Positions 1-52,156 of a stretch of DNA of 52,156 nt are shown piece after piece. The notes beneath the pieces are model-generated. The model did not search any database, was not told the DNA's origin, and was given only the letters and a program-made list of their open reading frames with translations. Source of the DNA: Flavobacteriales bacterium (lineage in GTDB: Bacteria; Bacteroidota; Bacteroidia; Flavobacteriales_E; Vicingaceae); the NCBI GenBank assembly GCA_905339165.1, contig CAJPFH010000116.1, forward strand, positions 1 to 52,156, in the 5' to 3' direction. A program made the translations under genes and the position numbers. Position 1 is the stretch's first letter. Every line of letters starts with the position of its first letter.

Positions 1-1
1 C

Positions 2-136
2 GATTATGCTAAAGGATGGGATGGCACCAACAACGGAAAGCCTCTTGGTCCAGAGGCATTTGTTTACAAAATAACCATTACTGATTCTAATACCGATGAC
101 CATGTGTTTACAGGTACTGTTACATTGGTGAAGTAA
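2..136 (+). CDS. T9SS type B cargo protein, C-terminal end (partial)
   Basis: Only the last 44 codons lie in the window; the 5' end is cut by the left edge. The visible part, with the pattern GWDGTNNGK, then EAFVYKITI, then FTGTVTLVK before the stop, is the end of the gliding motility-associated C-terminal domain (CHU_C / T9SS type B sorting domain). It closely resembles the end of the large PKD protein at 647-3721 (GWNGMANGK, DAFVYFITV, FRGTVTLVR), so the two are probably paralogous or related cargo proteins. In this family the domain directs export across the outer membrane by the type IX system. The passenger part cannot be seen. Confidence 0.85.
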   Translation, partial: DYAKGWDGTNNGKPLGPEAFVYKITITDSNTDDHVFTGTVTLVK

Positions 137-212
137 AAAATAAATAATTTGGCAACCTAAAAATAAATACCTCGTCTTGACAGTAATTACAGTATAACCT
201 AACAAAAGTAAT

Positions 213-623
213 ATGAAAAGAAAAATCTTAATCTTAACAGCCCTTGTAACCATTACACTTTGTACTTACGCTCAAAATTGGACAAATGCCAACTTACGTG
301 CAGATGGACAATATATTTTAGGTGGAGTTGAAGCTCTCTACGAAAAAGTTACATGCGGAAATGAGGAATACGTGCTTGTAAAATTTATCAATCATAACTC
401 CTCTAAAGTATCGGTAGAGTGGATTGATGCAGTTTATGAGAACGGAGGCTGGACATACGAAAAAAACAACACTCTTAAAACACTTATCCTACAGCCAAAT
501 CAAGAAATAGAAGGAAAATGCAACGAACAAGGTGTCTTGAAAATTAAGATAAGTTCCATCATTGATTCTCCAGAAAAATTTGAACATTACATGGTTTCAG
601 GACTTAACGTAAAAAATATTTAA
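213..623 (+). CDS. Small secreted protein of unknown function
   Basis: This is a 136-residue protein with a clear signal peptide (MKRKILILTALVTITLCTYA, then Q), so it should be periplasmic or outer-membrane exposed. The mature part is about 115 residues with no domain I recognise. It has two cysteines (in TCGNEEY and GKCNEQG) that could form a disulfide, and alternating polar/hydrophobic stretches suggesting a beta-rich fold. It has no T9SS sorting domain. It sits between two T9SS type B proteins in the same direction, 23 bases before the next start, so co-transcription with the PKD protein is likely and an accessory role is possible. No function is assigned. Confidence 0.75.
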   Translation: MKRKILILTALVTITLCTYAQNWTNANLRADGQYILGGVEALYEKVTCGNEEYVLVKFINHNSSKVSVEWIDAVYENGGWTYEKNNTLKTLILQPNQEIEGKCNEQGVLKIKISSIIDSPEKFEHYMVSGLNVKNI

Positions 624-646
624 TCTCAATCTATAACATTTTCATC

Positions 647-3600
647 ATGAAAAACATTTTCAATAAGAACAAAATACAAGCACTTCTAATTGCTTCTCTT
701 TTGTTTATACTACCCTCTTTAGCTTATTCACAGTGTAGTACAGTAACGGTTACATGGTCAACCGGATGGTGTAGTATCTGTAATGGAAATACAGGAAACT
801 ACTCGTGCGATCCACCATGGTCCGGCAGCGGTATGTGGAATAATGGAATTAGAACCTTTGCCGACCCGGTTCCTCCTGGAAATATTGTTACTTCCGTTAG
901 TATAGTCGTTGAAAAGGTAAACTGTGGCTACACCAACTTATGTGTTACATTAAATGGAGCTCCTGTTCAGTGTTTAGCTCCGGTGGGTGGTAATTGTGGC
1001 TGTGGAACATGCTGGCCTCAAACATTTACCAATACATGGCCTTGCCCCACAGGTGCTCCAAACTATGTTTATGGAGGTATTAACCAAATTCAGTTAATTA
1101 ATACAGGTACTATTTGCGTAAGTAGTGCTATCATTACTATTTGCTATCAGCCTTGCTGCCCCCCTCCCCCCGCTATTCCTAATATGAACGGCCCTACTAC
1201 GGTTTGTGAAGGTGGCACTTATACTTATAGTGTTCCTACAATGCCTTTAGCTCAGAGTTACAACTGGACAGTACCAACAGGTGCAACAGTTCAAAGCGGG
1301 CAAGGAACAAATACAGTAACCGTCCAGTTTGGAAATACAAGTGGAAATATCTGTGTGAACTATACAGATACTTGTACAAACAGCCCTGATTTATGTGTGC
1401 CCATACAAGTGGATTTAAAGCCCTCCCCCTCCAATGCTGGTCCTGACCAATTTATTTGCGGAGCGGTTGGCCAGTTAGCAGGAAATATACCAGGTATAGG
1501 TACCGGATTATGGAACGTGTTATTTGGAGGAAGTACCGTTAGCAACCCAACTCAAAACAATTCAATGGTTAATAACCTTTCTGTTGGGCCAAATACATTT
1601 GAATGGGAAATAACAAATACTCCTGCATGCCCATCTTCTAGGGATACTGTAGTGCTGACAAGATATGCCCAGCCTCAAGCAGATTTTGTTGCCACTACTG
1701 TTTGTTTTGGAACACCAACTGTGTTTGTAAACACAACCAATAATAATGGGGCAAACATAGCCAGCTACGAATGGGACTTGAACAGTGATGGAATTATGGA
1801 TTACTTTGTTCCCAACTTCTCCCACACATTTGCTCTACCTGGTATTTATAATTCTTGCTTAATTGTTACCACTACCGATGGATGCAAGGATACAATATGT
1901 AAACCGGTAGTAGTAAACCCAATGCCAATTGCAGATTATACTGCCAATAATGTTTGCGATGGAGCAACTATGAGTTTCTTTAATACTTCAAATATTCTTT
2001 CAGGTACCATAGATGTTTATGACTGGCAATTTGGAGACGGCAGTTCTTCAAATCTTGTAAATCCTACGCATTTATATGCAGGACCAGGCTTATATACGGT
2101 AACTCTAACCGTTACATCTGACAGCGGTTGCACCTCTTCCATTACTAAAACCATACAGATTTACTCTAATCCTACGGCAAATTTCTCTGCTCCAAACCAA
2201 TGCTTATATGATGCTGTTAACTTTTTTGATCAATCAGTTGTTGGTAATGCAACCATTACCGGATGGAATTGGAATTTTGGAGACAATACCACATCAAATA
2301 TTCAACACCCTTCTCATTTGTACTCCTTCTACAATAACTATCAAGTTCAATTAATTGTTACATCTTCTCAAGGTTGCAATGATACTATTATAAAAACGGT
2401 AGTGGTTCACCCAGTACCCACAGCAAATTTCACGGCCAACAATGTATGTTTAGGAGACCCTACAAATTTTGTTAATCTCTCTACAATTCCTCAGGGTTCT
2501 TTTAGCGAACAATGGTTTTTCGGTGACGGAAGCAATACAAATACATTTAATGCAACCCATAACTATCTGCAACCTGGTAATTTTATACCTTACTTGGTTA
2601 TTACCTCAGACAGTGGCTGTAAGGATACAGCTTTCCTAAACATTGAGGTATGGGCTATTCCTGAACCACAGTTCTCTTTAAACAATACTTGTGAAAATGA
2701 TACAGTAATCTTTACAGATCTTTCACAAATTGTTCTTGGCAATATTGTAGGTTGGACATGGGATTTTGGTAATGGCTTACCCGTTAGCAACCAACAAAAT
2801 CCATATAATTTTTATTATGCACCTGGAGGATACACAGTAATTTTAACCACCACTTCTGACAAGGGATGTGTGAAAACACTTACCAAACAAATTGACATCT
2901 TCCCTTCTCCAAAAGTTGAGTTTGCTTACTCTGACGAATTAGTGGGTTGCTCTCCACTTTGCATCGACTTTTTCGACCAAAGCACTATTAATCCCATGTA
3001 CAATAGCACGCTACAGCACTATTTATGGAATTTTGGTGATGAAATCAGTTCTGTAGAAAAAAACCCAACTCACTGCTACTCTAACAGAACACCTGATAAA
3101 AAAATATTCTCTGTAGATTTAACAGTGAAAAGTAACTTGGGTTGCAAAGGATACTTTATTATTAAGGATTTGGTAGATGTTTACCCACAGCCTACTGCCG
3201 AATTTACTTTTGACCCCTTTGCCACAACCATCTTAAACCCAGAATTTAGATTTACCGACCATTCTTGGGGACATGATTCTCTGAGTTGGAATTTCGGAGA
3301 TGGAAGCACATCTTCTGTACAAAATCCAAAGCACACATACGAAGATACAGGTACATTTAACGTAAGCCTTGTTGTAAAAAACTCATATGGATGTACAGAT
3401 ACTGTTTCTTACAAAATAATTGTTCGTCCTGAATTCCAATTCTATATCCCCAATGCCTTTACTCCTGGTGGAGACGGTATAAATGATGTGTTTAGAGGTA
3501 CTGGTTTTGGGTTCGATTTCTCTAAACCCGAAAACTACAACATGAAAATATACGATAGATGGGGTGAACTTATATTCGAAACAAATGACTATGCCAGCGG

Positions 3601-3721
3601 TTGGAATGGAATGGCTAATGGTAAAAAGTTAAAACCAGACGCTTTCGTTTACTTCATCACTGTTATTGATACTTACGGAATGGAACACGAATTCAGAGGT
3701 ACAGTAACTCTTGTTCGATAA
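647..3721 (+). CDS. Large PKD-domain adhesin-like protein with T9SS type B C-terminal domain
   Basis: This is a 1024-residue secreted protein. Residues 1-29 are a signal peptide ending LAYSQ. Residues 30-175 are Cys-rich (about 15 cysteines) and end in a CCPPPPAIP linker. A beta-sandwich module follows (TVCEGGTYTYSVP), then seven PKD-type repeats at about residues 343-925, each with a W.FGDG-like core followed by H.Y...G.Y.V.L.V.S..GC.D. Residues about 927-1024 are the gliding motility-associated C-terminal domain (IPNAFTPGGDGINDVF, YDRWGELIFE, FRGTVTLVR), the T9SS type B signal. By family it is expected at the cell surface or released, in adhesion or polymer binding. A two-way terminator lies directly downstream. 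Confidence 0.93.
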   Translation: MKNIFNKNKIQALLIASLLFILPSLAYSQCSTVTVTWSTGWCSICNGNTGNYSCDPPWSGSGMWNNGIRTFADPVPPGNIVTSVSIVVEKVNCGYTNLCVTLNGAPVQCLAPVGGNCGCGTCWPQTFTNTWPCPTGAPNYVYGGINQIQLINTGTICVSSAIITICYQPCCPPPPAIPNMNGPTTVCEGGTYTYSVPTMPLAQSYNWTVPTGATVQSGQGTNTVTVQFGNTSGNICVNYTDTCTNSPDLCVPIQVDLKPSPSNAGPDQFICGAVGQLAGNIPGIGTGLWNVLFGGSTVSNPTQNNSMVNNLSVGPNTFEWEITNTPACPSSRDTVVLTRYAQPQADFVATTVCFGTPTVFVNTTNNNGANIASYEWDLNSDGIMDYFVPNFSHTFALPGIYNSCLIVTTTDGCKDTICKPVVVNPMPIADYTANNVCDGATMSFFNTSNILSGTIDVYDWQFGDGSSSNLVNPTHLYAGPGLYTVTLTVTSDSGCTSSITKTIQIYSNPTANFSAPNQCLYDAVNFFDQSVVGNATITGWNWNFGDNTTSNIQHPSHLYSFYNNYQVQLIVTSSQGCNDTIIKTVVVHPVPTANFTANNVCLGDPTNFVNLSTIPQGSFSEQWFFGDGSNTNTFNATHNYLQPGNFIPYLVITSDSGCKDTAFLNIEVWAIPEPQFSLNNTCENDTVIFTDLSQIVLGNIVGWTWDFGNGLPVSNQQNPYNFYYAPGGYTVILTTTSDKGCVKTLTKQIDIFPSPKVEFAYSDELVGCSPLCIDFFDQSTINPMYNSTLQHYLWNFGDEISSVEKNPTHCYSNRTPDKKIFSVDLTVKSNLGCKGYFIIKDLVDVYPQPTAEFTFDPFATTILNPEFRFTDHSWGHDSLSWNFGDGSTSSVQNPKHTYEDTGTFNVSLVVKNSYGCTDTVSYKIIVRPEFQFYIPNAFTPGGDGINDVFRGTGFGFDFSKPENYNMKIYDRWGELIFETNDYASGWNGMANGKKLKPDAFVYFITVIDTYGMEHEFRGTVTLVR

Positions 3722-3733
3722 GCCGACACAACT

Positions 3734-3780
3734 CATGCAATAAAAAAGGGCATTTAATAAATGCCCTTTTTTATTGCATG
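3734..3780. terminator. Two-way intrinsic terminator
   Basis: A perfect 21-bp inverted repeat (3734-3754 against 3760-3780) with a 5-base loop. Its stem holds GGGCATT/AATGCCC flanked by A- and T-tracts, so both strands end in a U-run. It lies between the convergent PKD gene and aminotransferase gene and can serve both. Confidence 0.9.
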
Positions 3781-3792
3781 AAAATTAAACTA

Positions 3793-5016
3793 TTATAAGG
3801 CTTCCATTTTTTTATTTATTTCTACTCTATTTGGATACACTTTCAACGCCTCTTCCAAACAAATTAATGCATTTTTTAAATCTTCTTTTTTAAGCACGTA
3901 AGCCATTCTAACTTGATTATTCCCTACTCCTTTAGTAGCATAAAAACCGGTTGCCGGAGCCAACATAACTGTTTGTTTTTTGTATTCAAAATATTCGAGC
4001 ATCCATTTACAAAAATTATCTGCATTATCAATTGGCAATTCTGCTACAGCATAAAATGCCCCGCCAGGCATAGGGCAAACTACTCCCTCTATTTTGTTTA
4101 AACCGTTAACCAATACATTTCTTCTTTCATCGTATTCAGAAATTACTTCATCAAAATACGTTTGAGGAGTTGTTAAAGCTGCCTCAGCAGCAATTTGTCC
4201 AAGAGTTGGAGGACTTAATCTTGCTTGAGCATATTTAAGAGCTGTTTGCATTACTTCCTTATTTCTTGAAATAAAGGCACCTATTCTTGCACCACACATA
4301 CTGTATCGTTTCGAAATAGAATCAACCACAATGGCATTAGCATCAATTCCCTCTAGCTGAAGAACTGAAATATGCTTTTTACCATCGTAGCAAAATTCTC
4401 TGTAAACCTCATCTGAAAATAAAAACAAACGATGCTTCTTAACTATTTCTTTTAAACTTTCCAACTCACTTTCAGAATATAAATATCCGGTTGGATTTCC
4501 TGGATTACATATTAATATGGCCTTTGTTTTAGAGGTTATTAATTTTTCAAACTCTTCTATTTTAGGCAAAGAGAAACCAGTATCTATATATGATGTAATG
4601 GGCTTAATTTTAACTCCTGCAGTTGTAGCAAATCCATTATAATTTGCATAAAATGGTTCAGGTATAATCACCTCATCTCCTGGATTTAAACATGTAAAAA
4701 ACGCAAACAACAATGCTTCTGAACCACCTGTGGTTACAATAATATTTGTGTATTCGATATTTAATTGAAAGGAGTTGTAATATTCTGCCAATCCTTTTCT
4801 ATAACTTTCTATTCCGGCAGAGTGACTATACTCTAATACTTCTAATTTGTTGTTTCTAATTGCCTCTAAAGCCACCTCAGGTGTTTTAATATCGGGCTGA
4901 CCGATGTTTAGATGATATACTTTTACTCCTCTCTTTTTAGCTGCTTCGGCATAGGGAACTAATTTTCTGATGGGAGATTCGGGCATTTCAGCTCCTCGGT
5001 TTGATAATAATGGCAT
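3793..5016 (-). CDS. Pyridoxal-phosphate aminotransferase, class I/II (aspartate aminotransferase family)
   Basis: This is a 407-residue cytoplasmic enzyme of fold-type I. Visible motifs are NIGQPDI near residue 38, TTGGSEAL (95-102) for phosphate binding, NPGNPTG (171-177), SDEVYREF (201-208), and SISKRYSMCGARIG with Lys236 as the presumed Schiff-base lysine. It should transfer amino groups between an amino acid and a 2-oxo acid; aspartate or a similar substrate is likely from the family, but specificity cannot be read here. It is full length and stands alone, converging on the PKD gene. A one-mismatch '-7' box (GACTTTTG on the minus strand, 5033-5040) lies just upstream. Confidence 0.92.
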   Translation of the reverse strand: MPLLSNRGAEMPESPIRKLVPYAEAAKKRGVKVYHLNIGQPDIKTPEVALEAIRNNKLEVLEYSHSAGIESYRKGLAEYYNSFQLNIEYTNIIVTTGGSEALLFAFFTCLNPGDEVIIPEPFYANYNGFATTAGVKIKPITSYIDTGFSLPKIEEFEKLITSKTKAILICNPGNPTGYLYSESELESLKEIVKKHRLFLFSDEVYREFCYDGKKHISVLQLEGIDANAIVVDSISKRYSMCGARIGAFISRNKEVMQTALKYAQARLSPPTLGQIAAEAALTTPQTYFDEVISEYDERRNVLVNGLNKIEGVVCPMPGGAFYAVAELPIDNADNFCKWMLEYFEYKKQTVMLAPATGFYATKGVGNNQVRMAYVLKKEDLKNALICLEEALKVYPNRVEINKKMEAL

Positions 5017-5428
5017 GATGGTGTTTTTTTTGCAAAAGTCCTAAATTACAATCATAAAATAAGGATTTGCTGGGCAGAAACTTTTTTCATTTTCCTGAAT
5101 TCCTTTTTTGCTTCTCCTCTAATCTTTGCTATTCCTTTAAATTCTACCATATAACCTCATTGTATTAGTAATGAAGTCTGCCTCTCTTTAGCCAATAACT
5201 CATTATTTGAGGTATCAAAAAATATAATAATTGAACCTTTGGTATTCTATAAAATGCGATGTTTTGTATATTTTGCTTTTGTTTCGACACAAATTGTTTT
5301 TAGCCCTCCCAAACTACTTCTATTTACAGATGGAGGCTCAAATTTCATTATTCTGGCTTTAATCGTTTTCCAAAAATTTTATTTCTATTTCATCGAATTT
5401 CAGAATTCTGTTATTTTTTTAAGCAAAA
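5017..5428. other. Gene-poor intergenic stretch
   Basis: About 410 very AT-rich bases between the aminotransferase start and the terminator of the DUF1573 gene. A 67-codon open frame at 5239-5442 runs into that terminator, has odd composition (many Phe, Tyr, Ile) and no start signal, so I treat it as noise. No RNA gene, repeat or convincing promoter was seen beyond the weak box near 5033-5040. Confidence 0.6.
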
Positions 5429-5463
5429 AAAAGGCTTACTGAAAAAATAACAGTAAGCCTTTT
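5429..5463 (-). terminator. Intrinsic terminator of the DUF1573 gene
   Basis: A 13-bp perfect stem (5429-5441 against 5451-5463; core GGCTTACTG/CAGTAAGCC) with a 9-base loop. On the minus strand it is followed by a run of Ts (the A-run 5424-5432 on the plus strand). It starts 22 bases after the stop of the gene at 5486-5938. Confidence 0.88.
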
Positions 5464-5485
5464 AAAATAACTTTAAAATATTCCA

Positions 5486-5938
5486 TTAAGGCTCAATAGG
5501 AGCTCCACTTGGTGTTTGTTTTTCGGGAGAAGTTTGAGGAGCCACTACATTTCCTTTAATTCTTAATACCTTGGTAGGCTCGCTGGCATTTGATGTAATA
5601 GTAATAGATTTGTTTATAGGCCCTAAACGTTTTGTATCGTATTTTACGGAAATAGAGGCACTTTCACCTGGTTTTACAGGATTGGTTGGCCAAGTAGGTA
5701 CAGTGCATCCACATGAACCTCTGGCATTTGAAATAATTAAAGGTTCTTTACCTGTATTGGTAAACTTAAATTCGCGAGTTCCATCTGCACCTTGTTCGAT
5801 GGTTCCATAATCTACAACTTCTGTTTCAAAACTTAAAACAGCTGCATTTGGATTCTCAACAGCAACAGGAGTTTCCTGAGCCTTTGCACCAAAAAATGTG
5901 AAAGCTGCTACTCCTAACGATAAAATGGCTTTTTTCAT
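5486..5938 (-). CDS. DUF1573 secreted protein (copy 1)
   Basis: This is a 150-residue exported protein with a signal peptide (MKKAILSLGVAAFTFFGAKA, then Q). The mature part is one DUF1573 domain, an Ig-like beta sandwich. Diagnostic patterns are VVDYGTIEQGADGTREFKFTN, PLIISNARGSCGCTVP with the conserved Cys pair, and ISVKYDTKRLG...SITITSNA. The tail is Pro/Thr-rich. These proteins are abundant in the Bacteroidota envelope; their biochemical role is not established. A paralogue with the same layout lies upstream at 6058-6489. A good '-7' box (5962-5969) and the terminator at 5429-5463 suggest it is its own transcription unit. Confidence 0.9.
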   Translation of the reverse strand: MKKAILSLGVAAFTFFGAKAQETPVAVENPNAAVLSFETEVVDYGTIEQGADGTREFKFTNTGKEPLIISNARGSCGCTVPTWPTNPVKPGESASISVKYDTKRLGPINKSITITSNASEPTKVLRIKGNVVAPQTSPEKQTPSGAPIEP

Positions 5939-5961
5939 AATTCATGTAAATTTTTGTAGTT

Positions 5962-5969
5962 CAAATGTA
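5962..5969 (-). promoter_or_regulatory. Bacteroidota -7 promoter box for DUF1573 copy 1
   Basis: The minus strand reads TACATTTG, an exact match to the TAnnTTTG consensus of the Bacteroidota housekeeping sigma factor. It lies 23 bases before the start codon. No clear TTG -33 element is present; a GTTAA direct repeat lies further upstream (5997-6012). Confidence 0.6.
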
Positions 5970-5996
5970 ATACTATTTATTTTATATTTAAAATGC

Positions 5997-6012
5997 TTAA
6001 CATTTCATTAAC
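5997..6012. repeat. TTAAC-N6-TTAAC direct repeat upstream of DUF1573 copy 1
   Basis: Two TTAAC half-sites 11 bases apart (one helical turn), ending 58 bases upstream of the start codon. The same arrangement occurs at almost the same distance before the paralogous gene (6545-6560). It may be a regulator site or a promoter element; its function is unknown. Confidence 0.4.
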
Positions 6013-6057
6013 ACCAAGCATTAAACACTTTCAATAATTCCAATATCATGCCAAAAA

Positions 6058-6489
6058 TTAGTGTGCATGATTATGGTCATGAGTTGGATCTGCATTTTCT
6101 TTCGCTTTTACAGTTCCCTTAATTTTAAGTTCGTAGGTAGGTTGTGTGGCATTTGATGTTACCATAATAGATTTAGTGAATGATCCAATTCTATTCGTAT
6201 CATATTTCACCTTTATAATACCGCTTTTTCCTGGCATTATGGGCTCCTCTGGTTTTGAAGGAACTGTGCATCCGCAAGTACTGCTAACATTCGAGATAAT
6301 AAGCGGAGCCTTTCCTTTATTGGTAAAATGAAATTCTCTCTCTCCATTAGCACCCTGTTCTATTTCTCCATAATCAATTTCGCTCATTTTAAATTCAATT
6401 ACAGGCTCCTTAGTTTTCTTTTGTTTTTGCGAAAAAGCAGCACCGACAGAAAAAAAAGAAATTGCAATAAGTAGAAGTGTGGTTCTCAT
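6058..6489 (-). CDS. DUF1573 secreted protein (copy 2) with His-rich tail
   Basis: This exported protein is about 143 residues from the chosen start at 6489. The frame opens at 6510, but Met8 begins the proper signal peptide (MRTTLLLIAISFFSVGAAFS, then Q), so the shorter form is preferred. The DUF1573 domain is plain: IDYGEIEQGANGEREFHFTN, PLIISNVSSTCGCTVP with two Cys, IKVKYDTNRIGSF and IMVTSNATQPTY. It is clearly paralogous to the adjacent copy at 5486. Unlike that copy it ends in DPTHDHNHAH, a short histidine-rich tail that could bind metal (inference). The 119-base gap to the next gene holds a promoter-like box, so the two are probably transcribed separately. Confidence 0.88.
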   Translation of the reverse strand: MRTTLLLIAISFFSVGAAFSQKQKKTKEPVIEFKMSEIDYGEIEQGANGEREFHFTNKGKAPLIISNVSSTCGCTVPSKPEEPIMPGKSGIIKVKYDTNRIGSFTKSIMVTSNATQPTYELKIKGTVKAKENADPTHDHNHAH

Positions 6490-6544
6490 AAGTATTTTAT
6501 ATTTTAACACTAAGTTAGAATATTTTTTTAGATAAATCCTTTAT

Positions 6545-6560
6545 TTAACGATGCATTAAC
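6545..6560. repeat. TTAAC-N6-TTAAC direct repeat upstream of DUF1573 copy 2
   Basis: Same half-site spacing as 5997-6012. It ends 55 bases upstream of the preferred start at 6489. It also lies 22 bases before the presumed -33 element of valS, so it sits between two divergent genes. Confidence 0.4.
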
Positions 6561-6582
6561 AAATTATTGTAAAAAAGAGTAC

Positions 6583-6613
6583 TTGCCCTTAACCCTCAAT
6601 AATAGTAACTTCG
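6583..6613 (+). promoter_or_regulatory. Promoter of valS
   Basis: TTG at 6583-6585 and TAACTTCG at 6606-6613 (one mismatch to TAnnTTTG) are separated by 20 bases, the spacing expected of Bacteroidota housekeeping promoters. Transcription would begin about 15 bases before the valS start codon. Confidence 0.6.
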
Positions 6614-6634
6614 CAGTCTTTATAAATAATAAAA

Positions 6635-9313
6635 ATGGATATTGAAAAGATTTATAATCCTGCCGATGCAGAAAATAAATGGTACAAGTACTGGCTGAAA
6701 AATCAATTATTTAAATCGATTCCAAACGAAAAAGAACCTTTTACTATTGTAATACCCCCTCCCAATGTTACCGGAGTGCTGCACATGGGTCACATGCTAA
6801 ACAACACGATTCAAGATGTGCTCATTCGGAGAGCCAGAATGATGGGTAAAAATGCGTGCTGGGTTCCGGGTACAGACCATGCTTCTATTGCCACAGAAGC
6901 TAAAGTGGTTGCTATGCTTCGCGAGAAAGGAATTAAAAAATCTGATATTTCAAGAGATGAGTTTTTAAACTATGCATGGGAATGGAAAAATAAATATGGA
7001 GGCATCATTTTGCAACAATTACAGAAAATGGGAGCCTCAGCCGATTGGGATAGAGTTCATTTTACCATGGACGAAAACTATTACAAAGCAGTTATAAAAG
7101 TTTTTGTTGATTTATACGACAAAGGTTACATATATCGCGGTTTACGAATGATTAATTGGGATTGCGAAGCAAAAACAGCTCTCTCGAACGAGGAAGTATT
7201 GTATAAAGAAGAGGGAGAAAAAAGTATTTTATACCACATTAAATACAAAATAAAAAATAGCCATGAAAGTATTACCATTGCCACTCAACGCCCGGAAACC
7301 ATTATGGGCGATACGGCTGTTGCCGTAAATCCTAGTGATGAACGTTATCAACACTTAATCGGAAAAACAGCGCTTGTTCCCATTATTAACAGAGAAATTC
7401 CAATCATTGCTGATGATTATGTTGAGAAAGAGTTTGGTTCGGGCTGCTTAAAAGTTACACCGGCACATGATATTAACGACTATGAAATAGGGAAACGGCA
7501 TCATTTATCGGTAATCGACTGCATAAATCTAGACGGAACACTGAATGAATTGTGTGAAATACCAGAATACGTAGGGAAAGACCGATTTGAAGTGAAAAAA
7601 CATATTGTAAAAAAATTAAAAGACGAAAAAATCCTTGTTAAAGAAGAAGAATTTATTACCCGCATAGGTCGTTCAGAAAGAACCAACTCCGTAGTAGAAC
7701 CCAAACTTTCGTTACAATGGTTTATTAAAATGAAAGAACTTTCTGCTCCCGCCCTTCACGCTGTAGAAAACAACGAAATACAAATTCATCCGGCAAAATT
7801 TAAAAACACCTACAAACATTGGATGGAAAACGTACGAGACTGGTGCATTTCCCGACAACTTTGGTGGGGGCATCAGATTCCGGCCTACTACTTCGGAAAC
7901 GGAGAGAATGACTTTGTAGTAGCCGAAACAAAAGAAGAGGCCATTGAACTAATCAAACAAAAGCTAAACAAAACTCAAATAAACGACCTAGAGATAAAGC
8001 AAGACGAAGATGTGCTGGACACTTGGGCTTCTTCCTGGCTTTGGCCTATCGCTGTTTTTGACGGATTTAATGAGCAAAACTTTGACTCCAAACGAGGAAA
8101 AATAAATAAACAAACACACTCCGAAATAGCCTACTACTACCCCACCAATGTATTGGTTACCGCCCCCGAAATATTATTTTTTTGGGTGGCCAGAATGGTT
8201 ATTGCCGGATATGAATACCTAGGAGAAAAACCCTTTTCCGATGTGTACCTTACCGGAATAGTTCGCGATAAGCAAGGTCGCAAAATGAGTAAATCTCTAG
8301 GCAATTCTCCAGACCCCTTGGAACTCATAAATAAATACGGTGCCGATGGCATGCGGGTTGGCATGTTACTTTGTTCTCCGGCTGGAAATGATTTGCCCTT
8401 TGATGAATCTCTTTGCGAACAGGGCCGGAATTTCGCCAATAAAATCTGGAACGCTTTTCGTTTAATAAAAGGATGGGAAATAAACATCGAAATTTCTCAA
8501 CCACAAAGTAGTAAAATAGCCCAAGAATGGCTTGATGCACGTTTTCAGCACGTACTTATTAATCTTAATGATTTGTTTGCGAAATTCAGAATATCGGAGG
8601 CTTTAATGGCAACCTACAAATTTATCTGGGATGATTTCTGTTCGTGGTATCTAGAAATGATAAAACCCGCCTATTTACAGCCCATAGATTCGTTAACATA
8701 TCATCAAGCAATAGCTAACTTGGAGTCGGTTTTAAAAATTCTTCATCCGTTTATGCCTTTTATTACAGAAGAAATATGGCAACTTCTTCTCGAAAGAAAA
8801 AATGGAGAAAGCATTATGGTTACCCAGTGGCCTAATACAACAGCCTACAACCCAAACATACTACAACAATTTGCAGAAGCCGAAGAAATTATAACCCAAA
8901 TTAGAAACTACAGAAAAAAACAAAATATTCCCTTTAAAGAAAAAATAAAAATTATTGTAACCCATAAAGAATTACTTAACCACGCATTTAACATCATTAT
9001 TATAAAACTTGTAAATGCCGATGCCATTCAATTAGAAAGAGAAAAACCTAAAAACTCTTTTTCATTCATATCACATAATGCAGAGTATTTTATACCCTAT
9101 ACAGCTTCGGTTGATGCCCATGCCGAAATGGAGAAATTAAAACAAGAAATAGATTACTTAAAAGGATTTATTGAATCGGTAAATAAAAAATTGGGCAACG
9201 AAAAATTTATGAGTGGAGCTCCCTCAAATGTGGTAGAAGCAGAAAAAAAGAAAAAAAAAGATGCCGAACAAAAAATTAAAAAATACACCGAACAATTAGA
9301 GAGTTTTCTTTAA
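6635..9313 (+). CDS. valS: Valyl-tRNA synthetase
   Basis: This 892-residue cytoplasmic class I aminoacyl-tRNA synthetase charges tRNA-Val. The N-terminus starts YNPADAENKWYKYW. The HIGH-type motif is HMGHM (50-54) after PPPNVTGVL. The editing (CP1) insertion follows with TIATQRPETIMGDTAVAVNP. Next come DWCISRQLWWGHQIPAYYF and DVLDTWASSWLWP, and the KMSKS loop at 550-554 in GRKMSKSLGNSPDP. Residues about 820-890 are the C-terminal coiled-coil arm rich in Lys and Glu. Length and order match the bacterial family. It has its own promoter and precedes ppk1 by 93 bases. Confidence 0.98.
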   Translation: MDIEKIYNPADAENKWYKYWLKNQLFKSIPNEKEPFTIVIPPPNVTGVLHMGHMLNNTIQDVLIRRARMMGKNACWVPGTDHASIATEAKVVAMLREKGIKKSDISRDEFLNYAWEWKNKYGGIILQQLQKMGASADWDRVHFTMDENYYKAVIKVFVDLYDKGYIYRGLRMINWDCEAKTALSNEEVLYKEEGEKSILYHIKYKIKNSHESITIATQRPETIMGDTAVAVNPSDERYQHLIGKTALVPIINREIPIIADDYVEKEFGSGCLKVTPAHDINDYEIGKRHHLSVIDCINLDGTLNELCEIPEYVGKDRFEVKKHIVKKLKDEKILVKEEEFITRIGRSERTNSVVEPKLSLQWFIKMKELSAPALHAVENNEIQIHPAKFKNTYKHWMENVRDWCISRQLWWGHQIPAYYFGNGENDFVVAETKEEAIELIKQKLNKTQINDLEIKQDEDVLDTWASSWLWPIAVFDGFNEQNFDSKRGKINKQTHSEIAYYYPTNVLVTAPEILFFWVARMVIAGYEYLGEKPFSDVYLTGIVRDKQGRKMSKSLGNSPDPLELINKYGADGMRVGMLLCSPAGNDLPFDESLCEQGRNFANKIWNAFRLIKGWEINIEISQPQSSKIAQEWLDARFQHVLINLNDLFAKFRISEALMATYKFIWDDFCSWYLEMIKPAYLQPIDSLTYHQAIANLESVLKILHPFMPFITEEIWQLLLERKNGESIMVTQWPNTTAYNPNILQQFAEAEEIITQIRNYRKKQNIPFKEKIKIIVTHKELLNHAFNIIIIKLVNADAIQLEREKPKNSFSFISHNAEYFIPYTASVDAHAEMEKLKQEIDYLKGFIESVNKKLGNEKFMSGAPSNVVEAEKKKKKDAEQKIKKYTEQLESFL

Positions 9314-9345
9314 CATTAAGAACCGGCTTAAATTTTAATATTTGT

Positions 9346-9361
9346 TTAACATCTCGTTAAT
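9346..9361. repeat. TTAAC-N6-TTAAT motif upstream of ppk1
   Basis: A near copy of the TTAAC direct repeat seen before the two DUF1573 genes, here ending 45 bases before the ppk1 start. It may mark a promoter region. No exact TAnnTTTG box was found between it and the gene. Confidence 0.3.
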
Positions 9362-9406
9362 TAGCTAATATTATTTTTTTATATCCTTTACCACCAAATT
9401 CATTGT

Positions 9407-11470
9407 ATGCAAAAAACAAAAGTTAAACTGATAGAAAGAGACATTAGTTGGCTCTCATTTAACGAGAGAGTGCTACAAGAAGCCGCCAACCAATCGGTTC
9501 CACTTTTAGAAAGGCTTCGATTTATAGGTATATTCTCCAGCAATCGTGATGAATTCTTTAGAGTACGAATGGCTAACTTAAAAAGAATTATTGCACTGGG
9601 AAAAAAAGGAAAAGAGTTAATAGAAGGTAACCCTGAAAAAATATTAAAAGAAGTACAAAAGATTGTATTTAACCAACAGAAAATATTCGATAAAGTTTAC
9701 GAAAGTTTAATTAATGACATCAAAAAAGAGGGCATCGTCTTATTAAACGAAAATGAACTCACCCCTGCACATCAAAAATTTATAAAAGAATATTTTCACG
9801 ATATCGTTCGCCCTACCCTTGTTCCTATTATGCTAGGCAAAAAGGATAAATTTCCTCAACTACGAGATAAATCTATCTACTTAGCCATTAAATTGTACAA
9901 TAAGACAGCCGACCAAAATATACGATTTGCCATAATGGAAATACCATCCAGAATTATTAGTCGGCACATTCAGTTGCCCTCTCCAGCAGGCACTACTAAT
10001 GTTATTATGCTAGACGATATCATTCGCTTTAACCTGAATGATATTTTTTCTATTTTTCGTTTTGAAAATATAGAAGCCTATTGTATTAAACTTACCCGCG
10101 ATGCCGAACTCGATATTAACGAATATGATTTTTCAAAAAGTGCCCCTGAAAAACTGGCTAAAAGTTTAAAAAGCCGCAAATCAGGAAGCCTTGTACGCTT
10201 TATCTACGATAGGAATATGCCTGAAGATTTACTGCATTTTCTTACAACAAAATTAAAACTTAAAATAGATGATAACTTAATTCCTGGGGCCAGATACCAC
10301 AACTTCAAAGATTTTATTTCGTTTCCTAACGTAGGCAACCCTCGTTTAAGTTACAAACCATTTACCCCACTTACCATTAAAAAACTGGAAATAAAAACAA
10401 GTCTTTTAGAAGTAATTAAAAAACAAGATATTTTACTGAGCTATCCCTATCAATCCTTTAACTACATTATTGACATTCTTAGAGAGGCTGCCATAGACCC
10501 AAAAGTTTATTCCATAAAAATTAATTTATATCGCGTTGCCAAACAATCTAAAATTATAAATGCTCTTATTAATGCCGCCAAAAACGGAAAAGCCGTTACG
10601 GTCGTTATTGAATTAAAAGCTCGTTTCGATGAAGAAGCCAACCTGCATTGGGCTGAATTATTGCAGGAAGAAGGCATTCGGGTTATTAACGGTGTACCCC
10701 ACCTGAAAGTACACTCTAAACTAATTATAATCTCCCGAACCGAAGGAAAAAAAATTACCCGTTATGCACATATCGGTACCGGCAATTTTAATGAAGAAAC
10801 ATCTAAACTTTATTGCGATTACTCCCTGTTTACCGCAAATCAAAAAATAGCCAACGAAGTAAACAAGGTTTTCGATTTTTTTAAAAACAATACCGAACGC
10901 GGTAATTTTAGTTACCTTTTGGTTTCGCCTTTTAATATGAGAAGAAAACTATATTCTTTAATAGACAATGAGATCGAAAATGCTCAAAAAGGAAAAATTG
11001 CTTGTATTACACTAAAATTAAATAATCTTTCCGACAGGGAAATTATAAAAAAATTATACGAAGCAAGTGCCTCAGGTGTAAAAGTAAATCTCATTATACG
11101 AAGCGTTTGCTCCATTAATCCGGGAGTAAAAGGAATGAGTGAAAATATTAATGCCATAAGTATTGTTGACCGCTTTTTAGAACATGCCCGCGTTATGATT
11201 TTTGCGAATGCAGGAAAAAACTTGGTCTTTATTTCATCAGCCGATTGGATGACAAGAAACCTCGACTCTCGTTTGGAAGTGGCTACTCCCATTCTAGATG
11301 CCGACATAAAAGATTCCTTAATAAAACAAATGAATATTCAGCTTACAGACAATACCAAAGCAAGATTACTTAACGATAAACAAGTAAACCAATTTTATCA
11401 ACCTAAAAAACAAGATAAACTCATTAATGCACAAACAGAGATATACCAATTTCTAAAAAAAGAGGAATAA
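9407..11470 (+). CDS. ppk1: Polyphosphate kinase 1
   Basis: This 687-residue enzyme reversibly makes inorganic polyphosphate from ATP. The N-terminal domain starts ERDISWLSFNERVLQEA, followed by IGIFSSNRDEFFRVRMA. The two C-terminal PLD-like domains carry the catalytic histidines. His436 in KVHSK is the position equivalent by number and context to the phosphorylated His435 of E. coli, and His593 in FLEHARVM corresponds to His592. HIGTGNFNEETSKLY.DYSLFT is the family signature. It is full length. No ppx exopolyphosphatase gene lies next to it. The 154-base gap to the next gene shows no convincing terminator. Confidence 0.97.
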   Translation: MQKTKVKLIERDISWLSFNERVLQEAANQSVPLLERLRFIGIFSSNRDEFFRVRMANLKRIIALGKKGKELIEGNPEKILKEVQKIVFNQQKIFDKVYESLINDIKKEGIVLLNENELTPAHQKFIKEYFHDIVRPTLVPIMLGKKDKFPQLRDKSIYLAIKLYNKTADQNIRFAIMEIPSRIISRHIQLPSPAGTTNVIMLDDIIRFNLNDIFSIFRFENIEAYCIKLTRDAELDINEYDFSKSAPEKLAKSLKSRKSGSLVRFIYDRNMPEDLLHFLTTKLKLKIDDNLIPGARYHNFKDFISFPNVGNPRLSYKPFTPLTIKKLEIKTSLLEVIKKQDILLSYPYQSFNYIIDILREAAIDPKVYSIKINLYRVAKQSKIINALINAAKNGKAVTVVIELKARFDEEANLHWAELLQEEGIRVINGVPHLKVHSKLIIISRTEGKKITRYAHIGTGNFNEETSKLYCDYSLFTANQKIANEVNKVFDFFKNNTERGNFSYLLVSPFNMRRKLYSLIDNEIENAQKGKIACITLKLNNLSDREIIKKLYEASASGVKVNLIIRSVCSINPGVKGMSENINAISIVDRFLEHARVMIFANAGKNLVFISSADWMTRNLDSRLEVATPILDADIKDSLIKQMNIQLTDNTKARLLNDKQVNQFYQPKKQDKLINAQTEIYQFLKKEE

Positions 11471-11624
11471 CAAAGAAATAACTCTTTTTTTTTGTGCAAT
11501 CATACACACTTTTGCATCTATTCATTGCGTTTTAACGTACAATGTCAAGTATCTTGCATTAAGGATATTAACAATTGTTAATAATTTGTGTTAATTTAAC
11601 GACATTTGTGGGTTGTAATTAAAT

Positions 11625-14600
11625 GTGATAACGATAAAAGCCATACCGAAAGCCATTGTTTTTGTAGTTCTTCTTCTAACTACCGGAGATTTGCTTGCCC
11701 AGTGGACGCTCGATATTAATGGAAACGTAAAAAACCTTACTGAAAAATCAAAGTTAGATGGAGCCACTATTACAGTAACCCGTAACGGAAAACCCTATCA
11801 AACCCTTACATCGGCCTCGGGTGGAAAGTTTAAGCTAAAATTAGACCCCGAAGGCGATTACGAGATTGTATTTACAAAACCAGGATTCACACCAAAAAAA
11901 ATTATTGCCACCACCAAAGGTATTCCACCCGAAGATGCAAAATACGGGTTCGAATTTCCAATGGAAATGAATCTCTTTGAGGAAGTACCCGGCCTCGATG
12001 TATCTATTCTTAAACAACCCATTGGAAAAATAGCCTTTAACCCCGCTACCGGATACGTAGATTACGACCAAAAATATACCGAATCGATACAGAAGGAGCT
12101 AGACCGCTTAATGAAAGAATTTGAGGAACGAATGAAAGCCCAAGAAGCAGAACGCAAAAAACGAGAAGCCGAATACAAAGCAGCTATAGATGCCGGAAAT
12201 AAAGCGTTTTCACAGAAAGCTTACGAAGAAGCAAAATCGCATTTTAATAACGCTGCTAAACTAAAACCAACCGAAGATTATCCGCCCAAGAAAATAGCCG
12301 AAATTGAAAGCATCTTAGCCGGCAATGCCGATAAAGACAAAAAATACCTCGATGCTATTGCCAAAGCTGACAAAGCATTTAACGAAGAAAAATACCCCGA
12401 AGCATTAAGTGCCTACAAGGAGGCTATCGCCATAAAACCTTCGGAAAAGTACCCCCAAACTAAAATTTCAGAAATAGACAATTTGATGGCCAATGCCACA
12501 AAAATTGAAAAAGAATACAACGATGCGATTACTAAGGCCGATCAACTCTTCAACCTAAAAGATTACTCCAATGCAAAATCTTTGTATCAAAAGGCGTCAA
12601 CTATTAAACCCAGCCAAGAATATCCCAAAAAGAAAATTAACGAAATAGATGCCCTTTTAGCCAAACAAGGTGAAACCGAAAAAAACTACAAGGAAGCCAT
12701 TGCCAATGGAGATAAAGCCTTTGACAATACAAACTACCAAGAAGCCATTTCTTTTTATGAAACCGCATTAAAAATAAAGGAAGGCGAAAAATATCCGCAA
12801 ACCAAAATAAATGAAGCAAAAATACTTTTGGCCAATGCATCGCAAATTGAGGCAGATTACAAGGCTTCTATTCAAAAAGCAGACGATTTACTCGCAAAAA
12901 AAAATTACATAGAGTCTAAAAAAGAATATCAAAAAGCTACTGCTCTAAAATCGAAAGAAGAGTATCCCCGTAAACAAATAGAAGAAATTGATAAAATAAT
13001 ATCCGAAGAGGCTAACCGTGAAATCAACTACAAAGAAGCCGTTGCCAAAGCCGACCAAGCTCTTAGAATAGAAAACTACGAAGTAGCTAAAGAAAATTAC
13101 TCCAAAGCCCTTTCTCTTAAACCAAACGAAAAATATCCAAAAGACCAATTGGAGAGCATAGAAAAGATAATAGCCTCCATTAATAAAAAAAATGAAGAGT
13201 ATAATGCTGCTATTGCAAAAGCCGATGAAGAATTTAATACTCAAAAATATAAGGAAGCTAAACCCTACTACGAAAAAGCAAGCGAAATAAAACCAAACGA
13301 AAAATATCCAAAAGAAAAAATTAAAGAAATAGAGCGTCTTATTTCTGAATTGGCCATGCAAGAAGATGCAAAAAAGAAGAATGAAGCCAAATATGCCGAA
13401 ATAATTAAACAGGCCGATGGCCGATTGGCTGCCAAAGAATACGAAATAGCTTCTATGCGATACAAAGAAGCATTAAACCTTAAACCGGAAGAAACCTACC
13501 CAAAACAAAAAATAAAAGAAATAGAAGATATACTGGCACAATTGGCAAACGAACAAGAACAAATAAAACTTAAGCAACAACAATTGAAAAAACAAAAAGA
13601 AACCTATGACGAAATAGTAATGCAAGCCGATAAATCTTTTAAACTAGAAGACTATAATTCTGCTAAAACCAAATACGAAGAAGCCTTACAAATATTTCCT
13701 GAAGAAGCCTACCCTAAAGACCGAATAAACAAAATAAACGAACTGCTAAAGCAAAAATCAGAAGAAGAACAACTAGCGGCTGAAGCTGAACGAAAGAAAA
13801 AAGAATACTATGATGCTCTGATTGCAAAAGCCGATAACGACCTAAATGCTGAAGATTTTGCAAAAGCCAAAGAAAATTATCAAATGGCTTCCGTGGTAAT
13901 GCCCAATGAAAAATACCCTAAACAACAACTGCTGGAAATTGAACGCCTGATAAAAGAAAAACAACAAAAAATTGAAGACGAAAAATTGCTAGTCGAAAAA
14001 CAAAAACAAATCGATGCTCAATACAAAGAATTTCTTTCTAAAGCCGAAATATCGGTAACTGTTAAAGAATACAACGAAGCCATCAATTTTCTTACTAAGG
14101 CTAATGCCTTAAAGCCAAACGAAACATTCCCTCCGCAAAGAATAAAAGAAATAGAAAATATATTATCCGAAATAAAATTAACCCAAGACAAAAACAAACA
14201 AACCGAATTAGAGTATCTTGAACTACTTCAGGCTGCCGATAATCTTTTTAAATCATCACAATACCAAGAAGCCAAATTAAAATACGAAACCGCCTCTAAA
14301 CTCAAAGAAAAAGAAATTTACCCCATTCAACAAATAAAAGAAATAGACAAAATTTTAGCCGAGTTAGCCCTAAAAGAAAAGCAAAAACAAGAACAGGAAG
14401 TAGCCAATCAAAAAAGGAAAGAACAGTTTGATGAAATGGTAAAAATAGCCGATAACCTATTTTCAGAAACCAAATACGAGGAATCCAAGAAAAAATTTAA
14501 CGAAGCCCTAGGTATTATTCCTTACGAACCCTACGCACTACAAAGATTAAAAGATATTGATGCCGCACTCGAAGAACTTAGAAAACAAAAAGACAATGAA

Positions 14601-16520
14601 CTGCAGGCAGCAGAAAAAGAAAAAAAATACAACGAATATATAGAAAGAGGTGACAGAGGAATGATGCTTTCTTCATACAACAACGCCAAAGAAAACTACG
14701 AAAAAGCTATCGCCCTCAAACCTAACGAACAATATCCAAAAGATAAAATAACAGAAATAGCACAGATACTCGAAAAAAACAAAAACCAGGTAACCGTTAA
14801 AAATAACACTAACAGAGTAACCGTTACCGATGAAAAAGAAAAACAACTAGACAAAATGTTTGAAGAGATATGGAGAAAAAATTACGATGAGAAAAACAAA
14901 TGGCTCGAAGAAAACACCAGAGAACTGGAAGAAACGGAGCAAGAACGCATCGCTCTTTCTCAAAAAATCAGATCCGACAAATACAACGACCAAAACGAGC
15001 TTGAAAAAGATATAGAAGAATACAATAAACAAAGAGCCAAAGAAAATCTTGAAAATGCAGAAATCGTCTATCAAACAAAAAAAGAACTAGAGCAACAAGA
15101 AAATAACCTTCAATCTACCTCGGATAAAAAGAGAAGAGAAGCTATCAAAGACTTAGACGATTTGGCATCGGATATTCGTTTAAAACAAAAAGAACAGAAT
15201 GAATGGCATAAGAATAATTACGAAGCAATGAAGGATTACGAAAAAGAACAAGCCGCAGAAAACGAGAGAAAAATACGCCAAAACAATCAAAAACGTACAG
15301 CCGAATACGAATACCAAATGTTTCTTTTTAATGAAATCCAAAAAAACAACCAACAAAACGACAATAGAAGAATAGAAAATACGCAACAATTCTATGAAGA
15401 GCAAAAAGAAATAGAACAAACTGCTGAAAACTGGGTAAAAATTTCTTCGCAAAAACGAACATCGAACGAAGAATTACTCATAGAACTTGCCCAATCTTTA
15501 AAAGCATTAGAAGAAAAAAAATCGAAAATGCACATGAGCAATTTTGAGAAATTAAAAGAAGAACAAGAAGCCTACTACACGCAAGAGATGCTTTTAATAA
15601 ATGATGCCGAAGAAAAACGACAAATTAAAAAAGAGGAAAACATAACCCTTTACAACGAAATAACAACAGAAAACAAAAAAAGAAGTGAAAGAAATAAAGA
15701 CAACATTGCCTTATTAGAAAACAAAAAAAATAACTTATCAGAAACCGAAACCATTCGAATAAAAAACGCTAACACTAGAAGAGAAGAACAAGCGGCCTAT
15801 TCCATTCAATTGGAAAAAGAAATAACACAACAACAGCAATTAGCCAATAACTATCATAAACAAAATTTTGAAGCACTAAAAAAATACCAAGAAACTGTAG
15901 CCCAAGAAGAAGAAGACAGGATAAACTATTCTGAAAAACAAAGAAACTTATCTTATAACGAACAATTACTACTAGCTGCAGAAATTGAAAAAACACAAAC
16001 AGCAAAAGCAGAAACATACATGAAAAGCAATATCTCGTATCTGCAAAAATTTCAACAAGAACAAGAAAATATTGCCCAACAAAAAACTAACGAAGAACAA
16101 ACCAAGCGTACCAAGAAAAGCAGAGAAATAGAAGAATTGGCTGAGCAAATACAGCAAGTACATCAGCAAAAAAATAAGAGCTACATGAACAAGGTAAATG
16201 AGCTAAATAAAATACAGGTAGATTATGAAGAGTTTAACAGAAACCTAACCGCATCTTCTAACGAAAAAATTACCAATTACAAACCTATTTATTATGTAGG
16301 CGAAGCAAAAATTCCCAACAGCGAGTTAAAAGGTAAATTTCCCGAAGGCGTTTCCGAAGAAACCGTTGAAGAAGGAAATGCCCTCATTTTAAAACGCTAC
16401 GTTGTAAAAGGCGATAGGGTTGATGTCTATCAAAAAATTTACTACAAATGGGGAGGCGTTTTTTACACCAAAAATGGGTATAACATAACCGAAGCCCTTT
16501 GGAAAACAGAAACTCAATAA
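11625..16520 (+). CDS. Giant secreted repeat protein: carboxypeptidase-regulatory-like domain, 14 TPR-like repeats, long coiled coil
   Basis: This 1631-residue protein begins at a GTG; the ATG two bases earlier runs straight into TGA. Residues 1-25 are a signal peptide (FVVLLLTTGDLLA, then Q). Residues about 27-115 form a carboxypeptidase-regulatory-like beta domain (NGNVKN, LDGATITV, GKFKLKLDPEGDYEIVFTKPGF). Residues 183-1055 hold 14 TPR-like helical repeats, each Y..AI.KAD..F...Y..AK..Y..A..LKP.E.YP..KI.EI..IL; period is about 57 residues in the first seven and 63-71 later. Residues about 1056-1545 are charged coiled coil, and about 85 C-terminal residues look globular (KGDRVDVYQKIYYKWGGVFY). 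A periplasmic or envelope scaffold is plausible. The next gene starts 11 bases downstream. Confidence 0.85.
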   Translation: MITIKAIPKAIVFVVLLLTTGDLLAQWTLDINGNVKNLTEKSKLDGATITVTRNGKPYQTLTSASGGKFKLKLDPEGDYEIVFTKPGFTPKKIIATTKGIPPEDAKYGFEFPMEMNLFEEVPGLDVSILKQPIGKIAFNPATGYVDYDQKYTESIQKELDRLMKEFEERMKAQEAERKKREAEYKAAIDAGNKAFSQKAYEEAKSHFNNAAKLKPTEDYPPKKIAEIESILAGNADKDKKYLDAIAKADKAFNEEKYPEALSAYKEAIAIKPSEKYPQTKISEIDNLMANATKIEKEYNDAITKADQLFNLKDYSNAKSLYQKASTIKPSQEYPKKKINEIDALLAKQGETEKNYKEAIANGDKAFDNTNYQEAISFYETALKIKEGEKYPQTKINEAKILLANASQIEADYKASIQKADDLLAKKNYIESKKEYQKATALKSKEEYPRKQIEEIDKIISEEANREINYKEAVAKADQALRIENYEVAKENYSKALSLKPNEKYPKDQLESIEKIIASINKKNEEYNAAIAKADEEFNTQKYKEAKPYYEKASEIKPNEKYPKEKIKEIERLISELAMQEDAKKKNEAKYAEIIKQADGRLAAKEYEIASMRYKEALNLKPEETYPKQKIKEIEDILAQLANEQEQIKLKQQQLKKQKETYDEIVMQADKSFKLEDYNSAKTKYEEALQIFPEEAYPKDRINKINELLKQKSEEEQLAAEAERKKKEYYDALIAKADNDLNAEDFAKAKENYQMASVVMPNEKYPKQQLLEIERLIKEKQQKIEDEKLLVEKQKQIDAQYKEFLSKAEISVTVKEYNEAINFLTKANALKPNETFPPQRIKEIENILSEIKLTQDKNKQTELEYLELLQAADNLFKSSQYQEAKLKYETASKLKEKEIYPIQQIKEIDKILAELALKEKQKQEQEVANQKRKEQFDEMVKIADNLFSETKYEESKKKFNEALGIIPYEPYALQRLKDIDAALEELRKQKDNELQAAEKEKKYNEYIERGDRGMMLSSYNNAKENYEKAIALKPNEQYPKDKITEIAQILEKNKNQVTVKNNTNRVTVTDEKEKQLDKMFEEIWRKNYDEKNKWLEENTRELEETEQERIALSQKIRSDKYNDQNELEKDIEEYNKQRAKENLENAEIVYQTKKELEQQENNLQSTSDKKRREAIKDLDDLASDIRLKQKEQNEWHKNNYEAMKDYEKEQAAENERKIRQNNQKRTAEYEYQMFLFNEIQKNNQQNDNRRIENTQQFYEEQKEIEQTAENWVKISSQKRTSNEELLIELAQSLKALEEKKSKMHMSNFEKLKEEQEAYYTQEMLLINDAEEKRQIKKEENITLYNEITTENKKRSERNKDNIALLENKKNNLSETETIRIKNANTRREEQAAYSIQLEKEITQQQQLANNYHKQNFEALKKYQETVAQEEEDRINYSEKQRNLSYNEQLLLAAEIEKTQTAKAETYMKSNISYLQKFQQEQENIAQQKTNEEQTKRTKKSREIEELAEQIQQVHQQKNKSYMNKVNELNKIQVDYEEFNRNLTASSNEKITNYKPIYYVGEAKIPNSELKGKFPEGVSEETVEEGNALILKRYVVKGDRVDVYQKIYYKWGGVFYTKNGYNITEALWKTETQ
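12171..14789 (+). repeat. Fourteen tandem TPR-like repeat units within the giant protein gene
   Basis: The units are conserved at protein level (A.Y..A...Y, then KP.E.YP, then EI..I) but clearly diverged in DNA, so this is an old duplication series and not a recent microsatellite-like expansion. Units 1-7 are evenly spaced at about 57 residues; units 8-13 have longer Lys/Gln/Glu linkers. Confidence 0.8.
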
Positions 16521-16531
16521 ACCTTATACAA

Positions 16532-17545
16532 ATGAAAAAAATAATTTTAAACTCACTGCTTCTGATTATTGCAAACATTGCATTTTCTCAGTCAAAAGGA
16601 AGATTAGACTTAACCCTAACCCTGCGAGATGGCAACATCATTACAGGCACCACTCAGAAAATAAATTCTGTTTTAATCGTTACCCTATACGGAAAACTTG
16701 ATATCCCCATTAAAAATGTTTCTTCCATTACAGTAGGAATAGATGCCGATAAAGCCAATACAGATAAAATAAAAAATCTGTGTAAGCAACTTGCCAATTC
16801 ATCGGAAGACATGAGAAGAAAAGCTTACGAAGAACTGATACAAATGCCTATTGGTGCAATTCCAATTATGGATGATTTTATGTTCTCACCCGCTAACCAA
16901 CCTACAGAATATTCAGATTATACTGTAGAATCTGCTCTTTCTAGCTTAAAGGCATCGCATGGCATCAATGAAAATGCATCTTCCGATGATGTTGTGAGCA
17001 TAGACTACTTATACACCATTGGTGGCAAATACGAATTTAAAGATATTGAACTTAAAACAGAATATGGCACGTTAACAATACCTAAATCTAAAATAGAAAA
17101 AGTAGATGTCATATACTCCAACGATTCGGAAGGACAAAAATCGTTTAAACTCCTCGCTTCAAAACACATTAGTGCTAACAATGCCGGAGGTTGGCTTAAA
17201 ACCAATTTAAACGTAAAGGCTGGACAGATTTTAAATATCACTGCCACTGGAGAGGTTACCTTTGCCAGCCTTTCGGGGAACAAATATAAGCCTAACGGTA
17301 AAGTTGTAGGTTCAAGCACCACAGAAGAAGGATACGATGATTATGGATATGATTCTACAGCCTCCAATTACCCCATATACGGAAACGTAGTTTTTAAAAT
17401 TGGAGAAAATGGACAGGTAATGAAAGCCGGTGATAAATTTACAGGGTCGGTAAAAACTTCCGGACAGCTGTATATTTCTATTTACGAAACCGTTTACAAT
17501 GCAGCCAATACCGGTTCCTATTTGGTAAACATTTCTGTTAAATAG
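16532..17545 (+). CDS. Secreted protein with LecA (PA-IL)-like C-terminal domain
   Basis: The protein is about 337 residues. The frame opens at 16499, inside the previous gene, but the Met at 16532 starts a proper signal peptide (MKKIILNSLLLIIANIAFS, then Q), so that start is preferred. The N-terminal half has two related beta segments (LYGKLDIPIKNVSSI and EYGTLTIPKSKIEKV) around a short helical stretch (MRRKAYEELIQMP). Residues about 214-337 resemble the galactose lectin LecA/PA-IL: GGWLKTNLNVKAGQ, GNVVFKIGENG, GQLYISIYETVYN and NTGSYLVNI. The LecA calcium ligands are not clearly kept, so sugar binding is unproven. It lies between the giant repeat gene and a DUF4846 gene, with no gap before the latter. 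Confidence 0.8.
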   Translation: MKKIILNSLLLIIANIAFSQSKGRLDLTLTLRDGNIITGTTQKINSVLIVTLYGKLDIPIKNVSSITVGIDADKANTDKIKNLCKQLANSSEDMRRKAYEELIQMPIGAIPIMDDFMFSPANQPTEYSDYTVESALSSLKASHGINENASSDDVVSIDYLYTIGGKYEFKDIELKTEYGTLTIPKSKIEKVDVIYSNDSEGQKSFKLLASKHISANNAGGWLKTNLNVKAGQILNITATGEVTFASLSGNKYKPNGKVVGSSTTEEGYDDYGYDSTASNYPIYGNVVFKIGENGQVMKAGDKFTGSVKTSGQLYISIYETVYNAANTGSYLVNISVK

Positions 17546-18412
17546 ATGAAACTAAATAGAACAAAAAAGATTCTTCTTGTTCTTACTTCATTTTGTCTTT
17601 TTTACAGTACAGCCTTTATACCTTTACAAAATATTCCCATATCTTGGTACTGCTGGAAAACAGAATATAAACCCCTTACGGCTCTTCAAAACAGCATTAA
17701 AATGCCAAATGATTATGAGAAAATAACCGTTTCGGAAAATTCATTCTCACAGTGGCTACGTTTTTTTCCGGCAAAATCAATTGGAGGAAAAGTGTTGCTG
17801 TACAATGGAAAAGAAAAAGTAAACCAATCTGCACAGTATGCCATTTTAGATATTGATGTAGGCACAAAAGATTTACAGCAATGTGCCGATGCTGTTATGC
17901 GACTTCGAGCCGAATATTTATACTCTCAAAAAAAATACAACGAAATTAAATTCAACTTTACAAACGGTTTCGAATGCACTTACTCTAAATGGGTACAAGG
18001 TTATCGTCCAAAAATTACCGGCAATAAAGCATCTTGGCATCTTAGTGCTCAGCCCGGAAATACGTATTTCGTTTTTAAACAATATTTGAATATGGTTTTT
18101 AATTATGCAGGAACGGCCTCTCTAGAAAAAGAACTAAAACCAAAACCACTAAAAGACATATTGCCCGGTGATGTTTTTATTAAAGGAGGGCATCCCGGAC
18201 ATGCCGTTATAGTAATGGATGTTGCTATAAACAAGCAAAACGAAAAAATTTTTCTTTTAGCTCAAAGTTATATGCCGGCACAAGAAATCCATATCTTAAA
18301 AAACCCTACTAACACAAACTTAAGTCCATGGTACAGTGTTTCTGAAATTACCACCATTGTAAATACTCCCGAATGGGTATTTTATTCAAATCAATTAAAA
18401 AGTTTTAATTAG
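17546..18412 (+). CDS. DUF4846 family secreted protein
   Basis: This 288-residue protein starts with the ATG directly after the TAG of the upstream gene, so the two are translationally linked. It has a hydrophobic signal segment (residues 8-25). Family patterns are WLRFFPAK, VLLYNGKEK, AILDIDVG, DLQQCADAVMRLRAEYLY, FNFTNGFECTYSKWVQGYRP, GDVFIKGGHPGHAVIVMDVA and LLAQSYMPAQEIHIL, matching DUF4846 as I recall it. Cys113 at the start of a helix and His219 in GHPGHAVIVMD resemble the Cys-His pair of NlpC/P60- or CHAP-like enzymes; this is my inference and not a known assignment. It ends the three-gene cluster. Confidence 0.82.
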   Translation: MKLNRTKKILLVLTSFCLFYSTAFIPLQNIPISWYCWKTEYKPLTALQNSIKMPNDYEKITVSENSFSQWLRFFPAKSIGGKVLLYNGKEKVNQSAQYAILDIDVGTKDLQQCADAVMRLRAEYLYSQKKYNEIKFNFTNGFECTYSKWVQGYRPKITGNKASWHLSAQPGNTYFVFKQYLNMVFNYAGTASLEKELKPKPLKDILPGDVFIKGGHPGHAVIVMDVAINKQNEKIFLLAQSYMPAQEIHILKNPTNTNLSPWYSVSEITTIVNTPEWVFYSNQLKSFN

Positions 18413-18479
18413 CTATCGGTTCATCTTTTTGGCATAAATTCATTATATAACATTTGCTTATTTGTGTTAATATTGCATT

Positions 18480-19604
18480 ATGAGATACTTTCTATTTTTA
18501 TGGTTTGTTTGCCTTCTTATATCGTGTAACAACAATTCCGAAACAAAAACAACAAAAAGCAACAACTCATTCGATACCGTTTTTTTATCCTACTCAAAAT
18601 GTTTTTCAATTGTACAAAACACAAACAGCTATAAACTATCTGTTACAACTTCCTTTAAAGGAAATAATAATATATATGAATATTTCCTCCATAGAGATTC
18701 CTTTAAGACCCTTCCCTATCATATTCCTATTCCTGTAAAAAAAGTCATTTGCCTATCGGCCACACACATTGGGTTTATAGATGCACTTAATAAAACAGAA
18801 TATATAAAAGGAATATCTGGAAAGCAATATATCTATCATCCCGAAATCTTAAAAAAAATTGAAACTGGAAATATTATAGATATTGGTAGCGAAGGTCATT
18901 TTGATTACGAAAAGATTGTTTCACTGAAACCCGATGTAGTTTTTGCTTTTGGGGTAGACCAAAAATCATTAACTTACCTTTCAAAACTCCAACAATTAGG
19001 GATAAAAGTGGTACTCGTTGGAGAATACATGGAAAACACACCTTTGGGAAAAGCGGAATGGATTAAATTTTTTTCCTGCTTTTTTGACTGCTTAGAAGAT
19101 GCGAATGTTTTTTTTGATAATGTAAAAAATCAATACATCTCCTTAAAAGATTCAATAAGTAACATCCAAAACAAAATAAAACCCTCTGTTATTAATGGCC
19201 TTCCGTACAACGGAACATGGTATGTTCCAGGAGGAAACTCTTTTATGGCCAGCCTTATGAAAGATGCCGGAGCCGATTATACGTGGATAAAAAATACAGA
19301 AACTTCCGGAACCCCTTTTCCTTTAGAACAAATCTATCAAAATGCAACTCTGTTCGATGTATGGTTAAATCCTGATATGGCCAATTCACTTGCCGAGATA
19401 AAACAATTTGAACCCCGTGCTACTTCTTTCAAAGCTTTTAAAAACAAATATGTATTTAATAACACTTGCCGCCTTACTCCATTAGGAGGTAACGACTATT
19501 GGGAAAGCGGCACTGTTCACCCTGAAATAATTCTAAAAGATTTAATTCATATTTTTTACCCAACTATAAACGATAGTTTATACTACTTCAAAAAACTCCA
19601 TTGA
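18480..19604 (+). CDS. ABC transporter substrate-binding lipoprotein (iron-siderophore/cobalamin type)
   Basis: This is a 374-residue lipoprotein with its lipobox Cys at residue 16 (FVCLLISC). The mature part is a class III (TroA/BtuF/FepB-like) binding protein. It shows KKVICLSATHIGFIDALN, a first-domain GNIIDIGSEGHFDYEKIVSLKPDVVFAFG, then YVPGGNSFMASLMKDAGADY and TPFPLEQIYQNATLFDVWLNP. It should capture an iron chelate or corrinoid in the periplasm for the permease encoded next. The stop TGA overlaps the TTG start of the permease gene, so the genes are translationally coupled. The ligand cannot be told from sequence; no TonB receptor lies nearby and no cobalamin riboswitch was recognised upstream. 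Confidence 0.9.
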   Translation: MRYFLFLWFVCLLISCNNNSETKTTKSNNSFDTVFLSYSKCFSIVQNTNSYKLSVTTSFKGNNNIYEYFLHRDSFKTLPYHIPIPVKKVICLSATHIGFIDALNKTEYIKGISGKQYIYHPEILKKIETGNIIDIGSEGHFDYEKIVSLKPDVVFAFGVDQKSLTYLSKLQQLGIKVVLVGEYMENTPLGKAEWIKFFSCFFDCLEDANVFFDNVKNQYISLKDSISNIQNKIKPSVINGLPYNGTWYVPGGNSFMASLMKDAGADYTWIKNTETSGTPFPLEQIYQNATLFDVWLNPDMANSLAEIKQFEPRATSFKAFKNKYVFNNTCRLTPLGGNDYWESGTVHPEIILKDLIHIFYPTINDSLYYFKKLH

Positions 19605-20626
19605 GAACTAGCAAAAAATATATTGTTACAGGCCTATTTTTAATTTTATTAATAATACTTCTTTCCTGTGAACTTATGCTCGGTAGTGTTTATATTCCTG
19701 CCCAAAACGTATTCTCGGTGTTAACCAACAATGAACATCAAAACGAAGTTTGGAATACTATTATTTTACAATCAAGATTGCCACGTGCACTCGGGGCAAT
19801 AATAGCAGGAGCTTCTCTATCAGTTAGCGGGTTATTAATGCAGGTTCTGTTTAGAAATCCACTAGCCAGTCCGTACATTCTAGGCATAAGTTCCGGGGCG
19901 GGATTGGGAGTTGCATTAATTACATTGGGTTCTGTTGGTATCGGATTTACCTTTGTACCCAACGGCTTATCATTAGTTGCTTCGGCTATGCTTGGGGCAT
20001 TACTGGTATTTTCTATTGTATTTTTTATTTCACTCAAAGTAAAAGATGTAATGACGCTTTTAATTGCAGGTGTACTCATTGGTAGTATTGCCAATGCAGT
20101 TGTAAATATTATTCAGTTACATGCTTCTGCTTTAGCAGTAAAAACTTTTGTATTATGGACCTTAGCTAGTTTAGACCAATTAGAAATGACTGATATTAAA
20201 CTGCTCTATATTATATGCCCCCTCACACTGATAGGTTCCTTTTTACTTTCAAAACAACTGAATGCCTTATTGATGGGCGAAAAGTACGCTCGCTCGGTAG
20301 GTGTCAATATTTTGCTAAGTCGCATTTTAATTATCTTATTTTCCGGAATTTTAGCTGCATCAATTACCGCTTTCTGTGGCCCCATTGGTTTCATTGGCAT
20401 TATGGTTCCTCATATTGTACGCATCATTTTTAGAACCAATCATCATAAACTTTTAATTCTGTTTTCTGTTTTAATAGGTAGTTGCACACTACTTGCTGCC
20501 GATTTAATGGCCCACTATTTTATTACTTCGGTTTCGCTACCCATCAATGCCATAACAGCACTTATTGGAATACCCGTAATTTTATGGTTACTACTTGGAA
20601 AGAAAGATATTTCTAAAACCATTTAG
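19601..20626 (+). CDS. FecCD-family ABC transporter permease
   Basis: This 341-residue inner-membrane protein has about ten hydrophobic helices. FecCD/BtuC signatures are LPRALGAIIAGASLSVSGLLMQVLFRNPLASPYILGISSGAGLG, GPIGFIGIMVPHIVRIIF and LPINAITALIGIPVILWLLL. The start is TTG at 19601, overlapping the upstream stop by four bases; no ATG fits as well before the first membrane helix. It forms the channel of the importer with its binding protein (18480) and ATPase (20629). The start of the ATPase gene lies 2 bases past this stop. Confidence 0.95.
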   Translation: MRTSKKYIVTGLFLILLIILLSCELMLGSVYIPAQNVFSVLTNNEHQNEVWNTIILQSRLPRALGAIIAGASLSVSGLLMQVLFRNPLASPYILGISSGAGLGVALITLGSVGIGFTFVPNGLSLVASAMLGALLVFSIVFFISLKVKDVMTLLIAGVLIGSIANAVVNIIQLHASALAVKTFVLWTLASLDQLEMTDIKLLYIICPLTLIGSFLLSKQLNALLMGEKYARSVGVNILLSRILIILFSGILAASITAFCGPIGFIGIMVPHIVRIIFRTNHHKLLILFSVLIGSCTLLAADLMAHYFITSVSLPINAITALIGIPVILWLLLGKKDISKTI

Positions 20627-20628
20627 GC

Positions 20629-21333
20629 ATGCATACTATTTTAGAAATAAAAAATATTGACGTTTCGTACAAGCAACAAAAGGTATTAGAAAACGGCTCG
20701 CTTACGCTAAAGGAATCTACCTTAACGGCATTACTTGGTCGTAATGGCAGCGGAAAATCAACCTTATTAAATACTATCTCGGGGTTTTTAAAACCAACTA
20801 AAGGCGAGATATTGGTTTCGGGAGTAAACATTTACAAATCAAATCCGGCAACAAGAGCCAGGCTAATAAGTTATCTGGAAAGCACCCCCCTATCGCCCCA
20901 AAATATTTCCGTTAAAGAATTGGTGGCCTTTGGCAGATATCCCTATCTAGATCTTTTTACTTCGCTATCAGAATCTGATTTAACTATTATTCATTCTGCC
21001 CTTTTTCAATGTGGCCTAAGCCAATTTTCTGATAGATTCTTTAACGAATTAAGCGATGGTGAAAAACAAAAAGTATTTATTGCACGAGCCATCGCTCAAA
21101 ATACCCCATTAATTATATTAGACGAGCCCACCTCTCACCTCGATTTTATTGCACGAAGAGAAATAATCAACCTGTTAAAAACTCTTTGCTTGAAAGAAAA
21201 TAAAACCATCTTTTTTTCATCTCATGAACCAGAACTGTGTGTAGAACTTGCCGACCGATTTGTTGTAACAGCAAACCACACCTTTTCTGAAGTAAATAAA
21301 ACAGAAGTGTTAAAGACATTAATCAACTCATAA
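20629..21333 (+). CDS. ABC transporter ATP-binding protein (FecE/BtuD-like)
   Basis: This 234-residue ATPase of the iron/cobalamin importer has Walker A GRNGSGKST (37-45), the signature LSDGEKQKVFIARAIA starting at residue 141 (Asp in place of the usual second Gly of LSGGE), Walker B LIILDEPTSHLDF, and the H-loop His in FFSSHEPE. The length is slightly short for the family (usually about 250). The gene follows the permease by two bases and completes a binding protein-permease-ATPase operon. The order and type match BtuFCD/FecBCDE systems; the cargo is unknown. Confidence 0.94.
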   Translation: MHTILEIKNIDVSYKQQKVLENGSLTLKESTLTALLGRNGSGKSTLLNTISGFLKPTKGEILVSGVNIYKSNPATRARLISYLESTPLSPQNISVKELVAFGRYPYLDLFTSLSESDLTIIHSALFQCGLSQFSDRFFNELSDGEKQKVFIARAIAQNTPLIILDEPTSHLDFIARREIINLLKTLCLKENKTIFFSSHEPELCVELADRFVVTANHTFSEVNKTEVLKTLINS

Positions 21334-21363
21334 TAAATTACCATTTCTCTCGTTTCTATTTTG

Positions 21364-21371
21364 TAAATTTG
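21364..21371 (+). promoter_or_regulatory. Bacteroidota -7 box
   Basis: TAAATTTG matches TAnnTTTG exactly and lies 18 bases before the start of the small membrane protein gene. No TTG was found at the expected -33 position. Confidence 0.45.
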
Positions 21372-21389
21372 AAGCTAAACTAATTCATC

Positions 21390-21614
21390 ATGAGTATTCG
21401 AAAAGCCATTTCCGTTTTTTTATCTTTTTTAGTTTTATTTTTTACCATTCTTTCTGTTTTATCTATATGGGATATTATAGAAATAAAACACGTATTAACC
21501 AAAACGCTTACCACACTGTTGGTTCTCTTTGTTTCTACAGCTATTCTTCTCTTTATTTTTGCTGTTTTATATAAAGGTGGCGAAGACAAATCAGATACCC
21601 AACAGAAAAACTAG
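21390..21614 (+). CDS. Small two-helix membrane protein
   Basis: This 74-residue protein has two predicted membrane helices (residues about 8-28 and 38-60), a short polar linker (IIEIKHVLTK) and a hydrophilic C-terminus (KGGEDKSDTQQKN). No known family is recognised. The gene has its own '-7' box 18 bases upstream and sits between the ABC operon and recQ, 40 bases before the latter. Its composition is like its neighbours. The antisense frame over the same region is a shadow. Probably a real small inner-membrane protein; function unknown. Confidence 0.65.
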   Translation: MSIRKAISVFLSFLVLFFTILSVLSIWDIIEIKHVLTKTLTTLLVLFVSTAILLFIFAVLYKGGEDKSDTQQKN

Positions 21615-21654
21615 TTTAAGGCGTTCCTTTGTTGTTTAGTAGATTGTTGAACCT

Positions 21655-23574
21655 ATGCTAAGCAATACCATATACGAAATTTTATACAAATACTGGGGAT
21701 TCAAAAAATTTCGTTCGCTTCAAGAGGAAATTATATTATCTGTATTAAACCAAAACGACACATTGGCTTTGCTTCCTACCGGTGGCGGAAAATCTATTTG
21801 CTTTCAGGTGCCAGCCATAGCCAGCGAAGGAGTATGTATTGTAGTTTCTCCACTTATTGCCTTAATGAAAGATCAGGTAGAAAACCTGAAAAAAAAAGGA
21901 ATTAAAGCCGTGGCCGCATATTCCGGAATGAATAGAACCGAAATTGAAATTGCATACGACAATTGTATTTTCGGGAATTACAAATTTTTATACCTCTCCC
22001 CAGAACGGTTAGAAACGGAATATTTCAAACAAAGACTACCCTTAATGAGGGTATCTATGATTGCCGTTGATGAGGCTCATTGTATCTCTCAATGGGGTTA
22101 CGATTTTAGGCCATCGTATCTTAAAATTGCACAACTACGCAACATACTGCCACACACGCCCATACTTGCCCTTACGGCCACAGCCACACCTAAGGTTGTA
22201 GAAGATATTCAGGAAAAATTGCTTTTTAAAAAGAAAAATGTTCTGCAAAAAAGTTTTTCAAGACCCAATATTGCCTACATTGTTTTGAAAGAAGAAAACA
22301 AGCTGGCCCGCCTCTTAAAAATTTGTACGAATGTGCAGGGCAGCGGAATAGTGTATATGCGTAGCCGAAAACGAACACAAGAAATTGCTGAATACCTGAA
22401 TAAAAATAATTTGTCTTCCGATTTTTACCATGCCGGTCTTGACCACCCAACCCGAAACGCCAAGCAAGAAAACTGGATTAATAATAAAACCCGCATTATT
22501 GTAGCAACCAACGCCTTTGGCATGGGCATAGACAAACCCGATGTTCGGTTTGTTGTACATTTAGAATTACCCGATTCGCTCGAAGCCTATTTTCAGGAGG
22601 CCGGGCGGGCAGGTAGAGACGAAAATAAATCGTATGCAATACTTCTTTACGAAAAAGCCGATCAACTCGACTTAATAGAAAAAGTTAAAAATGCGTTTCC
22701 CCCCATTGATGAAATTAAAACCATTTATCAGGCCTTAGGAAACTTCTTCCAAATTGCTCTGCACAACGGAAAAGAACAATCTTTTTTCTTCGACCATATT
22801 GAATTTATAAAACGCTATAAAATAAAACCTTTTTCATTGAAATACGCACTTCGGTTCTTAGAAAAAGAAACCTATCTAAGTATTTCCGATGCTGTATATC
22901 ACCCTTCAAGAATATACCTTTGCATTGGAAAAGAAGAACTCTATAAATTTCAGGTAGCTCATATAAAATACGAGCCCATTTTAAAATTACTCTTGAGAAC
23001 TTATGGAGGTTTATTTAGCGGATTTGTTCCAATCAATGAATATGACTTGGCAAAAAGACTAAAAATTCAACTTTCCGAACTTAAAACATATTTCCAATTT
23101 TTGCAAAACCAAAACGTACTGAAATACGAAGAACAAAGCAATTTACCGGTTATTACTTACCTTCAAGACCGAATAGATGCTAAAAACATTGTTATTAAAA
23201 AAGAAAACTACCACTTCCTAAAGCAAACCGTTGAAGACAGAATGTACTCAGTTATTAATTATGCAGAAAGCTCCACACTTTGTAGAAGCCTGTTATTACT
23301 TGAATATTTTGGCGAAACACAAGAAAAAAGATGTAAAATTTGTGATGTATGTATTGAAAAAAACAAATTGGAACTAAGCGAGTTCGAATTTGAAAAATAC
23401 CGAAACGATATTTTATCATTGTTATGTATTAATCCCTTAAGCCTTCAGGAACTATCAATAAAAATAACCGATTACAAAGAAACAAAAGTGAGCAAGGTAA
23501 TACAGTGGATGCTGGATAGCAACGAAATTAAATATAATGATTCTATGAAACTTTGCTTAACTAAAGAAAGTTAA
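21655..23574 (+). CDS. recQ: RecQ-family ATP-dependent DNA helicase
   Basis: This 639-residue superfamily 2 helicase has Walker A LPTGGGKSICFQ (Pro41 onward), DEAH at 139-142 in VDEAHCISQWGYDFRPSY, LTATATPKV, VATNAFGMGIDKPDVRFVVH and EAGRAGRD (motif VI). The RQC zinc-binding residues are visible: Cys543, Cys560, Cys563 and Cys566. The C-terminal segment is short and I see no clear HRDC domain, so it resembles the shorter Bacteroidota RecQ paralogue. By family it unwinds 3'-5' in recombination and replication-fork repair. It may be co-transcribed with the small membrane protein just upstream. Confidence 0.95.
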   Translation: MLSNTIYEILYKYWGFKKFRSLQEEIILSVLNQNDTLALLPTGGGKSICFQVPAIASEGVCIVVSPLIALMKDQVENLKKKGIKAVAAYSGMNRTEIEIAYDNCIFGNYKFLYLSPERLETEYFKQRLPLMRVSMIAVDEAHCISQWGYDFRPSYLKIAQLRNILPHTPILALTATATPKVVEDIQEKLLFKKKNVLQKSFSRPNIAYIVLKEENKLARLLKICTNVQGSGIVYMRSRKRTQEIAEYLNKNNLSSDFYHAGLDHPTRNAKQENWINNKTRIIVATNAFGMGIDKPDVRFVVHLELPDSLEAYFQEAGRAGRDENKSYAILLYEKADQLDLIEKVKNAFPPIDEIKTIYQALGNFFQIALHNGKEQSFFFDHIEFIKRYKIKPFSLKYALRFLEKETYLSISDAVYHPSRIYLCIGKEELYKFQVAHIKYEPILKLLLRTYGGLFSGFVPINEYDLAKRLKIQLSELKTYFQFLQNQNVLKYEEQSNLPVITYLQDRIDAKNIVIKKENYHFLKQTVEDRMYSVINYAESSTLCRSLLLLEYFGETQEKRCKICDVCIEKNKLELSEFEFEKYRNDILSLLCINPLSLQELSIKITDYKETKVSKVIQWMLDSNEIKYNDSMKLCLTKES

Positions 23575-23584
23575 TTTTTTCATC

Positions 23585-23592
23585 TACTTTTG
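23585..23592 (+). promoter_or_regulatory. Bacteroidota -7 box for the UbiD-family gene
   Basis: TACTTTTG is an exact TAnnTTTG match 17 bases before the start codon, in the 35-base gap after recQ. No well-spaced TTG was seen. Confidence 0.5.
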
Positions 23593-23609
23593 TTGAGTAC
23601 ATTCCTTCT

Positions 23610-25442
23610 ATGAAGTATAAAAACCTAGCTCATTGTCTTTCCGATTTAGAAAAAAACGGACACCTTATTCGCGTAAAAGAAGAAGTTTCTCCTTCTCTAG
23701 AAATGGCCTCTATTCATTTACGCGTATTTTCAAAAAAAGGACAGGCCATTCTTTTCGAAAATATTAAAGGATGTAAGTACAAAGCGGTTTCTAATCTTTT
23801 TGGAACAGAAGAAAGGTGCCAATTTATTTTCAGGCACACGTACCAAAAAGTACAGCACGTAATTGAAGTTAAAAACAATCCCATTAAGGCATTAAAATAT
23901 CCGTTCAAAAATTTTTCAGTTTTTCTAAGTTTACTAAAATCGTTGCCCAAAAAAGTTTCTTTTTCTTCTGCCCAATTCGAAGAAATTTCCATTTCCGATT
24001 TACCTCAAATAAAATCTTGGAAACAAGATGGGGGTGCTTTTATTACACTACCTCAAGTATATTCCGAAGATATCGAAAACCCAGGAATTCTTCATTCTAA
24101 TTTAGGAATGTACCGCATACAACTAAGCGGAAATAATTATATTCCCAACAAAGAAATAGGCCTGCATTATCAACTACACCGAGGTATCGGAATACATCAA
24201 CAAAAAGCAAATTCAAAAAACGCACCTCTAAAAGTTAGCATCTTTGTAGGTGGCCCTCCCGCACACACATTGGCGGCCGTAATGCCTCTACCAGAGGGAA
24301 TAAGCGAAATTATGTTTGCCGGCATACTTGCCAATCGCAGATTTCGTTATGCCTTAAAAGATGGATATACCATTTCCTGCGATGCCGATTTTGTAATTAC
24401 AGGAGAAGTTTACCCCAATGAAGTAAAACCAGAGGGACCTTTTGGCGATCATTTGGGCTATTATAGTTTAACCCACAACTTTCCTGTATTACGCGTTTAC
24501 AAAGTATATGCAAAGAAAAATGCCATTTGGCCTTTTACTATAGTTGGAAGACCACCACAGGAAGATACATTTTTCGGAAAACTGATTCATCAACTTACAG
24601 GTCGTGCCATTCAAAAAGAAATTCCTGGATTACACGAAGTGCATGCGGTTGATGCAGCTGGTGTTCATCCGTTACTACTGGTTATTGGAAGCGAAAGATA
24701 CACTCCCTATCTAAAAGAAATAAAACCTGCCGAAATATTAACCATTGCAAACCACATTTTGGGAACAGGCCAACTTTCTTTAGCCAAGTATTTATTTATT
24801 GCCGCAAAAGAAGATAATCCAACATTGAACACAAAAAACATTGAAGCCTTTTTTAAACACATTTTAGAAAGAATAGATTGGAGCGAAGATTTACACTTCC
24901 TTACAAACACCACTATTGATACCTTAGATTACAGCAGCGAAAAGCTAAACCAAGGTTCTAAACTTATATTGGCAGCTGCCGGAAAAGTAAAAAGAACGTT
25001 GGGTTCCGATCTTTCCGTATTCAACACCTTGCCCGCCCTATTTAATCAATGTAAATTGGTTATGCCCGGAGTTGTTGCCATTTCTGCACCTGAGTATACC
25101 CTGCAGACAAATGTGGAAAGCGAAATAAAGGATTTGCTTCAATTTTTAGAAAATGTATCTTGTCTAAATTTCCCTCTGTTGGTTCTCTGCAACGATGCAG
25201 AATTTGTATCCTACTCACTAAACAATTTCTTATGGGTAACTTTTACCAGAAGTAATCCATCACACGATATTTACGGTGTAAAAAGTTTTTATAAAAACAA
25301 ACACTGGGGTTGTCTTGGTAATCTGATTATAGATGCAAGGATTAAACCCCACCATGCCCCCCCTCTTAAATTAGATGAAGAGATTGAAAATAAAACAAGT
25401 CAATTAAGCAAACAAGGAGGCTCACTTTACGGGATTATTTAA
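23610..25442 (+). CDS. UbiD-family decarboxylase (menaquinone-type)
   Basis: This 610-residue protein is a member of the prenylated-FMN-dependent UbiD decarboxylases. Signatures are GILHSNLGMYRIQL, LHYQLHRGIGIHQQKA, VSIFVGGPPAHTLAAVMPLPEG, ITGEVYPNEVKPEGPFGDHLGYYS (active-site acidic cluster, residues 265-284) and FTIVGRPPQEDTFFGKLIHQLTG. The length of about 600 matches the Bacteroidota type usually annotated as menaquinone biosynthesis decarboxylase; E. coli UbiD is about 500. The substrate here is therefore inferred. No ubiX-like flavin prenyltransferase gene is in the window. It converges on the MBOAT gene, with only three bases between the stops. Confidence 0.9.
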   Translation: MKYKNLAHCLSDLEKNGHLIRVKEEVSPSLEMASIHLRVFSKKGQAILFENIKGCKYKAVSNLFGTEERCQFIFRHTYQKVQHVIEVKNNPIKALKYPFKNFSVFLSLLKSLPKKVSFSSAQFEEISISDLPQIKSWKQDGGAFITLPQVYSEDIENPGILHSNLGMYRIQLSGNNYIPNKEIGLHYQLHRGIGIHQQKANSKNAPLKVSIFVGGPPAHTLAAVMPLPEGISEIMFAGILANRRFRYALKDGYTISCDADFVITGEVYPNEVKPEGPFGDHLGYYSLTHNFPVLRVYKVYAKKNAIWPFTIVGRPPQEDTFFGKLIHQLTGRAIQKEIPGLHEVHAVDAAGVHPLLLVIGSERYTPYLKEIKPAEILTIANHILGTGQLSLAKYLFIAAKEDNPTLNTKNIEAFFKHILERIDWSEDLHFLTNTTIDTLDYSSEKLNQGSKLILAAAGKVKRTLGSDLSVFNTLPALFNQCKLVMPGVVAISAPEYTLQTNVESEIKDLLQFLENVSCLNFPLLVLCNDAEFVSYSLNNFLWVTFTRSNPSHDIYGVKSFYKNKHWGCLGNLIIDARIKPHHAPPLKLDEEIENKTSQLSKQGGSLYGII

Positions 25443-25445
25443 TTT

Positions 25446-27149
25446 CTAAAACTGGAAATAAATGAAGGGTTGAATATCGGCTGAAAGAGTTTGAAAAATA
25501 AAAAAGACCGTAATACACATAGCCAATACCTGAACCAGTATATGCTGAGAAGCAAATTTGATTTTAATGTTTTCCTTTAATTTATCCGGAAGCCAATGAA
25601 CTACAAATCCAATCAACATAGCAAAAAAAACCATCTTATAACTTTCCAATACGGTAAAAATTAGCGAGGCCTTAAAATTTCCACTTATTTGTTGTAGAAT
25701 TTGCTGAGTGGTTTCCATGGTTTCGGCTCTAAACCAAATTCGCGTAAAAGTGATAAACGTGAACGTAATTAAAATTTTCCAGGTGTTTACCGCCCAGTGG
25801 TTCACTTTCTCGTACGGGCTAATTTTTTTCCATGCTTTATTTGCAATTAGCCCTAATCCATTTAATCCGCCCCAAATAACAAACTGCCAGCTGGCACCAT
25901 GCCACAAACCACCCAGCAACATGGTAATCATTAAATTAATATTCGTATTAATTTGTTTTCTGGTATTGGCCGAAAACAGAGCGATTGCAATCATAAGTAT
26001 AGCAATTATAAGTAACAGCACTCCCACCCACCATTTTTTGGCAAGCATAACCACAATAACAGCAATAACAGATATGCATATGTACGAAGCCCAAGAGCCT
26101 TTTTTATTTCCCCCCAGCGGAATATATAAATAATCTTTTAACCAACCGGAAAGAGAGATATGCCAACGTTTCCAAAATTCTCCTACATTTTTTGCTTTAT
26201 AAGGCGAATTAAAATTGGTGGGCAATTCAAAACCAAGCAATAATGCCACTCCTATAGCAATGTCAGTATAACCGGAAAAATCGGTGTAAACCTGAAGTGA
26301 ATATCCAAATAATGCCATCATATTTTCAAAACCGGTATACATGGAAGGATTTTGAAAAATTCGATCAATAAAATTTACGGCAATATAATCTCCTATTACC
26401 ATCTTTTTTATGAGGCCCTTTAAAATCATATAAACTGCAAAACCAAACTGAACTTTTGTTAAGTGATAAGGTTTATATAGTTGCGGAATAAATTCCGAAG
26501 CTCGCACAATGGGCCCTGCCACTAGTTGGGGGAAAAATGAAACATAAAATCCAAAATCTAAAATATTCTTTACAGGTAATATTTTTTCACGGTATACATC
26601 TACACTGTAGCTAATAGTTTGAAATGTAAAAAATGAAATGCCCACCGGAAGTAATATCTGATCTACGGCATAGTGGCTTCCGGTGGCTTCGTTTGCCCAA
26701 TAGGCAAAAACATTAAATATTTTATGGTGCGTTTCAAACATCTCATTGTAGGAGGATGTAAAAAAGTAGGCGTATTTAAAAAAGAATAGTACAAATAAAT
26801 TAATAACCACACTTGTAACTACAAACAACAATTTAATGTTCTTCTTTTTAGAGTAAAAAATAAGTAATCCGAGAAGATAATCTGAAAAAGTAGAAAATAA
26901 TAAAATGGCAATAAACAATCCGCTTGTTTTGTAGTAGAAAAAAAGACTTAGAAGAAACAAATACGTATTTCTAAGAGCTATTTGTTTATATATAACATTG
27001 TAAAGTAAAAGGGATAAGGTAAAAAATACCCAAAAATAAAATCGGGTAAAAATCATAGGGGAGTTCTCGTTATAAACAAGAATATTTTTAATATTTTCTT
27101 CGCTAAAAAACCAGCTACTCCACTGTATTAAAATTTCCCAAATGTGCAT
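25446..27149 (-). CDS. MBOAT-family membrane O-acyltransferase (AlgI/DltB-like)
   Basis: This 567-residue polytopic membrane protein has the hallmarks of AlgI-type MBOATs: PVGISFFTFQTISYSVDVYR, FFPQLVAGPIVRA, DFSGYTDIAIGVALLLGFELP, EFWKRWHISLSGWLKDYLYIPLGGNKKG (His330) and MLLGGLWHGASWQFVIWGG (catalytic His417). Between GGNKKG and MLLGG lies an extra segment of about 50 residues with two hydrophobic helices. Such enzymes carry acyl groups, usually acetyl, across the inner membrane to extracytoplasmic SGNH partners that modify polysaccharide. Its start overlaps the upstream SGNH gene by 35 bases, so they are co-expressed. Confidence 0.93.
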   Translation of the reverse strand: MHIWEILIQWSSWFFSEENIKNILVYNENSPMIFTRFYFWVFFTLSLLLYNVIYKQIALRNTYLFLLSLFFYYKTSGLFIAILLFSTFSDYLLGLLIFYSKKKNIKLLFVVTSVVINLFVLFFFKYAYFFTSSYNEMFETHHKIFNVFAYWANEATGSHYAVDQILLPVGISFFTFQTISYSVDVYREKILPVKNILDFGFYVSFFPQLVAGPIVRASEFIPQLYKPYHLTKVQFGFAVYMILKGLIKKMVIGDYIAVNFIDRIFQNPSMYTGFENMMALFGYSLQVYTDFSGYTDIAIGVALLLGFELPTNFNSPYKAKNVGEFWKRWHISLSGWLKDYLYIPLGGNKKGSWASYICISVIAVIVVMLAKKWWVGVLLLIIAILMIAIALFSANTRKQINTNINLMITMLLGGLWHGASWQFVIWGGLNGLGLIANKAWKKISPYEKVNHWAVNTWKILITFTFITFTRIWFRAETMETTQQILQQISGNFKASLIFTVLESYKMVFFAMLIGFVVHWLPDKLKENIKIKFASQHILVQVLAMCITVFFIFQTLSADIQPFIYFQF

Positions 27150-28359
27150 CGTAAGATTTAATTAATGCATTAAAAAGTAAATCACCCATTAGCTCATAGC
27201 CTTCTTTTGTAAAGTGAACCTTATCTATTTTTGCTAATCCTAGCTTTTGCCAAATTTTAACCGAACCCAGTCCGCCCATAAGCGAAAACATATCCCACAC
27301 CCCCGCATTGTATTTTTTTGCTAACAAAAACATAGTTTGCCTCACCAATTCGGCATTTCTGTTGGGGTATCTTTTTTTATAATAGCTATCATTATTGGTA
27401 GTAAAAAGTATAGCCGTATTAGGTGATGCTAATTTTATGTTGGCCACTAAAGAATCATAATTTTTTTCATAAACTGCAGGATCGAAACCTGGCTCATATG
27501 CATCATTGATACCAATAGACAGTATTACTAAATCGGGTTTTAGAACCGATAAATGTGGAGTAAATAATTCGCAACGCAAATACGAAGGCACACTGGCTCC
27601 GTTCACTCCTATGGCATGAAGAGAAATCCCTGAATCATTATTTTCTAGGGTAATTCCAAACAAGGTAAACGACTTTTGTGAGGTATCTGTTTTTTCAAAT
27701 TTTAGCTGCAGAGAGTCTAATCTTTTAAAAATAATAAATTCGGAGTATCCTAAATCAGGAAACTGTTCAAAAGTAAATAGCGAGTCTGGCAGTTGTAGGC
27801 ACAAATCTAAACGGGTACTATCGAAGGCATGAAAAACCTTTACTCTGTCAAATTCATATAATGGTGTACTTACTCCTCTAAACTTAATTTTAACAGTGCT
27901 TAATGTATCGGCTGTAGTAATCGAAATTCCTGATAGTCCGAGCAAGCAGTTTTTTTTAGTTTCAACATTTCGGCAACTTTCCCAATTACCTGTGTACTCC
28001 GGATAAAAATAGTAGGGATTATTTGTTTTGGCCACTCGAAAAGGAAATATAAATCCACGTCCACCATTAGAACCGGGGAAGTAATTATAAAAATTTGTTC
28101 TAATTCTATCCGACCAAATATCGGCCTGTACATGCGATCCACCAATATGCACAATATTTATTTTTCCTTTTCCATATATAAGCAGTGAATCTATTTTTTT
28201 ATGGAAACCTCTAAATGCAAGTGAGTCACCTGGAAAATATATTTTATTTTCATTATAATTTACGAAAGTTTTATTTTCGGCTGGAAACGGAACATCTTGA
28301 GCCCACAGTAAGCTCTCTGCAAATAAAAAACAAACCAGTATATATGTTTGCATCTTCAT
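27115..28359 (-). CDS. SGNH/GDSL hydrolase-like protein, exported (second of two)
   Basis: This 414-residue protein has a signal peptide (YILVCFLFAESLLWA, then Q). The SGNH blocks are HIGGSHVQADIW (nucleophile Ser75), a central beta-rich insertion of about 150 residues (to residue 245), GVNGASVPSY, ILSIGINDAY (Asn285) and DKVHFTKEGY (Asp379, His382). The triad is thus present. SGNH proteins beside MBOAT proteins transfer or remove O-acetyl groups on polysaccharides (as with AlgJ/AlgX and PatB). It lies directly after the other SGNH gene (stop and start abut) and overlaps the MBOAT gene. Transferase versus esterase cannot be told. Confidence 0.88.
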   Translation of the reverse strand: MKMQTYILVCFLFAESLLWAQDVPFPAENKTFVNYNENKIYFPGDSLAFRGFHKKIDSLLIYGKGKINIVHIGGSHVQADIWSDRIRTNFYNYFPGSNGGRGFIFPFRVAKTNNPYYFYPEYTGNWESCRNVETKKNCLLGLSGISITTADTLSTVKIKFRGVSTPLYEFDRVKVFHAFDSTRLDLCLQLPDSLFTFEQFPDLGYSEFIIFKRLDSLQLKFEKTDTSQKSFTLFGITLENNDSGISLHAIGVNGASVPSYLRCELFTPHLSVLKPDLVILSIGINDAYEPGFDPAVYEKNYDSLVANIKLASPNTAILFTTNNDSYYKKRYPNRNAELVRQTMFLLAKKYNAGVWDMFSLMGGLGSVKIWQKLGLAKIDKVHFTKEGYELMGDLLFNALIKSYDAHLGNFNTVE

Positions 28360-29790
28360 TTATGGAGCATTAGTAGTTTGCTTAAATGTTTCGTAGTCTT
28401 TTAAAAAAGCATCATAAAACATTTCGGAAATTTTTGTAGTGCCGCTAGGCGAAAAGTGAGTGTAATCAGGTGCTGCTAAAGGAGGGGTTGCATCTACCCA
28501 CTTGGGCATAGAATTTTTTCCACCCATTGCTTCGTACATATCCCAGTAAACTCCTCCCGCATTAAAGGTTGCTTTTTTTAATGCATCTCGCACTGTTTCT
28601 AAATGAGGGTAAGTTACGTATTTGTCTTTTTCTTTAACCGACATGTCGCTAGGGCCTATTACTATAAATGCAATACCAGGTATTTGTTTTTTCAAAAAAT
28701 AAAGTTGAGACTCGAACCACTTTCCATAATTCTCAGCTCCGGCTTCATCTTTTATGTACGGCATCACATTTCCTCCATATTGAAGAATTAATAATTTCAC
28801 ATTAAGTTTATCGTACATCGCTTTTAATGTTTTGGGGTTTTGCTTAGAAAAATCAGTGCCGGAAGCCCCTCTCATTCCAACATTATCCATAATTATGCCT
28901 TTATTCCCCTCTAATGATATTCCGTAAATATTAGGGCTGTCTTTTCCGCTAAAATGCAATGTAAGTTGCTCGGGAGTGGAGGCTAATGTAAACTCTATAC
29001 TACTAATATTGTCGATAGGTTGCAACACATGTGTACTCACAGTATTTCCATCGGCACTTATTTCGAGTTTAACAGGTTGTGTATTAAAACCATAAAATAG
29101 TTTTCCCTTCGAATAATTTCGGGCGTTTCCGTATGCCGCTTTTGATTTATGAATAGTTATATCGGCTACCTTAAACAAGGTGTCGAGATTTGTAAGTGGT
29201 TTAAATCTACAAAACGACATAAGTGCTCCGTAGTGATTATGTTTTACAGAAGTATCTTTTTTTCCGAAACCGGGGTAACGCAACCAATTTTCACTATTTT
29301 CTACTTTAACAGCTATGCGGGGTGCTATTTCAATAACGGAAAATAATCCGGCTCCTGTTCCACCAAATTTTTGCTGAAGTTTATTTCTTACAAACGCAGT
29401 GATTCTGTCTCCTTCAATCTGCGAATCGCCATAGTGCATAATTCTAAATGTATTACCACTTGCTGAGGCTTTTTCCATTTCTTTGAAAACGGCATATAGT
29501 ATCTTCTTATTATTTTCAGGATACTGTAAATTTAAATTAGCCTTTTGGATGGAATCTGCAACAAATGCTATTCTTAAAGAATCTGTTTTAGATAAATTCT
29601 TAACAACATTATTCTTTTCAAATTCTGTTTTTCCAGCACTTTCAGAAACCTCCAAAAATTCGGCTAATGAAGGGAATTCCAATTTGAAATGTTTAGTAAA
29701 ACGTATTCCTTCCTTAGGAAAGGAAATAGAAAACAGAAAAAGAAAAAAAGCGGTATAAATAAAAAATAAAAAAGAATGAATGGGTTTCAT
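28360..29790 (-). CDS. SGNH/GDSL hydrolase-like protein, membrane anchored (first of two)
   Basis: The protein is 476 residues from the ATG at 29790; a GTG one codon earlier is possible. The ATG overlaps the upstream TGA by one base (TGATG), a coupling arrangement. Residues 5-25 form one membrane anchor or uncleaved signal. The SGNH blocks are HYGDSQIEGDRI (Ser near 123), MRGASGTDF, ILQYGGNVMPY (Asn near 341) and APDYTHFSPSG (Asp/His near 442-445). A beta-rich domain of about 110 residues separates blocks I and III, as in carbohydrate-active SGNH proteins. It probably acts with the MBOAT protein in O-acylation at the outer face of the membrane. Confidence 0.88.
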   Translation of the reverse strand: MKPIHSFLFFIYTAFFLFLFSISFPKEGIRFTKHFKLEFPSLAEFLEVSESAGKTEFEKNNVVKNLSKTDSLRIAFVADSIQKANLNLQYPENNKKILYAVFKEMEKASASGNTFRIMHYGDSQIEGDRITAFVRNKLQQKFGGTGAGLFSVIEIAPRIAVKVENSENWLRYPGFGKKDTSVKHNHYGALMSFCRFKPLTNLDTLFKVADITIHKSKAAYGNARNYSKGKLFYGFNTQPVKLEISADGNTVSTHVLQPIDNISSIEFTLASTPEQLTLHFSGKDSPNIYGISLEGNKGIIMDNVGMRGASGTDFSKQNPKTLKAMYDKLNVKLLILQYGGNVMPYIKDEAGAENYGKWFESQLYFLKKQIPGIAFIVIGPSDMSVKEKDKYVTYPHLETVRDALKKATFNAGGVYWDMYEAMGGKNSMPKWVDATPPLAAPDYTHFSPSGTTKISEMFYDAFLKDYETFKQTTNAP

Positions 29791-31313
29791 CACTTGCGCT
29801 TAATTTTTAGTTTTTGACCAGGTTGTATATCTTCCGTAATGTTGTTTATTTCCATAATTTTTTCGGCAGAAACTCCAGGATATTTTTTGGCTATATTGAA
29901 TAAATTATCACCGGATTTAACGATATATAGATGCCATTTGCTTTCATCGGGTAATATTTCGATTTCCTCTTCAGATGATGTATTCTTTTCTATTATTTTT
30001 TCTTTCTGATAGATTGACATCTCGTTTACATGCTTATATGTATTGGCTTTCGACTTTGGAACATAAACTACTAAACTTTGACCAACATTAATTCTTGTTC
30101 CACTAATACTATTCCACCGCTGAATATCGCTTACCTTTACGTTGTATAATGTTGCAATATACCCTAAATTATCGCCCGATTTGACTTTATAATACACCTT
30201 TTCATCTGAATTTTCAGAAGCAGAGTTTTTTAAATTCTCGTTTGCAGAATTTAATTTATTGCTATTTTCAACCACAATAGGTATAGGTTTATATAATGTA
30301 GAATCTTGATACACATAAATACTGTCTTTTATAGAATTAAAAAAAGAAATAGTACCTAAAGGAAGGTACAATATATGTTGAGTAGGAATCATATCGGCTC
30401 TATATATTGGATTAAGAAACTGAAGTTTATTTAACGGTATATTCATCTTTATGGCAATGGCTTTTAAAGAGAGGTTTCGTTCTATTACAAGGGAATCTGT
30501 TTTTGCCGGAAATTCAATTTTGATAATTTTAATTTTACATTCTTCTTTATAATTATGCACGTACAATGAAGCCATGAATGCATAGTATGTGTCGCGAGAA
30601 TCTGATGGTAAATATGAGTATATATTTTCAAGATTCATTTTACCACCAGCCCTTCGTATTGCTTTGTTTAAAATAGCGGGGCTGCAAGAGTATGCTGTTA
30701 TGGCCATAGGCCAGTCGTTATATAATTCGTACAAATCTTTTAAATAAGTGGTTGCTGCTTCGCTTGATTTTTTTATATCTTTTCTTTCATCAATTATTGA
30801 AGACACATTTAGTTTATACAATCGTGCCTGAGGATATAAAAGTTGCCATAATCCAACAGAACCGCTTGCAGATACGAATAAGTTATTGTTTGATGAAAGA
30901 ACTGTTGGTAAATACTTCAGTTCAATGGGTAAATTTTTTTTCTTTAAAGTCTTCTCTATCGTTCCCGCGTATTTTTCACTTAACTCAACAATATAACTTG
31001 TCGTTGAATGATTTTCATTAACCAATAAATTAATAAAATATAATACTCGGTCATTAACAATTAGCGGAAACGGAAGGTTTAACTGATTGAGATGATGAAG
31101 GTAGTACGCAGAAGATTTTATGACAACATTTGGATTATAATTCGAGGAAACATTGTTTGATAAATATAGCCAGTTTTTTTTAATGCTATCTAATGACGCA
31201 ATGGTTCTATTATTAAATGTTTCGTTTTTATTATAAGAAATGGAATCTTTTTGAGAGAATAATTTTAAACTCCATAATAAAAGGAGTAAGGTAGAAAAAA
31301 AATTAAATTTCAT
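29790..31313 (-). CDS. LysM protein with a catalytically altered lytic-transglycosylase (MltD-like) domain
   Basis: The protein is 507 residues from Met at 31313, which begins the signal peptide (MKFNFFSTLLLLLWSLKLFS, then Q); the frame itself opens at 31346. Residues about 60-250 follow the MltD-type SLT fold: NLPIELKYLPTV, SASGSVGLWQL, DERKDIKKSSEAATTYLKDLYELYNDWPMAITAY. The usual E-S pair after LP.V is replaced by Leu-Ser (Leu139), and the AYNAGPG motif by AYSCSPA. The catalytic Glu therefore seems lost. A weak LysM-like segment (278-320) and two clear LysM domains (373-419, 460-507; VKSGDNLG, VKSGDNLF) should bind peptidoglycan. It is the first gene of the SGNH-SGNH-MBOAT operon. Confidence 0.85.
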   Translation of the reverse strand: MKFNFFSTLLLLLWSLKLFSQKDSISYNKNETFNNRTIASLDSIKKNWLYLSNNVSSNYNPNVVIKSSAYYLHHLNQLNLPFPLIVNDRVLYFINLLVNENHSTTSYIVELSEKYAGTIEKTLKKKNLPIELKYLPTVLSSNNNLFVSASGSVGLWQLLYPQARLYKLNVSSIIDERKDIKKSSEAATTYLKDLYELYNDWPMAITAYSCSPAILNKAIRRAGGKMNLENIYSYLPSDSRDTYYAFMASLYVHNYKEECKIKIIKIEFPAKTDSLVIERNLSLKAIAIKMNIPLNKLQFLNPIYRADMIPTQHILYLPLGTISFFNSIKDSIYVYQDSTLYKPIPIVVENSNKLNSANENLKNSASENSDEKVYYKVKSGDNLGYIATLYNVKVSDIQRWNSISGTRINVGQSLVVYVPKSKANTYKHVNEMSIYQKEKIIEKNTSSEEEIEILPDESKWHLYIVKSGDNLFNIAKKYPGVSAEKIMEINNITEDIQPGQKLKIKRK

Positions 31314-31367
31314 CGTATTTCCGATTTCATCTTCTTTATTGGTCAATTATTCTCTATGCAGCATGAT

Positions 31368-31399
31368 AAAAAAAAAGAGGCAACTCGGCCTCTTTTTTT
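31368..31399. terminator. Intrinsic terminator after the histone-like gene
   Basis: A stem GAGGC/GCCTC extended by A7/T7 arms (31370-31381 against 31388-31399) around a 6-base loop. It lies 18 bases past the stop of the Lys/Ala-rich gene on the minus strand, and also has a T-run on the plus strand. Confidence 0.8.
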
Positions 31400-31416
31400 C
31401 AATAAGAATAAAATTC

Positions 31417-31629
31417 TTATTTTTTCTTAGCAGCTTTCTTTGCAGCAGGTTTAGCGGCTTTTTTAGGAGCAGCTTTCTTTGCAGCAGGTTTTTTTGCAGC
31501 TTTTTTAGGAGCAGCTTTTTTTGCAGCAGGTTTTTTTGCAGCAGGTTTTTTTGCAGCTTTTTTAGGAGCGGCTTTTTTTGCTGCAGGTTTCTTTGCAGCA
31601 GGTTTTTTTGCAGTTGCTTTTTTTGCCAT
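31417..31629 (-). CDS. Histone H1-like Lys/Ala/Pro-rich DNA-binding protein
   Basis: This 70-residue, extremely basic protein starts MAKKATAKKPAAKK and is built almost only of AAKKP, AAKKA and AAPKKAAKK repeats, like the C-terminal tail of histone H1 and bacterial H1-like (Hc1/AlgP-type) proteins. It should bind DNA or other polyanions without sequence specificity. The DNA is correspondingly repetitive (GCAGCTTTTTTAGGAGC-type units). A longer frame over the same bases on the same strand (31347-31655) codes for a Leu/Gln/Lys repeat and is a shadow. Its own -7 box, a leader hairpin and a terminator make it a single-gene unit. Confidence 0.85.
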   Translation of the reverse strand: MAKKATAKKPAAKKPAAKKAAPKKAAKKPAAKKPAAKKAAPKKAAKKPAAKKAAPKKAAKPAAKKAAKKK

Positions 31630-31647
31630 GGCAATTTTTGTTTTTTT

Positions 31648-31671
31648 AACCTCATCTATCCGGTTGAGGTT
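31648..31671 (-). promoter_or_regulatory. Leader hairpin before the histone-like gene
   Basis: AACCTCA (31648-31654) pairs with TGAGGTT (31665-31671) around a 10-base loop, 18 bases before the start codon and downstream of the proposed -7 box. It could form in the mRNA leader. Any regulatory role is inference. Confidence 0.35.
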
Positions 31672-31692
31672 ATCCCGGTTTTAAATTCTAAT

Positions 31693-31700
31693 CAAAAATA
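31693..31700 (-). promoter_or_regulatory. Bacteroidota -7 box for the histone-like gene
   Basis: The minus strand reads TATTTTTG (TAnnTTTG), giving a leader of about 57 bases. A second exact match (TACATTTG, plus-strand 31772-31779) lies further upstream and would give a longer leader, so either or both may be used. Confidence 0.45.
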
Positions 31701-31868
31701 AAATGTAATTTATTATTAATTTTTTTTTTGATAAAATCTAATTAACACATTTATTAACATTTTATTTTTCACAAATGTATTTTATTTTTTTATAAAATCA
31801 TTTTTCTGCTTAAACTGTTTTTGAAAAAAAAAGTTTCGTTTTTCATTTTATTCATCTCTCTTAAAAAA

Positions 31869-32687
31869 TTATTTACACAACGTGTTTGAATTTTTACATG
31901 CTTCTTTATCGCCCAATGTACACGCTTTGCTCCAATCTTCGCAAGCTTCGTTTTTCATTCCGCTTTTATAGTAAGCGTATGCTCTGTTAAAATAAACATC
32001 TACATCGTTTGGATTGAAAGTGAGCGATTGGGTATAATCTTTAATTGAAGAATTGTAATTTCCTAAATTATATCTGGCAAATGCTCTGTTAAAATAATAT
32101 TCGGAAATGGTAGAATCTATTGCAATGGCAAAACTGTAATTTTTTTCAGATTCAATATACTCTTGCATTTCATCGAAACAAATAGCCCTATTGTAAAAAT
32201 AACTTGCCGATAACGAATCTATGGCAATAGCTGCATTATAATCAGATAATGCCTTTTCTGTATTTTTTAATTTTAAATAACAAGAACCTCGTGCATCAAA
32301 AAAAACTGCGTTGCTATCGTCTAATAAAATTGCTCGGTCAAAATCTTTCAGTGCTTCTTTATAATCTTCTCTTTCTGCTTTTGTTTGTGCTCTTAAAAAA
32401 TAGGCTAGTGTATCATTTTTATCTAACACAATTACTTTTGTAAAATCTTCAATGGCTCTTACCATATCTCCTGCCTGTTTATACGCATTTCCTCTTCTTA
32501 AGTATAAATGTTTTGCATAAGGCGATAAGTTAATTGCTTTTGTATAATTTAAAACAGCTTGGTTGTAGCGAGCGTTGTTTTCGTGCTCAATAGCAAGTTT
32601 ATAGTAGTAATATGGTTTTTTTGAACACGAAAAAATAATGGAAGCAACAGCAATGAAAAGAATCCAACTTCTTACTTTATTTTCCAT
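31869..32687 (-). CDS. TPR-repeat lipoprotein
   Basis: This 272-residue protein has a lipoprotein signal (lipobox Cys21 in IIFSC). About six tetratricopeptide repeats fill residues 35-255, each of the form A..Y.NRA......Y..AI.DY..AI.LD (for example NRAYAYYKSGMKNEACEDW at the end). The C-terminus has several cysteines (ACTLGDKEACKNSNTLCK). It probably serves as an envelope protein-protein interaction scaffold; no partner can be named. It is divergent from the M2 peptidase gene (75-base gap) and followed by the histone-like gene in the same direction, 239 bases away. Confidence 0.88.
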   Translation of the reverse strand: MENKVRSWILFIAVASIIFSCSKKPYYYYKLAIEHENNARYNQAVLNYTKAINLSPYAKHLYLRRGNAYKQAGDMVRAIEDFTKVIVLDKNDTLAYFLRAQTKAEREDYKEALKDFDRAILLDDSNAVFFDARGSCYLKLKNTEKALSDYNAAIAIDSLSASYFYNRAICFDEMQEYIESEKNYSFAIAIDSTISEYYFNRAFARYNLGNYNSSIKDYTQSLTFNPNDVDVYFNRAYAYYKSGMKNEACEDWSKACTLGDKEACKNSNTLCK

Positions 32688-32762
32688 GCCTGTAAAAGTA
32701 ATGCTTTTTATTCTTCATTTAATTTTATACTTTTAACCACTGTTTAACTAAAAAAATAATTT

Positions 32763-34592
32763 ATGAAACTTCCCCTTTACACCTCTTTCTGTACTTTTCT
32801 AATTCTATCTGTAATTTATTCTTGCGGAAACAAAACAGAACAAGAAAATGCAAACCATGCCTTTGAAACAGAAGTTCAACTATTTCTGAACGATTACAAT
32901 GCTGAATTTCAGAAATTGCTTACGACCTCCTCAGAGGCTGAATGGACGCTGAATACAAAAATAATAGAAGGAGATACTATTACTTCCAAAATTTCTGAAG
33001 AGGCCAGCGAAGCGATGAGTAAGTTTACGGGAAGTAAAAAAAATATTGATAAAGCAAAAGAATATCTCCTAAAAAAAGAAAAACTTTCTCCACTACAAGT
33101 TAAGCAACTGGAGGTAATACTCTACATGGCAGGCGGAAGCCCAGAAATTGCTGCAGATATAATTAAAGAGCGTATAAAAGCGAATACAGAGCAAACTAAA
33201 AAATTATATGGCTACACCTACACGTTAAATGGAAAAGAGATTACCACAAACGATATAGATAATATTCTTGCTTCTTCTGCTAACTTAACTGAGCGACTGA
33301 ATGCATGGAATGCCAGCAAAGAAGTAGGAAAAGAATTAAAAAACGGTTTGGAAAAATTACGCACTCTACGAAATAAAAGCGTTCAGCCTCTCGGGTATTC
33401 CGATTACTTTCATTATCAGGTTTCCGAATATGAAATGAATGCCGATGAAATGATGACTACTTGCAAAAATATGATTACAGAATTATGGCCACTCTACCGA
33501 GAACTTCACACTTGGGCAAGATATGAACTGGCAAAAAAATACAACCAAAAAGTACCCGATTATTTGCCCGCACACTGGCTCCCTAACCGATGGGGGCAGG
33601 AATGGGCCGACATGGTGGAAGTAGAAGGTTTTAATGTAGATGAAGCATTAAAAACAAAATCGGAAAAATGGATTGTAGAACAAGCAGAAGATTTTTATGT
33701 GAGTTTGGGGTTTGAAAAATTACCCTCCTCCTTTTACGAAAAATCCAGCTTGTATCCCCTACCACCTAATGCCAATTACAAAAAAAATAACCATGCTTCG
33801 GCATGGCACATGGACAATGATAAAGATGTGCGTTCGCTAATGAGTGTTGAACCAAACACCCGCTGGTGGGGAACTACCCTACACGAATTAGGACATATCT
33901 ACTATTATATATCCTACTCAAACCCAGAGGTTCCTATTATATTAAGAGCGGGTGCCAACAGAGCTTACCACGAAGCCATGGGAAGTTTAATCGGATTAGC
34001 TGCTCTTCAAAAACCCTTTTTGATTGACAGAGGCCTGCTTCCTGCCAATGTAAAAGTTGACAGTATGAAAATTATGCTCAAAGAAGCCTTAGATTTTGTT
34101 GTATTAATTCCGTGGAGTGCAGGAGTAATGACCGAATTTGAATATCATCTCTATTCAAATAATTTGCCTGCCAACGAGTTTAACAAAAAATGGTGGGAAC
34201 TGGTAAAAAAATATCAGGGTATAGTACCTCCCTCCGAAAGAGGCGAAGAATATTGCGATGCTGCTACCAAAACACATATCAACGATGATGCTGCACAATA
34301 TTACGATTATGCCTTGTCTAATATTTTACTATTTCAGTTTCACGTTTATATTTCCAATCACATTCTTAAACAACCTCCATATGCAACCAATTATTACGGC
34401 AACAAAGAAGTTGGAAACTTTTTTAAAAAGATAATGACTCCGGGGGCTACCGTTAACTGGAAAGAACACCTAAAGCAAAATATAGGCTCCGATATGAGTG
34501 CCAAACCTATGGTAGAATACTTTAGTCCGCTTTACAACTGGCTAAAAGAACAAAACAAAAACCGTACACACACGCTACCCGAACAATTGTAA
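32763..34592 (+). CDS. M2-family (ACE-like) zinc metallopeptidase, lipoprotein
   Basis: This 609-residue protein has a lipoprotein signal (Cys near residue 21 in SVIYSC). The zinc site is HELGH (His374, Glu375, His378) with the third ligand Glu404 in YHEAMGSL, 26 residues after the second His. This spacing and the wording GANRAYHEAMG fit peptidase family M2 (angiotensin-converting-enzyme type: HEMGH, GANPGFHEAIG). Upstream context EYEMNADEMMTTCKNM and WWGTTLHELGHIYY supports it. Expected activity is removal of dipeptides from peptide C-termini in the periplasm. The gene stands alone and converges on a hydrolase gene seven bases away. Confidence 0.9.
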   Translation: MKLPLYTSFCTFLILSVIYSCGNKTEQENANHAFETEVQLFLNDYNAEFQKLLTTSSEAEWTLNTKIIEGDTITSKISEEASEAMSKFTGSKKNIDKAKEYLLKKEKLSPLQVKQLEVILYMAGGSPEIAADIIKERIKANTEQTKKLYGYTYTLNGKEITTNDIDNILASSANLTERLNAWNASKEVGKELKNGLEKLRTLRNKSVQPLGYSDYFHYQVSEYEMNADEMMTTCKNMITELWPLYRELHTWARYELAKKYNQKVPDYLPAHWLPNRWGQEWADMVEVEGFNVDEALKTKSEKWIVEQAEDFYVSLGFEKLPSSFYEKSSLYPLPPNANYKKNNHASAWHMDNDKDVRSLMSVEPNTRWWGTTLHELGHIYYYISYSNPEVPIILRAGANRAYHEAMGSLIGLAALQKPFLIDRGLLPANVKVDSMKIMLKEALDFVVLIPWSAGVMTEFEYHLYSNNLPANEFNKKWWELVKKYQGIVPPSERGEEYCDAATKTHINDDAAQYYDYALSNILLFQFHVYISNHILKQPPYATNYYGNKEVGNFFKKIMTPGATVNWKEHLKQNIGSDMSAKPMVEYFSPLYNWLKEQNKNRTHTLPEQL

Positions 34593-34599
34593 AATCAAT

Positions 34600-35325
34600 C
34601 TATTTATACCGAAATAAAAAATCTTCTAGAATTTTCCAATATTCGGAGGCATTTTCGTTATCGTTCCAAAGAGCACTGGCTCCATGCCGGCCTTCGTGCC
34701 CTACAGGAATAAATAGTACTTTATCCTTGCTTTTTAACTTGGTATAAAGTTCCTCAATCGCCTTGCCTTCATCTTTAGACCCTGCAAGAAACATCGGCAA
34801 CGTACAATTTTTAATTTGCTTGGCTACATTTAATTTATCACCAAAATATTCACCCGGACTAAATGCCACTACGGCCAACATATCTTTATGCTCGCAACCA
34901 ATTACCATAGCTAGAGAAGCCGAATAAGAACTACCCATTATTATTACAGGTTTTTTATATTTTTCTATGGCATATTCTACAGCCGCCTCTATATCCTGTT
35001 TCGCATCTAAAAAGTGAGTAGGCAACCCTTTTCTCAAAGCAACATTATTTGTTTCATTGGGTTTATTCCCGAATACTCCACCCGAACGTTGGTCTATGGC
35101 AATGCAGTTAAATCCCATTTTATTTAATCGGGGAGCTATGGTTTGGTATTCCAATTTATTGTAACCCGCCTGATGACACAACACAATAACAGGAGCAGCA
35201 TCGCTGAAGTAATAGTTATGAGCCGTAATAATAATACTATCTTTTGAAATGATATATATCTTTTCCTGTTTTTGAGAAAACGCAACCAAAGGATACACTA
35301 AAATCAATAAAAAAAAATGTTTCAT
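34600..35325 (-). CDS. Secreted alpha/beta hydrolase (dienelactone hydrolase-like)
   Basis: This 241-residue protein has a signal peptide (MKHFFLLILVYPLVAFS, then Q). The alpha/beta-hydrolase core shows VIVLCHQAGYNKLEY (oxyanion region), the nucleophile elbow GSSYSAS (Ser133), a probable acid in AGSKDEG (Asp185) and a probable catalytic His in PVGHEGRHGAS (His210 or His214). The fold and size fit the dienelactone hydrolase/acyl-peptidase-like group; the substrate cannot be told. It converges on the M2 peptidase gene and diverges from ligA. Confidence 0.85.
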   Translation of the reverse strand: MKHFFLLILVYPLVAFSQKQEKIYIISKDSIIITAHNYYFSDAAPVIVLCHQAGYNKLEYQTIAPRLNKMGFNCIAIDQRSGGVFGNKPNETNNVALRKGLPTHFLDAKQDIEAAVEYAIEKYKKPVIIMGSSYSASLAMVIGCEHKDMLAVVAFSPGEYFGDKLNVAKQIKNCTLPMFLAGSKDEGKAIEELYTKLKSKDKVLFIPVGHEGRHGASALWNDNENASEYWKILEDFLFRYK

Positions 35326-35358
35326 GGTTTAAAATTATTCTTTAAAATTACGAAATGA

Positions 35359-37404
<2,046 letters not shown>

Positions 37405-37408
37405 AGTG

Positions 37409-38083
37409 TTATCGTTCTACCCGGAATTTTTTAGTTTGAACCTTTCCGGAGCTATCTTTAACCGATAAAACATACAAGCCATTTACCAATGTGCCGAGTG
37501 GCACATTGCAATTGCCTTTTCCTTTCTCAGAGATTACTTCCTTACCCGTTATGTCGTATACGTAATAACGGTATATTGTTTCGGCTGGCATACGTATACA
37601 AATGTTGTTATTAGCAGGATTAGGATATACACTAAACACAACAGAAGTTTTGGCTTCGGCTACTGTATTGGGTTCCGTTACGTGCAAATAATAGGTAAGC
37701 GTATCGCCATTTTCGGAATTCCCAAGTTCGTATACATATAAAACAGCTTTGCAGGTTCCGGTTATGTTGCCCGTCCAAAAATGCATTTTGGCCCAACCCG
37801 AATCTAAGGGATTCATATTTGGAAAAGAGCCTGTAGCGGGTATTCCTAAATAACAATCGCCCGATGCACAAAAATCGAAATAAGATCCTGGAATGGTATC
37901 AATAGATACTAAACTCCATTTTAATTTTATTGTATCGTTTGATAAATTATGAATCATAATTCCATCGTAATGTAATTTATTTTTGTTTAAGTACATTACA
38001 AATGTTTTAGAGGGAGTGTAATTCAACTGAGCGTCAGCTGAAAAAAACAAGAAGGCAAATAGTATAACTAAAAAGGTTCTCAA
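37409..38083 (-). CDS. Secreted protein with T9SS type A sorting domain
   Basis: This 224-residue protein has a signal peptide (MRTFLVILFAFLFFSADA, then Q). Residues about 22-135 form a beta-rich domain of unknown family (HNLSNDTIKLKWSL, GTCKAVLYVYELGN). Residues about 148-224 are a T9SS type A sorting domain: FSVYPNPANNN, YYVYDITGKEV, LVNGLYVLSVKDSSGK and KFRVER. It should be exported to the surface. Its gene starts 10 bases after the stop of the gene at 38094, so the two form an operon. Confidence 0.9.
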   Translation of the reverse strand: MRTFLVILFAFLFFSADAQLNYTPSKTFVMYLNKNKLHYDGIMIHNLSNDTIKLKWSLVSIDTIPGSYFDFCASGDCYLGIPATGSFPNMNPLDSGWAKMHFWTGNITGTCKAVLYVYELGNSENGDTLTYYLHVTEPNTVAEAKTSVVFSVYPNPANNNICIRMPAETIYRYYVYDITGKEVISEKGKGNCNVPLGTLVNGLYVLSVKDSSGKVQTKKFRVER

Positions 38084-38093
38084 TGTATGTTAA

Positions 38094-38552
38094 TTATAAA
38101 TCGAAATCCGGTTCTTTGGCCCGGGCATAGTTTTTCTTTTTGGGTTTAATTTTCTTTGTAAACATCACATTTATCAGTTCATCATCGTAACACACTATCG
38201 TTTTAGAAATTCCATTTACAATATTTATTTTTTCGTCTATGTATTTATATTTTCTTTCAACTTTTTCGTACGTGTTGTCCTCAAATTTTATATAGATATC
38301 AGTAATATCTATAGAGCCTTCTTTAACGGTAACTTTGCCTAAAAAACAATCGGCCGAACTACCTTTCCTGAAGGTAATAATTACATCATCGTGTGTACCA
38401 TTTTCTACAGGAAATGCACCCCGTTTTTCAAACACTGATGCATATTTTTGGTAACATGTAGCGGGTATTTCTTCCTCATTCTCATTATTTTGTTGGGCAT
38501 AAAGTGCACCGAAAAGAATAATACAGGCAAATAGTGTAATGGCTTTTTTCAT
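38094..38552 (-). CDS. Secreted protein of unknown function
   Basis: This 152-residue protein has a signal peptide (MKKAITLFACIILFGALYA, then Q). The mature part includes three cysteines (TCYQKY, ADCFLG, IVCYDDE) and a Lys-rich tail (TKKIKPKKKNYARAKEP). The pattern GTHDDVIITFRKGSSADCFLGKVTVKEG suggests a beta-sandwich. There is no sorting domain. It is the first gene of a two-gene unit with the T9SS type A protein at 37409. No family is recognised. Confidence 0.78.
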   Translation of the reverse strand: MKKAITLFACIILFGALYAQQNNENEEEIPATCYQKYASVFEKRGAFPVENGTHDDVIITFRKGSSADCFLGKVTVKEGSIDITDIYIKFEDNTYEKVERKYKYIDEKINIVNGISKTIVCYDDELINVMFTKKIKPKKKNYARAKEPDFDL

Positions 38553-38627
38553 TCTGCGTCTTTTTAAGAGGATATAAAAATATTAAAATGTTTTAATGTT
38601 TTTTCTTTTATTGGTATTTTACTTACA

Positions 38628-38635
38628 TATTTTTG
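38628..38635 (+). promoter_or_regulatory. Bacteroidota -7 box for gmhA
   Basis: TATTTTTG is an exact TAnnTTTG match, 31 bases before the start codon. A TTG at 38611-38613 is closer than the usual spacing (14 bases), so only the -7 element is convincing. Confidence 0.5.
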
Positions 38636-38666
38636 TAATTTCAAACCCAAACATGAATTAGATTGT

Positions 38667-39245
38667 ATGGATAACAACATCATAAAAAGCCATTTGCAAG
38701 AATCAAACCAAATTTTAAATGAGTTTATAAATGCTCCTCATTCATTGGGATTAATAGAAGAAGCAGGAAAAATAATGTTAGAATCATTACAAAATGGTGG
38801 AAAAATAATTTCTTGCGGTAATGGAGGTTCTATGTGCGATGCCATGCATTTTGCAGAAGAACTTACCGGAAAATTTCGAAACAACCGAAATTCTATTCCG
38901 GCTGTGGCTATTTCAGACCCCTCTCATATAACATGTGTAGCTAACGACTATGGCTTTGATTTCGTTTTTTCAAGATTCATAGAATCGATAGGTAATAAAA
39001 ACGATACTCTATTAGTAATTAGCACCAGCGGAAATTCTATGAATTGTATAAAAGCAGTCGAAGCGGCTATACAAAAAGGGTTAAAAGTAGTAGCTTTAAC
39101 GGGTAAAGAAGGAGGGAAATTAGCTTCTTTGGCACACGTAGAAATTCGAGCACCTAAAAGCAATTATGCCGACCGAGCTCAGGAAATACACATCAAAGTA
39201 ATTCATTGCCTTATTGCTTTTATAGAACAAGGTTTTAAACAGTAA
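38667..39245 (+). CDS. gmhA: Sedoheptulose 7-phosphate isomerase
   Basis: This 192-residue SIS-domain enzyme converts sedoheptulose 7-phosphate to D-glycero-D-manno-heptose 7-phosphate, the first step of heptose synthesis for LPS. Signatures are [46 protein letters not shown] and ISTSGNSMN. The metal/catalytic residues match E. coli GmhA numbering: His61, Glu65, Gln172 and His180. The length is the same as E. coli (192). Other heptose genes (hldE, gmhB) are not in the window. The next gene starts five bases downstream, so they may be co-transcribed. Confidence 0.95.
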
Positions 39246-39250
39246 TTTTT

Positions 39251-40789
39251 ATGCTGGTAAAAACTTTCGGTAGTGCTGTTTATGGAATTAATGCAATAAC
39301 TATTACCATAGAAGTTAATGTTGATAATGGCATTAAGTTTTTTCTAGTAGGGTTACCGGATAATGCAGTAAAAGAAAGTCAGCAACGCATAGAAGCCGCA
39401 TTAAAAAACAACCATTTTAAAATGCCGGCTAAAAAAATTGTGGTAAATATGGCTCCGGCCGATATTAAGAAAGAAGGCTCGGCTTATGATTTACCCATTG
39501 CATTAGCTATTCTTGCTGCAACCGAACAAGTAAATCCGGAATATTTACACCAATATGTTATAATGGGCGAGCTTTCATTAGACGGAAGTATTTTGCCCAT
39601 AAAAGGAGCTTTACCCATTGCCATTCAGGCTCAAAAGGAAGGTTTTAAAGGACTTATTCTGCCTAAACAAAATGCCCGAGAAGCAGCTATTGTATCAGAT
39701 CTTGACGTTTACGGAGTTCAAACTATTTCTGAGGTAGCCGATTTTTTTGATAATAAAAATTTACCGGAAAAAATTAAAGTAAACACACGAGAAGAGTTTT
39801 TCGAAAATTTAAATAAATCAGAAGCCGATTTTGCCGATGTAAAAGGGCAAGAAAATATAAAACGTGCCTTGGAAATTGCGGCTGCCGGTGGACACAATGT
39901 AATTATGATAGGTCCACCCGGAGCCGGAAAAACAATGCTTGCCAAAAGAATTCCCACTATTCTTCCACCTTTAACTCTTCACGAAGCTCTTGAAACTACT
40001 AAAATTCATTCGGTAGGTGGTAAGCTAGCCAAAGATTCCGGCTTAGTTACCCTTCGGCCTTTTCGTTCTCCTCATCATACCATTAGTGATTTAGCATTAG
40101 TAGGTGGTGGTGGATTTCCTCAACCTGGTGAAATTTCATTGGCACATAATGGGGTACTCTTTCTTGATGAATTGCCTGAATTTAAACGCACAGTGTTAGA
40201 AGTGCTTCGCCAACCTTTGGAAGAAAGAAAAATTACCATATCAAGAGCAAAGTTTTCGGTAGAATATCCTGCTAGCTTTATGCTCGTAGCTTCTATGAAT
40301 CCTTGTCCATGCGGATATTATAATCATCCGGAAAAAGAATGTGTTTGTTCTCCCGGAGTGGTGCAAAAATATTTGAATAAAATTTCGGGGCCCTTATTAG
40401 ACCGAATTGATTTACACGTTGAAGTTACTCCTGTTTCTTTTAATGAACTCTCGGCAAAACGAACTTCAGAAAAAAGTGCGAATATAAGGGAACGTGTTAT
40501 TGCTGCAAGACAAATACAAGAGCAGAGATATAATGCAAGTAACGGGGTGTATTGCAATGCCCAAATGTCTTCTAAACAAATTCGGGAACTTTGTACAATA
40601 AATGATGCCGGACAAACTTTACTGAAAACAGCGATGGAAAAACTTGGACTTTCGGCCAGAGCTTACGATAGAATTTTAAAGGTGGCCCGTACCATTGCCG
40701 ATTTAGATAAATGCGAACACATAGAAACTCGGCACCTTGCCGAAGCTATTCAATTTAGAAGTTTAGACCGAGAGGGGTGGGCCGGATAA
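39251..40789 (+). CDS. YifB/ComM-family Mg-chelatase-like AAA+ ATPase
   Basis: This 512-residue protein has an N-terminal Lon-like/ChlI domain ([38 protein letters not shown]) and a central AAA+ domain with Walker A GPPGAGKT (221-228), [20 protein letters not shown], Walker [12 protein letters not shown] and the sensor-like [14 protein letters not shown], then a C-terminal Mg-chelatase-like domain ([18 protein letters not shown]). By family it is a hexameric helicase promoting branch migration during uptake of transforming DNA (ComM); housekeeping roles are also possible. It follows gmhA by five bases. Confidence 0.95.
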
Positions 40790-40802
40790 ATTAAGGAATA
40801 TA

Positions 40803-41207
40803 TTACTTTTTAATATATATTAATACCCCCAAGCTATCTAGTTCTGCCTTACTGATAGTGGGAGGTATTATGTTATTTTTTATTTTCTCAATCATTAATG
40901 CGGCTGTTTTTTCGGCATCTTTTTTCGATTTAAAACCTTCCATTCCCTCAATAGCAGGAATATGCGGCTGATGAATATATTTCATTCCATTTACAAGAAT
41001 ATCGTAACCAAACTCGTTTTCGTTTGCATTAAATACTTCTACGCTGTATTGCGGAGAAATTTTACTTAAATCTAATACTGAATCAGATGGTTGAATATTT
41101 TTTGCTTCAGTAGCATTGGTTTCTATAGTTTCTTTCACCTCATTTTCAGTGCAACTTAATAATACTACTGAAAGAGTAAAAAAAAATATATAATTTGCCA
41201 TTTTCAT
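40803..41207 (-). CDS. DUF4907 lipoprotein
   Basis: This 134-residue lipoprotein has its lipobox Cys in VVLLSC (near residue 19); Met3 is an alternative start. Residues about 53-125 match DUF4907 as I recall it: YSVEVFNANENEFGYDILVNGMKYIHQPHIPAIEG, then FKSKKDAEKTAALMIEKI, then PPTISKAELDSLGV. Its function is unknown. The start codon abuts the stop of the last Kelch-like gene, and all four genes (44939 to 40803) run in one direction. It is therefore likely the last gene of that operon, and an envelope partner of the exported Kelch proteins is plausible. Confidence 0.85.
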   Translation of the reverse strand: MKMANYIFFFTLSVVLLSCTENEVKETIETNATEAKNIQPSDSVLDLSKISPQYSVEVFNANENEFGYDILVNGMKYIHQPHIPAIEGMEGFKSKKDAEKTAALMIEKIKNNIIPPTISKAELDSLGVLIYIKK

Positions 41208-42443
41208 TTAGTCTGAAACAATAAATTTTCCGGAAGAAACGTATGCATTTGAAGACATAATATTGTAAAAATAATACCCTTCTCTCACTTCGTTATTAAG
41301 AGCAAGAGTTAAGGTTGTATTACCATTTACTATTTGTTGTTGAGTAATAGATAGGGATATTTCTTTACCTTCTAATGAATACGCTAATGCTTTACAATTC
41401 TCTAGATGCCCTTTTACATGAATGGTAAAAATATTATCTTTTGAAACCGGATTAGGATAGCTGTAAGAAGAAACTTTAAATAAGGAATAATCTTCGGTGT
41501 TTAAAACAGGCAGGTATTCATAAAAATCTTCGGTTGGTAAACCATCGTATCCAGTACCCACATAAATGCTGGTCCACGAACCGAAAGCTGCAGCACTAGC
41601 TCTTGCGGAACCTTGAAAATCTAATCGTTTTGTCCACGTATCGTTCGAAATTTTGTATTCCCAAAAATCTTTTTGGTAGGAGAAGGTATTATCGTATCCT
41701 AAACCAACAAAGCCTTGATAGCCCATATTTGCAGCAATGGCTCCGGAACGAGGAGTGCCTCCGAAATTATTTTTTTGTGTCCATGAATCATTTGCCGGAT
41801 TGTACTGCCACCAATCGTTTTTCAAAACTCCATCATCTCCGGTGCCGGCCCAAGCCATTCCTCCCATGGCAATAGCCACCGCTTGTTTTCTGGCAGTTCC
41901 TCCGAAATCATTTTTTTGTGTCCATACATTGGTAAGCGGATTGTATTCCCACATATCTTTCTTTAATCCGGTGGCATCTTGACCTGTGCCCAAATAGCCT
42001 TTTCCGTTAATGGCAAAACCAATTGCCGATCTTCGAGGAGTACCTCCAAAAGATGCTTTTTGTGTCCACACTTTTGTTACGGGGTCGTACTCCCAAAAAT
42101 CATCCATATACAACATATCGCCCTGCCCTGTTCCCACGTATCCTTTATTGTTTATTACAAATGCTACGGAATTGTTTCTGTTTAATCCGGCTCCTGTTTC
42201 GCCTCCTATGCTTTCAATTTTATCCCAATCGTTATTATTGATTTGGTATCTGTAAAAAGTTCTTTTGTAAGTATTATAATCATAGCCGGTTCCTAAATAT
42301 CCTATACCATTGATGAAAAAGGCCACGCATCCGGTTTTGGGGCCACCGTTTACCGTATCTCTTTTTATCCACACGTTGGTTTGAGAGAGTAGCACATTAA
42401 TTCCAAGAAACAAGACAGTTATAAAAGATAGATTTTTTTTCAT
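41208..42443 (-). CDS. Kelch-like six-blade protein with T9SS type A domain (third copy)
   Basis: This 411-residue protein has a signal peptide (MKKNLSFITVLFLGINVLLS, then Q). Six Kelch-like repeats cover residues about 25-310, each with WTQK..FGGT.R..A...I...GY.GTG.D......DFWEY.P..N. Six units imply a closed beta propeller. A linker follows, then a T9SS type A sorting domain (YSYPNPVSKDN, REGYYFYNIMSSN, GKFIVSD). The repeats lack the usual GG doublet and carry GTG in its place. It is the third of three tandem paralogues. Surface binding of glycan or protein is likely but unproven. Confidence 0.9.
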   Translation of the reverse strand: MKKNLSFITVLFLGINVLLSQTNVWIKRDTVNGGPKTGCVAFFINGIGYLGTGYDYNTYKRTFYRYQINNNDWDKIESIGGETGAGLNRNNSVAFVINNKGYVGTGQGDMLYMDDFWEYDPVTKVWTQKASFGGTPRRSAIGFAINGKGYLGTGQDATGLKKDMWEYNPLTNVWTQKNDFGGTARKQAVAIAMGGMAWAGTGDDGVLKNDWWQYNPANDSWTQKNNFGGTPRSGAIAANMGYQGFVGLGYDNTFSYQKDFWEYKISNDTWTKRLDFQGSARASAAAFGSWTSIYVGTGYDGLPTEDFYEYLPVLNTEDYSLFKVSSYSYPNPVSKDNIFTIHVKGHLENCKALAYSLEGKEISLSITQQQIVNGNTTLTLALNNEVREGYYFYNIMSSNAYVSSGKFIVSD

Positions 42444-42456
42444 TTTAAAAACGGGA

Positions 42457-43698
42457 TTAAAGAATGATAATTTTTTTTGTGATTACATCTTTTTGGACGG
42501 TATTTTCTTCGGGTAATAATTTGATAAAGTAAACTCCAGGAGCTAAATTTTCTCTGTTAATTTCCGTATTTCCACCAATGTTTATGGTAGAGTGTACAAC
42601 TTCTCCGTTTGTATTTAATAGTTGGATTGTGTATTTTATTGAATTATTTTTTATTGAAACAGTAAAGTTTTCAGAAGCAGGGTTTGGAAATACTGAAACA
42701 GAAAGTTCCTGATGGTATTCGTTCACATCGTTAGGAGAACCCGGCCAATACTGATAAAAATTTTGTTTGGTTCCTGTTTCGCTTTTTCCTGTTCCCACGT
42801 ATCCGAATTTATCTATTACAAAACTTACAGCTCCCCGCCTACCTCCACCATCATAATTCTTTTTAATAAACCATTTATTTGTTTGGGGATTATATTCGTA
42901 GAAATCATCTTTATATCCTCCGTCAATACCTAAACCTATATATGCTCTTCCGTTTAGTTCAAAGCCTATGCAACCCATTCGGGCAGAGCCCGGAAAGTCT
43001 AGTTTTTTTGTCCATGTGTTGGTTTGGGGGTCGAACTCCCACCAATCGTTTTGATAATTATCTTCGTTTGCCCCAAGACCAATGTATGCTTTGCCGTTTA
43101 TTCCAACGCCTATTAATCCGTACCTTTCCATTTTTATACCCGGAAAAGCACTTACGTAAACCCATTGGTTGATAGCCGGGTTAAAAGACCAAAGTTGATT
43201 TGAATATGTACTTGGTCCGTTTTTACCGCCACAAACGTATGCTAAATTATTTATTACAAATGCCGTAGCATAATAGATACCTGTACCCGAATTACCAGGA
43301 AAATTAGCCTTTTGGAGCCATGTATTGGTTTGCGGATTGTACTCCCACATATCGCTTTGCCTTGTGCCTAAAAATGCATCGGGGTGATTTATTCCCAACC
43401 CTATGTACCCTTTATTGGCAACTGCAAAACCTACGGCATTTCTTCTGGCTACACCGGGGAAGTTTGCTTTTTGTGTCCAAATATCATCGGCAGAATCATA
43501 TTCCCACAAATCTTTATTTAAGATGTTCGAAGAATCTTGTCCGGTACCAATGTATCCTCTATTGCCAATTGCAAAAGCTACTGCTCTTTCTCTTTTTCCT
43601 CCGCCAAAGGGAGTTTTTTTTATCCAGTCGTTATTTTGGGAGTATAAAGAGGTAGCAAAAAATATAAAGAGGTAAGAAATAGATAATTTTTTCATCAT
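42457..43698 (-). CDS. Kelch-like six-blade protein with T9SS type A domain (second copy)
   Basis: The protein is about 413 residues from the Met at 43698 (a Met one codon later is equally possible); the frame opens at 43710, inside the preceding gene. The signal peptide is KKLSISYLFIFFATSLYS, then Q. Six Kelch-like repeats of about 50 residues follow (WIKKTPFGGGKR, WTQKANFPGVAR, WLQKANFPGNSG, WVYVSAFPGIKM, WTKKLDFPGSAR, WFIKKNYDGGGR). The end is a T9SS type A domain (SVFPNPASENF, LAPGVYFIKLLPEEN, KKIIIL). Its start is two bases after the first copy's stop, showing tight coupling. Confidence 0.9.
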   Translation of the reverse strand: MMKKLSISYLFIFFATSLYSQNNDWIKKTPFGGGKRERAVAFAIGNRGYIGTGQDSSNILNKDLWEYDSADDIWTQKANFPGVARRNAVGFAVANKGYIGLGINHPDAFLGTRQSDMWEYNPQTNTWLQKANFPGNSGTGIYYATAFVINNLAYVCGGKNGPSTYSNQLWSFNPAINQWVYVSAFPGIKMERYGLIGVGINGKAYIGLGANEDNYQNDWWEFDPQTNTWTKKLDFPGSARMGCIGFELNGRAYIGLGIDGGYKDDFYEYNPQTNKWFIKKNYDGGGRRGAVSFVIDKFGYVGTGKSETGTKQNFYQYWPGSPNDVNEYHQELSVSVFPNPASENFTVSIKNNSIKYTIQLLNTNGEVVHSTINIGGNTEINRENLAPGVYFIKLLPEENTVQKDVITKKIIIL

Positions 43699-43700
43699 AA

Positions 43701-44939
43701 TTATTCCCAAATTAGTTTGCCTGTTTTTGAGGTATTGTATCTTTTACTATTTAAGCAGTAGAAATACATTCCTGAAGGAAGATAATCTCTGTTAATCGTT
43801 ACCAAATTCGAAGATATTTCATTGATTGTGCGAACCACACTTCCGTTTGAAGAATATATAGTTAAGGAGAAATCGTACTTATATAAATCAGATATATTTC
43901 CTAAATCAAAGGTGGTTTCGGTTGAGGCCGGTAAAGGATAAACTTTAATTTCGTTAAGAGAATTGCTTAATTCATCGGTAGAAAGCAACTCGCTGTACTC
44001 CCAAAAATCGGAAAAGTTGGTTCCATTGGTTCCGGTTCCTGCGTATCCTTTATTTCCAATTACTAGACATGTCAGGTATCTGCGAGGTAAACCACCAAAA
44101 TCGGCAATTTGCACCCAACTATTTGTTAGTGGATTATATTCCCAAAAATCTCCGTAATTGGTACCACTGGAATAATTATCGCCTGTGCCAAGATACCCTT
44201 TTCCGTTTAGGGCAAATCCTGCAGCCTCCATGCGTTGGGCATATCCACCTACATTGGTTTTTTGAGTCCAACTGTTGAGAGCGGGGTCATATTCCCAAAA
44301 ATCGTTTGAAGAGCCAAATCCTGTAATATATCCTGTACCTACATACCCTTTATTTCCTATGGCAAAACCTACGGCCGAAATTCTACCGCCTGTTGGCATA
44401 GGTGCTATGGCTGTCCATTGATTATTAACAGGGTCGTATCTGTAAAAAGCACTTGTGTATCCGCTATTTGTTAAACCGGTTCCTACATATCCGTAATTTC
44501 CAATTACAAAAGCAACGCCTCCCCTCATGGGGCCTCCTAGAAAATTGGCTTTTTTTGTCCAAGTATTAGTTAACTGGTCGTATTCAAAAAACTCTGCGGT
44601 ATTAGCAAATGTACTGTCTCTTCCGGTGCCTACGTAGCCTTTATTTCCAATACTAAAACCTACATTATGGTAACTTTTTCCTCCGGCATAATCTGCTTTT
44701 TGTGTCCATGAGTTAGAGGCAGGGTCGTATTCCCAAATATCTTTAAATAGTACCTGACCTTGGGCATTGTAGTGCCCTGTACCTAGGTATCCTCTATTTC
44801 CTATAGTAAATGCGATGCAACGGTGTCGACCAACTCCTCCAAAGTTGGCTCTTTGCGTCCATCCTAAATTGGCAGAATTTGCGTTGTTACAAAAGAACAA
44901 AGACTCGATGAATACGAGCAGAAAGTATATTTTTTTCAT
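43701..44939 (-). CDS. Kelch-like six-blade protein with T9SS type A domain (first copy)
   Basis: This 412-residue protein is the first gene of the operon. Its signal segment (IYFLLVFIESLFFCNNANS) is followed by six repeats: WTQRANFGGVGR, WTQKADYAGGKS, WTKKANFLGGPM, WTAIAPMPTGGR, WTQKTNVGGYAQ, WVQIADFGGLPR, each ending in a GY.GTG and an F.EYDP motif. The C-terminal domain is T9SS type A (KVYPLPASTETTF, LPSGMYFYCLNS, GKLIWE). A one-mismatch '-7' box (TAACTTGG on the minus strand, plus-strand 44970-44977) lies upstream. SecA (45015) is transcribed toward it, with 75 bases between. Confidence 0.9.
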   Translation of the reverse strand: MKKIYFLLVFIESLFFCNNANSANLGWTQRANFGGVGRHRCIAFTIGNRGYLGTGHYNAQGQVLFKDIWEYDPASNSWTQKADYAGGKSYHNVGFSIGNKGYVGTGRDSTFANTAEFFEYDQLTNTWTKKANFLGGPMRGGVAFVIGNYGYVGTGLTNSGYTSAFYRYDPVNNQWTAIAPMPTGGRISAVGFAIGNKGYVGTGYITGFGSSNDFWEYDPALNSWTQKTNVGGYAQRMEAAGFALNGKGYLGTGDNYSSGTNYGDFWEYNPLTNSWVQIADFGGLPRRYLTCLVIGNKGYAGTGTNGTNFSDFWEYSELLSTDELSNSLNEIKVYPLPASTETTFDLGNISDLYKYDFSLTIYSSNGSVVRTINEISSNLVTINRDYLPSGMYFYCLNSKRYNTSKTGKLIWE

Positions 44940-45014
44940 AGGCGATAAACTTTACGTAAGAACTTGTTGCCAAGTTACATAAAATTAATATTCGCTTAAC
45001 ATATTTAAAAAAAA

Positions 45015-48000
45015 TTATTCTTCTCCTTTACCGTGGCATTGTTTATACTTTTTACCGCTACCACATGGACAGGGGTCGTTTCTGCCTACTTTCTTTTCTA
45101 CTCTGATGGGAGCTGTTTTTTGTACTTGTTGTTGCGGCTGACCTCCATGAAGTGGGGAGGCGGAATTACCAATACCTGAATCGGCTCTCGATGTTTGTAA
45201 TTTTGGCTGAGAAGTTGGTCTTTGTGGGGCTTGTTTTAATGTTTGAGGAGAATTTTCATTATTGGGTAAATTCCCTTTCATTAAAAATGTAATAATATCT
45301 CTGTTTACTTTACCCAACAATAATTTAAATAACTCAAAAGCTTCAAATTTGTAGATTAGCAAAGGGTCTTTTTGTTCATAAACAGCACCTTGAACCGATT
45401 GTTTTAAGTCGTCCATTTCACGTAGGTGTTCCTTCCAGTAATTGTCTATCATGGCTAAGGCGGCTCCTTTTTCAAATGATTTAAAGACTTCTAATCCGTT
45501 TGTTTCGTAGGCCTTTTGCAGGTTGCAAACAATTTGAATGGTTTTAATGCCATCAGTAAAGGGTACTACTATATTTTGAAATTGTGCTCCTTGATTTTCA
45601 AACACATCTTTTATTACGGGAAAGGAGGTTTTTGAAATGCTTTCCTTTTTTAAATCGTAGTGTTTCATTGCATTTTCGTAGAGTAATTCGGCCAATTCGT
45701 TGGTTGGCATTTCAAAAAACTGCTCTTCGGAAACTGGCGTATCGATAGAAAATACGCGAATGAGTTCTAATTTAAATTCTGTAAAGTTTTTTTGTTCTCT
45801 GTATTCATTTATCAGAGATTCGCACATATCCATCAACATGTTGGCAATATCTAAATCTAAACGATCTCCAAAGAGTGCGTGTTTTCTTCGGTCGTAAATA
45901 ACGGTACGTTGCGAGTTCATTACATCATCGTACTCTAGAAGTCTTTTTCGAATGCCAAAGTTATTTTCTTCTACCTTTTTTTGAGCACGTTCTATGGAGC
46001 GTGTAATCATAGAATGTTGAATTACTTCTCCTTCTTCGAGGCCCATTCTGTCCATGAGTTTGGCTATACGTTCGGAGCCAAATAACCGCATTAATTCGTC
46101 TTCGAGCGATACAAAAAATTGCGAGGACCCTGGGTCTCCCTGTCTTCCTGCTCTTCCTCTCAACTGCCTGTCTACTCTTCGAGATTCGTGTCTTTCGGTT
46201 CCTATAATGGCAAGACCTCCCTTTTCTTTTACTCCTTCGCCCAGTTTAATGTCGGTACCTCGTCCGGCCATATTGGTTGCAATGGTTACTGCACTTTGCT
46301 TTCCGGCTTCGGCCACAATGTCGGCTTCTTTTTGGTGCAACTTTGCATTCAGCACGTTATGCTTTATGTTTTTCATTTTTAGGGTTCGGCTCAGTTGCTC
46401 TGAAATTTCAACAGAGGTGGTTCCTACTAAAACGGGGCGACCCTCTTTAACGAGTTTCTCTATCTCATCAATTACAGCTTTGTATTTTTCTCTTCTGGTT
46501 TTATAAACCATGTCTTCGCTATCTTTTCGGGTAATGGGTTTGTTGGTAGGTATTACGACTACATCTAATTTGTAGATATCCCAAAATTCACCGGCCTCTG
46601 TTTCGGCAGTACCTGTCATACCTGCTAACTTGTGGTACATTCTAAAGTAGTTTTGCAGAGTAATGGTAGCATAGGTTTGCGTAGCTGCTTCTACTTTTAC
46701 ATTTTCTTTAGCTTCTATGGCTTGATGAAGGCCGTCAGAATATCTTCTGCCTTCCATAATTCTACCGGTTTGCTCATCTACAATTTTAATTTTTCCGTCC
46801 ATAATTACATATTCTACATCTTTTTCAAAAAGGGTGTAGGCTTTTAGTAATTGGTTTACGGTATGGATTCTTTCAGCTTTAACGGAGTAATCTTGAATGA
46901 GCTTATCTTTTTTTATCAGCAATTCTTGGTCGGAAATATTTTGTTTTTCGAGATTGACTAGTTCTGAACCGATATCGGGTATTACAAAAAAATGGGGGTC
47001 ATCACTATTTTCGGTCATTAAATCAATGCCTTTGTCTGTAAGTTCTATCGAATTATTTTTTTCATCGATAGTAAAATAGAGTTCGGCATCAACTTTATGC
47101 ATTTCTTTAGACTGATCTTGCATATAATGATTTTCTGTTTTTAGCAGAATTTGTTTTATGCCGGGTTCGCTCAGAAACTTAATGAGTGCTGTATTTTTAG
47201 GTAAACCTCTGTATGCTCTTAAAAGAGCAAGTCCTCCTTTTTCTTCGTTTTCTTTTGATATTTTATTATTTGCATCGTGTTGCAACAGTTTTTTAGCATC
47301 GGCCAAAACGGTGTTTACGTATTTTCTTTGTGCGTTTACTAATTTTTCTACTCTGGGTTTCGTTTCATAAAACTCGTGTTTATCGCCTTTAGGTGTGGGG
47401 CCGGAAATGATAAGGGGGGTACGGGCATCATCGATAAGTACGGAATCGACTTCATCTACAATGGCAAAATGATGTTTTCGCTGAACTAAATCTTCTGTTT
47501 CACGTGCCATATTATCTCGCAGATAATCGAAACCAAATTCATTGTTTGTTCCGTAGGTAATATCGGCTAAATAGGCTTTTCTTCTATTAGGAGAATTGGG
47601 TTCGTGTTTATCAATGCAGTCTATGGTTAATCCATGAAATTCAAATAAAGGGCCCATCCATTCGCTATCGCGTTTTGCTAAGTAATCGTTAACCGTAACT
47701 ACATGTACTCCTTTTCCGGCAAGTGCATTAAGGTAAACGGGCAATGTGGCTACTAAGGTTTTTCCTTCGCCTGTTGCCATTTCGGCAATTTTTCCTTTGT
47801 GTATTACCGCTCCGCCAATCATTTGCACATCATAGTGTAACATATCCCATGTTACTTCGTTTCCTGCGGCTATCCATGTATTATGATGAATGGCTTTTTC
47901 GCCTTGTATTATTACATTTGATTTGGTGGCGGCTAAATCTCGGTCTAATTGGGTAGCTGTAACTTCTATGGTTTTATTTTCTTTAAATCTGCGGGCAGTT

Positions 48001-48362
48001 TCTTTTACTACGGCAAAGGCCTGAGGTAGTATCTCCTCTAATTTTTCTTCTATTTTTTGAAGAATCATTTCATTGGCTTTATCTATTTGTTTATAGATAG
48101 AATCTATTTTTTCTAGTTCGGAAGCATGCGTGTTTTCAGCCTCTTTTTGCAATTGGGCTATTTTATTTTCCTCTTCTTTAATGAAGTTTTTAATTGCTGT
48201 TTTAAATTCTGTGGTTTTTGCCCGCAGTTCATCATTTGTAAGTGATTGTAGTTTATTGTATTCGGCTAAAATTTTTTCTACATAAGGGGTAAGTTCTTTC
48301 AAATCTCGGTCGGCCTTACTGCCAACAAACGACTTAATTACTTTTGAAACAAAATCTAACAT
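45015..48362 (-). CDS. secA: Preprotein translocase ATPase SecA
   Basis: This 1115-residue protein is the motor of Sec protein export at the inner membrane. It has [22 protein letters not shown] at the start, Walker [15 protein letters not shown] (about 190-203), [88 protein letters not shown] and [15 protein letters not shown]. The C-terminus is a zinc-binding SEC-C motif ([17 protein letters not shown]). It is longer than E. coli SecA (901) because of insertions around residues 330-480, typical of Bacteroidota. Two tandem '-7' boxes lie upstream. Confidence 0.98.
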
Positions 48363-48387
48363 GTGAATAATATTATTTTTAAGCCCA

Positions 48388-48405
48388 CAAAGTTAGGCAA
48401 ATATA
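48388..48405 (-). promoter_or_regulatory. Two tandem -7 boxes before secA
   Basis: On the minus strand, TATATTTG (plus-strand 48398-48405) and TAACTTTG (plus-strand 48388-48395) both match TAnnTTTG and lie 10 bases apart, 26-36 bases before the secA start. TAACTTTG would give a leader of about 20 bases. Confidence 0.6.
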
Positions 48406-48428
48406 GGTTATGAGAGAGGGTATAAAAA

Positions 48429-48459
48429 AAAGAGCGGTTTGTTTTTTAAACCGCTCTTT
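48429..48459 (-). terminator. Intrinsic terminator of the DUF2795 gene
   Basis: A 12-bp perfect stem (48429-48440 against 48448-48459; core GAGCGG/CCGCTC) with a 7-base loop. On the minus strand it is followed by a T-run (plus-strand A-run 48424-48430). It lies 21 bases beyond the DUF2795 stop and separates that gene from secA. Confidence 0.88.
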
Positions 48460-48480
48460 AGTACCCTGCTTTGAGGCACT

Positions 48481-48702
48481 CTAATACTCGTCTTCGTTAA
48501 AGAAAAAATCTTCTTTACTGGGGTAGTCCGGCCAAATCTCATCAATGCTTTCGTAGTTTTCGCCTTCATCTTCTATTTGCTGAAGGTTTTCTACCACCTC
48601 TAATGGAGCCCCTGTTCTGATGGCAAAATCTATCAACTCATCTTTTGTTGCCGGCCAAGGGGCATCTTCTAGGTACGATGCTAATTCTAATGTCCAATAC
48701 AT
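48481..48702 (-). CDS. DUF2795 domain small protein
   Basis: This 73-residue acidic protein begins MYWTLELASYLEDAPWPATKDELIDFAIRTGAPLEVVENLQQI, which matches the DUF2795 type (a small helical domain common in Bacteroidota, with the pattern LEDAPWPATKDELIDYA). The C-terminus is very acidic (WPDYPSKEDFFFNEDEY). It has no signal peptide, so it is cytoplasmic. It has a '-7' box and its own terminator, so it is a single-gene unit. Its function is not known. Confidence 0.9.
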   Translation of the reverse strand: MYWTLELASYLEDAPWPATKDELIDFAIRTGAPLEVVENLQQIEDEGENYESIDEIWPDYPSKEDFFFNEDEY

Positions 48703-48730
48703 AGTAATTTATAATTTTTAAAACTCTACG

Positions 48731-48738
48731 CAAAAGTA
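48731..48738 (-). promoter_or_regulatory. Bacteroidota -7 box for the DUF2795 gene
   Basis: The minus strand reads TACTTTTG, an exact TAnnTTTG match 28 bases before the start codon. A TTG lies only 12 bases further upstream, so -33 spacing is not standard. Confidence 0.55.
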
Positions 48739-48826
48739 TTTTTTTTGTTCCAATAAAAAAGAAAAGAATTTAACAAGAAAAAAGGATGCTATAAAACTGT
48801 TTTTCAGGAACTAATAAAAAAGTTTT

Positions 48827-49375
48827 TCACATTTTAGGTTTCCATGGGGTTTCTTGTACATCGAAAAAAACGGATAGTTTGCGGGCTAAAACAAATAAGT
48901 AATCGGAAAGCCGATTTAAGTATTTAAGTATAATCGGATTTATTTTTTCGTTTACTGATAACAAAGAAACTTCTCTTTCGGCTCTACGACAAACGCAACG
49001 AGCTACATGGGCGTACGATACAACAGTGTGTCCTCCGGGTAATACAAAGGATTTCATTTCGGGCAGTGTTTCGTTAAGTAAGTCTATTTCTTTTTCCAAA
49101 AAAAGTATATCTTCTTCTAAAACCTGAGGTAATTTCATTTTACTTTTATTGGTATCGTTTGCCAATTGGGAGCCGATGGTAAAGAGTCTATCTTGAATTT
49201 CTACAAGTGTTTTTTTTTCGTTTACTTCTATGTTTTGATCTCGTAATAACCCTATCCAAGAGTTCAACTCATCAACTGTTCCGTAAGCCACAATGCGTTG
49301 GTGATGTTTTGGAACCCTTGTTCCTCCAATTAACGAGGTATTACCAGTATCTCCTTTTTTGGTATAAATTTTCAT
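48827..49375 (-). CDS. Cob(I)alamin adenosyltransferase, PduO type
   Basis: This 182-residue enzyme transfers the adenosyl group of ATP to cob(I)alamin, making adenosylcobalamin. The ATP-binding N-terminus is [20 protein letters not shown], then [15 protein letters not shown]. The active-site part is [26 protein letters not shown] and [15 protein letters not shown]. Its length and motifs match the trimeric PduO/MMAB family. The start ATG overlaps the stop of the upstream ABC ATPase gene by four bases (ATGA), so the two are translationally coupled. Confidence 0.96.
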
Positions 49376-50076
49376 TGCATTACCGTTATTTGCTGATTTT
49401 TCTCGTCCTTCTCTACCATTCCATCTCTTAAACGAATTACCCGGTGAGCGTGCAAGGCAATATCTTCTTCGTGTGTTACTAATACAATGGTGTTTCCGCT
49501 TTTATGAATGGTATCGAATAATGCCATTATCTCGTATGATGTTTTGGTGTCGAGATTTCCGGTTGGTTCATCGGCTAAAATAATTGAAGGGTTATTTACC
49601 AATGCTCTTGCTACAGCCACTCGTTGCCGTTGACCACCCGATAACTCGTTGGGTTTATGTTCCATTCTATCCGAAAGACCCACTTGTTCCAGTACAAATG
49701 CAGCTTTTTCTTCTCTTTCTTTTTTTGAAATGCCTGCGTAAACTAATGGTAATGCTACATTTTCAAGTGCCGAAGAGCGTGGTAATAAATTAAATGTTTG
49801 AAAAATAAAGCCGATTTCCTTGTTTCGTATTTCAGCTAATTCATTATCACTTAATTTACTTACCTCTTTGCTATTTAAAATATACTGCCCCGAAGTGGGT
49901 GTATCTAAGCACCCTATGATGTTCATTAAAGTTGATTTCCCGGAACCTGATGGACCCATTAGAGCCACGAATTCATTTTTATTAATATTTAATGATAGCG
50001 ATTTAAGAACATGTATGGTTTGATTTCCTAGGCGAAAATTTTTAACCAGATTTTTTATTTCGATAACGGAGTTCAC
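49372..50076 (-). CDS. LolD/MacB-type ABC transporter ATP-binding protein
   Basis: This 234-residue ATPase has Walker [10 protein letters not shown] (41-49), the MacB/LolD-like stretch [16 protein letters not shown], a Q-loop in [11 protein letters not shown], the signature [15 protein letters not shown], Walker [16 protein letters not shown] and the H-loop VTHEEDIA. Such ATPases pair with FtsX/MacB-like permeases in lipoprotein release or export; no permease gene is nearby. The start is a GTG at 50076; no later Met fits before the first beta strand. A '-7' box lies so close to this GTG that the mRNA may be nearly leaderless. Confidence 0.94.
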
Positions 50077-50080
50077 TTTT

Positions 50081-50088
50081 CAAAAATA
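50081..50088 (-). promoter_or_regulatory. -7 box abutting the GTG start of the ABC ATPase gene
   Basis: The minus strand reads TATTTTTG (TAnnTTTG) with only four bases between it and the GTG start codon. If used, transcription would begin at or very near the start codon. It may equally be a chance match in AT-rich DNA. Confidence 0.3.
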
Positions 50089-50102
50089 CGAAAAAAGGAG
50101 GG

Positions 50103-50876
50103 TTAATACCTAAGAACAAAATGTTCTTTACTAAATGCTTTATTAGTAAAACACAAACCTACTTCAAACAAATCGATACTTAATGTTACTTCGTTTTTAG
50201 ATATTATTTCTTTCCAGGCTTGGTTCATATCCTTACTCCAGTTTATATCATCTATAATAAAGATGGCGTTTTCTTGCAGATAAGGAATGCACATATTAAA
50301 ATATGCTAAAAGAAACTTTCCTCTGTGGTTACCATCAATAAAAATTAAATCGAATTTATTTTTTTTCAGTACAGAAGGTAAAACATCATCAAAGTTTCCC
50401 GTAATTAGACGAATATTCTGCAAATTCATTTTAGCAAAATTGATTTCTGCTATTCTGCTTATATTCGGGCAACCTTCTATGGTATAGAGGTTGTTTTGAG
50501 AGGAAACCGAAGCCATGTACATGGTAGAAATACCAAGCGATGTGCCTAACTCCAATATATTTTTACATTTATATTCCTTTACTATTTTAAAAAGTAATTG
50601 CCCATATTTAGGTTGTTTTGCCGAGTAACGGGCGATATCTGATATCTTTCTTTTGTGTTTCTTATTTTTTTTTGAACCGGCTCCAAAATCGGTTACTTCA
50701 ATCTCTATTTGACTTAATAATAGTTTTGCTCGAATAGATTCTATATTTTCAAAGGCGTAAAAAGATTGATTATTCTTTAAAATGTGTTGAATTAAATGAA
50801 AAACGAATGGAGAGTGCACCCCATGTGCCGTTTTTGCTTTAAAAAAATATTTTACGAAACTTAGTATCCGAAACAT
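50103..50876 (-). CDS. Class I SAM-dependent methyltransferase
   Basis: This 257-residue cytoplasmic protein has the SAM-binding motif I NILELGTSLGISTMYMA (106-122), the acidic residue in YTIEGCP (Glu134), FDLIFIDGNHRGKFLLAYF (175-193) and AIFIIDDINWS (204-214). This pattern resembles the class I O-methyltransferase/Rossmann family. The N-terminus has AKTAHGVHSPFVFHLIQHIL. The methyl acceptor is unknown. It diverges from the asparaginase gene with only 31 bases between the starts, and the ABC ATPase gene begins 26 bases past its stop. Confidence 0.9.
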   Translation of the reverse strand: MFRILSFVKYFFKAKTAHGVHSPFVFHLIQHILKNNQSFYAFENIESIRAKLLLSQIEIEVTDFGAGSKKNKKHKRKISDIARYSAKQPKYGQLLFKIVKEYKCKNILELGTSLGISTMYMASVSSQNNLYTIEGCPNISRIAEINFAKMNLQNIRLITGNFDDVLPSVLKKNKFDLIFIDGNHRGKFLLAYFNMCIPYLQENAIFIIDDINWSKDMNQAWKEIISKNEVTLSIDLFEVGLCFTNKAFSKEHFVLRY

Positions 50877-50907
50877 TTCTCCCTACTCTTATACAAATAT
50901 TATAAAT

Positions 50908-51948
50908 ATGAACTATCAAATCCTAATTTTAATACTTTTATTCATTCGAATTTGTGTTGCACAAAAAAACGAAACAATGAACATCAACCATAAGTACGGA
51001 ATTGTATTACACGGAGGTGCCGGTACCATACTTCGCGAAAATATGAACGAGGAGCTTGAAACACTTTACATTAAAAAATTGCAAGAAGCCTTAGACAGCG
51101 GATATGCCATACTTGAAAAAAACGGCTCTGCCCTAGATGCTGTTACAGCGGCTGTAAATGTAATGGAAAACTCTCCCTTGTTTAATGCCGGAAAAGGCTC
51201 GGTATTTTCAGCTGCCGGAAAAAACGAAATGGACGCAAGCATTATGGACGGCCGCACACTACAAGCCGGAGCGGTAGCCTCTGTTACAAAAATTAAAAAC
51301 CCTATTACAGCTGCACGGTGTGTAATGGAAAAATCGGCTCATGTATTACTTATGGGTACCGGAGCCGAAGAGTTTGCCAAAGAAAAAGGAATTGAACTCG
51401 TTGAGGAATCGTACTTTTTTGATGAAATGAGGTGGAAACAGTTTCAAAAAATAAAAGAAATTCAAAAAATACAATTAGACCATAGCGATGACAAGGAAGA
51501 GATGATTAACCCCGAAGAGCCTTTTAAAGATGAAAAGTTTGGAACTGTGGGAGCCGTGGCTTTAGATAAGCATGGAAATTTAGCAGCAGGAACTTCTACC
51601 GGAGGTATGACTAATAAAAAATTTGGAAGAGTGGGAGATTCTCCTATTATTGGCGCAGGCAATTATGCCAACAATACTACTTGTGCAGTATCTTGTACCG
51701 GACATGGCGAATATTTTATAAGAAATGTAGTAGCCTACGATGTGGCTGCACTTATAAAATATAAAAATTATTCTCTTCAGCAGGCTTGCAACGAAGTAAT
51801 AAATATAAAATTAAAGCAGCAAGGTGGAGAAGGAGGCTTAATTGCCATAGATAAAAACGGAAATATCCAAATGCCCTTTAATACCAAGGGGATGTATAGG
51901 GGATACAAATTACAGAATAATCAATCCGGAATTTTTATTTTTGAATAA
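50908..51948 (+). CDS. Isoaspartyl peptidase/L-asparaginase (Ntn hydrolase), exported
   Basis: This 346-residue protein has an N-terminal hydrophobic signal (MNYQILILILLFIRICVA, then Q), so it should be periplasmic. Signatures are GIVLHGGAGTI (from residue 33), GSALDAVTAAVNVMENSPLFNAGKGSVF, NEMDASIMDG, and the autocleavage site FGTVGAVALDKHGNLAAGTSTGG with Thr213 as the catalytic N-terminal nucleophile; GDSPIIGAGNYA follows. Family members split isoaspartyl dipeptides and asparagine. Type and length fit. A 44-base palindromic terminator follows. Confidence 0.95.
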   Translation: MNYQILILILLFIRICVAQKNETMNINHKYGIVLHGGAGTILRENMNEELETLYIKKLQEALDSGYAILEKNGSALDAVTAAVNVMENSPLFNAGKGSVFSAAGKNEMDASIMDGRTLQAGAVASVTKIKNPITAARCVMEKSAHVLLMGTGAEEFAKEKGIELVEESYFFDEMRWKQFQKIKEIQKIQLDHSDDKEEMINPEEPFKDEKFGTVGAVALDKHGNLAAGTSTGGMTNKKFGRVGDSPIIGAGNYANNTTCAVSCTGHGEYFIRNVVAYDVAALIKYKNYSLQQACNEVINIKLKQQGGEGGLIAIDKNGNIQMPFNTKGMYRGYKLQNNQSGIFIFE

Positions 51949-51970
51949 ATATTAAAAAAATCGATTCGCC

Positions 51971-52014
51971 TACAACTGAAAAAGGGAGAAATATTTCTCC
52001 CTTTTTCAGTTGTA
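51971..52014. terminator. Two-way terminator (44-base perfect palindrome)
   Basis: A perfect palindrome: 51971-51992 is the reverse complement of 51993-52014, with core AGGGAGAAAT/ATTTCTCCCT. It has T-runs on both strands and lies between the asparaginase gene and the opposing gene at the right edge. Confidence 0.88.
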
Positions 52015-52026
52015 AACTTTGTTTTC

Positions 52027-52155
52027 TTACTTCTGCACAGCTACTTTTAATGAGTGCTTGTAGTTATTTGTTGTAAAATTTATTTGGTACGTACCATTCG
52101 GTAAAAATTGTAAATCCAGATTTGCTTGCCCGCCCATTACATTTACATTGTTTTC
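52027..52155 (-). CDS. Probable T9SS cargo protein, C-terminal end (partial)
   Basis: The last 42 codons and stop of a minus-strand gene cut by the right edge. The reading includes NVMGGQANLDLQFLPNGTYQ, then INFTTNNYKHSLKVAVQK before TAA. The pattern NGTY.I.........LKV.VQK fits the end of a T9SS type A sorting domain, where LPNGTY is followed by a basic C-terminus. The passenger domain is off the window, so this is an inference from the tail only. The palindromic terminator at 51971-52014 lies just past its stop. Confidence 0.6.
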   Translation of the reverse strand, partial: ENNVNVMGGQANLDLQFLPNGTYQINFTTNNYKHSLKVAVQK

Positions 52156-52156
52156 G

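Follow-up and report, generated by a model that had tools for sequence, protein, structure and literature searches.

A putative peptidoglycan O-acetylation operon of Bacteroidota that includes a predicted wall-binding pseudo-lytic transglycosylase

Results

Gene organization

The window, i.e., the whole stretch of 52,156 nucleotides that was analysed, comes from an uncultured Bacteroidota bacterium, and its ORF list contains a four-gene operon with all genes on the minus strand. The genes and their key sites were as follows.

29790..31313, minus strand: LysM/SLT gene, MltD-like pseudo-lytic transglycosylase (LT), 507 aa counted from the ATG at 31313
30897..30899, minus strand: codon at the SLT catalytic Glu position, CTT (Leu), residue 150 of the 518-aa ORF, codon verified
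28360..29793, minus strand: SGNH2, Ape1-type SGNH protein, 477 aa
29422..29424, minus strand: SGNH2 nucleophile Ser124 in GDSQ (53-sequence alignment, codon verified)
27115..28359, minus strand: SGNH1, Ape1-type SGNH protein, 414 aa
28135..28137, minus strand: SGNH1 nucleophile Ser75 in GGSH (51-sequence alignment, codon verified)
25446..27149, minus strand: MBOAT, PatA/AlgI/DltB-type, 567 aa
25449..25466, minus strand: C-terminal hexapeptide FIYFQF of MBOAT, acyl-shuttle motif by sequence, with Tyr564 the predicted acyl carrier

The ATG at 31313 was used as the start of the LysM/SLT gene; the ORF listing also permits a TTG at 31346. The genes were ordered LysM/SLT gene, SGNH2, SGNH1 and MBOAT in the 5' to 3' direction. 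The junction of the LysM/SLT gene and SGNH2 was TGATG, the SGNH2 stop abutted the SGNH1 start, and SGNH1 and MBOAT overlapped by 35 bases, showing that the first-pass annotation had described four overlapping or abutting minus-strand genes accurately, both in position and in junctions. A promoter and terminator scan returned 23 sites versus 29.5 expected and 9 versus 4.4 expected; it was not counted as evidence.

MBOAT and its predicted acyl shuttle

The MBOAT gene matched Pfam MBOAT with an E of 1.4e-22, and its profile matched DltB in the PDB (8jem) with an E of 9.8e-34. His417, within GGLWHG, was invariant in all 14 aligned sequences. The C-terminal FIYFQF reads as an acyl-shuttle motif of the PatA/DltX type. 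When the C-termini of 133 MBOAT ORFs were compared (four duplicate loci left out), 113 ended in FxYxxF and 14 in PxYxxF; among the remaining six, five ran off the contig end and one was frame-broken. The locus thus has a Pat/AlgI-type MBOAT with the catalytic His and a C-terminal FxYxxF, as expected of a peptidoglycan O-acetylation (OAP) cluster. The C-terminal Tyr acyl-shuttle mechanism has been described for PatA (PMC12148441), and MBOAT very probably uses a Tyr shuttle of this type. The DltB equivalog TIGR04091 scored 146.2 bits on MBOAT and did not reach its cut-off of 375. D-alanylation or an unrelated lipid role was rejected on this score and on the fusion of the shuttle motif to MBOAT as in PatA.

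Two Ape1-type SGNH proteins

SGNH1 matched Lipase_GDSL_2 with an E of 1.3e-14, and the Pfam search with SGNH2 gave no family at E ≤ 1. In profile searches the best PDB match of both proteins was Ape1 of N. meningitidis (4k3u), with E values of 2.9e-43 and 5e-39 for SGNH1 and of 2.5e-34 and 5.9e-31 for SGNH2. The AF2 models (pLDDT 93.0 for SGNH1 and 90.1 for SGNH2) each matched 4k3u over 344 of 350 residues, with a VIA Z of 39.3 (rmsd 2.3) and 39.0 (rmsd 2.5), respectively; the next-best structural family reached a Z of only 19.3 and 18.1. Both proteins are thus predicted to have the fold of Ape1, a peptidoglycan O-acetylesterase. SGNH1 appears to carry a signal peptide. The SGNH2 model had a membrane-anchor-like N-terminal helix (residues 4-24) and a low-confidence linker (49-81).

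Ser124, Asn342, Asp443 and His446 were invariant in the 53 sequences of the SGNH2 alignment (A4), as were Ser75, Asn285, Asp379 and His382 in the 51 sequences of the SGNH1 alignment (A5), so that an Ape1-type SGNH protein with the Ser and Asp/His motifs, the other component of an OAP cluster, is present twice. At the position that we take to be block II, set by alignment to Ape1 and by the familiar SGNH motifs, Gly was retained (G309 in 53/53 SGNH2 sequences; G254 in SGNH1 of the window and in at least 90% of the 51). In PatB, this Gly is replaced by Ser or Asn, a replacement found in neither SGNH1 nor SGNH2. PatB structures matched SGNH2 with a Z of 15.1 (8tlb) and 14.5 (7tlv), tied with generic SGNH folds; PatB was not among the best 50 matches of SGNH1, which by itself shows nothing. 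By the retained Gly, neither SGNH protein looks PatB-like, and both resemble the de-O-acetylating Ape1. De-O-acetylation is therefore a probable second activity of the operon. With two Ape1-like candidates, neither sequence nor fold singles out a transferase to partner MBOAT.

The SGNH1 match to Ape1 included the insert after motif I, and Ser75 lay 179 residues from the block II Gly254 (185 residues in SGNH2). Since SGNH1 retains this segment of about 100 residues, it was not filed as Ape1c. One further SGNH gene was found in the genome with PF13472 (C4:52064, a 233-aa frame); this census is incomplete, because Pfam also misses SGNH2.

Loss of the catalytic Glu in the LysM/SLT protein

The LysM/SLT protein matched Pfam SLT with an E of 3.8e-17 (62.4 bits) and LysM with 95.8 bits in two stretches, and its start was signal-peptide-like. 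Its best NCBIfam match was MltD, at 116.6 bits versus a cut-off of 508, and it had the MltD layout of SLT and LysM domains. The SLT domain had been called degraded on first reading, and rightly so: the catalytic Glu is Leu, as seen in an alignment with the family and with the intact paralog G000:C30 (IVESALN versus TVLSSNN in the window). The AYN.GPG motif was also lost.

Among the relatives, 22 of 23 copies adjacent to SGNH2 (window included) lacked the Glu. By contrast, it was kept in 41/41 examined copies away from SGNH2, a count that covers alignable MltD-type copies and not the shorter SLT proteins (~320 aa) of the same genomes. Wherever a dead copy was present (22 genomes, window included), a Glu-bearing copy was found elsewhere in the genome; that of G029 had a stop in its frame. 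The replacing residue varied (Leu, Cys, Val, Ala, Ile, Met, Ser or Gln), with Cys in one large clade, and an intact MltD sat at the same place in other lineages. In a tree of the SLT copies, the Glu-lost and Glu-intact copies fell on two sides of one branch and one change suffices, so the loss may have had a single origin; the tree came from a quick search with SH-aLRT only and had several long branches. Before it was built, 13 of 117 rows were dropped: five near-copies (L051, L072, L073, L075 and L079), a second intact copy (L188), and seven rows with poor alignment of the SLT region (L092, L107, L117, L119, L121, L142 and L143), all seven without the Glu. L117 and L121 gave weak matches to LysM only and did not lie beside SGNH2; L092 was split over two frames.

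Over five species pairs, the dN/dS of the dead copy was 0.10-0.22 for the gene as a whole and 0.07-0.20 for its SLT region, and that of the window gene against a same-genus genome was 0.154, showing that the dead SLT domain is under purifying selection. Values for the intact paralogues were 0.04-0.11, so the dead copy was about twice as free to change. Reading frames were open both in the window and in its relatives, and several families keep the gene next to SGNH2. Literature searches returned no description of a role for a LysM/SLT gene in such operons.

Distribution and neighbours across Bacteroidota

The first-pass annotation had proposed a search for the four-gene order in Bacteroidota and had staked its reading on co-occurrence beyond close relatives. 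The order was found in several families and orders, with Maribellus luteus, Draconibacterium aestuarii and Phaeocystidibacter luteus among its carriers, and this recurrence in many Bacteroidota lineages indicates that the arrangement is not chance. Of 60 relatives, window genome included, 30 had SGNH2; close MBOAT homologues (at least 256 bits) were present in all of these 30 and in 0/30 relatives without SGNH2 (best score 228.9 bits); the cut-off was set after the scores had been seen, and the most distant members scored 256-301. The triad of SGNH2, SGNH1 and MBOAT occurred without the LysM gene in 32/60 class-level loci, and the LysM gene was absent beside SGNH2 in 7 of the 30 SGNH2-bearing relatives, indicating that it is not needed for core function.

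By a wide margin, the commonest close upstream neighbour was an MltD-family gene (84/169 loci; the next cluster had 14). In three genomes of one genus (g4; L049, L051 and L052), the pseudo-LT was beside SGNH2 while SGNH1 and MBOAT lay elsewhere. Three families (f17, f37 and f29; loci L063, L239, L252, L064 and L245; Pfam above cut-off) had a fusion of LysM with a protein of the SGNH1 or SGNH2 type. In L061 the triad followed directly on the genes for RodA and a PBP2-type protein, and in L060 it overlapped a glucosaminidase gene. Further conserved neighbours (HAD phosphatase, histidine kinase, GldH, PSP1, aldo-keto reductase, Fic and FKBP) were apparently lineage-specific.

A search of the source genome for AT3 (OatA-type) gave no match, whereas the control was positive in 10/14 genomes, and the OatA-type alternative was rejected for this genome. 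The search of the same genome for ALGX (PF16822) also gave no match; its control was 0/14 genomes, making the result uninformative.

Discussion

With moderate confidence, we read the locus as a Bacteroidota OAP-type operon for peptidoglycan O-acetylation and de-O-acetylation, extended by a wall-binding pseudo-lytic transglycosylase. The Ape1 folds, the FIYFQF motif and the OAP-like composition and order make peptidoglycan the target in all likelihood, and make the triad largely known. On first reading, a system docking on peptidoglycan and acylating it or a linked glycan had been suggested. Comparison speaks clearly for docking on peptidoglycan and for its acylation (Ape1 folds, shuttle motif, LysM-SGNH fusions, and PBP2/RodA or glucosaminidase neighbours); acylation alone is too narrow, as de-O-acetylation is also probable.

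By analogy with PatA, MBOAT would load acetyl from acetyl-CoA onto Tyr564 of FIYFQF at the periplasmic face. One Ape1-fold SGNH protein would then accept the acetyl group on its Ser and hand it to MurNAc, and the second would take the mark off. SGNH1 is slightly favoured as the transferase because one lineage carries a natural SGNH1-MBOAT fusion (family f12; L056, L210, L215 and L242); SGNH2 is the alternative, given its PatB-like combination of membrane-anchor-like helix and linker. The pseudo-MltD, presumably unable to cleave glycan strands, would bind peptidoglycan via LysM and hold or activate the SGNH enzymes at the wall, SGNH2 foremost. It has about an even chance of being a non-catalytic scaffold or activator, and the best reading by analogy is that it may act on the Ape1-type enzymes as LtgA does on Ape1 in Neisseria. 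More speculatively, and with low probability, the dead SLT domain could be a reader of O-acetyl-MurNAc strands, on which active LTs cannot act, and could recruit the Ape1-type pair of esterase and transferase to them or gate it there.

The dead domain might instead serve as a brake, occupying LT sites or binding LTs and so shielding O-acetylated or nascent strands. O-acetylation is reported to block LTs (PMC7083599, PMC1199599), so a competing dead LT would work in the same direction, and every one of the 22 relatives with a dead copy has an intact paralog; the groove motifs are degraded, however, which makes competition for the same site doubtful, and we regard a brake as unlikely. The LysM protein could also still be an active lytic transglycosylase or muramidase that uses another residue. 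Its SLT fold is recognised, one large clade carries Cys where the Glu would be, and in other lineages an intact MltD is found where the dead copy lies here. However, the replacing residue differs among members and so gives no hint of a conserved new catalyst, and a Glu copy elsewhere accompanies the dead one in 22/22 relatives (G029 with its in-frame stop), leaving retained activity improbable. The opposite view, that the protein is a decaying and now functionless MltD relic, would account for the lost Glu and AYN.GPG motif, the long branches and the doubled freedom to change relative to the intact paralogues. The low dN/dS over both the gene and its SLT region argues strongly against decay; the open frames and the retention beside SGNH2 in several families also speak against it, and we consider a relic very improbable.

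A different objection concerns the target: MBOAT and the SGNH proteins might O-acylate another polymer, be it capsule, O-antigen or some other surface glycan, with the LysM protein only a co-transcribed neighbour. MBOAT-SGNH pairs serve alginate, cellulose, secondary wall polymers and teichoic acid (PMC12148441), the triad lacks the LysM gene in over half of the class-level loci, and most other scanned neighbours have no wall connection. Yet Ape1 was the sole close structural relative found for SGNH1 and SGNH2, three families have LysM-SGNH fusions, an MltD-family gene recurs as a neighbour, and peptidoglycan is reported as O-acetylated in two Bacteroides species with the published cluster (B. 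thetaiotaomicron 27.0% and B. fragilis 69.4%; PMC1199599). Another polymer is therefore an unlikely substrate, and the preferred reading remains a peptidoglycan operon.

Peptidoglycan O-acetylation governs lysozyme resistance and autolysis and is abundant in Bacteroides. PatB has no wall-binding domains and whether its machinery acts on nascent or mature wall was left open (PMC12148441), whereas here the system comes with LysM domains, either linked or fused to it. A selected, naturally dead LT next to a gene of the Ape1 type is a clean test case for structural versus cutting regulation of O-acetylation by LT-family proteins. If the reader idea is true, a wall-cutting enzyme would have become a regulatory subunit of a peptidoglycan acetylation cycle in which neither SGNH component is PatB-like.

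Comparison with known systems

The LysM/SLT protein shares the SLT and LysM layout of MltD but differs in its replaced catalytic Glu and its low score against the MltD cut-off. Alginate acetylation by AlgI/AlgJ/AlgX likewise combines one MBOAT with two SGNH proteins. To our knowledge it has no LysM/LT component, and it differs from the operon described here, in which SGNH1 and SGNH2 are both predicted to be Ape1-fold.

In N. meningitidis, LtgA and Ape1 form a complex, and LtgA makes Ape1 more active on a substrate that LtgA itself is unable to use (PMC7083599); deletion of ltgA alone left Ape1 function undisturbed in Neisseria (PMC7083599, legend of Fig. 7). The pairing of an LT-family protein with Ape1-type protein(s) is similar here. 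However, LtgA is an active outer-membrane lipoprotein LT, whereas the present protein is MltD-like, has LysM, is encoded in the operon and has lost the Glu. The PatA/PatB systems of Neisseria and Campylobacter (PMC12148441) share an MBOAT with the conserved His, a C-terminal FxYxxF Tyr motif and an SGNH partner; unlike in these systems, both SGNH partners here are predicted to be full-length Ape1-fold proteins and keep the block II Gly.

The closest likeness in composition and order is to the OAP cluster ape1b-ape1c-pat, published in 2005 for B. thetaiotaomicron, B. fragilis and P. gingivalis of the same phylum (PMC1199599), in which two Ape1-type SGNH genes are followed by an MBOAT gene. The SGNH2-SGNH1-MBOAT order matches this Bacteroides-type order; the likeness to NP811593-NP811595 of B. 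thetaiotaomicron is one of published composition and order rather than of direct sequence alignment. Unlike the cluster's Ape1c, from which the insert after motif I is reportedly absent, SGNH1 keeps that insert (PMC1199599). The published description names a cation-efflux gene, not an LT gene, upstream of the Bacteroides clusters, and the operon differs from the clusters as described there in having a LysM/LT gene (PMC1199599). The first-pass annotation knew of no described system with this exact set; the triad within it had already been published as the OAP cluster (PMC1199599), and the LysM/SLT gene is the new part of the operon.

Organization of the operon and its flanks

Four overlapping or abutting minus-strand genes occupy positions 25446-31313, and their junctions match the description in the first-pass annotation. 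The genes, with the neighbor that follows the operon, are:

25446-27149, minus strand: MBOAT acyltransferase
27115-28359, minus strand: SGNH1
28360-29793, minus strand: SGNH2
29790-31313, minus strand: MltD-like LysM/SLT protein without the SLT catalytic Glu (pseudo-LT)
stop at 25442, plus strand: UbiD-family gene, converging on the MBOAT end at 25446 with 3 bases between the ends

Pfam matches in the operon were MBOAT, GDSL (SGNH1), SLT and LysM; no Pfam family was reported for SGNH2. Directly upstream (31417-31629, minus strand) lies a gene for a histone H1-like protein of 70 aa, nearly all K, A and P repeats, with no Pfam match at a limit of 1e-5. A bacterial angiotensin-converting-enzyme-like peptidase (Peptidase_M2, 334 bits) is encoded at 32763-34592 (plus strand), and a tandem array of three kelch-repeat proteins, each with a C-terminal Por_Secre_tail domain of type IX secretion, at 41208-44939 (minus strand); two of the Por_Secre_tail matches exceed the Pfam cut-off and one falls just below it, and adjacent pairs of these genes overlap or lie 13 bases apart.

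SGNH and MBOAT proteins

Neisseria meningitidis Ape1 was the best PDB sequence for the profiles of both SGNH2 (E 2.5e-34) and SGNH1 (E 2.9e-43), with the same outcome when larger alignments were used. The AlphaFold models (pLDDT 90.1 for SGNH2 and 93.0 for SGNH1) matched Ape1 (4k3u) over almost its full length, insert included, with Z 39.0 and rmsd 2.5 for SGNH2 and Z 39.3 and rmsd 2.3 for SGNH1, each over 344 residues. Campylobacter jejuni Ape1 was the structural runner-up for both (Z about 35), and the next family scored only 18.1 (SGNH2) and 19.3 (SGNH1). All four catalytic residues (Ser, Asn, Asp, His) were invariant in 53 SGNH2 and 51 SGNH1 sequences. In the model, the N-terminal helix of SGNH2 looks like a membrane anchor and is followed by a low-confidence linker; the N-terminus of SGNH1 resembles a signal peptide in its sequence.

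The PDB likeness of the MBOAT protein was DltB (E 9.8e-34). The protein ends in FIYFQF, a fit to the FxYxxF acyl-shuttle motif; in PatA the Tyr of this motif is described as bearing the acetyl group (PMC12148441). Among 133 MBOAT ORFs, three of them from duplicate loci, the C-terminal motif is FxYxxF in 113 and PxYxxF in 14; five of the remaining six run off the contig end and the last is frame-broken. Long MBOAT ORFs (673-725 aa) with the FIYFQF end were seen at loci L144, L235 and L245; the last, the only one scanned, has an N-terminal extension that is weakly DUF5367-like, below the cut-off.

Distribution

SGNH2 was found in 30 of 60 relatives (own genome included). Each of these 30 also has a close MBOAT homologue (at least 256 bits); no relative lacking SGNH2 does, the best score among those other 30 being 228.9 bits. 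An MltD-like LysM gene adjoins SGNH2 in 23 of the 30 and is absent there in seven. Parts of the operon can be dispersed: the MBOAT gene of genus g4 is located away from SGNH2, as is SGNH1 in three genomes of that genus, and the pseudo-LT remains beside SGNH2. A phosphatase of the HAD type, about 215 aa long, lies between SGNH1 and MBOAT at nine loci (L036, L040, L043-L048, L050); it was checked with Pfam in L044 and assigned by size and position in the others.

A class-wide draw comprised 296 genomes from 165 genera; the SGNH2 profile matched 153 of the genomes and 85 of the genera (E<=1e-10), seven of the 153 weakly, at 1e-33 or worse. Sixty of the 153, outside the window's family, were hand-picked from the ranking down to about E 1e-100. 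SGNH1 and MBOAT adjoin SGNH2 in 44 of these 60 loci (three as one fused protein), SGNH1 only in seven and neither in nine by an automatic rule. A LysM gene lies within two genes of SGNH2 in 14/60, and 32/60 have the SGNH2-SGNH1-MBOAT triad without it; L230, whose SGNH2 was missed by the gene caller, is an additional locus with a LysM gene. Named records gave 76 loci after removal of four duplicates, an uneven sample because only the best 80 of 571 confirmed matches were kept. Flanking DNA was sufficient in 61 of these 76 best-match loci: the complete four-gene order is present in 30, the triad lacking the LysM gene in 23 and another arrangement in eight. Titles of the four-gene records among the best 80 of 571 include Flavobacteriales, Bacteroidales, Cyclobacteriaceae, Crocinitomicaceae, Maribellus, Draconibacterium and Phaeocystidibacter. 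The nearest of the named records in the scan is the Flavobacteriales MAG JABWCF010000016.1 (SGNH2 identity 91%). From these counts and the spread of titles, the four-gene order, whose conservation across Bacteroidota the first-pass annotation had proposed to search for, is therefore widespread but not universal.

Other lineages show further links to peptidoglycan. LysM lies inside SGNH1 at L063, L239 and L252, while an SGNH1-like protein at L064 and SGNH2 at L245 carry it C-terminally; all these matches are above the Pfam cut-off and come from families f17, f37 and f29. RodA and a PBP2-type transpeptidase precede the triad at L061, and the triad overlaps a glucosaminidase gene at L060. SGNH1 is fused to MBOAT at L056, L210, L215 and L242, probably by one event because all four belong to family f12.

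Loss of the catalytic Glu

The catalytic Glu position of the window pseudo-LT is occupied by Leu. Among relatives, Glu was lost in 22 of 23 SGNH2-adjacent copies, the window included, and kept in all 41 MltD-type copies examined elsewhere (40 plus the window genome's second copy, on another contig). Every one of the 22 genomes carrying a dead copy also contributes a Glu-keeping copy to these 41, and the survey of copies elsewhere took in 13 of the 30 relatives without SGNH2. Class-wide, Glu was lost in 10 of 15 copies; of 42 adjoining copies in named loci among the best 80 of 571 matches, 22 had lost it, 19 kept it and one was unscored. Cys instead of Leu occupies the position at L036, L039-L044, L046, L049, L051-L053, L079 and L206. 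In many Bacteroidales records among these best 80, the neighboring LysM gene encodes an intact MltD and comes last in a parA-parB-DUF5683 run, assigned with Pfam in one case. Across the named best-match loci, a ParA P-loop motif was found at 12 of 19 with intact MltD and at none of 22 with lost Glu.

A tree was built from 104 of the 117 sequences after removal of the catalytic columns, and one of its branches (SH-aLRT 99) parts lost from intact copies; the grouping of the lost copies is possibly false, since they have long branches. Over five species pairs, one genome being used twice, pairwise dN/dS of the pseudo-LT came to 0.10-0.22 along the full length and to 0.07-0.20 within the SLT region; intact paralogues, compared in three pairs, gave 0.04-0.11. 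The dead domain is less constrained than the live protein, yet it is clearly kept by selection.

Proposed function and comparison with known systems

The best reading of the observed gene content, motifs, predicted folds, distribution, Glu loss and selection is that a PatA-type Tyr shuttle would feed SGNH proteins of the Ape1 fold, which would act on peptidoglycan, and that the pseudo-LT would be a partner bound to the wall and without catalytic activity. We infer what the pseudo-LT does, on which substrate the system acts, in which direction the chemistry runs and which SGNH protein carries out the transfer. The part for which we did not find a published description is the pseudo-LT and its coupling to Ape1-type genes; the search covered open-access literature, and "Bacteroid" and "LysM" are absent from the main text of PMC12148441 and PMC6174289.

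The nearest experimental precedent for the proposed mechanism is LtgA-Ape1. As reported in PMC7083599, LtgA complexes with Ape1, Ape1 activity rises on a substrate that LtgA does not use, and damaged LtgA leads to hyperacetylated peptidoglycan. However, Ape1 function was reported there as unaffected by ltgA deletion alone, which counts against the analogy.

For the triad, MBOAT with two Ape1-type genes is an already known combination. The ape1b-ape1c-pat peptidoglycan O-acetylation cluster of Bacteroides thetaiotaomicron, B. fragilis and Porphyromonas gingivalis, known here from its published description (PMC1199599), is alike in composition and order. Peptidoglycan O-acetylation is given there as 27.0% and 69.4% in the two Bacteroides species; MurNAc O-acetylation is given as 56-66% in B. 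fragilis, B. ovatus and B. thetaiotaomicron in PMC11382707, the text of which places Bacteroidota with OatA/OatB-type enzymes. Ape1c is described as lacking the segment after motif I (PMC1199599), whereas both SGNH1 and SGNH2 of the window have it, so that on this point the triad does not fit the published cluster.
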